Both the position numbers and the translations under genes were made by a program. Positions 1 through 47,256 of a stretch of DNA of 47,256 bases are shown in pieces. The DNA comes from Gammaproteobacteria bacterium (GTDB lineage Bacteria; Pseudomonadota; Gammaproteobacteria; Steroidobacterales; PWYM01), in assembly GCA_007693855.1 (NCBI GenBank), contig RECU01000028.1, positions 1 through 47,256 on the forward strand, written 5' to 3'. Below the pieces are notes generated by a model. The model ran no database searches and had not been told where the DNA came from. It saw only the letters and a list, made by a program, of their open reading frames with translations. Every line of letters begins with the position of its first letter. Position 1 is the first letter of the stretch.

Positions 1-837
1 GTCGCCGGTACGCAGCCAGCGGGCCACCCGTCCGGCATCACCAATGGGCGTGCGGGTGCCCAGCGAATCCAGAAACACCATCGCGACCGGCCGGCCATCG
101 AGTTGGGTGACCATCGCCAGGCAGCGGCCGGCGACGCGAAGATAGCCGGTCTTGCTCACGACAACGTCCCAGCGGTCACGGTGCACCAGCACGTTGGTAT
201 TGCCGTACTGCAGGGTGTAACGCGGCTGGCGGAATTCGGCGGTGAAACCGGGCGTGCCGGTGTACTCGCGGATCAGCGGCTGCTCCAGGGTCGCGCTCAG
301 AAGCTTCACGAGGTCTGCCGCCGTCGAGCGGTTGTCCGCCGACAGCCCGGTCGAGTCCACGAAGCGCGTGCGGGTCATGCCCAGCGATGCCGCACGCGCG
401 TTCATCGCGGCAATGAATGCGGCATAGCCTTCCGGGTGGTGTCGCGCGAGCACATACGCGGCCTGGTTTTCCGAGGCCATCAGCGTGATGCGCAGCAGAT
501 CAGTCCGGCGCAGCTCGGAGCCGACGCGGATGCGACTGTAGGCATTGACCGGCGCCGGTCGCGCCCGCGGCACGATCTCCAGCCACTCGTCCAGCGCCAG
601 CCCGGATTCGAGCACCACCAGGGCGGTCATCAGCTTGGTGACCGAGGCGATGGGCACGACCCGATCGGCATGCTTGGCATAGAGCAGCTCGCCGCTCGCC
701 AGATCGACCACCGCCGCCTGCACCGAGGCGAGCTGCAGGCGCGCAGGATCGCCCTCCCAGGCGGCGTCGACACGGGTCAGCGCCATCGCCACCAGCAGCA
801 GCACACCCAGGACCACAGAGGATAGACGGCTCATCAT
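1..837 (-). CDS. pbpG: D-alanyl-D-alanine endopeptidase, PBP7/DacF type (3' end beyond window)
   Basis: This is a low-molecular-mass penicillin-binding protein that would cleave D-Ala-meso-DAP cross-links in periplasmic peptidoglycan. Reading leftwards from an ATG at 837 (a second ATG is at 834), 279 codons stay open to base 1, so the C-terminus is missing. A hydrophobic export signal (MMSRLSSVVLGVLLLVAMAL) precedes the S11 peptidase domain. All three serine-transpeptidase motifs are visible: SxxK as SVTK, SxN as SEN, and KTG in VVSKTGYL. The YihY gene lies 46 bases upstream on the same strand, so the two may be co-transcribed. Family assignment is firm. The PBP7 versus DacC/DacF sub-type rests on the short spacing of motifs. 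Confidence 0.9.
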   Translation of the reverse strand, partial: MMSRLSSVVLGVLLLVAMALTRVDAAWEGDPARLQLASVQAAVVDLASGELLYAKHADRVVPIASVTKLMTALVVLESGLALDEWLEIVPRARPAPVNAYSRIRVGSELRRTDLLRITLMASENQAAYVLARHHPEGYAAFIAAMNARAASLGMTRTRFVDSTGLSADNRSTAADLVKLLSATLEQPLIREYTGTPGFTAEFRQPRYTLQYGNTNVLVHRDRWDVVVSKTGYLRVAGRCLAMVTQLDGRPVAMVFLDSLGTRTPIGDAGRVARWLRTGD

Positions 838-883
838 GGCGCCGGAGTATACGCGAGCGCGTGGCCGCGTCACCCCACGCGGG

Positions 884-1876
884 TCACGGACTGCGCTCAA
901 GCTCGGCCGGCGAAACCGCATCCTGCGGGGGCGCAGATGCCTCGCCGGGCGGATCTTCCACCAGCTGACGGTGCACGCAGACGGCAGTGCTCTTGGGCCT
1001 CACGGGCAGGCCACGGGCTTCGAGGTGTGCCCGTGTGAACGCCGCCCCGTACAGCAGAATCAGCGACGAGTAATTCACCCACAGCAGCAGCAGCACCAGC
1101 GAGCCGGCCGCCCCGTAGGTCGACGCGGTGGCGGTGTTGGCCAGATACATCGCGATCAGCGAGCGGCCCAGGGTAAACAGCAGCGCGGTGACCGCCGCGC
1201 CGACCAGCACGTCGCGCCAGCGCAGCAGCACGTCGGGCAGAATGCGGAACATCGCGGCAAACAGCAGGGTCACCACGCTGAACGACAGCGCCACCTCGAA
1301 ACCGACCAGCACCGCCGCAGGCATGGGCAACCATTGCTCGGCAAAAACCATCACCGTGCGCAGCGCCACGCTCAGCAGCAGCGAGACCAGCAGGATGAAG
1401 CCGATGGCCAGCACGATGGTCAGCGACAGCACCCGGCTGCGCAGGAACAGCAGCAGACTGTTGCGCGAGGGCCGGGCGGCCACGTCCCAGATCTGGTTGA
1501 GCGACTGCTGCATCTGGGCGAACACCGTGCTGGCACCCACCAGGATCGCGAGGATGCCGATGAGCGTGGGCAGCAGACCGCCCTGGTCGATCTGCGAGTT
1601 GAGCACTGCCGTCTCGACCACGCCGGCCGCCTCGCTGCCGATGAACTCCTCGAGCTGGGCCATGATCTGACCTTCGGCTGCCTGCTCTCCCAGCACCAGG
1701 CCCACGACCGTCACGGCGATGATGGTCACCGGCGCGATGGAGAACACGGTGAAAAAGGCCAGCGCCGCGGCGTAGATGAAGGCCTGGCTCTCCAGCCAGT
1801 TGCGCGCAGCCGCGGCGAAAATACCGAGCCAGTAGCGCAGCGGTGCGGGCAGACGACGGGTCAGTGCGACAACCAT
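884..1876 (-). CDS. YihY/BrkB family inner-membrane protein
   Basis: A 330-residue integral membrane protein of the YihY (UPF0761, formerly mis-named ribonuclease BN) family, whose biochemical function is not settled. About six hydrophobic segments are visible, including one near residues 34-61 (AFFTVFSIAPVTIIAVTVVG) and others near 105-125, 145-175, 185-210, 220-240 and 250-275. The family signature YGAAGSLVLLLLWVNYSS, near residue 255, is intact. The C-terminal 40 residues are polar and proline-rich. The PBP7-type gene follows on the same strand and a divergent gene starts at 1938, so 1877-1937 should hold both promoters. Confidence 0.88.
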   Translation of the reverse strand: MVVALTRRLPAPLRYWLGIFAAAARNWLESQAFIYAAALAFFTVFSIAPVTIIAVTVVGLVLGEQAAEGQIMAQLEEFIGSEAAGVVETAVLNSQIDQGGLLPTLIGILAILVGASTVFAQMQQSLNQIWDVAARPSRNSLLLFLRSRVLSLTIVLAIGFILLVSLLLSVALRTVMVFAEQWLPMPAAVLVGFEVALSFSVVTLLFAAMFRILPDVLLRWRDVLVGAAVTALLFTLGRSLIAMYLANTATASTYGAAGSLVLLLLWVNYSSLILLYGAAFTRAHLEARGLPVRPKSTAVCVHRQLVEDPPGEASAPPQDAVSPAELERSP

Positions 1877-1937
1877 GGCGAGCCCAGTGTAGCGCAGGCC
1901 GGCATCCGCTCGGGCAGCGGAGACGAACCCTCAAGGT

Positions 1938-2354
1938 ATGAAAACTGAACACATCCCCACTACGGCCCCGGCCGTCGAGCCGCCACCCCGGCGACAGCCT
2001 CGCGTGTTCTACGATGGCGGCTGCCCGGTCTGCCGCCGCGAGATCGCCCACTACCAGCGGCTCGATCGTGCCGGCCGAATCGCCTGGCACGATATCGACG
2101 CCCACCCCGAGACACTCGACGACCACGGGATCGACCGGCTCGACGCCATGCGCCGCTTTCACGTGATCGACGCCGCGGGCGAGGTCCGCTCCGGCGCGGA
2201 CGCCTTCACCGTGGTGTGGGCCGAATTGCCCGGCTGGCGGCTGGTCGGCCGGCTGGTGCGGGGGCTGCGCCTGCTCGCGCCCCTGGAATGGGCCTACGGC
2301 CTGTGGGCGGCCCGGCGCTGGCGACGGCTGCAGCAGACGCGCTGCGCCAGCTGA
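1938..2354 (+). CDS. DCC-family thiol protein (DUF393)
   Basis: A 138-residue protein of the DUF393 family, called thiol-disulfide oxidoreductase DCC after its N-terminal motif. Here the motif reads VFYDGGCPVCRREI near residue 24, giving a CxxC pair right after a beta strand, as in thioredoxin-like folds. A central DIDAHPETL segment is also family-typical. AAGG lies just upstream of the ATG. There is no signal peptide, so it should be cytosolic. The downstream DUF456 gene starts 39 bases after the stop. The redox role is inferred for the whole family and has not been shown for most members. Confidence 0.85.
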   Translation: MKTEHIPTTAPAVEPPPRRQPRVFYDGGCPVCRREIAHYQRLDRAGRIAWHDIDAHPETLDDHGIDRLDAMRRFHVIDAAGEVRSGADAFTVVWAELPGWRLVGRLVRGLRLLAPLEWAYGLWAARRWRRLQQTRCAS

Positions 2355-2393
2355 TGCTTGCGCCGGCGTCGGCTCCGGCGCCACCATCCCCGT

Positions 2394-2879
2394 ATGGATC
2401 CCGACTGGCTGTGGTATGGCCTCGCGGCACTGCTGATCATCGCTGGGCTGGCGGGGACGATCCTGCCGGTGTTGCCGGGGGTGCCGATGGTCTTCCTCGG
2501 ACTCTGGTTGGTGGCGTGGACGGATGAGTTTTCGCGGGTTGGCGGCGGCGTCCTCTGGCTGCTCGCTGCACTGACCCTGCTCTCGATCCTCATCGATCTG
2601 CTGGCGAGCCTGCTCGGGGCACAGCGGGCGGGGGCGACCCGCGGTGGGCTGATCGGCGCCGGCATCGGCACCATCGTGGGGCTTTTTTTCGGCCTGCCGG
2701 GCATCGTGCTCGGGCCGCTGGCCGGTGCCATCCTCGGTGAACTGGTTTACCGCCGCGGGCTTGGTACCGCTGCCGACGTCGGACTGGCCACCTGGATGGC
2801 GTTACTGGTGGCCGCGGCATTGAAACTCGCGCTGGTGTTCGTGATGCTGGGTATCTTCGTTCTGGCCTTTCTCTGGTAG
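2394..2879 (+). CDS. DUF456 family membrane protein
   Basis: A 161-residue hydrophobic protein of the DUF456 family, function unknown. I chose the ATG at 2394 (MDPDWLWYGLAALLIIAGLA). A TTG at 2358 in the same frame would add only an arginine-rich 12-residue leader. Four to five membrane segments are visible, and the family glycine-rich repeats appear as GTILPVLPGVPMVFLGLW and GTIVGLFFGLPGIVLGPLAG. The next gene begins 7 bases after the stop, so the gene probably shares a transcript with its neighbours. Nothing in the sequence points to a substrate. Confidence 0.82.
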   Translation: MDPDWLWYGLAALLIIAGLAGTILPVLPGVPMVFLGLWLVAWTDEFSRVGGGVLWLLAALTLLSILIDLLASLLGAQRAGATRGGLIGAGIGTIVGLFFGLPGIVLGPLAGAILGELVYRRGLGTAADVGLATWMALLVAAALKLALVFVMLGIFVLAFLW

Positions 2880-2885
2880 GCACCG

Positions 2886-3839
2886 ATGTCGGCAACCCCT
2901 GATCCCCCTCCCGCAGAACCCCAGGCGGCGCCCGCCGTACTCATGGTCCGACCGCGGGTGTTCTACGCCAACCCGCAGACGGCGCCGAGCAATGCCTTCC
3001 AGGCGGACACCCTGGCGGGTGGCCCAGCCCTGCTCGCCCAGGCGCTGGCGGAGTTCGACGCCGCGGCAGAGGCGCTGCGCGCGGCGGGCGTCGAGGTGCT
3101 GGTGATGGATGCTGCAGGCGGGCAGGACCTGCCGGATGCGCTGTTTCCCAACAACTGGCTCTCCACGCACGCCGATGCCACCGTGGTGCTCTACCCGATG
3201 CTGGCTGCGAACCGGCGCGCCGAGCGCAACGCTCTGATGCTCGAGCGGCTGCAGGCAGAGTTCGGCTTCAAGGTGGCGCGAACGCTGGACCTGAGCCCTC
3301 TGGAAGACCAGGGCCTGATCGTCGAGGGGACGGGCAGCCTGGTGCTGGATCGTCGTCGCCGGGTCGCCTACGCCTGCCTGTCCGCGCGCTCGCATCCCGA
3401 GGCGATCACCCACGCCTGCGAGGCGCTCGGCTACCAGGCCAGGATGTTCTCGGCCAGCGACCCCCGCGGGCAGCCGGTGTATCACACCAACGTCATGCTC
3501 GCGGTCGGCAGCCAGGTGGCCATCGCGTGTCTGGACAGCCTCCCGGACCGGGCAGAGCGGGACGGCCTGCAACACGCGCTCGAGGCGGGCGGCGCGGTGG
3601 TGGTCGGGATCGATCACGGACAGATGGCGGCCCTGTGCGCCAACGTCCTGGAACTGGCGGGCGCCGATGGCCCGATGCTCGCGGTCTCCACCCGCGCATG
3701 GAGGGCGTTCAGCACCGCCCAGCGGCGGCTGCTGGAACGCCATCTCCAACCGGTGCCCGTGAACATCGATACCATCGAACATCACGCGGGCGGGGGGATT
3801 CGCTGCATGCTGGCCGAGCTGCATCTCCCCCGGGGCTGA
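2886..3839 (+). CDS. ctlX: CtlX-type arginine-deiminase-related hydrolase
   Basis: A 317-residue member of the guanidino-group-modifying superfamily (arginine deiminase / dimethylarginine dimethylaminohydrolase fold), closest by motif to the citrulline-utilisation hydrolase CtlX. Family blocks occur in order: MVRP...FYANPQTAPSN (20-36), PDALFPNNWLS (83-93), EGTGS (147-151), VYHTNV with the likely catalytic His200, NVLEL (253-257) and GGGIRCMLAE with the likely nucleophile Cys307. The first 17 residues are a low-complexity proline/alanine leader. No signal peptide is present. Arginine- or ornithine-catabolism genes are not adjacent, so the physiological substrate (citrulline or another ureido/guanidino compound) is inferred from family only. 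Confidence 0.85.
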   Translation: MSATPDPPPAEPQAAPAVLMVRPRVFYANPQTAPSNAFQADTLAGGPALLAQALAEFDAAAEALRAAGVEVLVMDAAGGQDLPDALFPNNWLSTHADATVVLYPMLAANRRAERNALMLERLQAEFGFKVARTLDLSPLEDQGLIVEGTGSLVLDRRRRVAYACLSARSHPEAITHACEALGYQARMFSASDPRGQPVYHTNVMLAVGSQVAIACLDSLPDRAERDGLQHALEAGGAVVVGIDHGQMAALCANVLELAGADGPMLAVSTRAWRAFSTAQRRLLERHLQPVPVNIDTIEHHAGGGIRCMLAELHLPRG

Positions 3840-3879
3840 ACGCGCTACAGAACGCCGCCCGCCCGCCGATAACGCGATC

Positions 3880-6486
3880 ATGGCGGATACCCTACACACG
3901 ACAGGCATCCACCGGTCCTCCAGCGTCCTGGAGGATCGCGTCGATCTGCTGTATGGCAGTGTGCCGGTCGCGGTGGGCGGCACGCTGGTCCTCGCACTGC
4001 TGCTCGCCATGGTCCAGTGGCCTCTGCTCCCGGCCGCGGAGGTGTTCATCTGGCTCGGGGTGATGGCCGCCTCGATCGCCTGGCGCACCGGGGCATGGCT
4101 GGCGTATCGGCGCGCCCAGGCTGCGGGACGGACCGACCCGGAGGCCTGGCTGCTGCAGTTCCGTGCCGCGACGCTGAGCGGGGGCCTGGGCTGGGCGCTT
4201 GCCAGTGCGCTGATGTTCCCACCCGGCGAGGTGGCTCATCAGGTGTTTCTCGGCTTCGTCATCGCCGGCGTCGGCGCCGCGGCCAGCACCTCGCTGTCGG
4301 TGGACCGGCTGGCGCTGGCGGCACTGATCGTGCCCACCGCCCTGGCGCTCGTCCTGGCCTACCTGCTCGAGGGAGGCGCCATCCCCACGGCCATGAGCGT
4401 CATGACCGCGATGTTTCTGGTCTACGTGACGCTGAGTGGCAACCGTATGCGCCAGCAGTTTCAGCAGACCACGGCGCTGCGCGAGGAACTGCGCATCATC
4501 CTCGACGCCCTGCCCGCCCTGGTCGTCTATAAGGATGACCAGAACCGCATCCTCGGCCTGAACCGCATGGCGGCAGCGTCCCTCAAGCGCCCGGCGCATG
4601 AACTCGTGGGCCGCTCGCTCGATGAGCTCGTGCCGGAATCGGAGGCCTACGCGTATCTCGCCGAAGACCGCGAGATCCTTGCCAGCGGTCAGCCGCGCCT
4701 CGGCGCACTGAAAAGCTATCGTGGCCACGGGCAGCGCGAGCGCACCATTCGCTACGACAAGGTGCCGCTGCGTGGGGTCGACGGGCGGTTTGATCGGCTG
4801 GTGGCCGTGGCCACCGACATCACCGAGCAGGTCATGCGCGAACGCGAGCTGGCCGAGATCACCGCGGCGCTGGAGGCGGCCAACGACTGCATATTCATGT
4901 TCGACGCCGAGACACTGCGCATCGTCTATGCCAACCAGGGCGCCCGCCAGCATATCGGCTATGACGCCGGGACCCTGGCCGGCATGACCCCCATGGACAT
5001 CAACCCGCAATACGACGAGTCCCAGATCCGGGCGCTGACCATTCCCCTGCAACAGGACCCAGGCGAGTCGTTCGTGTTCCGGACCGTGCATCGACATCGC
5101 GACGGGCATGACATCCCGGTGGAAGTCTCGCTGCAATACGTCCCCGGCAGCGGCGCGGGACGGTTCATCGGGATCGTCCGCGATATCCGGGCGCGTCTGG
5201 AGCAGGAGGCCTCACTCAAGAAGGCCCGGCGCGAGGCCGAAGCGGCGAGTCAGACGAAAAGCGAGTTTCTCGCCAACATGAGCCACGAGATCCGCACCCC
5301 CATGACCGCGATCCTCGGGTTTGCGGAGTTGCTGGATCCCGACGGCGAAGACGAGCGCCTGACCGGCGAGGATGCCGCGGTCGCGCTGCGGACGATTCGT
5401 CGGCACGCCCGCCACCTGCTGACCGTGCTCGACGATATCCTGGATGTGTCGAAAATCGAAGCCGGCCGGTTGCGCCTGGAGCGCTTGGCGGTCGATCCGC
5501 GCGCGCTCGCTGAGGAAACCGCGGCGATGATCGAGGCGCGTGCGCGCGAGAAAGGCCTGGAGCTTCACGTGGAGATCGCGGCGCAGACGCCGGCCCACAT
5601 GTGTTGCGACCCCACCCGGCTGCGCCAGATCCTGCTCAATCTGCTGAGCAATGCCGTCAAGTTCACGGCCCACGGCTCGGTGACCCTGCGACTCACCGCG
5701 CCGGCGGCAGACCGCGTCGCCTTCAGCGTCATCGATACCGGGATTGGCATGAATGCCGAGGCGCTGGAAACCACGCGGCGCTTCGAGGCCTTCTCCCAGG
5801 CCGACTCCAGCACCACACGACGCTTCGGCGGCACCGGGCTTGGCCTGCGGATCTCGCATGCCCTCGCGCGCCTGTTGGGCGGCGCACTCGCGATCGAGTC
5901 GGTCGCCGACCAGGGCAGCACCTTTACCTTGACGCTGCCGGTGAACGTCGAGGAGGTGACGGCACCTGCACCGACACCGGCTGCGCAAGCATCGGGCGAT
6001 GACATCCATCGGGCCAGCAGTGCGCGTGAGGCCTCCGTGACCCGCCGGCCAGCGGCAGCCAGCCTTGCCGACGTACGCGTCCTGCTCGCCGAGGATGGTC
6101 CTGACAACCAGCGCCTGATCTCCTTCCATCTCGAGCGTGCCGGCGCCCGGGTCAGCGTGGCCGGGAACGGGCTGCTGGCAGTCCAGCAGATCGAAGCAGC
6201 CGATGCCGACTCACGTCCGGATGTGGTGCTGATGGACATGCAGATGCCGGAGCTCGACGGCTACGGCGCGACCCGCCGCCTGCGCGAGCAGGGATTCACC
6301 GGCCCGATCATCGCGGTGACCGCGCACGCGATGTCAGGCGATCGCGAGCGCTGCCTTGCCGCCGGCTGCGACGACTACCTGACCAAACCCATCGACCGGG
6401 GCCTGCTCATCGCGACGGTTCAACGCCACGCAGCGACACTCGAGCGGTCCGCCGCTGAGCCGGTGAGCGCCCACACCGCCGCCTGA
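3880..6486 (+). CDS. Hybrid sensor histidine kinase, membrane + 2 PAS + HisKA + HATPase + receiver
   Basis: An 868-residue membrane-anchored hybrid kinase. Residues about 27-185 hold five or six hydrophobic segments with little periplasmic sequence, followed by a short coiled coil. PAS domain 1 spans about 204-318 and PAS domain 2 about 322-440. The HisKA helix carries SHEIRTP with phospho-acceptor His469. The ATPase domain has NLLSNAVKFT (N box), DTGIGM and GGTGLGL. An Ala/Pro/Thr-rich linker leads to a receiver (about 732-850) with the acidic pocket AEDG, Asp786 in LMDMQMP, and Lys836 in LTKP. There is no Hpt domain in the protein, so phosphorelay would need a separate phosphotransfer partner. 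The signal is unknown. The gene starts 40 bases after ctlX. Confidence 0.93.
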   Translation: MADTLHTTGIHRSSSVLEDRVDLLYGSVPVAVGGTLVLALLLAMVQWPLLPAAEVFIWLGVMAASIAWRTGAWLAYRRAQAAGRTDPEAWLLQFRAATLSGGLGWALASALMFPPGEVAHQVFLGFVIAGVGAAASTSLSVDRLALAALIVPTALALVLAYLLEGGAIPTAMSVMTAMFLVYVTLSGNRMRQQFQQTTALREELRIILDALPALVVYKDDQNRILGLNRMAAASLKRPAHELVGRSLDELVPESEAYAYLAEDREILASGQPRLGALKSYRGHGQRERTIRYDKVPLRGVDGRFDRLVAVATDITEQVMRERELAEITAALEAANDCIFMFDAETLRIVYANQGARQHIGYDAGTLAGMTPMDINPQYDESQIRALTIPLQQDPGESFVFRTVHRHRDGHDIPVEVSLQYVPGSGAGRFIGIVRDIRARLEQEASLKKARREAEAASQTKSEFLANMSHEIRTPMTAILGFAELLDPDGEDERLTGEDAAVALRTIRRHARHLLTVLDDILDVSKIEAGRLRLERLAVDPRALAEETAAMIEARAREKGLELHVEIAAQTPAHMCCDPTRLRQILLNLLSNAVKFTAHGSVTLRLTAPAADRVAFSVIDTGIGMNAEALETTRRFEAFSQADSSTTRRFGGTGLGLRISHALARLLGGALAIESVADQGSTFTLTLPVNVEEVTAPAPTPAAQASGDDIHRASSAREASVTRRPAAASLADVRVLLAEDGPDNQRLISFHLERAGARVSVAGNGLLAVQQIEAADADSRPDVVLMDMQMPELDGYGATRRLREQGFTGPIIAVTAHAMSGDRERCLAAGCDDYLTKPIDRGLLIATVQRHAATLERSAAEPVSAHTAA

Positions 6487-6537
6487 CGTATACTTTCGCT
6501 CCAGCCCCTCGCCGACCCGAGCCCCACGGCGGATCCC

Positions 6538-7188
6538 ATGTTCGACTTCACCCTGTTCGCCGCCGCGTTCGTGACGTTTTTCGTCGTGATCGACGTCCCT
6601 GGCGTCGCACCCATTTTCGCGAGCCTGACCGAAGGCACCGACGCCCGCCACCGCCGGCGCATGGCACTGCGCTCGGTGACGATCGCCACCGTGGTGCTGG
6701 TCGGCTTCGCCTATGGCGGGGAGTGGCTGCTCGGCGCGCTGCACATCAGCCTGGATGCCTTCCGTGCCGCCGGTGGCGTGCTGCTGTTCCTGATCGCGCT
6801 CGACATGGTGTTCGAGAAGCGTACCAAGCGTCGCGAGGAGCGCGCCGAGGCCCTGAGCGAAAGCGATGAATCGCTCCCCGGGACGCACGAGGACATCTCG
6901 GTCTTCCCGATGGCCATCCCCATGCTGGCCGGCCCGGGGGCGATCGCCTCCATCATGCTGTTCATGTCGCAGGCCGGCGGCGCAGTGGGCGCACAGCTGT
7001 CGATCCTGCTCGGCCTCGGCGTGAATCTTGCGATCTGTCTGGTCGTGTTCCTGCTGATCGGCCCAGTGATGCGGCTGATGGGCGAGACGCTCGCGGCGAT
7101 GATCACCCGCATCCTCGGCGTGATCCTGGCAGCGCTTGCCGCGCAGTTCATCTTCGACGGGATTCGCGGGGCGCTGCTGGGGGGGTGA
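6538..7188 (+). CDS. MarC family inner-membrane protein
   Basis: A 216-residue polytopic protein of the MarC (UPF0056) family. Despite the name, the E. coli member is not needed for multiple antibiotic resistance, and the role is unknown. Six membrane segments fit the sequence. Typical family stretches include VVIDVPGVAPIFASLT near residue 16 and PMAIPMLAGPGAIASIM near residue 122. A charged cytosolic loop (EKRTKRREERAEALSESDE) follows the third segment. A -10-like TATACT sits at 6489-6494, just after the kinase stop, so a separate promoter is possible, but no good -35 accompanies it. Confidence 0.88.
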   Translation: MFDFTLFAAAFVTFFVVIDVPGVAPIFASLTEGTDARHRRRMALRSVTIATVVLVGFAYGGEWLLGALHISLDAFRAAGGVLLFLIALDMVFEKRTKRREERAEALSESDESLPGTHEDISVFPMAIPMLAGPGAIASIMLFMSQAGGAVGAQLSILLGLGVNLAICLVVFLLIGPVMRLMGETLAAMITRILGVILAALAAQFIFDGIRGALLGG

Positions 7189-7206
7189 CCGGGGAGAGGT
7201 CTTGAA

Positions 7207-7282
<76 letters not shown>

Positions 7283-7300
7283 GCATAGGCAAGACGCGGT

Positions 7301-7329
7301 ATTAAAGCGGCAGGCCCCGGTGGAGTCAA
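7301..7329 (-). promoter_or_regulatory. Sigma-70 promoter of tRNA-Phe
   Basis: On the minus strand, a -35 TTGACT (7324-7329) and a -10 TTTAAT (7301-7306) are separated by exactly 17 bp, each matching 5 of 6 consensus bases. The expected start is about 10-12 bases before the mature tRNA end. Confidence 0.75.
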
Positions 7330-7372
7330 GGACGGCCACGCGTTCCAGCACGTCGCTGCCCCCGCCACCATT

Positions 7373-7401
7373 TTGACATATCCACAAGCCATGCTTAATC
7401 T
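7373..7401 (+). promoter_or_regulatory. Probable promoter of egtB-egtD
   Basis: A perfect -35 hexamer TTGACA lies at 7373-7378 in an AT-rich island. The -10 is less clear: CTTAAT at 15 bp spacing or TAATCT at 17 bp. A start near 7405-7408 would leave a leader of about 50 nt and would exclude the in-frame GTG at 7405 as a translation start. Confidence 0.5.
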
Positions 7402-7458
7402 CCTGTGCTCACCCGCAAGCGGCTGCCGGCAGGATGCCGGGGCCCGAAGGCACGACGT

Positions 7459-8757
7459 ATGGCCTCTGTCTCTGCCGCTGCCCCCGCGGCGACATCTGCG
7501 ACGGTGCCAGGGCAGGACGCCCGGGAAAGCCTCGCTGACGCCTGGATCCGCATCCGCGGACTGAGTGAACGGCTGGCCGCGCCGCTGGCGCCGGAAGACC
7601 AGGTCATCCAGACCATGCCCGACGTCAGCCCGACGAAGTGGCACCTCGCGCACGTCACCTGGTTCTTCGAACGCTTCGTGCTGCAGGCGGCGCTGCCCGA
7701 CTACCGGCCCTGTGACGAGCGCTGGCACTACCTGTTCAATTCCTACTACCACACGGTCGGCCAGATGCATGCCCGGACCCGCCGTGGGCTGATTTCCCGA
7801 CCAACCGTCGCCGAGATCCTCGCCTGGCGGGCACAGGTCGATGCGGCCATGGCCCCGCTGCTGGCACGCGCCACCGAGGACCCGGAGCTGGCCTTCCTGA
7901 TCACCCTCGGCCTGAACCACGAGCAGCAGCACCAGGAGCTGCTGCTGACCGACATCCAGCACGTGCTCTGGAGCAATCCGCTCGGGCCGGCGTACGACCC
8001 CGCGCTGCCCCTGCCATCTTCACGTGAAGCCCCCGCCCTGAGCTGGCAAGAGCAGCCCGGCGGCGAGGTGATGATCGGTGCCGCAGACGGCCCACACTTC
8101 TGCTTTGACAATGAAACGCCTCGGCACGCGGTGGCCTTGCGCCCATACGCACTGGCCAGCCGGCTTGTGACCAACGACGAATACCAGGCCTTCATCGACG
8201 ATGGCGGCTATCGCGATGCGGCCCTGTGGCTGTCCGACGGGTGGGCCCAGGTGCAGACCGAAGGCTGGTGCGCACCACTGTACTGGTCGGAAGACGGCCA
8301 GCGGGTGTTTACCCTGGGAGGCTGGCGGGAGATCGACCCGCACGCGCCGGTCAGTCATGTGTCGTTCTACGAGGCCGAGGCCTATGCCCGCTGGGCCGGC
8401 GCACGCCTGCCGACCGAGGCGGAATGGGAAGCGGCCGCGGCCACCCGGCCCATCCAGGGCAACCTGCTCGAGACCGGCTGGCTGGCCCCGGCTGCCGCCG
8501 CAGCGCCCGGGCTGACGCAGCTGTTCGGGGACGCCTGGGAATGGACCGCCTCGCCGTACATGGCCTATCCGGGCTTTCGCCCCCTGGCCGGCTCGCTCGG
8601 CGAGTACAACGGCAAGTTCATGTGCAACCAGATGAGCGTGCGCGGGGGGGGCTGCCTGACCTCGGTAGATCACCTGCGCGCCAGCTACCGCAGTTTCTTT
8701 TACCCCCACCAGCGCTGGCAGGTGCTGGGCTTCCGGCTGGCCCGGGACCTCGACTGA
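7459..8757 (+). CDS. egtB: Ergothioneine biosynthesis sulfoxide synthase EgtB
   Basis: A 432-residue non-haem iron enzyme that joins a thiol donor (cysteine or gamma-glutamylcysteine) to hercynine with O2 to form the sulfoxide intermediate of ergothioneine. The N-terminal DinB-like half carries the iron ligands, with His62 (KWHLAH) and the HxxxH of NHEQQHQE at His154 and His158. The C-terminal half is a formylglycine-generating-enzyme-like (sulfatase-modifying) fold with LPTEAEWE, DAWEWT and VRGGGCLTS. I chose the ATG at 7459, which has AAGG 8 bases upstream. The in-frame GTG at 7405 would add 18 basic residues and sits at the predicted transcript start. egtD follows after 6 bases, so the two form an operon. 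Donor-thiol specificity cannot be read from the sequence alone. Confidence 0.93.
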   Translation: MASVSAAAPAATSATVPGQDARESLADAWIRIRGLSERLAAPLAPEDQVIQTMPDVSPTKWHLAHVTWFFERFVLQAALPDYRPCDERWHYLFNSYYHTVGQMHARTRRGLISRPTVAEILAWRAQVDAAMAPLLARATEDPELAFLITLGLNHEQQHQELLLTDIQHVLWSNPLGPAYDPALPLPSSREAPALSWQEQPGGEVMIGAADGPHFCFDNETPRHAVALRPYALASRLVTNDEYQAFIDDGGYRDAALWLSDGWAQVQTEGWCAPLYWSEDGQRVFTLGGWREIDPHAPVSHVSFYEAEAYARWAGARLPTEAEWEAAAATRPIQGNLLETGWLAPAAAAAPGLTQLFGDAWEWTASPYMAYPGFRPLAGSLGEYNGKFMCNQMSVRGGGCLTSVDHLRASYRSFFYPHQRWQVLGFRLARDLD

Positions 8758-8763
8758 AGGACG

Positions 8764-9741
8764 ATGACCATGCCGCAGGACGCCGTACCAGAACTCAGCG
8801 ATTACCAGCCGACCCTGGCCGACGACCGCGAGGCCATTCTCACCGGGCTGACGGCGCCGCAGAAACACCTGGCGCCGAAGTATTTCTACGACGCGCGCGG
8901 TTCGGCGCTGTTCGACCGGATCTGCGAGCTGCCCGAGTACTACCCGACCCGCACGGAACTCGCCATCATGCGCGAGCGGGCCGGCGACATTGCCGCGGCG
9001 GTCGGCCCGCGTGCCTGCCTGGTGGAGTTCGGTTCGGGGTCGAGCGTCAAGATCCGCCTGCTGTTAAAGGGCCTGGACCACCCGGCCGCCTATGTGCCGG
9101 TCGAAATTTCCCGCAGCCATCTGCTGGCGGCCGCCGGGGAAATCGCCCGCGAATTTCCGGCCCTCGAGGTCCTGCCCGTCTGCGCGGACTTCACCCAGCC
9201 CTTCGAACTGCCGGCCACCGACGAACCGATGGCCCGCGTGGTGGCCTGGTTTCCAGGCTCGACCATCGGCAATTTCGAACCCAAGGAAGCCCGACGACTG
9301 CTCGAGGTGATGCGCCAGCAGGTCGGCGACAACGGCGGGCTGTTGATCGGCGTGGACCTGCAGAAGGACCGGGGCCTCCTCGAGCGGGCCTACAACGATG
9401 CCGCCGGTGTCACCGCCGAGTTCAACCTCAACCTGCTGCGTCGCCTGAACCGCGAGCTCGGGGCAAACTTCGACCTGCGCGCCTTCCGCCACCATGCCCA
9501 TTACGACGCCGCCCGCGGGCGCATCGAGATGAATCTCATCTCCCTGCGGACGCAGCAGGTGGCGCTGGCGGGCACCACGCTCAGCTTCGACGAGGGCGAG
9601 GTCATCGTCACCGAGTACTCACACAAGTTCACCCGCGAGGGCTTTGCCGAGCTTGCGGCCAGCGCCGGGTTCAGGGTCGCGCAGGTGTGGACCGACCCCG
9701 CGGCGCTGTTCAGCGTGCAGTGGCTGGAAGCGGCGCGCTAG
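8764..9741 (+). CDS. egtD: L-histidine N-alpha-methyltransferase EgtD
   Basis: A 325-residue SAM-dependent enzyme that trimethylates histidine to hercynine, the first step of ergothioneine synthesis. Family blocks are clear: [15 protein letters not shown] (about 39-53), [10 protein letters not shown], the SAM-binding [14 protein letters not shown], and FPGSTIGNF. The C-terminal VTEYSHKFT block holds residues that line the histidine pocket. An AAGGA-like site overlaps the egtB stop region, and translation is probably coupled. The stop codon overlaps the stop of the opposite-strand yggX gene: both genes end within the same CTAG at 9738-9741. No egtA, egtC or egtE is present in the window. Confidence 0.95.
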
Positions 9742-10010
9742 TCGCTGTCGGGCACGAAGCCTTCCGGCGCCGCCGACCCCTCACCGAAAAAGAACTTCTC
9801 CATCTCCTCCTCGAGGAACTTGCGCGCCTTCGGCTCGATCGGGGTGAGCCGGTATTCGTTGATCAGCATGGTCTGATGACCCAGCCACTTCTGCCAGGCC
9901 TCCCGCGAGACATTGGCGTAAATCCGCTGGCCGAGCTCGCCAGGATAAGGCATGCGATCCAGGCCCGGCGCTTCCTGGCCCAGCAGCACGCAGTTCACCA
10001 TTCGGGTCAT
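9738..10010 (-). CDS. yggX: YggX, Fe(II)-trafficking / oxidative-damage protection protein
   Basis: A 90-residue cytosolic protein of the YggX family, linked in enteric bacteria to protection of Fe-S proteins from oxidative damage. The sequence has the family N-terminus [10 protein letters not shown] with its single conserved cysteine, then [28 protein letters not shown] and [11 protein letters not shown]. The length is normal. Its ATG overlaps the mutY stop as TGATG, the usual mutY-yggX pairing. That link is sensible, because MutY itself carries a 4Fe-4S cluster. Confidence 0.95.
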
Positions 10011-11119
10011 CAGTTCTCTCCCTGCAGGGCCGCGAGCAGCTGCGCCACCGGCGCGGCCAGCCCGAGGCGAGGTGGCTGCTGCGGGTTATACCAGAGCAGC
10101 GGCGCGTCCTCCATGCCGCCATCGGCCACGCCAGGCTCGTCAGGCGTTACCGCCCCCGTGTCGTGCGCCATGACCGGCACGGCCAGCGGATGGATGTCGA
10201 GATCGAAATGCGTGAAGGCGTGGGGCAGCACCGGCAGTGTCCGCACCGGCCCCGTGGCGACCAGCCCGCAGCCCCCCAGCACCGCTGCGAGCTCCCCGGG
10301 ATCAGCGAATTCCGGAGGGGCCCACAGGCCGCCCCAGAGGCCCCGCGGCGGACGTCGCCGCAGCAGCACGCGAGCAGTGCCATCCATGGCGAGCAGCATG
10401 TGGGTCCGGCGTCGCGGCCGTTCGCGCCGCGGGCGGGGTGCGGGCAGCGCCTCCACCCGGCCCTCGCGGCGGGCAACACAGTCGTCCACCAGCGGGCATA
10501 GCGTGCAGGCCGGTCGGCGCCGGGTGCAGACGGTGGCCCCGAGATCCATGATCGCCTGGGTGTAAGTGGCGGTGTCGCGCACCGGGGTCAGCACATCGGC
10601 CAGCGCCCAGAGCTCTCGCTCCACCGCAGGCGCGCCCGGCCAGCCGTCGATACCGCGATGACGACAGAGCACGCGGCGGACATTGCCATCCAGGATCGGC
10701 TGGCGCTGCCCGCAGGCCAGCGCGAGGATGGCCCCGGCGGTCGAGCGCCCGATCCCCGGCAGCGCCATCACCGCCGCCAGTTCCCGGGGAAACGCGCCAC
10801 CGTGCTCGCTGACCAGCAGCCCGGCCGCGCGGTGCAGGTTGCGCGCCCGGGCGTAGTAGCCCAGGCCCGACCACAGGTGCAGCACCTCGTCCAGGGGCGC
10901 CGCGGCCAGGGCATGCACATCGGGGAACGCCCCCATGAAGCGCTGGTAGTAGCCGATCACGGTCTGGACCTGGGTCTGCTGGAGCATGATCTCCGACACC
11001 CACACCCGATAAGGCGTGGGCTGCTGCTGCCAGGGCAGATCGTGGCGCCCGTGACGGGCGTGCCAGGCGAGCAGGCGCTCGGGGAAGCCTGCGGGCAACC
11101 CGACCGGGTGTGCGCTCAA
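10010..11119 (-). CDS. mutY: A/G-specific adenine DNA glycosylase MutY
   Basis: A 369-residue base-excision enzyme that removes adenine paired with 8-oxoguanine. It shows the HhH-GPD glycosylase domain, with the conserved Glu in [10 protein letters not shown], the hairpin-helix-hairpin [10 protein letters not shown] and the catalytic Asp in [10 protein letters not shown]. The 4Fe-4S ligands follow the C-x6-C-x2-C-x5-C pattern in [20 protein letters not shown]-terminal NUDIX-like domain (about 235-365) recognises the 8-oxoG strand. The start is a TTG at 11119 that overlaps the TGA of the upstream SRPBCC gene. No ATG is available before the conserved FPERLLAWH block. MutM is also in this window at 24518. 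Confidence 0.95.
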
Positions 11120-11697
11120 GGCGCCCCGTCCGGCTGGCCGGCGCGCTGTTCCACCGCCGCGAGCAGGTCGAGCGTACCGCCCACCAGGCTGCGGCGCAGG
11201 GCACGGCGCCCGAGCAGCGGCGGCACCCAGAAATCCGGCTCCAGGGCGACCGTGAGCTCAAGCCGCGTAGTGCCCACCTCGTCGCTCAGCCGCCAGTCGG
11301 ACCGCCCCTGGCGGAGATCGCTGCGCGCCGGATCGGTGATCGCCACGATGCGTGCCGGCGCCGACTCCTGCATGCGCTCGACGCGGGCCACGCTGCTGCA
11401 GAAAAACAGCACGCAGCCCCGGATCACGGTCAGGACTTCAGGCTCACCGCCAGTCGACCGCTCGACGCGGCTCTCGGTCACCGCGGGATTGAGCTCACCG
11501 AGCCGGTCATAGTCGGTCAATACACTCCAGACCGCCTCGCGCGGCGCCGCCAGCCGCACCTCGAGTTCCAGGGCATACACCCCGTCGGTGACCGAAAACG
11601 CCTGCGACAGCACTTCGACGGCCTCCGCGACCCGCAGCGGAACCAGCGCGAGCGCCGCCATCAGTCCGGCACCTGCGACCCCCGGGGCAAGTCTCAT
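11116..11697 (-). CDS. Exported START-like (SRPBCC) protein, second of a tandem pair
   Basis: A 193-residue protein with a signal peptide (MRLAPGVAGAGLMAALALVP then AEA) and a START/Bet v1-like SRPBCC domain that normally encloses a hydrophobic ligand. Recognisable fold elements are PREAVWSVLTDYDRL, the strand pair around RGCVLFFCSSVARVER, and the C-terminal helix after FWVPPLLG. The paralogue just upstream shares the RGCVLFFC-x-SV-x-RVER block with its two cysteines, so the pair arose by duplication. The ATG overlaps the previous stop as ATGA, and its own TGA overlaps the mutY start. The ligand is unknown, and lipid binding is inferred from fold and from the AsmA neighbour. Confidence 0.8.
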   Translation of the reverse strand: MRLAPGVAGAGLMAALALVPLRVAEAVEVLSQAFSVTDGVYALELEVRLAAPREAVWSVLTDYDRLGELNPAVTESRVERSTGGEPEVLTVIRGCVLFFCSSVARVERMQESAPARIVAITDPARSDLRQGRSDWRLSDEVGTTRLELTVALEPDFWVPPLLGRRALRRSLVGGTLDLLAAVEQRAGQPDGAP

Positions 11698-12341
11698 GGC
11701 TGCTCTCCGGTCGTGGCAGCGGCCAGGTACGCCAGGGCCAGCGCGTCGATCCGACCCACGGCGTCCGCGCCATCGCGGGCCAGGCGACGCTTCACCAGCG
11801 CCGGCCCGATCACCGGCGGGACCCAGAACGCCGGCGTCATCTGCATGTCGAAGACCACCTCGGTGCCACCGTCGGGCAGCGCGTAAAAACGCCAGCGCGA
11901 CAGACCGTCGTGCAGGTCGCTGGCGGAAGGCTCCACCCGCGCCACGATCGTCGCGCCGGGCTCGAGTGCCAGGCGCTCGACCCGGTGGACGCTGCGACAG
12001 AAGAACAGTACACATCCGCGGACCGTCGTGTAGACGCGGGGCTCCCCGTCGGGTCCGATGCTGTCGCAGACCCCGGCCGCGGTGATCGCGCTGCTGATCC
12101 GGGTGAACAGCGTGTAGTCGGCCAGCACGGCGTAGACCGCCTCGGGCGGGGCACGATAACGGGTGACGCTGTGCAGGGTATAGGTCCCGCGCGCATGCTC
12201 GATCTCCAGGGCCACGATCGCGGGCGCGGCCTCGGCGATTGCCACGGACGGGCTGACAGTCCACACCAGGAGGGCCAGCAGCGCGAGCATCGGCTGACGC
12301 CCAGGACGCGGCCCCGGCTGCCGCGCAAAGTCTTCAGCCAT
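11694..12341 (-). CDS. Exported START-like (SRPBCC) protein, first of a tandem pair
   Basis: A 215-residue protein whose N-terminus has a polar 17-residue leader before the hydrophobic stretch MLALLALLVWTVSPSVAIAE, probably a signal peptide. An internal ATG at the start of that stretch is an alternative start. The SRPBCC domain carries PPEAVYAVLADYTLF, RGCVLFFCRSVHRVERL and FWVPPVIGPALVKRRL. It differs from the following paralogue in its ends but keeps the paired cysteines. Its start lies 8 bases inside the asmA-family gene, and its stop overlaps the next start by 4 bases, which suggests coupled translation of the set. The function is not established. Confidence 0.8.
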   Translation of the reverse strand: MAEDFARQPGPRPGRQPMLALLALLVWTVSPSVAIAEAAPAIVALEIEHARGTYTLHSVTRYRAPPEAVYAVLADYTLFTRISSAITAAGVCDSIGPDGEPRVYTTVRGCVLFFCRSVHRVERLALEPGATIVARVEPSASDLHDGLSRWRFYALPDGGTEVVFDMQMTPAFWVPPVIGPALVKRRLARDGADAVGRIDALALAYLAAATTGEQP

Positions 12342-14514
12342 TGCCACCCAGGATGCGGCCAATCCGACGGCGCAGACGCTCCTCGGACGACTCGCTACGC
12401 TCGGCGTCCTCACCGCGCGCCTCGCCTTCATCGGGCGCCGTGTCGTCGTCTTCCGGATCGCGTGGCCGGCTGATCCCGAGACGGTCGCGAAGCAGCTCCT
12501 CGGCGCGGCCACGGACCTGGTCGCGGACCTCGTCGGTGACCATGGCACCGAAGTCCGGGCGGATGCGCGGCTCGGCGAGCGCCCCGTCGATCCGCAGCGG
12601 CAGACGCCGGCCGCGCAGATCGGCCATGGCCGGGTCCCGGGCCAGCTCCGGCCGATCAAGCAGCGTCGCATCCAGCCGATAGTCGAGGGTGGCCGCCGCG
12701 AGATCGACGCGGCCCTGTCCATCCAGGCGCATGAACGGCAGCAACGCGATGAAATCCCGGTTGTCCAGCACACCGTCGGTGACCCGAGCGGTGCCCGTGA
12801 CCTCCGAGAACTCCGTGCGCGGCGGCGTGGGCGCTTCGGGCCGGGCCTCCTGGCGCAGTGTCGCGCGGGCGCTGCGCACCTGATGCCAAACATCCACGCC
12901 CTCCCAGGCGCCATCGGTCAGCCCGAAGACGATGTCACCGTTCAGCTGGCGGCGCATGTCGCCGAGCGTCGCGCCAGTGGCCCGCAGTTCGAAGGCGCCC
13001 TCGATGAGGCCAGTCAAGTGCTCGACCTCGAACATCGCGGCGCTGAGGGCACCGAGCTGCACGCCCGTGACGCGCTCGTTCAGCGACAGCACGGGCGCCT
13101 CGCCGCGCACATCGATCCGGATATCGCCCTGATAGCGGCCCTCGAAAAACTCCGAGCGCACCGGATGCAGGCGCAGACGGCCGTCCCCGGCATTCAGCCC
13201 GAGCACCAGGTTACGGAACGTCAGCCCCCCGAGGATCGCCTCGCCGACGCGAAGCTCGCCTTCCGCGGCAAGCTCGCGCAGCAGCTCGACCGGAATCTCG
13301 ACGGCGTCGATATCGCCCGTCTCGCCCGGTGCCTCGGTCGCCTCTTCCGCCGGCGGCAGGTAGCGGTCGGCATTGATGCGATCGACGTCGAGATCGAAGA
13401 ACAGCCGCCCGGCGACGCTGCCCAGCGCGCCGGTCAGGGTCGTGTCATCGAGGCGCAGCTGCAGGCCGGTGATCCGCAGGTCCTCCCCCGCCAGCGCGAG
13501 CTCGCCGCGGAGATCGACGCGGGTCAGCGCCGTGGCGTCGGCCGGCGTATAGTCGATCTCCAGCAGGCGCAATGTCTCGCGCGCCGAGAACTGAGCCACC
13601 TCGAAGGCGCCGGCGACCTGCAGGGCATCGGCCGTCTCGCCCTGCAGGCTGGCGCTCAGCACCAGACCGAGCAGCTCCGCGCGCAGGCCATCGAGAGTGA
13701 AAGTGCCGGTCTCGAGCCCCGCCTGCACCGCCGCGGCCTGGACGCGCGCCTGCTGGCGGCCCGCGGGGATTTCGTCGCCACGGGCGCTCAGGTCGAGCTG
13801 CAGGCGCTCGAGCATCAACTCGCCGGCCGCCAGGTCGAGCGTCAGCACACCCCGGCCGGAAAGCTCGGCGGCCAGGGCAGGACGCTGCTGCTGGAGGGCC
13901 AGACCGAACGAGAGATTCGCGGGTTCGCCGAAAGCCAGCGCATCCAGCTCGAGGCGCATGTTCTCCAGCAGGTAGACCTGGTCGGCCTGGGCGTCGACCC
14001 ACTGCACGCGGGCATCGACCAGCTCGATCCCGCCTATGCGCAGGTCAGCCAGGTCGAAAGCAGCGCCCTCATCGGCCGGCGCCCGTGCGGCGTCGGCGGG
14101 CTCGGCGGCGTCTCCGGCGAGGTCCGCCCAGTTGTTGTTGCCCTGGGCATCGACCGCGAGGTTCAGGCGCAGGCCGGCCAACCGCAGCGTCCCCAACTCC
14201 ACTTCCCTTGAGAACAGGGGCAGCAGCCGCAGGCTGGCGGAGAACGCCTCGATCCGGGCAAAAGGCTCGTCGCCGAAGCCAGGCGCATTGCCGAGCTCCA
14301 TGGCGCCGGAGGTGATCCGCAGCCAGGGAAACAGCCGCAGTTCGAGATCGCCCTCGATCACGAAACTGCGGCCGGTCTCGGCCTCCACGCTGGCCGCGAT
14401 CCGGTCGCGGTAGTCGTTGGGATCGAACAGCAGCGCGACCAGCACGACGACCAGCACCAGCACACCGACGATTCCCGCAACGGCGAACAGCAGCAGTTTC
14501 AGCAGGCGACCCAT
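12334..14514 (-). CDS. AsmA family envelope protein
   Basis: A 726-residue AsmA-family protein. One N-terminal membrane anchor (residues about 5-30, LLLFAVAGIVGVLVLVVVLV) is followed by the AsmA opening FDPNDYRDRIAASVEAETGR and a long beta-rich periplasmic part. Conserved stretches include the start-domain GDLELRLFPWL and a C-terminal AsmA block around RLDGQGRVDLAAATLDYRL and LRGRRLPLRIDGAL. The final 60 residues are a highly charged tail. AsmA relatives (TamB, YhdP, YdbH) act as bridges moving phospholipids between the membranes, and assigning that to this member is inference. Two exported START-like genes overlap its end in the same operon. The adjacent tRNA-Gly ends 125 bases upstream. Confidence 0.88.
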   Translation of the reverse strand: MGRLLKLLLFAVAGIVGVLVLVVVLVALLFDPNDYRDRIAASVEAETGRSFVIEGDLELRLFPWLRITSGAMELGNAPGFGDEPFARIEAFSASLRLLPLFSREVELGTLRLAGLRLNLAVDAQGNNNWADLAGDAAEPADAARAPADEGAAFDLADLRIGGIELVDARVQWVDAQADQVYLLENMRLELDALAFGEPANLSFGLALQQQRPALAAELSGRGVLTLDLAAGELMLERLQLDLSARGDEIPAGRQQARVQAAAVQAGLETGTFTLDGLRAELLGLVLSASLQGETADALQVAGAFEVAQFSARETLRLLEIDYTPADATALTRVDLRGELALAGEDLRITGLQLRLDDTTLTGALGSVAGRLFFDLDVDRINADRYLPPAEEATEAPGETGDIDAVEIPVELLRELAAEGELRVGEAILGGLTFRNLVLGLNAGDGRLRLHPVRSEFFEGRYQGDIRIDVRGEAPVLSLNERVTGVQLGALSAAMFEVEHLTGLIEGAFELRATGATLGDMRRQLNGDIVFGLTDGAWEGVDVWHQVRSARATLRQEARPEAPTPPRTEFSEVTGTARVTDGVLDNRDFIALLPFMRLDGQGRVDLAAATLDYRLDATLLDRPELARDPAMADLRGRRLPLRIDGALAEPRIRPDFGAMVTDEVRDQVRGRAEELLRDRLGISRPRDPEDDDTAPDEGEARGEDAERSESSEERLRRRIGRILGGNG

Positions 14515-14639
14515 GACACACTACCCGGCAACTTCCAGTGTCGTCACTCTACTACGACGACAGTGGCCGCGACATGTCACGGCGGTACTGGATGGAGAAA
14601 CTGATGAGGTGGTTTGCCGTGCTTGCAGCGGCGGGAAAC

Positions 14640-14713
14640 TGGAGCGGGTGATGGGAATCGAACCCACGTCATCAGCTTGGGAAGCTGAGGTTCTACCATT
14701 GAACTACACCCGC
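14640..14713 (-). tRNA. tRNA-Gly (CCC)
   Basis: A 74-nt minus-strand cloverleaf with encoded CCA. Acceptor GCGGGTG pairs with CACCCGC, with discriminator T. The D arm has AGTTCAATGGTAGAAC. The anticodon loop TTCCCAA closed by TCAGC/GCTGA reads CCC. The T arm has GGGTTCGATTCCC. The layout matches the glyU-type isoacceptor. Confidence 0.97.
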
Positions 14714-14723
14714 ATAGCCTTGG

Positions 14724-14752
14724 AGTATAGCGCGAGGTCAAGGCCGGGTGAA
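14724..14752 (-). promoter_or_regulatory. Sigma-70 promoter of tRNA-Gly
   Basis: On the minus strand, -35 TTCACC (14747-14752) and -10 TATACT (14724-14729) are separated by 17 bp, matching 4 and 5 of 6 consensus bases. The predicted start falls a few bases before the mature 5' end of the tRNA. Confidence 0.65.
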
Positions 14753-14834
14753 TCCGTCGCTGCCCGGCCGTGCGACCCCGAAGCCGCCCCAGAGCAACCC
14801 CAGAACGCGGCGGCTTTCCGGTAGACTCCGCGCG

Positions 14835-15539
14835 ATGATCAGCGACCCTTCCTCACCCACCGCGCCGTTCGCGCGCCGGGTACGCAGCTTCGTGCGCCGT
14901 GCCGGACGGCTCACGCCGGCCCAGGCCCGCGCCCTCGAGGTCCTCGGCCCCGGGCGCCTGCTCCCGGGAGCCGGCGGGCGGCTCGAACTCGACGCGGTGT
15001 TCGGCCGCACGGCGCCCCGGGTGCTGGAGATCGGCTTCGGCGACGGCGAAGCGCTGGTGGCCATGGCCAGGCGACTGCCCGACGTGGACTTTCTCGGGCT
15101 CGAGGTGCACGAGCCGGGGGTCGGCCACCTGCTGTTGCGCCTGGAGGCCGAGGGACTGACGAATGTCCGGCTGATCTGCCACGACGCCGCTGAGGTGATC
15201 GAACACCGGCTACCCGTGGACGCCTTCGCCGCGATCAACATCTTCTTCCCCGATCCCTGGCCGAAGAAGCGTCACCACAAGCGCCGGCTGGTGCAGCCGC
15301 CGTTGATCGGCGCACTGGCGCAACTGCAGGTCACCGACGGTCTGCTCCACCTGGCCACGGACTGGGTACCCTACGCCGAGCACATGGCGGAAGTGCTGGC
15401 GACCCGCCCCGAGTATCGCCGCATCGAGGACGGCGAGGTTGCGGCCGAGCCGCTGGCCTGGCGCCCGGAAACCAAGTTCGAGCGCCGCGGACTGAAGTTG
15501 GGCCATGAAGTACGGGATCTGTTCTACCGGAAGGTCTGA
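14835..15539 (+). CDS. trmB: tRNA (guanine-N7)-methyltransferase TrmB
   Basis: A 234-residue SAM-dependent enzyme that methylates G46 of tRNA variable loops. The sequence shows the SAM motif VLEIGFGDGEALVAMA, FLGLEVHEPGVGHLL, the acidic HDAAEVI block and the hallmark FFPDPWPKKRHHKRRLVQP. The C-terminus TKFERRGLKLGHEV is family-typical. I chose the ATG at 14835, which gives the usual arginine-rich leader. An in-frame GTG at 14748 would start inside the tRNA promoter region. The reading direction is away from tRNA-Gly. Confidence 0.95.
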   Translation: MISDPSSPTAPFARRVRSFVRRAGRLTPAQARALEVLGPGRLLPGAGGRLELDAVFGRTAPRVLEIGFGDGEALVAMARRLPDVDFLGLEVHEPGVGHLLLRLEAEGLTNVRLICHDAAEVIEHRLPVDAFAAINIFFPDPWPKKRHHKRRLVQPPLIGALAQLQVTDGLLHLATDWVPYAEHMAEVLATRPEYRRIEDGEVAAEPLAWRPETKFERRGLKLGHEVRDLFYRKV

Positions 15540-15564
15540 CGCGGCGATGCCCCCCGGGAAAGCG

Positions 15565-15918
15565 CTACCACGCCCACCCCTCCACATCGACCTCCACCCG
15601 GCCGCCGCGGCAGCGTACGGGCAGCGCGCGCAGGCGTGCGCCGGGGCAGGGGCCTGCGACACACTGGCCATCCGTCGGATCGAATACCGCGCCATGCGAG
15701 GCACACAGCAGCCACTGGCCGTCGCGATCGAAGAAGCGATCGGGGCGCCAGTTCAGCTGATGTCCCGCGTGCGGACAACGATTCTCGTAGGCGAACAGGC
15801 GCTGCTGGCGCTGGACGACGAACCCCGGCAGCGGCCAGTCCCCCTGGCCGCTGGTGAATTCGCGTGCCCCGGGGTCCGCCAGCTCGGTCAGCGCACAGAC
15901 CGCCAGCCAACGCGCCAT
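15565..15918 (-). CDS. Small Rieske 2Fe-2S protein
   Basis: A 117-residue stand-alone Rieske domain. The cluster ligands appear as CPHAGHQLN (C-x-H) and CASHGAVFD (C-x-x-H), followed by the family segment GQCVAGPCPGARL. No signal peptide or membrane anchor is visible, so it is likely a cytosolic electron carrier like the small ferredoxin subunits of ring-hydroxylating dioxygenases, but no oxygenase is nearby. It faces trmB and is divergent from the NTF2-like gene, with 62 bases between the starts. Confidence 0.88.
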   Translation of the reverse strand: MARWLAVCALTELADPGAREFTSGQGDWPLPGFVVQRQQRLFAYENRCPHAGHQLNWRPDRFFDRDGQWLLCASHGAVFDPTDGQCVAGPCPGARLRALPVRCRGGRVEVDVEGWAW

Positions 15919-15980
15919 CAGTGGAGATTTCCGCAGCAGGCTGCTGGGCGCCGGGGCACCCGATCAGTACACTCCGGCGC

Positions 15981-16385
15981 ATGAGCCATCCCACATCCGA
16001 TGCCGCCGAGCAGGCGTTCTACGAGGCCTTCCGCACGGGCAACCTGGCCGCCATGCGCGAGATCTGGGCCGCGCACGACAGCATTTACTGCATCCATCCC
16101 CGGGGCGAGCCACTGCTCGGCCGGGAGGCGGTGCTGAACAGCTGGCGTGACATCCTCGGCCGTGGCGCGGTGGGCATTCATGCCGAACCGCTGTCGAGCA
16201 GCGTCGGCGCCAACCTCGCCATCCACCTCGTCACCGAACAGCTGCTCGACCCTGACGGGCGCATCGTCGGCCTGGTGCTGGCCACCAACGTCTATGAACT
16301 GACCGACCAGGGGTGGCGCATGCTGATGCATCACGCCTCGCCTGCGCCCGCGCCCACCGCGGCGCGGGGACAGCCGCTGCACTGA
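15981..16385 (+). CDS. NTF2-like (SnoaL/DUF4440) protein
   Basis: A 134-residue alpha+beta cone protein of the SnoaL-3/DUF4440 type. The pattern AFYEAFRTGNLAAMREIWA, then CIHPRGEPLLGREAV and a C-terminal TNVYELTDQGWRMLMHHAS is typical of these small pocket proteins. The last 16 residues are Ala/Pro-rich. I took the ATG at 15981. Upstream in-frame codons overlap the divergent Rieske gene. Function is unknown, and the fold is shared by enzymes and by simple ligand binders. Confidence 0.8.
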   Translation: MSHPTSDAAEQAFYEAFRTGNLAAMREIWAAHDSIYCIHPRGEPLLGREAVLNSWRDILGRGAVGIHAEPLSSSVGANLAIHLVTEQLLDPDGRIVGLVLATNVYELTDQGWRMLMHHASPAPAPTAARGQPLH

Positions 16386-16411
16386 CGCGCTCGCCGGGCG
16401 CGCAGCACAGG

Positions 16412-17818
16412 TCATGTCACTGCGCCCGCCGGGGCCGGCGTGTGCACCGGCATGCGGCGCATCAGGTAGATCACCAGCAGCATGGCCGGCACGCCGAGCA
16501 GGCAGGAATACACGAAGAACAGCGGATAGCCGACGGCATCGACCACCGCGCCCGCGGCGCCGCCGATCACCTTGCCCGGTAACGTCATCAGCGAGCTGAA
16601 CAGCGCGTACTGGGTCGCCGTATACGCGGTGTTGGTCAGGCCGGAGAGATAGGCGATGAACGCCGAGATCGCGAGCCCCCCGGCCAGGTTGTCGGCGCTG
16701 ATGGTGATCACCAGCATCCACAGTTCCGGGCCCATGAGCGCAAGCACCGCGAACAGCAGGTTGGTGACTGCGGCGAGGATGGCGCCGGCCAGCAGCACCC
16801 GCATGACCCCGTAGCGGGGCACCAGTACGCCCCCGAGCACCCCGCCGACGATGGTCATCGCGACCCCGTAGATGCCGCTGACATTGGCGATCTGGGCCAG
16901 CGTGAAGCCATGCTGGATGTAGAACGGATTGGCCATCACCCCCATGGTGATGTCGGTGACCCGGTAGAGCCCGATGAAGGCCAGGATCACCAGCGCGAGC
17001 TGGCCGTTGCGGGTGAAGAAGTCCACGAACGGGCAGACCACCGCGCCGATCAGCCAGCCGAGGGCATTGCGCAGGCGTTCGGGCAGGTGCGCATTGCGGG
17101 TCATGAACCGCTGCACGCGCGCCTCCATGAACACCGTATCGCGGGTCAGCCGGGTCTCGGGCTCCCGACTGGCCAGCACCGCCGCCACCCCGATCCCGAC
17201 CAGGCCTGCCATCACCGTGTAGACCCCCGTCCAGCTCAGAAAGGTGGCGATGTGCAGCGCGCCGGCCCCGCCGGTCAGCAGCGCCAGCCGGTAGCCGAAC
17301 ACATAGGTCGCGGCCATGGCCGCCTGGCGATCCGGCGGGGCGGCCTCGATGCGCCAGGCATCGATGGCAACGTCCTGGGTGGCCGAGCCGAAGGCGACCA
17401 GCACCGCAAAGGCGGCCATGCGCCAGAGCTCCTGCAGCGGATCGGTATGGGCCATGCCGAGCAGCCCCGCCGCGATCATCAGCTGGGCCAGCAGGATCCA
17501 GCTGCGTCGCCGACCGAACACGCGATGCAGCAGTGGCAGGGCCACCCGGTCGACCACCGGAGACCACAGCACCTTGATCGAGTAGGTGATCCCCACCCAG
17601 CTGAACAGGCCGATGGCCGTGCGCGAGACCCCGGCTTCGGTCAGCCAGGCCGAGAGCGTGGAGAACACCAGCAGGAAGGGCAGCCCGGCGGAGAACCCGA
17701 GACAGGCCATGGCGGCGATGCGCGGGTGCGCGTAGACCGCCCAGGCCTCGCGCCAGCTGCGCCGCGGGGGCGAGGCGTGCTGGTCGCCCTGGGTGCCCGA
17801 GTCAGAGCTTGTGGTCAT
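16412..17818 (-). CDS. ampG: AmpG-type muropeptide permease (MFS)
   Basis: A 468-residue major-facilitator protein with about 12-14 membrane segments. It resembles AmpG, which imports GlcNAc-1,6-anhydroMurNAc peptides for cell-wall recycling. AmpG-like stretches include GFSAGLPFLLVFSTLSAWL near residue 42, TYSIKVLWSPVVDRV, DVAIDAWRIEAAPPDRQ and NTAYTATQYALFSSLMTLPG. Its ATG lies 17 bases inside the end of the exonuclease III gene, so the two are co-transcribed. A PBP7-type endopeptidase at the left edge is another murein enzyme but belongs to a separate unit. Confidence 0.87.
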   Translation of the reverse strand: MTTSSDSGTQGDQHASPPRRSWREAWAVYAHPRIAAMACLGFSAGLPFLLVFSTLSAWLTEAGVSRTAIGLFSWVGITYSIKVLWSPVVDRVALPLLHRVFGRRRSWILLAQLMIAAGLLGMAHTDPLQELWRMAAFAVLVAFGSATQDVAIDAWRIEAAPPDRQAAMAATYVFGYRLALLTGGAGALHIATFLSWTGVYTVMAGLVGIGVAAVLASREPETRLTRDTVFMEARVQRFMTRNAHLPERLRNALGWLIGAVVCPFVDFFTRNGQLALVILAFIGLYRVTDITMGVMANPFYIQHGFTLAQIANVSGIYGVAMTIVGGVLGGVLVPRYGVMRVLLAGAILAAVTNLLFAVLALMGPELWMLVITISADNLAGGLAISAFIAYLSGLTNTAYTATQYALFSSLMTLPGKVIGGAAGAVVDAVGYPLFFVYSCLLGVPAMLLVIYLMRRMPVHTPAPAGAVT

Positions 17819-18575
17819 AGTCGATGGTCAACGGCGCATGATCGGAGAACCAGCTGTCCTTGTAGACCTGCGCCTGGCGGACCCGACCGGCCAGCCCGGG
17901 GGTGACGACCTGATAGTCGATCCGCCATCCCACGTTGTTCTCGCGGGCGCGGCCGCGATTGGACCACCAGGTGTACTGGTCGGGCTGGTCGTTGACCTGA
18001 CGGAAGGCGTCGACGAAGCCGCGGCGGCCGAACAGCTCGTCCATCCACGCCCGCTCCTCGGGCAGAAAGCCGGAATTCTTCTGGTTGCTCTTCCAGTTCT
18101 TGAGGTCGATCGGCTTGTGGGCAATGTTCCAGTCGCCGCAGACCACGTATTCGCGACGTCGGCGGCGCAGCCGTTCCAGATGCGGGCCGAAGCCGTCGAG
18201 AAACCGCCATTTGGCCTCCTGTCGGGCCTCACTGGAGCTGCCCGAGGGGAGATAGACCGAGACCACGGCGACGTCGTCGAACTGCGCCTCGACATAGCGC
18301 CCCTCGGCGTCGAACTCCTCGATACCAAGTGCGGTGATGATGCGTTGCGGGCGCCGGCGGGTGTACAACGCCACGCCGCTGTAGCCTGGCTTCACCGCGT
18401 CGACATACCAGCAGTGATAGCCCTCCGGACGGAACGCGGGATCGCTCAGCTGGTGTTGCTGGGCCTTGGTTTCCTGGATGCAGACGACGTCGGCGGCCTG
18501 GGCGGCGAGCCAGTCGAAGAAGCCTTTTCTATGCGCGGCACGGATGCCGTTGGCGTTCAGGGTAATGATGCGCAT
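17802..18575 (-). CDS. xthA: Exodeoxyribonuclease III
   Basis: A 257-residue AP endonuclease / 3'-5' exonuclease of the ExoIII (AP endonuclease 1) family. Active-site blocks are in order: LNANGIRAAHRKG, IQETKAQ (metal-binding Glu), SVYLPSG, GDWNIAHKPIDLKNW, GWRIDYQ and SDHAPLTIDY with the catalytic Asp-His. I chose the ATG at 18575, where the conserved MRIITLNANG begins. A further-upstream start at 18623 would add a non-conserved hydrophobic leader. It is divergent from pyrE, a frequent gammaproteobacterial arrangement. Confidence 0.95.
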   Translation of the reverse strand: MRIITLNANGIRAAHRKGFFDWLAAQAADVVCIQETKAQQHQLSDPAFRPEGYHCWYVDAVKPGYSGVALYTRRRPQRIITALGIEEFDAEGRYVEAQFDDVAVVSVYLPSGSSSEARQEAKWRFLDGFGPHLERLRRRRREYVVCGDWNIAHKPIDLKNWKSNQKNSGFLPEERAWMDELFGRRGFVDAFRQVNDQPDQYTWWSNRGRARENNVGWRIDYQVVTPGLAGRVRQAQVYKDSWFSDHAPLTIDYDHKL

Positions 18576-18628
18576 CAACCGGGAAAGCTCCAGAGCAACA
18601 GACAGGAGGGTCGCGGCCTGCAAGAGAC

Positions 18629-18657
18629 CTGACCGGACAAGGTGTCGGGTGTATCAT
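18629..18657 (+). promoter_or_regulatory. Probable sigma-70 promoter of pyrE
   Basis: -35 CTGACC (18629-18634) and -10 TATCAT (18652-18657) are 17 bp apart, matching 4 and 5 of 6 consensus bases. The expected start is about 22 bases before the pyrE ATG. Confidence 0.5.
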
Positions 18658-18686
18658 AATCGCTCATCCGTAGCGCAGCCGCCCAC

Positions 18687-19349
18687 ATGCAGGCCTACAA
18701 ATCACAATTCCTCGAGCTGGCGCTGGAACTCGGCGTGCTCAAATTCGGCGAGTTTCGCCTGAAATCGGGACGCGTCAGCCCGTATTTCTTCAATGCCGGG
18801 CTGTTCAACACCGGCTACGCGGCCGCCAAGCTGGGCCGCTACTATGCCGCGGCCATCATCGATTCCGGAATCGAGTTCGACATGCTCTTCGGGCCGGCCT
18901 ACAAGGGCATCCCGCTGGTGGCGCTCGCCGCCGCCGCGCTCGCTGAACACCACGACGAAGACGTCCCCTTTGCGTTCAATCGCAAGGAAGCCAAGACTCA
19001 CGGGGAAGGCGGCCTGACCATCGGCGCCCCGGTGGAGGGTCGGGTACTCATCGTCGACGACGTCATCACCGCAGGCACCGCCATCGGCGAAGCGGTCAAT
19101 CTGATTCGCGCCGCGGGGGCGGTCCCGGCCGGCGTGGTGATTTCGCTCGACCGGCAGGAACTTGGCAAGGGGACGCGCTCGGCCGTGCAGGAAGTCGAGG
19201 CCGCCCTCGAGGTACCGGTGCGCAGCATCGTGCGCCTGGAAGACCTCATCGAGCACCTCGAGGAATCCAGCGAATTCGGCCAGCACCTGCCGGCCGTGCA
19301 GGCCTACCGCAACCGCTACGGTGCGAACGGCGACGAGCTGCTGGCCTGA
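18687..19349 (+). CDS. pyrE: Orotate phosphoribosyltransferase
   Basis: A 220-residue enzyme that joins orotate to PRPP to make orotidine 5'-phosphate in pyrimidine synthesis. The PRPP-binding signature [17 protein letters not shown] is intact. Other family blocks are [28 protein letters not shown], and the flexible active-site loop [12 protein letters not shown]. The length equals the enteric type. It is divergent from xthA. Confidence 0.96.
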
Positions 19350-19454
19350 AAACACCTCGCACTGCGGCACGGTTCGCGTTTTTTCGGTCGTGCACGTGAC
19401 CGGGCGCACATCGCGCCAGTAGGCGCTCCGGGCCCGGTCTGCTATCGTCTCGGT

Positions 19455-20108
19455 ATGTGCTTTGCCGTTCGTATACCTACTCTGGCAGCTCTGGCCATCG
19501 CCGGCGCGGCGATGCTCGCCAGCGGCCTGCTGGCGGCCAACCCCACCTATCGCTGGGTGGATGATCAGGGCGTGGTCCACTACGGCGATCGTATTCCTCC
19601 GGAATATGCCGATCAACGCAGCGATGTGCTGAACCGACACGGCGTCGCCGTCGGCAGCCGCGAAGGCGTGCGCACGGCGGAGGCACGCGAGGCGGAAGCG
19701 CGCGAGGCGGAAGCGCGGGCCGAGCGCAATGCTCAGCAACGTCGCGACCGGGTGTTACTCGACACCTACCTGTCCGTGGAAGAGATCCGCATGCTGCGGG
19801 ACCGGCGACTGGAAATGCTGCAGGCCCAGCTCGACGTCACCGCCAGTACGCTTGAACGCCTGTACCAGCAGTTGCACGACCTCGAGATGATTGCCGCGGA
19901 GTATCGCCCCTACAATGACGATCCAGAGGCGGAACGGATCCCGGAGGATCTTGCGCGCGACCTGGCCGCGGTGCAGGGTTCCGTGCTTGACTACGAGCGC
20001 ACGCTCGACCAGGGCCGCGAGGAACAGCTCCGGCTGATGGACCGTTTCGAAGCCGATATCCTGCGCTTCGAGGAACTGCAGGCCTACCAGCAGCGCCGAC
20101 GCCAGTAG
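19455..20108 (+). CDS. Exported DUF4124 coiled-coil protein
   Basis: A 217-residue protein with an export signal (about residues 6-28, ending GLLAAN). A DUF4124 domain follows with its hallmark YRWVDDQGVVHYGDRIPPE. A charged helical region from about 75 to the end is likely coiled coil. It includes a short repeat (AREAEAREAEARAE) encoded by a 15-nt tandem duplication at 19689-19718. DUF4124 is a small beta module common in periplasmic and envelope proteins, with no known activity. The start ATG is at 19455. An ATG further in would lose the signal peptide. Confidence 0.82.
   Translation: MCFAVRIPTLAALAIAGAAMLASGLLAANPTYRWVDDQGVVHYGDRIPPEYADQRSDVLNRHGVAVGSREGVRTAEAREAEAREAEARAERNAQQRRDRVLLDTYLSVEEIRMLRDRRLEMLQAQLDVTASTLERLYQQLHDLEMIAAEYRPYNDDPEAERIPEDLARDLAAVQGSVLDYERTLDQGREEQLRLMDRFEADILRFEELQAYQQRRRQ
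19689..19718 (+). repeat. 15-nt in-frame tandem repeat inside the DUF4124 gene
   Basis: Two copies of GAGGCGGAAGCGCG plus C or G lie head to tail, preceded by a degenerate shorter copy (19677-19688). They encode repeated Glu-Ala-Glu-Ala-Arg and probably lengthen a helix. The repeat could vary in copy number by slippage. Confidence 0.8.
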
Positions 20109-20118
20109 CCCGCAGCCA

Positions 20119-20589
20119 TCAACCTCTGCCCGTGTGGCCGAAGCCCCCCTCGCCGCGCTCACTGGCGGCGAACTCCGACACCACTTCGAACTGCGCCTGC
20201 AGCACCGGCACGATCACCAGCTGGGCGATCCGTTCTCCCGGCTCGATGGTGAAGGCGGCCTGCCCGCGATTCCAGCACGAAACCATCAGTTGGCCCTGGT
20301 AGTCCGAATCGATCAGGCCCACCAGGTTGCCCAGGACCAGGCCATGACGATGTCCAAGCCCGGAGCGCGGCAGGATCACCGCGGCCAGCCCGGGATCGGC
20401 GAGATGGATGGCGATGCCGGTCGCCACCAGCGCCGTCTCCCCGGAGGCGAGCGTGAGCGCCGCGTCCAGGCAGGCCCTCAGGTCGATGCCGGCCGAACCC
20501 GGTGTGGCGTATTCCGGCAAAGGCCAGTGCGGACCCAGCCTGGCATCGAGCACCCGCAGCTGAACACGCACCGCAGCGTGAGTGCTCAC
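20119..20589 (-). CDS. dut: dUTP diphosphatase
   Basis: A 156-residue trimeric dUTPase that converts dUTP to dUMP and pyrophosphate, keeping uracil out of DNA and supplying dTMP synthesis. All five family motifs are seen: [10 protein letters not shown] (I), [10 protein letters not shown] (II), [11 protein letters not shown] (III), [11 protein letters not shown] (IV) and [12 protein letters not shown] (V). The start is a GTG at 20589, overlapping the coaBC stop as GTGA, so the pair is translationally coupled in the common coaBC-dut order. Confidence 0.96.
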
Positions 20590-21794
20590 GGGACCACCGC
20601 GGCATCTTCGGGGCGGCTGCGGGTGGCAATCAGGGCGATCAAGGCCTCGGCCAGTTCGCGCTTCGGCGCCCGCGCAAAGACCTGACAGCCTTCCTCGGGC
20701 CAGAGCACCAGCAACTCGTTATCCTCGGTGTCGAACGCCCGTCCCGGCCCAACCTGGTTGGCCACGATCATGTCGAGCTGCTTTCGCGCCAGTTTCTCAC
20801 GGGCATGGCGCTCGACCTCGCAGGTCTCGGCGGCGAACCCGACGGTAAAGGGCCGCGAGGCCAGCGCGGCAACGCTGGCCAGCACGTCCGGCGAGCGATC
20901 GAGCGTCAGGGTCAGGGTGGCATCGCGTTTCTTGATCTTCTCTCCGGCATATTCGCGGGGCCGATAGTCGGCCACCGCGGCCGCACCGATGAAGATGTCG
21001 CAGTCGCCCACCCGGCGGTGCACTGCCTCATGCAGCTCGGCGGCCGTCTCGACATCGACGCGTTCGACGCCCGGCGGCGTGGCCAGGGCCACCGGGCCGG
21101 TCACCAGCACCACCCGCGCACCCGCCTCACGGGCGGCGGCGGCCAGCGCGAACCCCATCTTCCCGGAGCTGCGGTTGGTGAGATAGCGCACAGGATCGAT
21201 GGGCTCGCGGGTGGGCCCGGCCGTGATCATCACAGTGCGGCCGGCCAGTGGCCCGGCCGGGTCCTTGAGCACGGCGGCCACCAGGGCCTGCGGTTCGAGC
21301 ATGCGCCCGGGGCCGGTCTCCCCACAGGCCTGATCGCCGATACCCGGACCGAGCAGGGTCACCCCGCGGGCCGCAAGCACCTCGCAGTTCGCGCGGGTGG
21401 CGGGGTGGGCCCACATCAACCGGTTCATGGCAGGGGCCAGGTACACCGGGGCGTCGGTAGCCAGGCACAGCGTGCTCAGCAGGTCGTCAGCCAGCCCGTG
21501 GGCCAGTCTGGCGAGACACTGGGCCGTCGCCGGGGCGATCAGCACGCAGTCAGCCCAGCGCGCCAGCTCGATATGCCCCATCGCCGCCTCTGCCGCGGCA
21601 TCCCAGAGGTCCTCGCGGACCGGGCGTCCGGACAGCGCCTGCAGGGTGGCGGCACCGATGAACTCGCGGGCGCCGCGGGTCATGACCACCTGCACTTCGC
21701 AGCCGCGTTCCCGCAGGGCACGCACCAGTTCGGCGCTCTTGTACGCCGCGATTCCCCCGGTCACGCCGAGGAGCACCCGCTGTTGGCCGGCCAC
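20586..21794 (-). CDS. coaBC: Bifunctional phosphopantothenoylcysteine decarboxylase / synthetase
   Basis: A 402-residue fused coenzyme A enzyme. The N-terminal CoaC flavoprotein half has [18 protein letters not shown], the catalytic His in [11 protein letters not shown], and PAMNRLMW. The C-terminal CoaB half has [35 protein letters not shown] and the KIKK loop. I chose the GTG at 21794 ([14 protein letters not shown]), which has GGGAG six bases upstream and gives normal family length. An ATG at 21899 in the same frame would add 35 non-conserved residues. dut follows with a 4-base overlap. Confidence 0.95.
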
Positions 21795-21908
21795 ACCACT
21801 CTCCCGTGAATCGACGCCGGCCAAGCTTACGGGCGGCCCGGGCGGAATGCCACTCGTCGGCCAACTGCCGAGAAAGACCGCTCGCGACAGCGGCGACACA
21901 GGTGTTCA

Positions 21909-22559
21909 ATGGCCCGCATGACCACCCGCAACCCACTCATGGAGCGCCTCTCCCGGCGCGGTGTCCAAAGCCTGGAAGACAGCGAGCTGCTCGCGCTGGT
22001 GCTGGGGCGCAGCCGTCCGGGCGGCGCGGCCCGTCAGGTGCTGGAACGCGGGCGTGGCGTGGCGGCGCTGTTTCGCGCGCCCCGGAGCGCATTCCCGGGT
22101 CCGGCCGGGCTGATGGCCTGGGCCAAGCTGCAGGCGGCGCGGGAACTGCATCTCCGCAGCCTCGCGGAGCCTCTGGCCTCGCGCCCGCTGCTGGACCACC
22201 CTGCCGCCACCGAGGCCTGGCTGCGGGCCGCGTTGGCCCCCCTGGAACACGAGCTGTTCATGTGCCTGCACCTGGACAACCGCCATCGCCTGATCCACCC
22301 GGACGTGCTCTTCCGCGGCACGGTCGACGGTGCTTCGGTCTACCCTCGTGAGGTCGTCAAAAGCGCGCTGGCCCACAATGCCGCCGCGGTCATCCTGGCG
22401 CACAATCATCCCTCGGGCGTCGCCGAGCCCAGCATCGCCGATGAACAGATCACCCGCCGCCTGCGCGCCGCCCTGGGACTGGTCGATATCCGGGTGCTGG
22501 ATCACCTGGTCGTCAGCGCCGGCGGCTGCGTGTCGCTGGCGGCACGGGGCCTGCTCTGA
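21909..22559 (+). CDS. radC: RadC family JAB/MPN domain protein
   Basis: A 216-residue RadC (YicR) protein. The N-terminal helix-hairpin region (RLSRRGVQSLEDSELLALVLG) is followed by the MPN domain with its JAMM metal site: HxH plus downstream Ser and Asp in LAHNHPSGVAEPSIADEQ. The old DNA-repair assignment of RadC has been withdrawn for E. coli, and the role is unclear. Two starts are possible, ATG 21909 and ATG 21918. It sits just ahead of rpmB-rpmG, a widespread gammaproteobacterial order, and divergent from coaBC. Confidence 0.93.
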   Translation: MARMTTRNPLMERLSRRGVQSLEDSELLALVLGRSRPGGAARQVLERGRGVAALFRAPRSAFPGPAGLMAWAKLQAARELHLRSLAEPLASRPLLDHPAATEAWLRAALAPLEHELFMCLHLDNRHRLIHPDVLFRGTVDGASVYPREVVKSALAHNAAAVILAHNHPSGVAEPSIADEQITRRLRAALGLVDIRVLDHLVVSAGGCVSLAARGLL

Positions 22560-22581
22560 GCCTGGGGGCCTACAACACGTA

Positions 22582-22610
22582 TTGCCCTGCCGCGGGACAG
22601 CGGGTAGAAT
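22582..22610 (+). promoter_or_regulatory. Sigma-70 promoter of rpmB-rpmG
   Basis: -35 TTGCCC (22582-22587) and -10 TAGAAT (22605-22610) are separated by 17 bp, matching 4 and 5 of 6. The predicted leader is about 55 nt. Confidence 0.6.
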
Positions 22611-22672
22611 CCCCGCTCTTTTGTCGGGCACCTCCGCAGCTGTGCCCGGGTCGTATGCGAGGATAAGTCATC

Positions 22673-22909
22673 ATGTCCAGGGTTTGTCAGGTGACCGGGA
22701 AGGGCCCGATGACGGGCAACAACGTCTCCCACGCCAACAACAAGACGCGTCGCCGGTTTCTGCCGAACCTGCACACGCACCGCTTCTGGCTGGAAAGCGA
22801 GCGGCGTTTCGTCAAGCTGCGCGTGTCCAACCACGGGCTGCGGACCATCGACAAGCGCGGCATCGAGCAGGTCGTCGCCGATCTGCGCGAGCGCGGCGAA
22901 AAGATCTGA
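22673..22909 (+). CDS. rpmB: 50S ribosomal protein L28
   Basis: A 78-residue ribosomal protein with the standard start [20 protein letters not shown] and the family end [17 protein letters not shown]. It has an L28 fold without a zinc-binding cysteine set (only Cys5 is present). It has its own promoter and a GAGG-type site upstream, and is followed after 13 bases by rpmG, as in most proteobacteria. Confidence 0.98.
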
Positions 22910-22922
22910 GGAGAACCAGGCG

Positions 22923-23078
22923 ATGCGCGACAAGATCAAGCTCGTGTCCTCCGCTGGGACCGGTCACTTCTACACCACCACCAAGAACCGTCGGCTCCAT
23001 CCGGAGAAGATGGAGGTGAAGAAGTACGATCCCAAAGTGCGCAAGCACGTGCTCTACAAGGAAGCGAAGATCAAGTAA
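22923..23078 (+). CDS. rpmG: 50S ribosomal protein L33
   Basis: A 51-residue ribosomal protein beginning [20 protein letters not shown] and ending [11 protein letters not shown]. There are no cysteines, so this is the zinc-independent (C-minus) form. An AGGAG site lies ahead of the ATG. A strong terminator starts 32 bases after the stop. Confidence 0.98.
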
Positions 23079-23110
23079 GCCCGGGCATCCCAGCCTTGGC
23101 ATAAGAAAAA

Positions 23111-23133
23111 GGCCCGCAGTTGCGGGCCTTTTT
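23111..23133 (+). terminator. Rho-independent terminator after rpmG
   Basis: GGCCCGCA and TGCGGGCC form an 8-bp perfect inverted repeat (in practice a 7-bp stem with a 4-nt loop) at 23111-23128, followed by TTTTT. AAAAA precedes the stem, so it can also serve the opposing desaturase gene, which ends at 23155. Confidence 0.92.
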
Positions 23134-23154
23134 CGTTTTCCGTCAGCCCGCGTC

Positions 23155-24351
23155 TCAGGCCGGCGCGTTGGCCTGTGGCGTCAACGCGTAGCCACGGACG
23201 CGTGCGGCGAAGTCCTGCAGCGACTTGATCCCCGAGTGCTCGGCCTCGTATACCCAGTCGGCAAGCTGGGCCAGCAGCTTCTCGTTGCTCTGGGCCGCGC
23301 CGTTCCACAAGGCCCGCAGACGCTCGCGATACTCCACCACCGTGGCCAGGGTCGGGCGGTGATCGAGCACTTCTGCCAGCTGCGCCCGTGCGGGCGCGTC
23401 AAGCAGTTCGGGCTGGCGCACCAGCAGACTGCGGGCACGTCGGAGCAGCGCGTTGCTGCCCTGGCGCAGCTCCATCCGAAACACCGGGAGAGTGACGTGA
23501 CGGGTGTATTCACGCAGCACATGCATACGATTCACAATCACCGCGCGCAGCGTGTCGATGTCTACGGTACGCCCCGGCGCGGGCTTCACCTTCGGCCGCG
23601 GCGCGACCCGCCGGACTTTCGCCAGACCCACGGCCTGGAACACGCGAAGAAATGCCCAACCGATATCGAATTCCCAGGGCCGCATCGAGAATTTCGCCGA
23701 GCTCGGGAAGGCGTGATGGTTGTTGTGCAGCTCTTCGCCGCCGATCAGCAGGCCCCAGGGCACCAGATTGGTCGAGGCATCGTCGGACTCGAAGTTGCGG
23801 TAGCCGGTATGGTGGCCGAGCCCGTTGATCACGCCCGCGGCAAACACCGGCATCGCCGCCATCTGCACCGCAATGATGATGATGCCAGGAACCCCGAACA
23901 GCAGCAGGTCGAGCAGCACCATCAGCACAATCCCGGCCCAGGGAAAGCGCGAGTAGATCTTGCGCTCCACCCAGTCATCGGGCGTGCCACGGCCGTATTT
24001 CTCCAGCGTGGCCGGGTTGTTGGTCTCCTCGCGATAGAGTTCAGCGCCCTCGGTGAGCACGCGCTGCAGCCCGAAGACCACCGGGCTGTGGGGATCTCCG
24101 GGCTTCTCGCACATGGCGTGATGCTTGCGGTGGACGGCAACCCACTCGCGGGTGAGCATGCCGCTGGTCATCCAGATCCACAGCCGGAAGAAGTGGCGCA
24201 GCACCGGATGGAGATCGACGGCACGGTGTGCCGCGTCGCGATGCAGGTACAGCGTGACCGCCATCATGGTCACCTGTACCATGATGAACGCGGCCAGGAC
24301 GTAGCCCCAGAAGCTCAGGCCCAGCAGGCCGTACAGAAAATCAGCAGGCAT
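23155..24351 (-). CDS. Membrane acyl-CoA/fatty-acid desaturase, DesA type, with C-terminal extension
   Basis: A 398-residue membrane di-iron desaturase that would insert a delta-9 double bond into saturated acyl chains. The three histidine boxes are HRDAAH (37-42), HRKHH (74-78) and HNNHH (209-213). Four membrane segments lie around 10-35, 52-68, 138-160 and 163-178. The catalytic part ends near residue 260. A basic linker rich in Lys/Arg/Pro leads to about 110 extra helical residues (LRAVIVNRMHVLREYTRHV to the end) that are not part of the desaturase fold and whose end (HSGIKSLQDFAARVRGYAL) recalls the tail of ISL3-type transposases. It is divergent from mutM. Confidence 0.9.
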   Translation of the reverse strand: MPADFLYGLLGLSFWGYVLAAFIMVQVTMMAVTLYLHRDAAHRAVDLHPVLRHFFRLWIWMTSGMLTREWVAVHRKHHAMCEKPGDPHSPVVFGLQRVLTEGAELYREETNNPATLEKYGRGTPDDWVERKIYSRFPWAGIVLMVLLDLLLFGVPGIIIIAVQMAAMPVFAAGVINGLGHHTGYRNFESDDASTNLVPWGLLIGGEELHNNHHAFPSSAKFSMRPWEFDIGWAFLRVFQAVGLAKVRRVAPRPKVKPAPGRTVDIDTLRAVIVNRMHVLREYTRHVTLPVFRMELRQGSNALLRRARSLLVRQPELLDAPARAQLAEVLDHRPTLATVVEYRERLRALWNGAAQSNEKLLAQLADWVYEAEHSGIKSLQDFAARVRGYALTPQANAPA

Positions 24352-24517
24352 TATTCAGTCCTTGAAATCGTTGAAAAAAGGCTTGGGCGCACAGCATTCA
24401 TGGCTGGTATTACCCACGCCGTGACACTATAGGGCAGGCGGGGATTGCTGTCAGTGCGGAATCACACGTATGGCGCCAGCCCAGTGTTGACCGGTAGGCT
24501 GCGACTAGGTTCCCCCA

Positions 24518-25333
24518 ATGCCTGAACTCCCCGAGGTCGAGACCACGCGCCGGGGCATCGCGCCGCACCTGGAGGGCTGCATCATCGAGCAGCTGGTGGT
24601 GCGGGAGCGGCGGCTTCGCTGGCCGGTCGTGCCGGGCCTGGAAGCCCGCGTCGCTGGCGCCCGGGTGCATGCTGTCGACCGCCGCGCCAAGTACCTGTTG
24701 ATCGAGACGGACCGCGGCACGGGCCTGCTCCACCTCGGCATGTCAGGCTCGCTGCGGGTCGTGCCGGCGACGCTGCCGCCGGCCCGGCACGACCACCTTG
24801 ACCTGCTGCTGGACTCGCGTCGATGCATCCGCTTCAACGACCCGCGGCGTTTCGGCTCGCTGCATTGGGTCGACGACGACCCGGCGACCCATCCCCTGCT
24901 CGCCTCCCTGGGGCCTGAACCGCTCGCGGCGGCGTTCGACGGCGCGCATCTCTACCGGCTCGCCCGGGGCCTCAGGGTGGCCATCAAGCCGTTCATCATG
25001 AATGCCCGGGTGGTGGTGGGGGTGGGCAACATCTATGCCTCGGAAGCGCTGTTCCGCGCCGGCATCCACCCGCGCCGGCCGGCAGGCCGGGTGTCGCTGG
25101 CGCGGATGCAGCGCCTGGCGGCCGCGATCCGTGAGGTCCTGGCCGCGGCGATCGAGGCCGGCGGCACCACGCTGCGCGATTTCACCGACAGCGACGGCCG
25201 GCCGGGCTATTTCCGCCAGCACCTGCAGGTGTATGGCAGAGCGGATGCGCCCTGCCCGGGCTGTGGCGCGCCGCTGCGCCAGGAGGTCATTGGCCAGCGC
25301 GCGAGCTATTTCTGCCCGCGCTGCCAGCGCTAG
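24518..25333 (+). CDS. mutM: Formamidopyrimidine-DNA glycosylase
   Basis: A 271-residue Fpg enzyme that excises 8-oxoguanine and formamidopyrimidines. The N-terminal catalytic [13 protein letters not shown] (Pro at position 2 is the nucleophile after Met removal), [10 protein letters not shown], the H2TH element with [19 protein letters not shown], and the zinc finger at Cys246, Cys249, Cys266 and Cys269 are all intact. With MutY in the same window, two of the three 'GO' system enzymes are present, but they are not co-transcribed. Confidence 0.97.
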
Positions 25334-25369
25334 GGGAGCGCGTCCCAGAGCACGTCCCAACAAGGCCTG

Positions 25370-27582
<2,213 letters not shown>

Positions 27583-27630
27583 TCATTATTGTGGTGACCG
27601 AATCCCACGGCACTGGTGCTGCGGGCCGGA

Positions 27631-28251
27631 TCAGGGCGGGATTGTGCGTGAATCCACCGCGTCTTTCACGCCAGCCAGGCCAAAACCCACCTGGCCCGCG
27701 CGCCCCTCGCGCAGCAGCACCAGGCGCCCGGGCAGTGCGGGCGGCTGGCCGGCCGGCCATTCCAGGTAGACGCGCCCCGCCGGCGCCAGCAGCCCTCGCG
27801 CCTCGATCAGGCCCAGGGCCTCGGCCAGCAGGGGCGAGTCGAATGGCGGGTCCAGAAAGATGAGGTCATGGTGCCCTGCGGCGCGCGCCAGCCAGCCAAG
27901 GGCATCGGTCTCCAGCACGTCGGCGCCCTGGGCCTCGAGCAGCGCCAGGGTGTCGCGAAGCGCGCGGGCACTGGTCGGCGACTGTTCCAGAAACACACAG
28001 CTCGCGGCACCGCGCGACAGCGCCTCGAGACCCAGCGCGCCGCTGCCCGCGAAGACATCGAGACAGCGCGCGCCCGCCAGCCGCGGCGCCAGCCAGTTGA
28101 ACAGGGTTTCGCGCACCCGCTCGGGCGTGGGCCGCAGCGCGGCGTCTGCGGGCAGGCGCAGGCGCCGACTCCGCCAGTGGCCGGCGATGATGCGCAGGAC
28201 CCCTGGCGGCCTGCCAGGGTCGGCGCGGAGACGACTGCGTTTCCGTGGCAT
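27631..28251 (-). CDS. rsmD: 16S rRNA (guanine966-N2)-methyltransferase RsmD
   Basis: A 206-residue SAM-dependent rRNA methyltransferase. Conserved parts are LRIIAGHWRSRRL, RPTPERVRETLFNWL, the SAM site DVFAGSGALGLEALSRGA and the catalytic FLDPPFDSPLL. I chose the ATG at 28251 (MPRKRSRLRAD). A GTG at 28269 would add six residues. It is divergent from ftsY, as in E. coli. Confidence 0.94.
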   Translation of the reverse strand: MPRKRSRLRADPGRPPGVLRIIAGHWRSRRLRLPADAALRPTPERVRETLFNWLAPRLAGARCLDVFAGSGALGLEALSRGAASCVFLEQSPTSARALRDTLALLEAQGADVLETDALGWLARAAGHHDLIFLDPPFDSPLLAEALGLIEARGLLAPAGRVYLEWPAGQPPALPGRLVLLREGRAGQVGFGLAGVKDAVDSRTIPP

Positions 28252-28315
28252 GCGCGCATTATCGCCCACAACTGCGCGCGCCGGACCGGGTAGGGCGATG
28301 GCCGGCGCGGCCGCG

Positions 28316-28321
28316 TATAAT
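28316..28321 (+). promoter_or_regulatory. -10 element upstream of ftsYEX
   Basis: A perfect TATAAT lies 41 bases before the ftsY ATG, in an otherwise GC-rich divergent region. No convincing -35 hexamer is found at 16-18 bp, so the full promoter is uncertain. Confidence 0.45.
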
Positions 28322-28361
28322 CCGGCCGACTTTCCCCGTCAGCGACAGCCCGACACCGCGC

Positions 28362-29348
28362 ATGATCTTCGGCAACACACCCGGCAAGCCCACCTCCGAG
28401 GAGGGGGGATTCTTCAGCCGCCTGCGCGCGCGGCTCAACCGCGGCGATTCCTGGCTCACGCGCGACCTGCGCGAACTGATGCCGGGCGGGCGCATCGACG
28501 AGGACACGCTCGAGGAACTGGAGACCCGGCTGCTCATGGCTGACGTGGGCGTCGACACCACCGCCCGGGTGCTGGAGGGACTGGCCGGGCGCGTACGCCG
28601 CGCGGAGCTGACCGATCTGGCGGCCCTGCACGCGGCGCTGAAGGCCCGTATCGTCGAGATCCTCGCCCCCGTCGCGGTGCCATTGACCTTCCCGGCGGCG
28701 CCACGGCCGTTCGTGGTGCTGGTGGTCGGCGTCAACGGCGCCGGCAAGACCACCACCATCGGCAAGCTCGCACACCGGCTCCGCGGGCAGGATCTCAAGG
28801 TGCTGCTGGCCGCCGGCGACACCTTCCGAGCGGCAGCGGTGGAGCAGCTGAAGGTCTGGGGCGAGCGCAATGCGGTGCCGGTGATAGCCCAGGGTACCGG
28901 CGCCGACCCCGCCGCGGTGATCTTCGATGCCTTGAATGCCGCAAAAGCCCGCGGCACGGACGTGGTGCTGGCCGACACGGCCGGACGGTTGCACAACCAG
29001 GCCGACCTCATGAACGAACTGCGCAAGGTCCGGCGGGTCGCCGGGCGTATCGATCCGGAGGCGCCCCATGAGACCCTGCTGGTGCTCGACGCCAGCCAGG
29101 GACAGAACGCCCTGACCCAGGCGCGCATGTTCCACGAGGCGCTAGGGGTCACGGGACTGGTGATCACCAAGCTCGACGGCACCGCCAAGGGCGGCATCCT
29201 GCTGGCGATCGCGGCCGAGCTTGGCATCCCGATCCGCTTCATCGGCATCGGCGAGGCGCGCGAGGATATGCAGCCCTTCGAGGCCGATGCCTTCGCCGAG
29301 GCGCTGCTCGGCAGCCCGGCGGCGGGCGACGGCGCCGCGGCACCGTGA
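28362..29348 (+). CDS. ftsY: Signal recognition particle receptor FtsY
   Basis: A 328-residue SRP receptor GTPase that docks ribosome-SRP complexes at the inner membrane. The NG core shows [10 protein letters not shown] (G1), DTFRAAA (G2), DTAGR (G3), [10 protein letters not shown] (G4) and the closing [12 protein letters not shown]. The acidic A domain of the enteric protein is almost absent: only about 35 residues precede the N domain. The ATG at 28362 fits the conserved start. Its stop overlaps the ftsE GTG by four bases, beginning the conserved ftsY-ftsE-ftsX operon. Confidence 0.96.
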
Positions 29349-30025
29349 TCCGCTTCGAGGCGGTCGGCAAGCGCTATCCCGGCGGCGGTGAGGCGTTGGC
29401 CACCCTCGATCTCGACATCGCAGCCGGCGAGTTCGTCTTCCTGACCGGCCCCTCGGGGGCCGGCAAGAGCACCCTGCTCAAGCTGGTGGCGCTGATCGAG
29501 CGGCCCTCCCGGGGGCAGGTGATCGTCAACGGTCAGAACACCCGCAAGGTCGCGCGCCGGCGGATTCCGCAGTTTCGCCGTGGCCTGGGGATGGTGTTCC
29601 AGGATCACAAGCTGTTGGCCGACCGCAGCGTGTTCGAGAACGTCGCCCTGCCGCTGCTGATCGCGGGCTACGCCGAACGCGACATCAACCGGCGGGTGCG
29701 CGCGGCGCTCGACCTGGTCGGTCTCGCCGACAAGGCACCGCGGCTGCCCCTGACCCTGTCCACCGGTGAGCAGCAACGCGTCGGCATCGCCCGCGCGGTG
29801 GTGAGCAAGCCGCCACTGCTGATCGCCGACGAACCCACCGGCAACCTCGACCCGGCGCTGTCGCTGGAGATCATGCGCCTGTTCGAGCGCTTCAACGAAC
29901 TGGGCGTGACCCTGCTGATCGCCACCCATGACATCGACCTGGTGACCCAGCTCGGGCACCGGCGCGTGGAGCTGGTGTCAGGCCAGCTCGTCGGCGATAC
30001 AGGCCTGGGCCATGGCCGCGCCTGA
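29345..30025 (+). CDS. ftsE: Cell-division ABC ATPase FtsE
   Basis: A 226-residue ABC ATPase that pairs with FtsX to regulate periplasmic murein hydrolases during division. It has Walker A GPSGAGKST, the Q loop VFQDHKLL, Walker B LLIADEPTGNLD and the H loop IATHD. The ABC signature reads LSTGEQQRV rather than the usual LSGGEQQRV, a mild Gly-to-Thr change. The start is a GTG overlapping the ftsY stop. ftsX begins 14 bases before its end. Confidence 0.95.
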   Translation: MIRFEAVGKRYPGGGEALATLDLDIAAGEFVFLTGPSGAGKSTLLKLVALIERPSRGQVIVNGQNTRKVARRRIPQFRRGLGMVFQDHKLLADRSVFENVALPLLIAGYAERDINRRVRAALDLVGLADKAPRLPLTLSTGEQQRVGIARAVVSKPPLLIADEPTGNLDPALSLEIMRLFERFNELGVTLLIATHDIDLVTQLGHRRVELVSGQLVGDTGLGHGRA

Positions 30026-30986
30026 ACGTCGTGGCGGGGAGCTGCGCCGGGGCGCCCCGGGCCTGCTGACCCGTGTCCGCGGCTACTTTCGGCTGCATGC
30101 CCAGAACCTGCTGGGCTCGCTGGGCCGACTGGCCCGCCAGCCGCTCGCCAGTCTGCTGACCGTGGCCGTGATCGGCATCGCGATGGCACTGCCGGCCGGG
30201 CTCGACGTGCTGGTCAACAATGCCCGGGCGCTCAGCGCCGGCTGGGCATCGGCCGTGGACTTCAGTGTCTACCTCGAGCCGGGGCAACCGCTCGCGCGGG
30301 CCGAGACCCTGGCCGCCGAGGCACGGGGGCAGGCCGACATTGTCGCCGTCGAGGTCATCAGCGCCGAGGAGGCACTGGCGCAGCTCAGCCGGTTTACCGG
30401 CATGCAGGCGGCGCTCGAGGCCCTCGACGACAACCCCCTGCCGCATACGCTGGTGGTGCGGCCCCGGCCGGGCCTGTCGGCCGAGGCCGTCAGCCGGCTG
30501 GCTGACGGCTTCGAGTCGCTGGAGGGCATCGATCTCGTGCAGCTCGATACCGCCTGGGTAGAGCGCTTTCTGGCGATCGTCGACATCGCCCGGCGCGCCA
30601 GCGGCATCACGCTCCTGTTGCTCGGGTTTGCGGTGGTGGTGATCGTCGGCAACACCATCCGGCTGGACATCGAGAACCGGCGCAGCGAAATCGAGGTCAT
30701 GAAGCTGATCGGCGGCTCGGACGGCTTCATCCGCCGGCCTTTTCTCTACGGCGGCCTGTGGTACGGCGTCATTGGCGGACTGCTGGCTGTGGTCTTCAAC
30801 GCCTCGGCGCTGCTGGCGCTGGCTGGCCCCGTGCAGCGCCTGGCAGGCCTCTATAACGCCGATTTTGCCCTGCAGGGGCCGGGGCTCACCGGCCTCGGCG
30901 TGCTGGTCGGGGGTGGGGCCCTGCTTGGCTGGCTGGGCGCCTGGGTGGCGACATCCCGCCACCTGCGCGATATCGAGCCGACCTGA
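30012..30986 (+). CDS. ftsX: Cell-division permease-like protein FtsX
   Basis: A 324-residue membrane partner of FtsE. Four membrane segments fit: about 40-62, 195-218 (LLLLGFAVVVIVGNT), 245-270 and 293-315. A periplasmic domain of about 130 residues between segments 1 and 2 is where EnvC-like activators bind in enteric bacteria. The cytosolic coupling stretch IRLDIENRRSEIEVMKLIGGSDGFIRRPF is strongly conserved and split here only by reading length. The start at 30012 lies inside ftsE. Confidence 0.94.
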   Translation: MAAPERRGGELRRGAPGLLTRVRGYFRLHAQNLLGSLGRLARQPLASLLTVAVIGIAMALPAGLDVLVNNARALSAGWASAVDFSVYLEPGQPLARAETLAAEARGQADIVAVEVISAEEALAQLSRFTGMQAALEALDDNPLPHTLVVRPRPGLSAEAVSRLADGFESLEGIDLVQLDTAWVERFLAIVDIARRASGITLLLLGFAVVVIVGNTIRLDIENRRSEIEVMKLIGGSDGFIRRPFLYGGLWYGVIGGLLAVVFNASALLALAGPVQRLAGLYNADFALQGPGLTGLGVLVGGGALLGWLGAWVATSRHLRDIEPT

Positions 30987-31014
30987 GCCGTCCCGAAAAC
31001 GTGACGCAGCGCCC

Positions 31015-31044
31015 TTGAACCCGTCGGCCTTTTAGCACTCTAAT
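31015..31044 (+). promoter_or_regulatory. Sigma-70-type promoter of rpoH
   Basis: -35 TTGAAC (31015-31020) and -10 TCTAAT (31039-31044) are separated by 18 bp, matching 4 and 5 of 6 consensus bases. The -10 overlaps the left arm and spacer of the CIRCE operator, so repressor binding would block the polymerase. The predicted start, about 31051, falls in the right arm. Confidence 0.6.
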
Positions 31045-31058
31045 GTAGCGAGTGCTAA
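31032..31058 (+). promoter_or_regulatory. CIRCE operator (HrcA binding site) upstream of rpoH
   Basis: TTAGCACTC (31032-31040), nine bases, then GAGTGCTAA (31050-31058): both nine-base arms match the CIRCE consensus exactly and are perfectly complementary. CIRCE is the operator of the heat-shock repressor HrcA, normally found at groESL and hrcA-dnaK genes. Here it ends 35 bases before the rpoH ATG. No hrcA lies in the window. Confidence 0.93.
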
Positions 31059-31093
31059 TATGAGTAGATGAAACCATGCTGGACGGAGTCTCC

Positions 31094-31960
31094 ATGAGTA
31101 CAGCCCTGGCAACGCGGAATCCTGCCCTCATGCTCGCCGGGCCGGTCGGCAGCCTGGACCACTACATCCAGGCCGTGAACACCGTGCCCATCCTGGACGC
31201 CGAGGAAGAGCACGCGCTGGCGATACGCCTGCGCGAACACAACGATCTGGATGCCGCCCGAACGCTGGTGCTCTCCCACCTGCGTTTCGTGGTGCACATC
31301 GCCCGCGGCTACTCCGGCTACGGCCTGGCGATGGGGGATCTCGTGCAGGAGGGCAATGTCGGCCTGATGAAAGCCGTCAAGCGCTTCGACCCGGCGTTCG
31401 GCGTGCGCCTGGTCTCCTTTGCCGTCCACTGGATCCGCGCGGAGATCCACGAATTCGTGCTGCGCAACTGGCGCATGGTGAAGATCGCGACCACCAAGGC
31501 GCAGCGCAAGCTGTTCTTCAATCTGCGCAGCATGAAAAAGAACCTGAGCTGGCTGACCGCCGAGGAAACCGAGGCCGTCGCGCGCGATCTTGGCGTGCCG
31601 GTGAGCGAAGTCACCGAGATGGAGCGGCGCATGGCCTCGCCGGACATGAGCTTCGATCCCTCGCCCGCCGACGGCGACGACGACTCGAGCTTCGGCCCCG
31701 CGGCCTATCTGCCGAGCGCCGACGCCGATCCGGCCGCCGCGGTGGAGGCCGAGGACTGGGATGCCCGCACCAGCTCGCGGCTGGCCAGTGCGCTCGAGGG
31801 GCTAGACGAGCGCAGCCGGGACATCGTCCAGCGACGCTGGCTCGGCGAGGACAAGCCGACCCTCCACGAGCTCGCCGACACCTATGGTGTTTCCGCCGAG
31901 CGCATCCGCCAGATCGAGGCCAACGCGATCCGCCGTCTCCGGGCTGCCGTCACCGCCTGA
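31094..31960 (+). CDS. rpoH: RNA polymerase heat-shock sigma factor RpoH (sigma-32)
   Basis: A 288-residue sigma-32. Region 2 reads [38 protein letters not shown] across residues of the core-binding helix. The diagnostic RpoH box appears as QRKLFFNLR after [11 protein letters not shown]. Region 4 holds [14 protein letters not shown] and the helix-turn-helix [20 protein letters not shown]. An acidic linker ([10 protein letters not shown]) between regions is a little long. I chose ATG 31094, with GGAG 8 bases upstream; an in-frame ATG at 31076 lacks a site. It follows ftsX by 107 bases, the enteric order, and is preceded by a perfect CIRCE site. Confidence 0.96.
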
Positions 31961-31978
31961 CGCGAGTGCGCTGGCCGT

Positions 31979-32659
31979 TCAGCCGGCGGTCAGCGGCACC
32001 AGGGTGATCTCCACCCGGCGGTTCAGCGCCCGGCCGGCAGTGGTGGCGTTATCCGCCACCGGGTAGTCCGGCCCCATGCCTGCCGTGAGCAGCCGCTGAC
32101 GGTTGACCCGCTGGGCCCCGAGATACTGGGCCACGCTGTCCGCCCGCCGCTGCGAAAGCGTCATGTTGAATTCGCGCGGACCGGTGCTGTCGGTGTGGCC
32201 GGCCACCTCGATCACCGTCTGGTCGAACTGGTTGACGACCAGCGCCACCGAGTTCAGTACTTCGAAGAATTCCGGCTTCAGCGCGGCGCTGTTGGTGTCG
32301 AAGGTGACGTTGCCGTCCATGTTCAGCGTGATGTTGTCGCCGATCCGCGTGACGCTGACGCCGCTCCCCTCGAGCTGGCGACGAAGTTCGGCTTCCTGGC
32401 GATCCATGTAGGCCCCGATGGCACCGCCGGCCAGCGCACCGACACCTGCGCCGATCAGCGCCCGCTGCCGGCGCTCGACGGCATCACTGCCCGACACCAG
32501 GCCGACTACCGCACCGACGCCGGCACCGATGGCCGCACCGGTGGTGGCACGGGCCGTGCGCTCTTCGCGGGTGTAGGGATCGAGCGTGGTGCAGCCGGTG
32601 GCGAACACGGCCGCGGCCAGTACGCCGGCCCCCAGGGCTCTCGGAAGGGAAAATGACAT
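31979..32659 (-). CDS. OmpA-family outer-membrane lipoprotein with glycine zipper
   Basis: A 226-residue lipoprotein. The signal peptide ends in the lipobox VFATGC, so Cys near 24 is acylated. A glycine-zipper stretch (TTGAAIGAGVGAVVGLVSG and IGAGVGALAGGAIGAYMD) may insert in membrane. The C-terminal OmpA-like domain binds peptidoglycan, with VAGHTDSTGPREFNMTLSQRR and NRRVEITL. I chose ATG 32659, which has GGAG upstream and a proper signal peptide. It resembles YiaD-type proteins. It converges on rpoH with 18 bases between the stops. Confidence 0.9.
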   Translation of the reverse strand: MSFSLPRALGAGVLAAAVFATGCTTLDPYTREERTARATTGAAIGAGVGAVVGLVSGSDAVERRQRALIGAGVGALAGGAIGAYMDRQEAELRRQLEGSGVSVTRIGDNITLNMDGNVTFDTNSAALKPEFFEVLNSVALVVNQFDQTVIEVAGHTDSTGPREFNMTLSQRRADSVAQYLGAQRVNRQRLLTAGMGPDYPVADNATTAGRALNRRVEITLVPLTAG

Positions 32660-32832
32660 GGATAATCTCCGTAGGTTTACCGTGCCCGCATCAGGGCTTC
32701 CCATCAGTGTAACGCCAGTGCGGCTGAACCGCGGCTGTACGGCATCACAGTCTGTTGCCGGCTTGCCGGCCCCCGGCGGCCGGCGGTACATTGGCCAGCC
32801 ACTCGCAGCCGCCACGCGGCCGGCAGGACGCC

Positions 32833-33303
32833 ATGCTTAAAACGCCCGACCAGTGGTTCGAGGAATACGGCGAGAGTCACCGCCATCCGGTCAACAAGGC
32901 CCTGCACTGGGTCTGCGTGCCGCTGATCGTCATCAGCCTCGTGGGCCTGTTGTGGTCGCTGCCCGTGCCGCAGGCCTTCCGCGACATCTCGCCGGCGTTG
33001 AACTGGGGCACGGCATTCATCATGGCCGCCACCGTCTATTACTTCATCCTCTCGCTCAGTCTGGCGCTCGGCATGCTGCCCTTCGTCATGCTGGTCGTGC
33101 TCGCGGTCGGCTGGCTCGACCGGATCGACTGGCCATTGTGGAGCCTCTCGGGCGCGATTTTCGTACTCGCCTGGGCCGGGCAGTTCGTCGGCCACGCGAT
33201 CGAGGGGCGGAAGCCGTCTTTTTTCAAGGACATGCAGTTTCTGATGATCGGGCCGGTCTGGCTGCTGGGCTTCGTCTACCGCCGCCTGGGGATCCCCTAC
33301 TGA
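32833..33303 (+). CDS. Mpo1-like / DUF962 membrane protein
   Basis: A 156-residue four-segment membrane protein of the DUF962 family. The yeast member Mpo1 is an Fe(II)-dependent dioxygenase that shortens 2-hydroxy fatty acids. Likely metal-binding histidines lie in HRHPVNKALHWVCVP near residue 16 and GHAIEGRKPSFF near residue 122. The ATG at 32833 has GGACG nearby. The MATE gene starts 15 bases after its stop. A bacterial role in 2-hydroxy-acid oxidation is inference from family. Confidence 0.85.
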   Translation: MLKTPDQWFEEYGESHRHPVNKALHWVCVPLIVISLVGLLWSLPVPQAFRDISPALNWGTAFIMAATVYYFILSLSLALGMLPFVMLVVLAVGWLDRIDWPLWSLSGAIFVLAWAGQFVGHAIEGRKPSFFKDMQFLMIGPVWLLGFVYRRLGIPY

Positions 33304-33317
33304 GCGCCGCGCGGCAC

Positions 33318-34688
33318 GTGGCGCCAGACCCCGCCTACTCACACCGCAACGTCTGGCGGATTGCCGCACCGCTGATCCTCTCCAACATCACCGTGCCCCT
33401 GCTGGGCATCGTCGACACCGCCGTGGTGGGCCACCTCGACTCGCCGGATTACCTCGCCGCCGTCGCGGTCGGCGCCGTGATCTTCGGGTTCATCTTCACC
33501 GCCTTCAATTTCCTGCGCATGGGCACGACCGGGGTGGCCGCCCAACGCTTCGGTGCCGACGACGTGGCCGGTCTCAAGACCGTGCTCGGCCAGTCGCTGC
33601 TGGTGGTCGTGCTGATCAGCGGCCTGCTGCTGGTGCTGCAGGCGCCGGTCATGGCCCTGGCGCTGCGGTTGATCGCGCCCGAACCCGAAGTCGCGGCCCT
33701 GGCCATGGAGTACTTCCAGGTGCGCGTCTGGGCCGCGCCGGCGGTACTGGCGAATTTCGTGCTGGTGGGCTGGTTCATCGGCCTGTCCAACGGACGGGTG
33801 CCGTTGGCGATCATGGTCACGGTCAACCTGCTGAACATCCTGCTCGATCTGCTGTTCGTGGTGGTGCTGGACTGGCGCGTGACCGGCGTGGCGGCAGCGT
33901 CGGTGATCGCCGAGTACACCGGGGCTACCCTTGGGCTGTGGCTGGCGTGGCGCACGCTGCGCGCCCAGGGTGCGCCCGCCGGCTGGCGCAGCCCCGACGC
34001 AACCGTGTTTCGCGCACTGGTCTCGGTGAACGGCAACCTGTTCATCCGCACCCTCGCGCTGATGTTCGCACTGGGGTTCCTGACCGCGCAGGGCGCTCGT
34101 CTCGGCAGCGGGATTCTGGCCGCAAACGCCGTGCTGCTGCAGTTCTTCTACCTGCTGTCCTTTGCGCTCGACGGCCTGGCCAACGCCGCCGAGGCGCTGG
34201 TGGGCCGCGCAGTCGGGCGCCGCGACGCGCGCGGCCTGCGCCGGGCGATCCGTGTCAGCACGCTCTGGTCAGTGGGTGTCGCCGCGGGCTTCATGCTGGC
34301 CTATGCACTCGCGGGCACGCTGCTGATCCGGCTGATGACCGGCCTCGAAGACGTCCGCCTGGAGGCACAGACCTATCTGCCCTGGCTGGTCGCCGCGCCT
34401 CTGATCTGCCTGTGGGGCTTCCTCTATGACGGCATCTTCGTGGGTGCGACCCGTGCAAGAGAGATGCGCGACACCATGCTGGTCGCGACCTTCGGGGTCT
34501 TCGTACCAGGATGGTTCCTGCTCCAGGGCTTCGGCAATCATGGTCTGTGGGCGGCGTTTCTCGCGTTCATGGCGGCGCGCGGCCTGGGTCTGCACCTGTG
34601 GCTGGGGCGGCTGCTGCGACAGGGGCGGCTGATGCCACCCGACGGCAGCTCGGGAGGTTCACAGCGCGCCGTGTCTGGCGCAGACTGA
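33318..34688 (+). CDS. MATE family efflux transporter, DinF-like
   Basis: A 456-residue multidrug and toxin extrusion protein with 12 membrane segments in two related halves. Typical parts are HRNVWRIAAPLILSNITVPLLGIVDTAVVGHL at the start (first segment), MGTTGVAAQRFGADD, and in the second half SVNGNLFIRTLALM and LDGLANAAEALVGRAVG. The last block is characteristic of the DinF branch. The start is a GTG at 33318, because no ATG exists after the preceding stop and before the conserved block. The substrate is unknown. The ZIP gene begins directly after the stop. Confidence 0.9.
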   Translation: MAPDPAYSHRNVWRIAAPLILSNITVPLLGIVDTAVVGHLDSPDYLAAVAVGAVIFGFIFTAFNFLRMGTTGVAAQRFGADDVAGLKTVLGQSLLVVVLISGLLLVLQAPVMALALRLIAPEPEVAALAMEYFQVRVWAAPAVLANFVLVGWFIGLSNGRVPLAIMVTVNLLNILLDLLFVVVLDWRVTGVAAASVIAEYTGATLGLWLAWRTLRAQGAPAGWRSPDATVFRALVSVNGNLFIRTLALMFALGFLTAQGARLGSGILAANAVLLQFFYLLSFALDGLANAAEALVGRAVGRRDARGLRRAIRVSTLWSVGVAAGFMLAYALAGTLLIRLMTGLEDVRLEAQTYLPWLVAAPLICLWGFLYDGIFVGATRAREMRDTMLVATFGVFVPGWFLLQGFGNHGLWAAFLAFMAARGLGLHLWLGRLLRQGRLMPPDGSSGGSQRAVSGAD

Positions 34689-35480
34689 GTGCCAGTGGAT
34701 ATCGGCGACAACCCCATTCTCGTCGGCTTTCTCGGCAGCCTGTTCGCCGGGCTTGGCACCGCTGTCGGCGCCGCCGGCGTGTTCGGCCTGCGCCAGCTCT
34801 CGTCCCGCAGCGAGGATCTGCTGCTGGCCTCTGCCGCCGGCGTGATGCTCGCCGCCTCGTTCTTCTCGCTGATCGAGCCCGGTCTCGCGGCGGGCGAACT
34901 GCGCACCGGCAGCACCTCGCAAGCAGCGGCGCTGGTGATCGCGGGGATCGCCCTGGGGGCCATATTGATGGCCCTGGTGCACCACTTCGCCCCGCATGAG
35001 CACTTCATCAGCGGGCGCGAAGGCCCCGCGTCGGCACGGCTGAATCGTATCTGGCTGTTCGTGATCGCCATTGCCCTGCACAACTTCCCGGAAGGCATGG
35101 CCGTGGGGGTGGCCTTCGCTGGCGGCGATCTGACCTCGGGTCTGCCGCTGGCCATCGGCATCGGTCTGCACAATATCCCGGAGGGACTCACGGTCGCCGT
35201 GGCGCTGCGCAGCGTCGGGTATTCGATGTCCACGGCGTTCTGGGTGTCCGTGCTCACCGGCCTGGTCCAGCCCGTCGGCGGCCTGCTCGGCGCGACCGCA
35301 GTGTGGGCGGCGCAGCCGTTGCTGCCCGTCATCCTGGGTTTCGCCGCTGGCGCCATGCTCTACATCATCAGCCACGAGATCATTCCCGAGACCCACCGCT
35401 CGGGGCACGCCACCCGCGCGACCTTCGCCCTGCTCGCGGGGTTTGCCGGCATGATGTTCCTGGACGTGGCCCTCGACTGA
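34689..35480 (+). CDS. ZIP family divalent-metal transporter
   Basis: A 263-residue ZIP transporter of the ZupT/GufA type, importing Zn(II) or related metals. Eight membrane segments fit. Metal-site motifs are HNFPEG (131-136) in segment 4, HNIPEG (161-166) in segment 5 and HEIIPE near residue 228. A short histidine-bearing loop HHFAPHEHF (98-106) may be a metal sensor. The GTG at 34689 immediately follows the MATE stop, so the two are probably co-translated. Specificity (Zn, Fe, Mn) is not readable. Confidence 0.9.
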   Translation: MPVDIGDNPILVGFLGSLFAGLGTAVGAAGVFGLRQLSSRSEDLLLASAAGVMLAASFFSLIEPGLAAGELRTGSTSQAAALVIAGIALGAILMALVHHFAPHEHFISGREGPASARLNRIWLFVIAIALHNFPEGMAVGVAFAGGDLTSGLPLAIGIGLHNIPEGLTVAVALRSVGYSMSTAFWVSVLTGLVQPVGGLLGATAVWAAQPLLPVILGFAAGAMLYIISHEIIPETHRSGHATRATFALLAGFAGMMFLDVALD

Positions 35481-35562
35481 GACAGCACCGGGTGGCGACT
35501 GCCTATTCAAGCCGGCCGGCCAGTCGGGCATGCTGTGGCGCAAGCCTCCCGGAGATCTCCAC

Positions 35563-36312
35563 ATGACCCTACGACTGCACCTGCCGCTCACCCTGCTCGC
35601 GCTCCTGCTGGCCGTCCCCGCGGCCGCCGAGCGCACGCCTGAGGAGATCATCGAGTTCGCCGCGAAGACCGCAGGCGGCGATGCCTGGCGCTACGCGCAG
35701 ACCAATGTCATGCGGGGCCATGCCACCCTCTGCCGGGACGGCCGGCCGGAGGCCTGCGTGCATGCCGACGACTACGTCATGTACCGCCTCTACCCCACCG
35801 ACATCACCGACGTGCATGCCGGTACCGGCAAGTTCCGTCTGGATGCGTTCGTCGAGGGCGAAGTCCTGTTCCAGAACAGTTACGACGGCGAGCATTCCTG
35901 GACCCACCGGGGCCGCGTCCCCGAGGCAGAGGCCCAGGAAGCACAGCAAAGCAACTTCGGCTTCAGCGCCATCCGCTTTGCCGGCCGCGAGGGCTTTCCG
36001 GTGGAGCGGCTGGTCGACGACACCATCGAGGGGCTGGCCTGCTACACCGTGCGGGTCGGCGATCCATCCGGCGGCAGCACGCTGTTCTGGATCGAACAGG
36101 CCACCGGCCTGATCCGCGCGGTGGCCTGGCCGACACCCCGGGGCTTTCACCAGCGGGTCTATACCGAGTTCTACTGGATCGACGACCCGGGTTTCATGCA
36201 GCCCGGGCGGGTGCGGCTGTATTACGACGGCATCAAGGTCAACGACATCTACTGGACCGAAGCCAGCATCAACGTGCCGCTCGCCGATACGCTGTTCGTG
36301 CTCGGTGACTGA
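35563..36312 (+). CDS. Exported protein of unknown function
   Basis: I do not recognise a named family. The 249-residue product has a clean signal peptide (MTLRLHLPLTLLALLLAVPA, cleavage probably before AERTPEEI) and no lipobox or anchor, so it should be periplasmic. A short CxxxxxxxC pair (CRDGRPEAC) could form a disulfide. The remainder is beta-rich with TGKFRLDAFVEGEVLFQNSYDG and DPSGGSTLFWIEQATGLIRAV, a layout reminiscent of LolA-like outer-membrane lipoprotein-sorting folds; this is only a visual impression. GGAG lies eight bases before the ATG. It precedes the two-component genes by 48 bases and may share their regulation. Confidence 0.75.
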   Translation: MTLRLHLPLTLLALLLAVPAAAERTPEEIIEFAAKTAGGDAWRYAQTNVMRGHATLCRDGRPEACVHADDYVMYRLYPTDITDVHAGTGKFRLDAFVEGEVLFQNSYDGEHSWTHRGRVPEAEAQEAQQSNFGFSAIRFAGREGFPVERLVDDTIEGLACYTVRVGDPSGGSTLFWIEQATGLIRAVAWPTPRGFHQRVYTEFYWIDDPGFMQPGRVRLYYDGIKVNDIYWTEASINVPLADTLFVLGD

Positions 36313-36314
36313 GC

Positions 36315-36332
36315 CCCCGGCATCGACCGGGG
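36315..36332 (+). repeat. Hairpin after the exported unknown gene
   Basis: CCCCGG (36315-36320), a six-base loop and CCGGGG (36327-36332) can form a GC-only stem two bases after a stop codon. There is no T tract, so it may be a processing or attenuation hairpin and is not a proven terminator. Confidence 0.4.
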
Positions 36333-36360
36333 CGACGTCACCCGCGCCGGGAGGGCGGTG

Positions 36361-37071
36361 GTGAAGCCGCGCATCGCCATCGTCGAAGACGAGGCTGCGT
36401 TGCGTGAGAACTACCTCGAGGCGCTGCGCCGGCGGGGTTACGAGGCGAGTGGCTACCCCGGACGTGCCGAGGCCCTGGCGGCCTTCGGGGCGCGTCTCCC
36501 GGACCTGGTGATCATCGACATCAACCTCGGCGATGAGGTCGAGGGCGGCTTCGAACTCTGCCGGACCCTGCGCCACCGCTCCACCACCCTGCCACTGATC
36601 TTCCTCACCGCGCGCGACTCGGAGATCGATGCGGTCTCGGGGCTGCGCCTTGGCGCCGACGATTACCTGACCAAGGACATCAGCCTCGAGCACCTCTGCG
36701 CGAGGGTGGCGGCACTGCTGCGCCGGGTCTCGGCGCTGAGCGCGGCGGCGGACGCCCCGGGCGCGCCGTTGCGCCGCGGCCCCCTGGAGCTCGATGCCGA
36801 TCGTTTCACCGTGCGCTGGCGGGGCGAGGAGATTGCGCTGTCGCTCACCGAGTTCTGGCTGCTGCACGCCCTCGCCCGCTATCCCGGCCACGTCAAGAAC
36901 CGCCAGCAGTTGATGGATGCCGCCAGCGTGGTGCTCGACGACAGCACCATCACGTCGCAGATCAAGCGGATCCGACGGAAATTCCAGGCGGTGGATGCCC
37001 GGTTCGACGCCATCGAGACGGTCTATGGGGCCGGTTACCGCTGGCGGGGGAGTGCGGCCGAAGACCCATGA
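36361..37071 (+). CDS. OmpR-type response regulator, dedicated-sortase (PdsR) type
   Basis: A 236-residue response regulator. The receiver has the acidic pair VEDE, the phospho-acceptor Asp in IIDINLGDE (about residue 53), FLTARDSE and the Lys of YLTKDIS. The winged-helix DNA-binding domain (about 135-232) ends ETVYGAGYRWRG. Two GTG codons are adjacent. I chose the second, since the GGGAGGG site then sits at normal five-base spacing. The next gene, the kinase, overlaps its end by four bases. It resembles the response regulator of the 'proteobacterial dedicated sortase system', but no sortase is in the window. Confidence 0.85.
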   Translation: MKPRIAIVEDEAALRENYLEALRRRGYEASGYPGRAEALAAFGARLPDLVIIDINLGDEVEGGFELCRTLRHRSTTLPLIFLTARDSEIDAVSGLRLGADDYLTKDISLEHLCARVAALLRRVSALSAAADAPGAPLRRGPLELDADRFTVRWRGEEIALSLTEFWLLHALARYPGHVKNRQQLMDAASVVLDDSTITSQIKRIRRKFQAVDARFDAIETVYGAGYRWRGSAAEDP

Positions 37072-39089
37072 GCCTGCGCACGCAACTGCTGGCGCTGCTG
37101 CTGGTGACGCTGCTGCTGCCCTGGGCCGGCTGCCAGACGGTACGGGAGCTCGAGGAGGCCCTGCGGGCCGGGCAGGCACAGACGCTTCGGGATACCGCGC
37201 AGGCGCTGGCGACGGTCATCAGCGCGCCAGACACCGGCGACGTGGCGCCCAACGCGCGCGGGGAGAGCCTGTTCGTGCACCCACTGTCACGGGCGCCGGA
37301 GACCGACGGCTTCGACGCCAACTGGCCGGTGCCCAGCGAAGCGCGGCACCGCTTGCCCGACGGGATCTCCTGGCTGCGGATCGGCCGCAGCGAACGCCAC
37401 CTGCACCTGTTTGTGTCGGTGGTCGATGACATCGTGCTGATGACGCCGGGCGCGGGACAGGTGGCCGAGCCGTTCGACCGGGTACTGGTCAAGTCGGCCG
37501 GCGCGGGCGGCGAACCCCTGCGCCGCTGGCTGTTCGCGGCAGAAGCGCCCGGCCAGTTCACGCCGGTCGAGGCGGACGCACAGTGGCGCTCGAGCGGACG
37601 CCCGGCCGCGACACTGCTGGCCAACTGGCAGCTCCGACGCGACGGCTACCAGGTCGAGATCCGCATTCCGCTGCCGCTGGTCGGCGAGCGGCTGGGCGTG
37701 GGTTTCATGGATGTCGACCAGCAGGGCGAGCGTGCCCGCCCGGTGCTGAGCTGGTCGCCGGGCTTTCTGCCTGGGCGGCTGATCGAGCCCGACGCGCGGC
37801 TGGCGGCAGAGCTGCGCGGGCTATTGCCGCCCGGCATCCGCGCGGAAGTGCTCGATACCCAGGGCTGGCGCCTGGCGACGGCCGGCAGCATCGCACCGGT
37901 GACCGCCCCCGACCCGGCAGGCCCGCTGTTCCCGGCACTGCGCGACCGCTGGTTCACCTGGTGGCTGGAGGGCGCGGCGCCGGCCCGGCCCCAGGACCCA
38001 CAGGAGCCTGTGGCCCGGACGACGGGCGAAGAGGTGATCGCGGCCCTGGCCGGCGAACCGGGCACCGCGCGCTATCGCGGCGCCGACGGCACGCGTCTTG
38101 CCGTGGCCGTGCCGCTGGCAGCGGGGGGGATCCTGCTGCTGGAACAGGGCAGCGCGGACATCGTGACCCTGGGGAACCGGGCCCTGACGCGGATGCTGAC
38201 GCTTGCGCTGGTGTTCACGGGGCTGCTCGCGGCGCTGCTGCTGGGCTATGCCAGTTGGCTGTCCTGGCGCGTGCGTCGGCTGAGCCGGGCCGCAGCCGAG
38301 GCGCTTGGTCCGCGCGGCGAGGTCCGCGCCAGCTTGCCGGGCCGGAGCGGGCGCGACGAACTCGGCGACCTGGCGCGGAGCTTCAGTGCGCTGCTCGGCC
38401 GGGTCGCCGGCTACACCAGTTACCTGCGGGGCCTCGGCAGCCGGCTCTCTCACGAGATGAAGACGCCATTGGCCATCGTCAGCGCATCGCTGGAAAACGT
38501 CCGCGACAGCCGCGACGCGGCGGCGATCGAAGCCGGACTGAACCGGGCACGCGAGGGCACGCTGCGCCTGCAGCATATTCTCGCGGCACTGACCGAGGCC
38601 AGCCAGGCCGAGGATATGCTGCGCAGCACGCCACGCGAGCGTTATCGGCCGGCACCGGTCATCGCCTCCTGTGCGGCAGCCTACGCAGACCTGCACCCGC
38701 AGCATGTCATCGAGGCCCGGGGCGGCGACGCGTCCATCGAACTCGAAGGCTCGCCGGAACTGCTCGCCCAGGCACTCGACAAGCTCGTCGACAATGCGGT
38801 CGACTTCACCCCCGAGGGGGGCCGGATCAGCCTGGGGCTGAGCGCCGCCGACGGGGTTGTCGAGATCGCGGTCAGCAACCAAGGCCCGCCCCTGCCGGCG
38901 GCGCTGGCGGACCAGCTGTTCGACTCGCTGGTCTCGCGGCGCGAGCGCAGTGACGGCCGACCCCATCTCGGCCTCGGCCTCTACGTGGTGCGCCTGGTGG
39001 CGGAGTTCCATGGCGGCCAGGCCCAGGCGGACAACGTGCCGGGGGGCGTCTGCGTGCGCCTGCGCCTGCCACGGGCAGCACCCGCATGA
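37068..39089 (+). CDS. Sensor histidine kinase with CBM9/DOMON-like periplasmic domain, dedicated-sortase (PdsS) type
   Basis: A 673-residue kinase. Membrane segment 1 (about 5-20) is followed by a large periplasmic region to residue 374. Residues about 78-220 look like a CBM9/DOMON-like ligand-binding domain (DGFDANWPVP, HLHLFVSVVDD, GYQVEIRIPLPLVG, FMDVDQQG). Segment 2 (about 375-398) leads to a HAMP-like linker. The HisKA domain carries the phospho-acceptor in SRLSHEMKTPLA (His462). The ATPase domain has LDKLVDNAVDFTPEGG and LGLGLYVV. A CBM9 module suggests a sugar or glycan signal, which is inference. It overlaps the regulator gene by four bases. Confidence 0.87.
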   Translation: MSLRTQLLALLLVTLLLPWAGCQTVRELEEALRAGQAQTLRDTAQALATVISAPDTGDVAPNARGESLFVHPLSRAPETDGFDANWPVPSEARHRLPDGISWLRIGRSERHLHLFVSVVDDIVLMTPGAGQVAEPFDRVLVKSAGAGGEPLRRWLFAAEAPGQFTPVEADAQWRSSGRPAATLLANWQLRRDGYQVEIRIPLPLVGERLGVGFMDVDQQGERARPVLSWSPGFLPGRLIEPDARLAAELRGLLPPGIRAEVLDTQGWRLATAGSIAPVTAPDPAGPLFPALRDRWFTWWLEGAAPARPQDPQEPVARTTGEEVIAALAGEPGTARYRGADGTRLAVAVPLAAGGILLLEQGSADIVTLGNRALTRMLTLALVFTGLLAALLLGYASWLSWRVRRLSRAAAEALGPRGEVRASLPGRSGRDELGDLARSFSALLGRVAGYTSYLRGLGSRLSHEMKTPLAIVSASLENVRDSRDAAAIEAGLNRAREGTLRLQHILAALTEASQAEDMLRSTPRERYRPAPVIASCAAAYADLHPQHVIEARGGDASIELEGSPELLAQALDKLVDNAVDFTPEGGRISLGLSAADGVVEIAVSNQGPPLPAALADQLFDSLVSRRERSDGRPHLGLGLYVVRLVAEFHGGQAQADNVPGGVCVRLRLPRAAPA

Positions 39090-39145
39090 GCGGGCCGGCT
39101 CGCCTGTGGCAGACTGGCCCGACACAACACTCGCGGAGGGCGGAC

Positions 39146-39832
39146 ATGCGCATCTCACGGCTGGCCATGGCAACCCTGGCCGTCACCCTGCTGGGCGCGC
39201 CGCTCGCCGGTGCCGAGGACCGGCTGGACGGCGAACTGGCCCTGCTGCTGGACTGGCTGGTCGGCAGCTTCGACAACACCCGGCAGGTCGAGCACGGCGA
39301 GAATTTCCTGCGCGAGGGTCCGGTGGACGCCGAGCGCGCCCCCGATCTGCTGTTTCCGGTGTTCGCGCAGGTCGAGGCGCCGGCGCTCGGCGGGCAGGCG
39401 GTCTACCTGCAGTGGCCGATGGGCAGCCCGGAGGGTCAGCTGCAGCGCCAGCGCATCTGGGTCTTCGAGATCGACGCCTCGCGTAACGCCGTGATGATGG
39501 ATTTCTTCACGCTGCGCGACCCCGAACGCTGGCGCGATGCCCACCTCGCGCCGGATACGGCCCTGCGCGAGATCACGCGTGACGACCTGATCCCCTACCC
39601 GCCGGCGTGTCGACTGCCCTTCCGGCGCCATGCCGACGTGTTCATCGGAGAAATCCCGGCAGAGGCCTGCCGGATCGTGTCCCAGGAGACGCGTACGGAG
39701 ATGCTCATCAACGCGCGGGTCATCGTCGGCGCGAACCAGGTCTGGTACGACGAATCCGGCGTGCGCCCGGACGGCAGCGTGGTGTTCCAGGTGCCAGCCT
39801 CCGGCAGCTATCAGTTCCGGCGCCGCGAATGA
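39146..39832 (+). CDS. Exported CpcT/CpeT-like protein
   Basis: A 228-residue protein with a signal peptide (MRISRLAMATLAVTLLGAPL, then AGAED). The mature part matches the CpcT/CpeT lyase family: LLDWLVGSFDNTRQVE, VYLQWPMGSPEGQLQRQRIWVFE, and CRLPFRRHADVFIGEIP with two conserved cysteines nearby. In cyanobacteria CpcT/CpeT attach bilins to phycobiliproteins. No phycobilisome gene is present here and the exported location is unusual, so a bilin-lyase role is doubtful. I chose ATG 39146, which has GGAGGG five bases upstream and starts the signal peptide. It follows the kinase by 56 bases. Confidence 0.82.
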   Translation: MRISRLAMATLAVTLLGAPLAGAEDRLDGELALLLDWLVGSFDNTRQVEHGENFLREGPVDAERAPDLLFPVFAQVEAPALGGQAVYLQWPMGSPEGQLQRQRIWVFEIDASRNAVMMDFFTLRDPERWRDAHLAPDTALREITRDDLIPYPPACRLPFRRHADVFIGEIPAEACRIVSQETRTEMLINARVIVGANQVWYDESGVRPDGSVVFQVPASGSYQFRRRE

Positions 39833-39848
39833 CGCGCGGGGACGCCAG

Positions 39849-41780
39849 ATGAGTCCCGACGAGGCGGAGACGCTGCTGGAGGACTGTGTCGAGCGCACGC
39901 TCTCACACCTGGGCAAGCGCCTGGTGATGGGGCTGCCGCTGGGACTGGGTAAGCCCAACGCGCTGGTGAATGCCTTCTATCGCCGGGCCAGGGCGGACCC
40001 TGCCCTCTCGCTCGAAATCGTCACGGCGCTGTCGCTGGACCCGCCGCAGCCGGGCAGTGATCTCGAGGGGAGGTTCCTCGCACCCTTCATAGCGCGCCAC
40101 TTTGGCGAGGACTATCCACGGCTGGACTACGTGGCTGATCTGTCGGCGCGGCGGCTGCCGGACAACATCCGGGTAACGGAGTTTTACCTGCAGTCGGGCA
40201 GCCGCCTCGGCAACCCGCTCGCACAGCGCCGCTACGTCAGCAGCAACTACACCCACGTGGCCCGTGACCTCGTGGACCGTGGCGTCAACCTCGCCCTGCA
40301 GCTGGTCGCCGAGGGTGAGCTCGACGGTGACCGACGGCTGAGCCTCTCATGCAACCCGGACGTCACCCTAGAGCTCAAGGCGAGGCTCGCCCAGCGCCCT
40401 GCGCATCGCTGGCGGATGATTGGCCAGGTGCACCCCGAGCTGCCCTTCATGCATGGCGAGGCGGTGGTGGCGCCGGAGTTTTTCGACGAGGTGCTGCCTG
40501 CCACCCACCAGCACCGACTGTTCGCACTCCCGCGCACGCCCGTGCAGCTGCAGGACCATTGGGTGGGACTGCACGCCTCGCGTCTGGTGGCCGATGGCGG
40601 CACGCTGCAGATCGGCATCGGCTCGCTGAGCGATGCCCTGGTCCATGCCCTCATCCTGCGCCAGCGCGACAACGCCGCCTACCGCCGGCTGCTCGGCGAG
40701 TGCGACATCGACGCCGAGGATGCGGCCTGCCGGCTGGGGGGTACCGAGCCGTTCGCAGAGGGCCTGTATGGTGCGAGCGAGATGTTCATGGACGGCTTCA
40801 TGCATCTGTATCGCGCCGGCATCCTGCGCCGCGAGGTGTTCGACGACGAAGCCACCCAGGCGCAGGCGAACACCGGCACGCTGCCCGAAGCGTTGCGCGG
40901 CACCGGGGCCCTCATGGATGGCGGGTTCTTCCTGGGCAGCCGGGGCTTCTATGACTTCCTGCAGGCGCTGGACGAGGCCGAGCGCCCCCGCTTTCGGATG
41001 CAGCCTGTCAGCCGCATCAACCAGCTCTATGGCGGCAACGAGCGCCTCGAAATCGCCCAGCGACAGCGGGCGCGGTTCATCAACAGCTGCATGATGGTGA
41101 CGCTCACCGGCGGCGTGGTCTCGGACACCCTCGCCGATCACCAGGTCGTCAGCGGCGTGGGCGGGCAGTACAACTTCGTCGCCATGGCCCATGCCATGGA
41201 AGACGGGCGCAGCATCATGATGCTGCGCAGCACCCGCGGCGAGGGCCAGGCACTGTCCTCGAACATCGTCTGGGAATACCCGCAGCTGACGCTGCCACGA
41301 CATCTGCGGGATCTGGTGGTCACCGAGTATGGTGTCGCCGATCTTCGCGGACGCACCGACGAGGAATGCATCCAGGCGCTGCTTGGCATCTGCGATGCCC
41401 GCTTTCAGGAGACGCTGGCCGCCCGCGCCAAGGCGGCGGGCAAGCTGGCCCGGGACTGGCAGATCCCGGCGCGGGCGCGCGGCAATCTGCCGGATCGCCT
41501 GCAGGCCCGCGGCGGCGCCGGCCGCGAGCACTTCGTAGCCTATCCCTTTGGCAGCGACTTCACCGACGTCGAGCAACAGCTCATCCCGGCGCTGCAACGC
41601 CTCAAGCAGCTCAGTCGCAGCCGCTTCCAGCTGCTCCGGGCGGCGCTCACGGGGAGGCCCGACGACTGGCCCGAGGCGCTGGCCCGCATGGGGCTGGACC
41701 AGCCGCAGGGGGTACGCACACGCCTGATGGCGCGCGCCCTGGCGGCGGCGCTCTCGGCTCAGTCGTCGGTGCGCATGTAG
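39849..41780 (+). CDS. Acetyl-CoA hydrolase/transferase family protein, long form
   Basis: A 643-residue member of the acetyl-CoA hydrolase / CoA-transferase (cat1-like) family, which exchanges CoA between carboxylic acids or hydrolyses acyl-CoA. The C-terminal domain block DHQVVSGVGGQYNFVAMAHAM is clear, with the family SRGRGE-like area as RSTRGEGQALSSNIV. The central substrate-binding Glu sits in the LTEYGVADLRGRT segment (here VTEYGVADLR). At 643 residues it is longer than the usual 430-500. The extra part is N-terminal (about 1-210) and at the helical C-terminus (about 590-643). It begins 17 bases after the CpeT-like gene. Its end overlaps the opposite-strand DUF6134 gene by 22 bases. Confidence 0.82.
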   Translation: MSPDEAETLLEDCVERTLSHLGKRLVMGLPLGLGKPNALVNAFYRRARADPALSLEIVTALSLDPPQPGSDLEGRFLAPFIARHFGEDYPRLDYVADLSARRLPDNIRVTEFYLQSGSRLGNPLAQRRYVSSNYTHVARDLVDRGVNLALQLVAEGELDGDRRLSLSCNPDVTLELKARLAQRPAHRWRMIGQVHPELPFMHGEAVVAPEFFDEVLPATHQHRLFALPRTPVQLQDHWVGLHASRLVADGGTLQIGIGSLSDALVHALILRQRDNAAYRRLLGECDIDAEDAACRLGGTEPFAEGLYGASEMFMDGFMHLYRAGILRREVFDDEATQAQANTGTLPEALRGTGALMDGGFFLGSRGFYDFLQALDEAERPRFRMQPVSRINQLYGGNERLEIAQRQRARFINSCMMVTLTGGVVSDTLADHQVVSGVGGQYNFVAMAHAMEDGRSIMMLRSTRGEGQALSSNIVWEYPQLTLPRHLRDLVVTEYGVADLRGRTDEECIQALLGICDARFQETLAARAKAAGKLARDWQIPARARGNLPDRLQARGGAGREHFVAYPFGSDFTDVEQQLIPALQRLKQLSRSRFQLLRAALTGRPDDWPEALARMGLDQPQGVRTRLMARALAAALSAQSSVRM

Positions 41781-42442
41781 GCCAGCAGACGGTCGCTGGC
41801 CACGCGTGATTCCAGCCCCATCCAGCGATCGGTTTCCGGGTCGTACCAGACGCGGATATCGGTCTCGCCATCTGCCGTCTTGACCCGGTAGCCCGCGAGC
41901 GCGCGTCCGTTCGCCACCCGGGACTCGGTGCCGGCCGGCAGGGACTCGACGGAGACGGCCACCACCTCACCGGTCTGCGAGTTCAGCAGCCGCGACTGCT
42001 GGAGAAAACTCCGGTCCCAGTAAGCGAAGCTCATCAGGCAAGCGCCCTCGATGGCCTGTTCGTCGCTGGCGGTGGCGACACGGAAACCGCCCTCCGGATC
42101 ACGGCGACCTTCCACTTCGAAGCGCTCGCCATTGGAGCGGGTACGGGAGCTGATGGTATCCAGGCACCCATCAATGCCCCACTGCTCGAGGTTTTCATGC
42201 CGGTAACGAAACACCGGAATACCCAGCAGCCGCACGTCGAAGCTCGCTTCGCTGCGGATCTGTCTGCCGCGCTCGTCCGGTGCAATCACGAAGCGATGCT
42301 CGCCGATCTCGCGGTCATCGAGCAGCACGCGGAATCGGAGTTCACCCGCCTCGATCGCCTCGGCGGCGGGAGCGACCGCCAGCGCACCGAGCGAGACGCC
42401 GAGTGCTGTGGCGACGAAAAACGCTCTAAAACGGTGATTCAT
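41759..42442 (-). CDS. Exported DUF6134-like protein
   Basis: A 227-residue protein with a signal peptide (about 1-30, FFVATALGVSLGALAVAPAA before EAIEAG). The mature part is beta-rich: GELRFRVLLDDREIGEHRF, IPVFRYRHENLEQW, then two cysteines near CLDTIS and GACLMSF that could pair. It resembles DUF6134 proteins, of unknown function, sometimes seen beside lipid- or polyester-related genes. The ATG at 42442 begins the signal peptide. It converges on and overlaps the acetyl-CoA hydrolase gene by 22 bases. Confidence 0.75.
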   Translation of the reverse strand: MNHRFRAFFVATALGVSLGALAVAPAAEAIEAGELRFRVLLDDREIGEHRFVIAPDERGRQIRSEASFDVRLLGIPVFRYRHENLEQWGIDGCLDTISSRTRSNGERFEVEGRRDPEGGFRVATASDEQAIEGACLMSFAYWDRSFLQQSRLLNSQTGEVVAVSVESLPAGTESRVANGRALAGYRVKTADGETDIRVWYDPETDRWMGLESRVASDRLLAYMRTDD

Positions 42443-42486
42443 GGCTGTCTCCGCAACACGAGGGTGTGTGTGGGGGTATTCGTTCG

Positions 42487-42501
42487 CCGCCGGTCCGGCG
42501 G
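42487..42501. repeat. Perfect 7-1-7 palindrome between divergent genes
   Basis: CCGCCGG, one T, CCGGCGG lies between the DUF6134 gene and the PEBP gene. It has no T tract on either side, so it is not a terminator. It could be an operator or chance in GC-rich sequence. Confidence 0.35.
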
Positions 42502-42577
42502 ATTCAGCGCGCCGCCGCCGGCATGGCGGATATGGCACACTTTGGGCTGAATCTGCACCGGACAAGGAGGTATGTCG

Positions 42578-43135
42578 ATGCTGCGTTTCGCGATTCCCTT
42601 GGTTCTTTCAGGCGCCCTGGCACTGGCCTCGGCCATGGCCGCCGCGGACTTCCGGCTGACCAGCCCGGAATTCGAGGATGGCGGCCTGCTGGCCGAGCAT
42701 CACGTGTTCGCCGGTTTCGGCTGCAGTGGCGACAACCGCTCGCCGGCACTGGCCTGGAGCGATCCCCCCGAGGGCACCGCGAGCTTCGCCCTGCTGGTGC
42801 ATGACCCCGACGCCCCCATTGCCAGCGGCTGGTGGCATTGGGTGATGATCGACATTCCCGCCGAGACCCGCAGCCTGCCGGCGAATGCAGGCGATCCGGA
42901 CGCAGGCCTGGCACCCGCCGGCAGCCGCGAAATCGTCACCGACTTCGGCGTCCCCGGCTGGGGCGGACCCTGCCCGCCAGAGGGCCGTGAGCCGCATCAC
43001 TACAACTTCACCCTGGTCGCCCTGAATACGCCGTCGCTGGAGATTCCAGAGGGCGCGAGCACCGCACTGGTGGCCTTTCTCGTCGAGGGCGCGAAGCTGG
43101 GTGAGGCGCGCCTGACCGGACGCTACCAGCGTTGA
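42578..43135 (+). CDS. Exported PEBP family protein (YbhB/YbcL type)
   Basis: A 185-residue phosphatidylethanolamine-binding-protein relative with a signal peptide (MLRFAIPLVLSGALALASAM, then AAADF). The PEBP ligand site is seen in CSGDNRSPALAW, DPDAPIASGWWHWV and GWGGPCPPEGREPHHY. Two ATG codons stand close together. The strong AAGGAGG ends one base before the first and seven before the second (42578), so I chose the second. The amidase gene begins inside its stop (TTGA). The bacterial family role is unclear, and binding of small anions or lipids is proposed. Confidence 0.88.
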   Translation: MLRFAIPLVLSGALALASAMAAADFRLTSPEFEDGGLLAEHHVFAGFGCSGDNRSPALAWSDPPEGTASFALLVHDPDAPIASGWWHWVMIDIPAETRSLPANAGDPDAGLAPAGSREIVTDFGVPGWGGPCPPEGREPHHYNFTLVALNTPSLEIPEGASTALVAFLVEGAKLGEARLTGRYQR

Positions 43136-44715
43136 GGCCCTGGCGTGCGGCGGCCGTCGCACTCGCTGCGCTCGGCGCGCTGACGCTGGCGGCCGGCTGC
43201 CGGCCAGCCGCACCGCCCGCGGCAGGTATCCAGGTGCTGGAGGCTTCGCTGGAGACGCTCCAGCAGGCCATCCTGTCCGGTGACACCAGTTGCGCCGCCG
43301 TGGTCGAGGCGCATCTTGCGCGGATCGAGGCCTTCGATACGGTCCGCGGGCTTGGCGCAATCACCTTCCTGAACCCCGCCGCCCCCACCCGGGCGGCGGA
43401 GCTTGATGCGGCGCTGGCCCGCGGCGAGACGCCCGGGCCCTTGTTCTGCGCGCCGCTGCTGGTCAAGGACAACTTCGACACGCATGACCTGCCCACCACG
43501 GCCGGCTCGATCGCACTGGCCGAGCATCGTCCGGAGGCCGACGCCTTCGTGCTGGCGCGGTTGCGGGCTGCGGGCGCGATCGTGCTGGCGAAGACCAACA
43601 TGGGTGAATGGGCGTTCAGTCCGCGGCAGACGGTGTCCTCAACGCATGGACGCACCGTGAACGCCTACGCGCCGGCGCGCACGCCGGCGGGCTCCAGCGG
43701 CGGCACGGCCTCCGGCGTGGCCGCGAGTTTTGGTGTGGCAGGACTGGGCACGGATACCGGCAACTCGGTCCGCGGGCCGAGCGCCCACTTAGGCCTGGTC
43801 GGCCTGCGCCCCACCCTCGGCCTGGTCTCGAGAAGCGGTATCGTCCCGCTCGCCTGGGATCGGGATACCGCCGGGCCGATGGCCCGAAGCGTCCGGGATG
43901 CGGCCCGCCTGCTCGACGTGATGGCGGGGTCGGACCCGGAGGATGACTATACGCTCGCGGCCGACGCTCGCCGCGCCGCAGACTACACCGCGGCCCTCGA
44001 TCGCGACGCGCTGCAGGGGCGCCGCCTCGCGGTGCTCTGGCCACACGCCGACCCGCAGGACAGCGACCTCGAAGTGACGACGCTGTTCACGCGCGCCCTC
44101 GAAGACCTCGAGCACCTCGGCGCCACGCTACTGCCCGCCTGGCGCGTCCCCGAGCTCGACACCCTGCTGACCCCGGAGATGTTCTGCGGACGCTTCCGCT
44201 ACGACATGGCCCGCTACCTGGAACGCCTCGGGGCGAGGGCGCCGCTGACGGACGTGGCGGAGGTGCTCGATACGGGTCAGCACAGCCCAGACGTGGAAGC
44301 GGGGTTGCGGCGTGCCCTGGAGACCGCGGTGGACCGCCATCCCGGTGACAGCAACCCGAACTGCCGCGAGTTCGCTGCACATGAAGGCCGGCAGGCGCTG
44401 CTGGCGGCGGTGACCGCGGCGATGGATGCAGACGCGGTGGACGCCCTGGTGTTCCCGAGCTGGCGGCATGCGCCGGCAGCACTGGAGACGGCCGTAGAGG
44501 ACTACCGCGGCGACAATTCCCAGGGCGTGGTGCCCGCGGCGGGTCTGCCGGCCGTGACGGTCCCGATGGGCATGCTCTGGGGCGAGCTGCCGGCGGGCCT
44601 GCAGTTTGTCGGCCGGCGATGGGATGATGCGCGGCTGCTGGCGATGGCCTATGCCTACGAACAGGGCACGTCCCACCGGCGCCCGCCTCAGGGCTTCCCA
44701 CCGCTCACGCCATGA
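43132..44715 (+). CDS. Lipoprotein amidase (amidase-signature family)
   Basis: A 527-residue amidase-signature enzyme with a lipoprotein signal: the stretch LGALTLAAGC ends in a lipobox with Cys near residue 23. The Ser-cis-Ser-Lys triad is visible as Lys in APLLVKDNFDT, Ser of GSSGGTASG and Ser in TDTGNSVRGPS. The Asn in that last block replaces the usual Gly of soluble amidases. The substrate is unknown; exported amidases of this class act on small amides or peptide amides. The start is a TTG overlapping the PEBP stop, with no alternative ATG, which is plausible but unproven. Confidence 0.85.
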   Translation: MRPWRAAAVALAALGALTLAAGCRPAAPPAAGIQVLEASLETLQQAILSGDTSCAAVVEAHLARIEAFDTVRGLGAITFLNPAAPTRAAELDAALARGETPGPLFCAPLLVKDNFDTHDLPTTAGSIALAEHRPEADAFVLARLRAAGAIVLAKTNMGEWAFSPRQTVSSTHGRTVNAYAPARTPAGSSGGTASGVAASFGVAGLGTDTGNSVRGPSAHLGLVGLRPTLGLVSRSGIVPLAWDRDTAGPMARSVRDAARLLDVMAGSDPEDDYTLAADARRAADYTAALDRDALQGRRLAVLWPHADPQDSDLEVTTLFTRALEDLEHLGATLLPAWRVPELDTLLTPEMFCGRFRYDMARYLERLGARAPLTDVAEVLDTGQHSPDVEAGLRRALETAVDRHPGDSNPNCREFAAHEGRQALLAAVTAAMDADAVDALVFPSWRHAPAALETAVEDYRGDNSQGVVPAAGLPAVTVPMGMLWGELPAGLQFVGRRWDDARLLAMAYAYEQGTSHRRPPQGFPPLTP

Positions 44716-44717
44716 AG

Positions 44718-44748
44718 GCGGACGGACCTCAATCCCGACGGCGTCCGC
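44718..44748. repeat. Inverted repeat between converging genes
   Basis: GCGGACG (44718-44724) and CGTCCGC (44742-44748) are perfectly complementary with a 17-base loop, located between the amidase stop (44715) and the stop of the 102-aa gene (44782). No T tract follows, so termination is uncertain. Confidence 0.3.
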
Positions 44749-44781
44749 AAAGTCCAGATCGTACCGACGAATGCGCTGGGC

Positions 44782-45090
44782 TTACGCGGAGGGCTTCTCC
44801 TGCAGCAGCCCGCGGAACACGCGGGTCAGGAGCTCCTGATGTGCCAGCGCCTGCTCGGTGGCGGTGGCCTCGTCGGCTTCCCAGCCATCGACCACACCCG
44901 CCGGCAGCCCACCCTGCTCGGCAAGGATCCGCTCCAGCGAATCCAGGCGCGTGCGAGTAACCGCAAGCTCGGTGGTCAGCGCCACCAGCACGTCCCAGAC
45001 GCGATCCATGGCCGGGTCGTCGAAGAACTGCGGCCGCGGCCCTGCCGCGGGCTCGGTGCCCTGAATCAGCACATCCTTGTCGAGGCTCAT
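44782..45090 (-). CDS. Small helical protein of unknown function
   Basis: A 102-residue acidic protein I cannot assign to a named family. The central stretch (DPAMDRVWDVLVALTTELAV, then LDSLERILAEQGG) looks like a helical hairpin or coiled coil. No signal peptide, cysteine or known motif is seen. Its ATG overlaps the methyltransferase stop as ATGA, so it is translated with that enzyme and is likely its partner or a regulator of it. Small DP-x-x-DR helical proteins of this general look occur next to various enzymes, but I cannot name a function. Confidence 0.7.
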   Translation of the reverse strand: MSLDKDVLIQGTEPAAGPRPQFFDDPAMDRVWDVLVALTTELAVTRTRLDSLERILAEQGGLPAGVVDGWEADEATATEQALAHQELLTRVFRGLLQEKPSA

Positions 45091-46325
45091 GCGCGCACCT
45101 GCTCAAGACGCGGTTTCTCGCCGGTCACGACATACCAGGCCCCACCGCGACCATAGTCTTCCTGGGTCTTCGGCGTGGCGCCGACCTGGGGCGCGTTGGC
45201 TTCGGTTTCCTGGACATGGTCGGGCGCGAAGCCGGCGCGGCGCAGCGCCTCGGCCAGGTCGGTTTCATGCATCGACGACCAGAACGCTTCGTTGTTGTAG
45301 CGGCCGTCCCAGTCACGCAGGCACTGCTCGAGCAGGGGCTTGTCGCGATACGGCGGCTGCTCAAGGTGGAAGGTCAGGCCGCCCTGCGCGAGATGACGCT
45401 GGCTGGTCTCGAAGATCCGCCCGAGCGCTGCGCGCGAGGTCTCGTGCAACACCATCAAAGAGACGATGAGGTCGAATTTCTCGTCGTCCAGCGGCGGCTG
45501 CTCGATGTCGCCCTGGACGAAGCGGAGGTTTTCGATCCCAAGCGATGCGGCCCGGGCGGCACCATAGCGGACCATGGCGGCACCCGCCTCGACCCCCACG
45601 ACCTCCGCATCGGGGAACGCGCGGGCGATCGCTGCGGTGTTGGCGCCGATACCGCAACCGAGATCGAGAATGCGTTTCGGCTGCCAGCCCGGACGGTTTT
45701 CCTGTAACCAGGCCACGGTGGCGCGGCCCGCGCGGTCCGACGCCGGCCCGGACTTGCCGCCCAGCACGGCGTAGACCCCGAGCTCATAGGTCGCACCAGC
45801 GGCAACATCATCCTGGCCGAGATCGGTCACGTAGCCGCCCGGCATCAGGTGCGAGTGCAGGCGCGCGAGATACCCTGGCGGCTGCAGCGACGACTCAAGC
45901 GTCAACCGGTCGTGGCCGGCGTTGAGTTCACGACAGGTGGCGACCAGCGCGGGCAGCTGGCGAAGCGTCGTCAGGCGTGTCGCCTGCTGGACCATCTCCA
46001 TGTTGCTGCGCCGCAGCCGGCTCCAGATCTGCCAGGTCAGGTCGCGCTCGAGACCGCGCCGGTACTCGTGCCGGTCTGCCGGTGGACGGCCAAGACTGGC
46101 CTCCAGCGCCGGTTCCACCCGCTCGGCTGCGGCCTGCTGCACTGCGGGCAGCAGGCGCTGCGCCAGAAACGTGTTCATGCCGGCGGCCACCTGGTAGCGA
46201 ACGCGCTCGTCATGCTCCAGCGTTGGCAACGCGGCATGCTGCTCCATGGTGTTCATCGGCAGGGGCAACCAGCCGGTATCCGTGGGCGGATTGGATGGGG
46301 ACAGCTGTTCTCTGGCGGCGGACAT
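45087..46325 (-). CDS. SAM-dependent class I methyltransferase with unknown N-terminal domain
   Basis: A 412-residue methyltransferase. The SAM-binding core is C-terminal: ILDLGCGIGANTAAIARAF (motif I, about residue 221), VVGVEAGAAMV (II), FVQGDIEQPPL (III) and FDLIVSLMVLHE (IV). The N-terminal 200 residues are mostly helical and match nothing I know. The core ends in FHLEQPPYRDKP and a helical tail. Substrate unknown: candidates include small molecules or lipids. The ATG at 46325 has AGGAG upstream. A further-upstream start would read through the AT-rich control region. It is followed by the 102-aa gene and is divergent from an NhaR-like regulator. Confidence 0.83.
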   Translation of the reverse strand: MSAAREQLSPSNPPTDTGWLPLPMNTMEQHAALPTLEHDERVRYQVAAGMNTFLAQRLLPAVQQAAAERVEPALEASLGRPPADRHEYRRGLERDLTWQIWSRLRRSNMEMVQQATRLTTLRQLPALVATCRELNAGHDRLTLESSLQPPGYLARLHSHLMPGGYVTDLGQDDVAAGATYELGVYAVLGGKSGPASDRAGRATVAWLQENRPGWQPKRILDLGCGIGANTAAIARAFPDAEVVGVEAGAAMVRYGAARAASLGIENLRFVQGDIEQPPLDDEKFDLIVSLMVLHETSRAALGRIFETSQRHLAQGGLTFHLEQPPYRDKPLLEQCLRDWDGRYNNEAFWSSMHETDLAEALRRAGFAPDHVQETEANAPQVGATPKTQEDYGRGGAWYVVTGEKPRLEQVRA

Positions 46326-46411
46326 TGCGCACTCCTGTGCCTGGTTTGGCCAATACCCATGGTTCCACACGCAGGAGAAAAGAAATAGTCGATTCTTTTC
46401 TGTATTGAATT

Positions 46412-46422
46412 CGATAATATCG
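46412..46422. promoter_or_regulatory. AT-rich palindromic control region between the methyltransferase and regulator genes
   Basis: CGATA-A-TATCG at 46412-46422 is a perfect 5-1-5 palindrome. Immediately before it, ATTGAATTCGAT is a near-palindrome. Both lie in the strongly AT-rich 46380-46430 part of an otherwise GC-rich window, six bases before the regulator ATG. LysR-type regulators often bind such sites and control a divergent target. An 8-bp TTGGCCAA palindrome (46346-46353) is a second candidate in the methyltransferase leader. Confidence 0.5.
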
Positions 46423-46428
46423 ATGATT

Positions 46429-47256
46429 ATGGACATCCGCCGACTGAACTATCTCCATCTGCTCTACCTGCGCACGGTGATCCGCGAAGGCTCGGTGCGC
46501 CAGGCTGCGGAAACCCTCAACGTCACGCCACAGACCATCAGCGGTCAGCTGCGCCAGCTCGAGCGCGAGCTGGGCATCCGTCTGCTGCAACGCCGCGGCC
46601 GCGGCGTCGGCCCCACGGAGGACGGACGCCTGGTCATGGGATATGCCGACCGGATTTTCCGTCTCGGCGAGGAGCTGCTGGAACAGCTGGGCCGCGGCCC
46701 GGGCATGCCGCACTTCCGTATCGGCATCAACGCGCTGCTGCCGCGCCTGCTGGTCCGGCGGGTGCTGCATCCGCTGCTGTCGACGCAGCCGGCGCCACGG
46801 CTGGTATGCCGCGAAGGCGGACACGAGAGCCTGCTGCGCGAGCTGACCGCCCGGCGTATCGATGCGGTACTCTCCTCGGACCGGGCGCCCGCGGGCCTCA
46901 GCCCGCCCGTGAGCGCCCGGGAACTCATGGCCAGTCCGCTGGCCGCCTTTGCCCGCGGGGATCTGGCCCACGATCATCGCCCGGACTTCCCCGCCTCCCT
47001 GGATGGGGCGCCCCTGCTGCTGCCAAGCCCGGGAGGTGCCGCCCGCAGCATTCTCGACGACTGGTTCGCCACCCGCGGCATCAGCCCGCGCATCATCGGC
47101 GAGTTTGACGACGCGGCACTGCGCGAGGTGTTTGGCGAGGCCGGCGCCGGGATTTTTTTCGCGCCGGCCATGATTCGTGAGGACCTCTGCCGGCGGCATG
47201 AGATCGAGTGCATCGGCGAGCTCCCCGACCTCACCGCGCGGGTCTTCCTGCTGACC
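46429..47256 (+). CDS. NhaR-like LysR-type transcriptional regulator (3' end beyond window)
   Basis: 276 codons are present and the frame is open to the last base. The N-terminal winged helix reads LNYLHLLYLRTVIREGSVRQAAETLNVTPQTISGQLRQLE, and GRGVGPTEDGRLVMGYADRIF follows, both close to NhaR, the LysR-type activator of the Na+/H+ antiporter gene nhaA. The effector-binding domain begins near residue 95. No nhaA is in view, so its target here is more likely the divergent methyltransferase pair. Two ATG codons (46423, 46429) are possible and no ribosome site is visible, so the message could be nearly leaderless. Confidence 0.85.
   Translation, partial: MDIRRLNYLHLLYLRTVIREGSVRQAAETLNVTPQTISGQLRQLERELGIRLLQRRGRGVGPTEDGRLVMGYADRIFRLGEELLEQLGRGPGMPHFRIGINALLPRLLVRRVLHPLLSTQPAPRLVCREGGHESLLRELTARRIDAVLSSDRAPAGLSPPVSARELMASPLAAFARGDLAHDHRPDFPASLDGAPLLLPSPGGAARSILDDWFATRGISPRIIGEFDDAALREVFGEAGAGIFFAPAMIREDLCRRHEIECIGELPDLTARVFLLT

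Follow-up and report, generated by a model that had tools for sequence, protein, structure and literature searches.

The nearest described counterpart of the locus studied here is in Geobacter sulfurreducens, where computation predicted a perfect CIRCE immediately before rpoH and others at groESL and at hrcA-grpE-dnaK-dnaJ (Rodionov et al. 2004, PMC545781, excerpts including Table 8). That prediction concerned one genome of another group, and the excerpts describe no sigma-E promoter at the site; among the HrcA, CIRCE and rpoH texts examined, in the portions available, PMC545781 alone places a CIRCE at rpoH. In Escherichia coli, rpoH is a sigma-E target (PMC4890791, excerpts), and the sigma-E consensus is GGAACTT with a TCAAA −10 element (PMC2893595 and PMC4890791, excerpts); meningococcal sigma-E is described with TCTAA at −10 and a different −35 (PMC2893595, excerpts). 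We found GAACTT-N16-TCTGA in the ftsX-rpoH gap of E. coli K-12, 120 bases before the rpoH start. We take this motif to be P3, the sigma-E promoter of rpoH. Its spacing is the same as that of the sigma-E-type motif described below, but no CIRCE occupies the corresponding register, where 12 of 18 arm positions differ, and a control search for HrcA in E. coli found none, as the first-pass annotation of this DNA had stated. HrcA release is tied to GroEL titration in Bacillus, and Ueki and Lovley reportedly carried out a study of Geobacter RpoH in 2007. For Campylobacter, the title of one study announces direct thermosensing by HrcA.

The window, by which we mean the whole 47,256-nucleotide stretch analyzed, belongs to a 3.28-Mb genome in 114 contigs (G000) and contains the genes ftsY-ftsE-ftsX-rpoH in that order. 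The ftsX-rpoH gap holds the sequence TTAGCACTC-N9-GAGTGCTAA without a mismatch, ending 35 bp before rpoH. A perfect CIRCE in front of a sigma-32 gene had been noticed here before, and on reanalysis both arms matched and the gene scored above the cut-off of its family. The site was the sole match in the window at up to three mismatches. Shuffling the window 100 times gave zero such matches, so that none is expected by chance, and with a reversed-sequence control of rpoH upstream stretches equally empty at that threshold (0/128), we rejected a chance origin. For rpoH itself, the ATG at 31094, chosen by eye and preceded by GGAG at 31085 to 31088, is a likelier start than the ATG at 31076 of the listed open reading frame. 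Inspection by eye between ftsX and rpoH revealed no sigma-32-type promoter, in agreement with the earlier reading. The locus resembles G. sulfurreducens (PMC545781, excerpts) in having a perfect CIRCE near rpoH and a CIRCE at groESL, but differs from that prediction in that the operator overlies a proposed GAAC/TCnnA promoter, and does so across a class.

Table 1. Features of the rpoH locus in the window and the degenerate operator upstream of hrcA
Feature	Position	Strand	Remarks
ftsE	29345-30025	+	TIGR02673; ftsY (TIGR00064) ahead of ftsE
ftsX, gene preceding rpoH	30012-30986	+	TIGR00439, 321.2 bits
GAACCC, proposed sigma-E −35 core	31017-31022	+	GAAC starts 15 bases before CIRCE
CIRCE operator (predicted HrcA site)	31032-31058	+	Arms 31032-31040 and 31050-31058; 0 mismatches
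TTAGCA, weak −35 partner of TAATAT	31032-31037	+	Spacer 18
TCTAA, proposed sigma-E −10	31039-31043	+	TC closes the CIRCE left arm, TAA opens the loop
TGCTAATAT, possible extended sigma-70-type −10 over right arm	31053-31061	+	TAATAT at 31056-31061
rpoH (sigma-32)	31094-31960	+	TIGR02392, 402.8 bits; cut-off 323.1
Degenerate CIRCE upstream of hrcA	L004 6990-6964 (G000:C93)	minus	4 mismatches

The first-pass annotation had made the presence of hrcA and of other CIRCE sites in the genome a check on its proposal, and both were found. HrcA is encoded in G000 (TIGR00331, 337.3 bits against a cut-off of 197.2) by the first gene of hrcA-grpE-dnaK-dnaJ, the last three genes being named by eye from their translations. 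At up to three mismatches the genome has two CIRCE sites, both perfect, one before rpoH and the other before groES-groEL. It also encodes rpoE-rseA-rseB, that is, rpoE with an anti-sigma factor, and rpoE is preceded by GAACTT-N16-TCTAC, with the same spacing as GAACCC-N16-TCTAA at rpoH.

We then looked across 30 near genomes, G000 included, and found a CIRCE before rpoH in 28 of them, lying 103 to 142 bp ahead of the rpoH model match; the arms are therefore conserved among relatives, the second check that had been named. The two genomes lacking it belong to one genus, and in neither was a CIRCE found elsewhere or an hrcA match obtained. An hrcA match was obtained in 25 of the 30. Three near genomes (G006, G016, and G021) had a CIRCE at both rpoH and groES and no hrcA match, which may reflect contigs absent from the assemblies, a repressor that has diverged, or its loss in recent times; the rpoH loci of G006 and G021 are shortened by contig starts, and their CIRCEs were placed before rpoH from coordinates. 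Among genome contigs, a CIRCE with up to four mismatches within 350 bp upstream was present at 39 of the best 80 of 255 rpoH loci. These 39 include the loci of the four nearest relatives and many with Betaproteobacteria in their titles; within the same 80 loci and limits the site was absent from all loci of Pseudidiomarina, SAR86, and Psychromonas.

For the class as a whole, we drew 143 genomes evenly, each from a different family. rpoH was found in 129 (130 loci) and hrcA in 101; the 14 genomes with no rpoH at an E value of 1e-80 lie outside the counts, and genomes outside the full lists of those matching hrcA or rpoE were taken as negative. A CIRCE with up to three mismatches was present at 86/93 rpoH loci of hrcA-positive genomes versus 9/37 of hrcA-negative ones (Fisher 2e-14, a test that ignores the kinship of related genomes, which are not independent). 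In all, 128 of the 130 loci were scanned together, and G000 and G013 were added afterwards; without these two the counts were 84/91 versus 9/37. The reversed sequences of the 128 stretches gave a single match at four mismatches. Of the seven hrcA-positive loci without a site at this threshold, one is a second rpoH copy (G060), another has a site whose loop is 8 bases long (G141), and a third has just the right arm (G065). Four of the nine hrcA-negative loci that keep a CIRCE are in genomes less than 90% complete. Across many families the arms were near perfect while the loop varied. Outside the class, where 60 genomes of the phylum contributed 45 and one rpoH locus was taken from 20 of those 45, two of the 20 loci had a CIRCE at up to three mismatches and one more had it at four, so the class does not set a strict limit to the layout. 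The two carriers are L344 (G201), with three mismatches, and L346 (G216), with none. Both the near-genome and the class surveys show that the layout is widespread, and we rejected the idea of a single-species quirk.

The first-pass annotation had proposed that HrcA would repress rpoH and so join two heat shock systems usually described as parallel. The presence of hrcA, the conserved arms, and the 86/93 versus 9/37 distribution make HrcA control of rpoH well supported by comparison, and from them we infer repression itself. The link is neither special to this organism nor entirely new, since a CIRCE at rpoH was predicted for G. sulfurreducens in 2004 (PMC545781, excerpts) and the arrangement is widespread.

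The same annotation had placed a sigma-70 promoter under the left arm, formed by TTGAAC (31015 to 31020), an 18-bp spacer, and TCTAAT (31039 to 31044). These hexamers are present and a promoter overlapping the left arm remains our reading, but its assignment to sigma-70 is disfavored: TTGAAC-N18-TCTAAT was not conserved in relatives as consensus-like hexamers, where GGAACTT and TCTnA were conserved instead. Against the E. coli consensus GGAACTT/TCAAA, the window sequence TGAACCC-N16-TCTAA matches the −35 at 4/7 bases and the TC..A of the −10; GGAACTT is also the form conserved in relatives. In a logo of 93 CIRCE-aligned stretches from the class (G000 and G013 not among them), GGAACTT was centered 13 bases before the CIRCE, T and A stood at loop positions 1 and 3, giving TCTnA with the last two arm bases, and A/T-A-T directly followed the CIRCE, giving TGCTAAnAT.

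GAAC began 14 to 16 bases before the CIRCE in 60 of these 93 loci (at 15 in 49 of them), a register picked after viewing the logo of the same loci; in 1,000 shuffles of the same 30-base pieces the mean was 0.9 and the maximum 5. TCnnA occurred in 54/60 loci with GAAC versus 12/33 without it (Fisher 1e-7). The element also went with rpoE: with positives defined as genomes above the family cut-off (97 genomes), GAAC was in register at 59/79 rpoE-positive versus 1/14 rpoE-negative loci (Fisher 2e-6), and when any match at 1e-60 was counted as rpoE, at 60/82 versus 0/11. Twenty of the 79 rpoE-positive CIRCE loci had no GAAC in register, and some of them had it at other distances. In the contig set (the best 80 of 255 loci), GAAC was present at 31/39 CIRCE-bearing loci, or at 27/35 once L006 to L009, whose sites are those of near genomes G001 to G004, were excluded. 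Before 35 rpoH loci without a CIRCE, a bare sigma-E pair was found in 7, a weak excess over shuffled sequence (mean 1.8, maximum 6); four of the seven pairs lie 114 to 183 bp upstream of rpoH in rpoE-positive genomes. Although the loci without GAAC in register and the departures of GAACCC and TCTAA from the E. coli consensus speak against it, a sigma-E promoter, rather than the sigma-70 pair TTGAAC/TCTAAT, is the most likely reading of the promoter under the CIRCE.

The CIRCEs at groES served as a control. These were available from 27 of the 30 near genomes; G015 and G028 lack a groES CIRCE, and the G010 locus used was a second groES without a CIRCE, its CIRCE-bearing groES lying outside the control. 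GAAC was found at 2/27 groES sites versus 24/28 rpoH sites, TnA at 0/27 versus 16/28, and TAAnAT at 0/27 versus 20/28. Because the three elements are nearly absent at groES and common at rpoH, we rejected them as general flanks of CIRCE. Most groES CIRCEs of the near genomes lie directly 3′ of a sigma-32-like promoter (CTTGAAA...CCCCTATTA). In G000 and the near genomes, groESL and rpoH are alike in combining an HrcA operator with an alternative-sigma promoter, but at groESL the CIRCE begins just after the sigma-32-like −10, whereas at rpoH it contains the sigma-E-like −10. The groES loops (L298 to L324) have a conserved pattern of their own, unlike that of the rpoH loops, for example G at the seventh and eighth positions in roughly 70% of the 27 sites.

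We considered whether HrcA might instead repress an ordinary sigma-70 promoter at rpoH, either TTGAAC-N18-TCTAAT or TTAGCA-N18-TAATAT, with sigma-E uninvolved. TAAnAT at the end of the CIRCE was conserved in 58/93 class loci, and a loose form, TA[AG]n[ACT]T, stood there in 13/14 rpoE-negative loci. Since the element is kept also where rpoE is absent, a promoter of the sigma-70 type may stand alongside the sigma-E one or take its place, and perhaps a second −10 of that type lies at the right arm. A consensus scan for sigma-70 promoters matching at least 9 of 12 bases found none between 30900 and 31200 and did not pick up the TAATAT element, and the upstream element conserved in relatives is GGAACTT, not TTGACA, and goes with rpoE. 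We therefore regard a purely sigma-70 promoter as unlikely.

A second alternative is that HrcA binds the rpoH CIRCE but only trims basal mRNA, sigma-32 levels being set posttranscriptionally by translation, DnaK, and proteolysis, as in E. coli. The groESL operon of Mesorhizobium loti illustrates that not every CIRCE confers strong heat induction (PMC3989490, excerpts). Against so minor a role, the arms are near perfect across families while the loop varies, and they are mostly gone where hrcA is gone. At the rpoH 5′ end no Rfam family exceeded its gathering score and the fold was ordinary (z −1.25), which also speaks, weakly, against it; an RNA thermometer there was rejected on the same weak evidence of absence, the one Rfam match scoring 14.2 bits against a gathering score of 45. 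We consider this alternative improbable.

In G105, a genome with no hrcA match, GAACTT-N16-TCTTA is kept, the left arm is intact but for one change (TTGGCACTC), and the right arm lacks one base. The site has the look of a CIRCE decaying around a kept promoter, as would be expected with HrcA gone. That the rpoH CIRCE is an inherited relic, or an inverted repeat serving an RNA hairpin or another regulator, would fit its retention at 9/37 hrcA-negative loci, but the strong association with hrcA and the damaged right arm beside intact promoter elements in G105 make this highly improbable.

We think it probable that rpoH is transcribed from a sigma-E promoter whose −10 lies within the CIRCE, repressed by HrcA, and subject to GroEL feedback. 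The analysis shows the sequence elements, how they are conserved, and that they occur together with hrcA and rpoE; HrcA binding, GroEL dependence, sigma-E use, and the direction of regulation in this scheme are carried over from known biology. rpoH would be read from GAACCC-N16-TCTAA, its −10 built into the left arm, and probably also from the sigma-70-type −10 over the right arm. Bound to the CIRCE, HrcA would lie over the start region and both −10 elements, that of sigma-E and the possible sigma-70 one, keeping rpoH low. Withdrawal of GroEL by unfolded protein, or direct inactivation of HrcA by heat, would release HrcA and make rpoH transcribable, most strongly once envelope stress had also freed sigma-E. 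Sigma-32 would then read groESL, whose sigma-32-like promoter precedes a CIRCE, so that HrcA would act on groESL both directly and via sigma-32, and restored GroEL would reactivate HrcA and shut rpoH and groESL together. Acting at two levels, HrcA would exert coherent feed-forward repression with GroEL feedback. If so, the HrcA/CIRCE, sigma-32, and sigma-E circuits, which are usually depicted as separate, meet on one 45-bp promoter (31017 to 31061), an arrangement shared by many species of a large class that carry HrcA.

In the searchable literature, to which subscription papers and RegPrecise do not belong, we found no report of a CIRCE superposed on a sigma-E promoter or of the class-wide rule, and no paper treating HrcA, RpoE, and "rpoH promoter" together; an earlier report may therefore exist. 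A word search of PMC2725144 and PMC2194791, in the portions accessible, returned nothing on an HrcA site at a sigma-E rpoH promoter. Permina and Gelfand 2003, cited for CIRCE profiles by PMC545781 (excerpts), may already have reported a CIRCE at rpoH in beta- or gammaproteobacteria.

A broader proposition, for which we see about even chances, is that the ancestral rpoH promoter of those Gammaproteobacteria sensu lato (Betaproteobacteria included) that keep HrcA was a sigma-E promoter whose −10 fell within a CIRCE. It would work as an AND gate, envelope stress raising sigma-32 fully only when the cytoplasmic GroEL/HrcA sensor permits, and induction of rpoH by envelope stress would then depend on hrcA. 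Lineages like that of E. coli would have lost hrcA, the arms would have decayed, and a bare sigma-E promoter would have been left, so that the rpoH wiring of E. coli would be a simplified, derived form and the parallel circuits of the textbooks a derived condition. G060 offers a natural comparison pair, having two rpoH genes (L222 and L229), one with a CIRCE (one mismatch) and one without.

Finally, a degenerate CIRCE lies upstream of hrcA in G000. This sequence, TTGACACTC-N9-GATTGCTAG, does not reach the cut-off applied in searching the genome, and its left arm gives TTGACA, a sigma-70 −35 consensus. A four-mismatch CIRCE was present at the same place upstream of hrcA in 5/5 members of the genus, which suggests weak self-control of hrcA.
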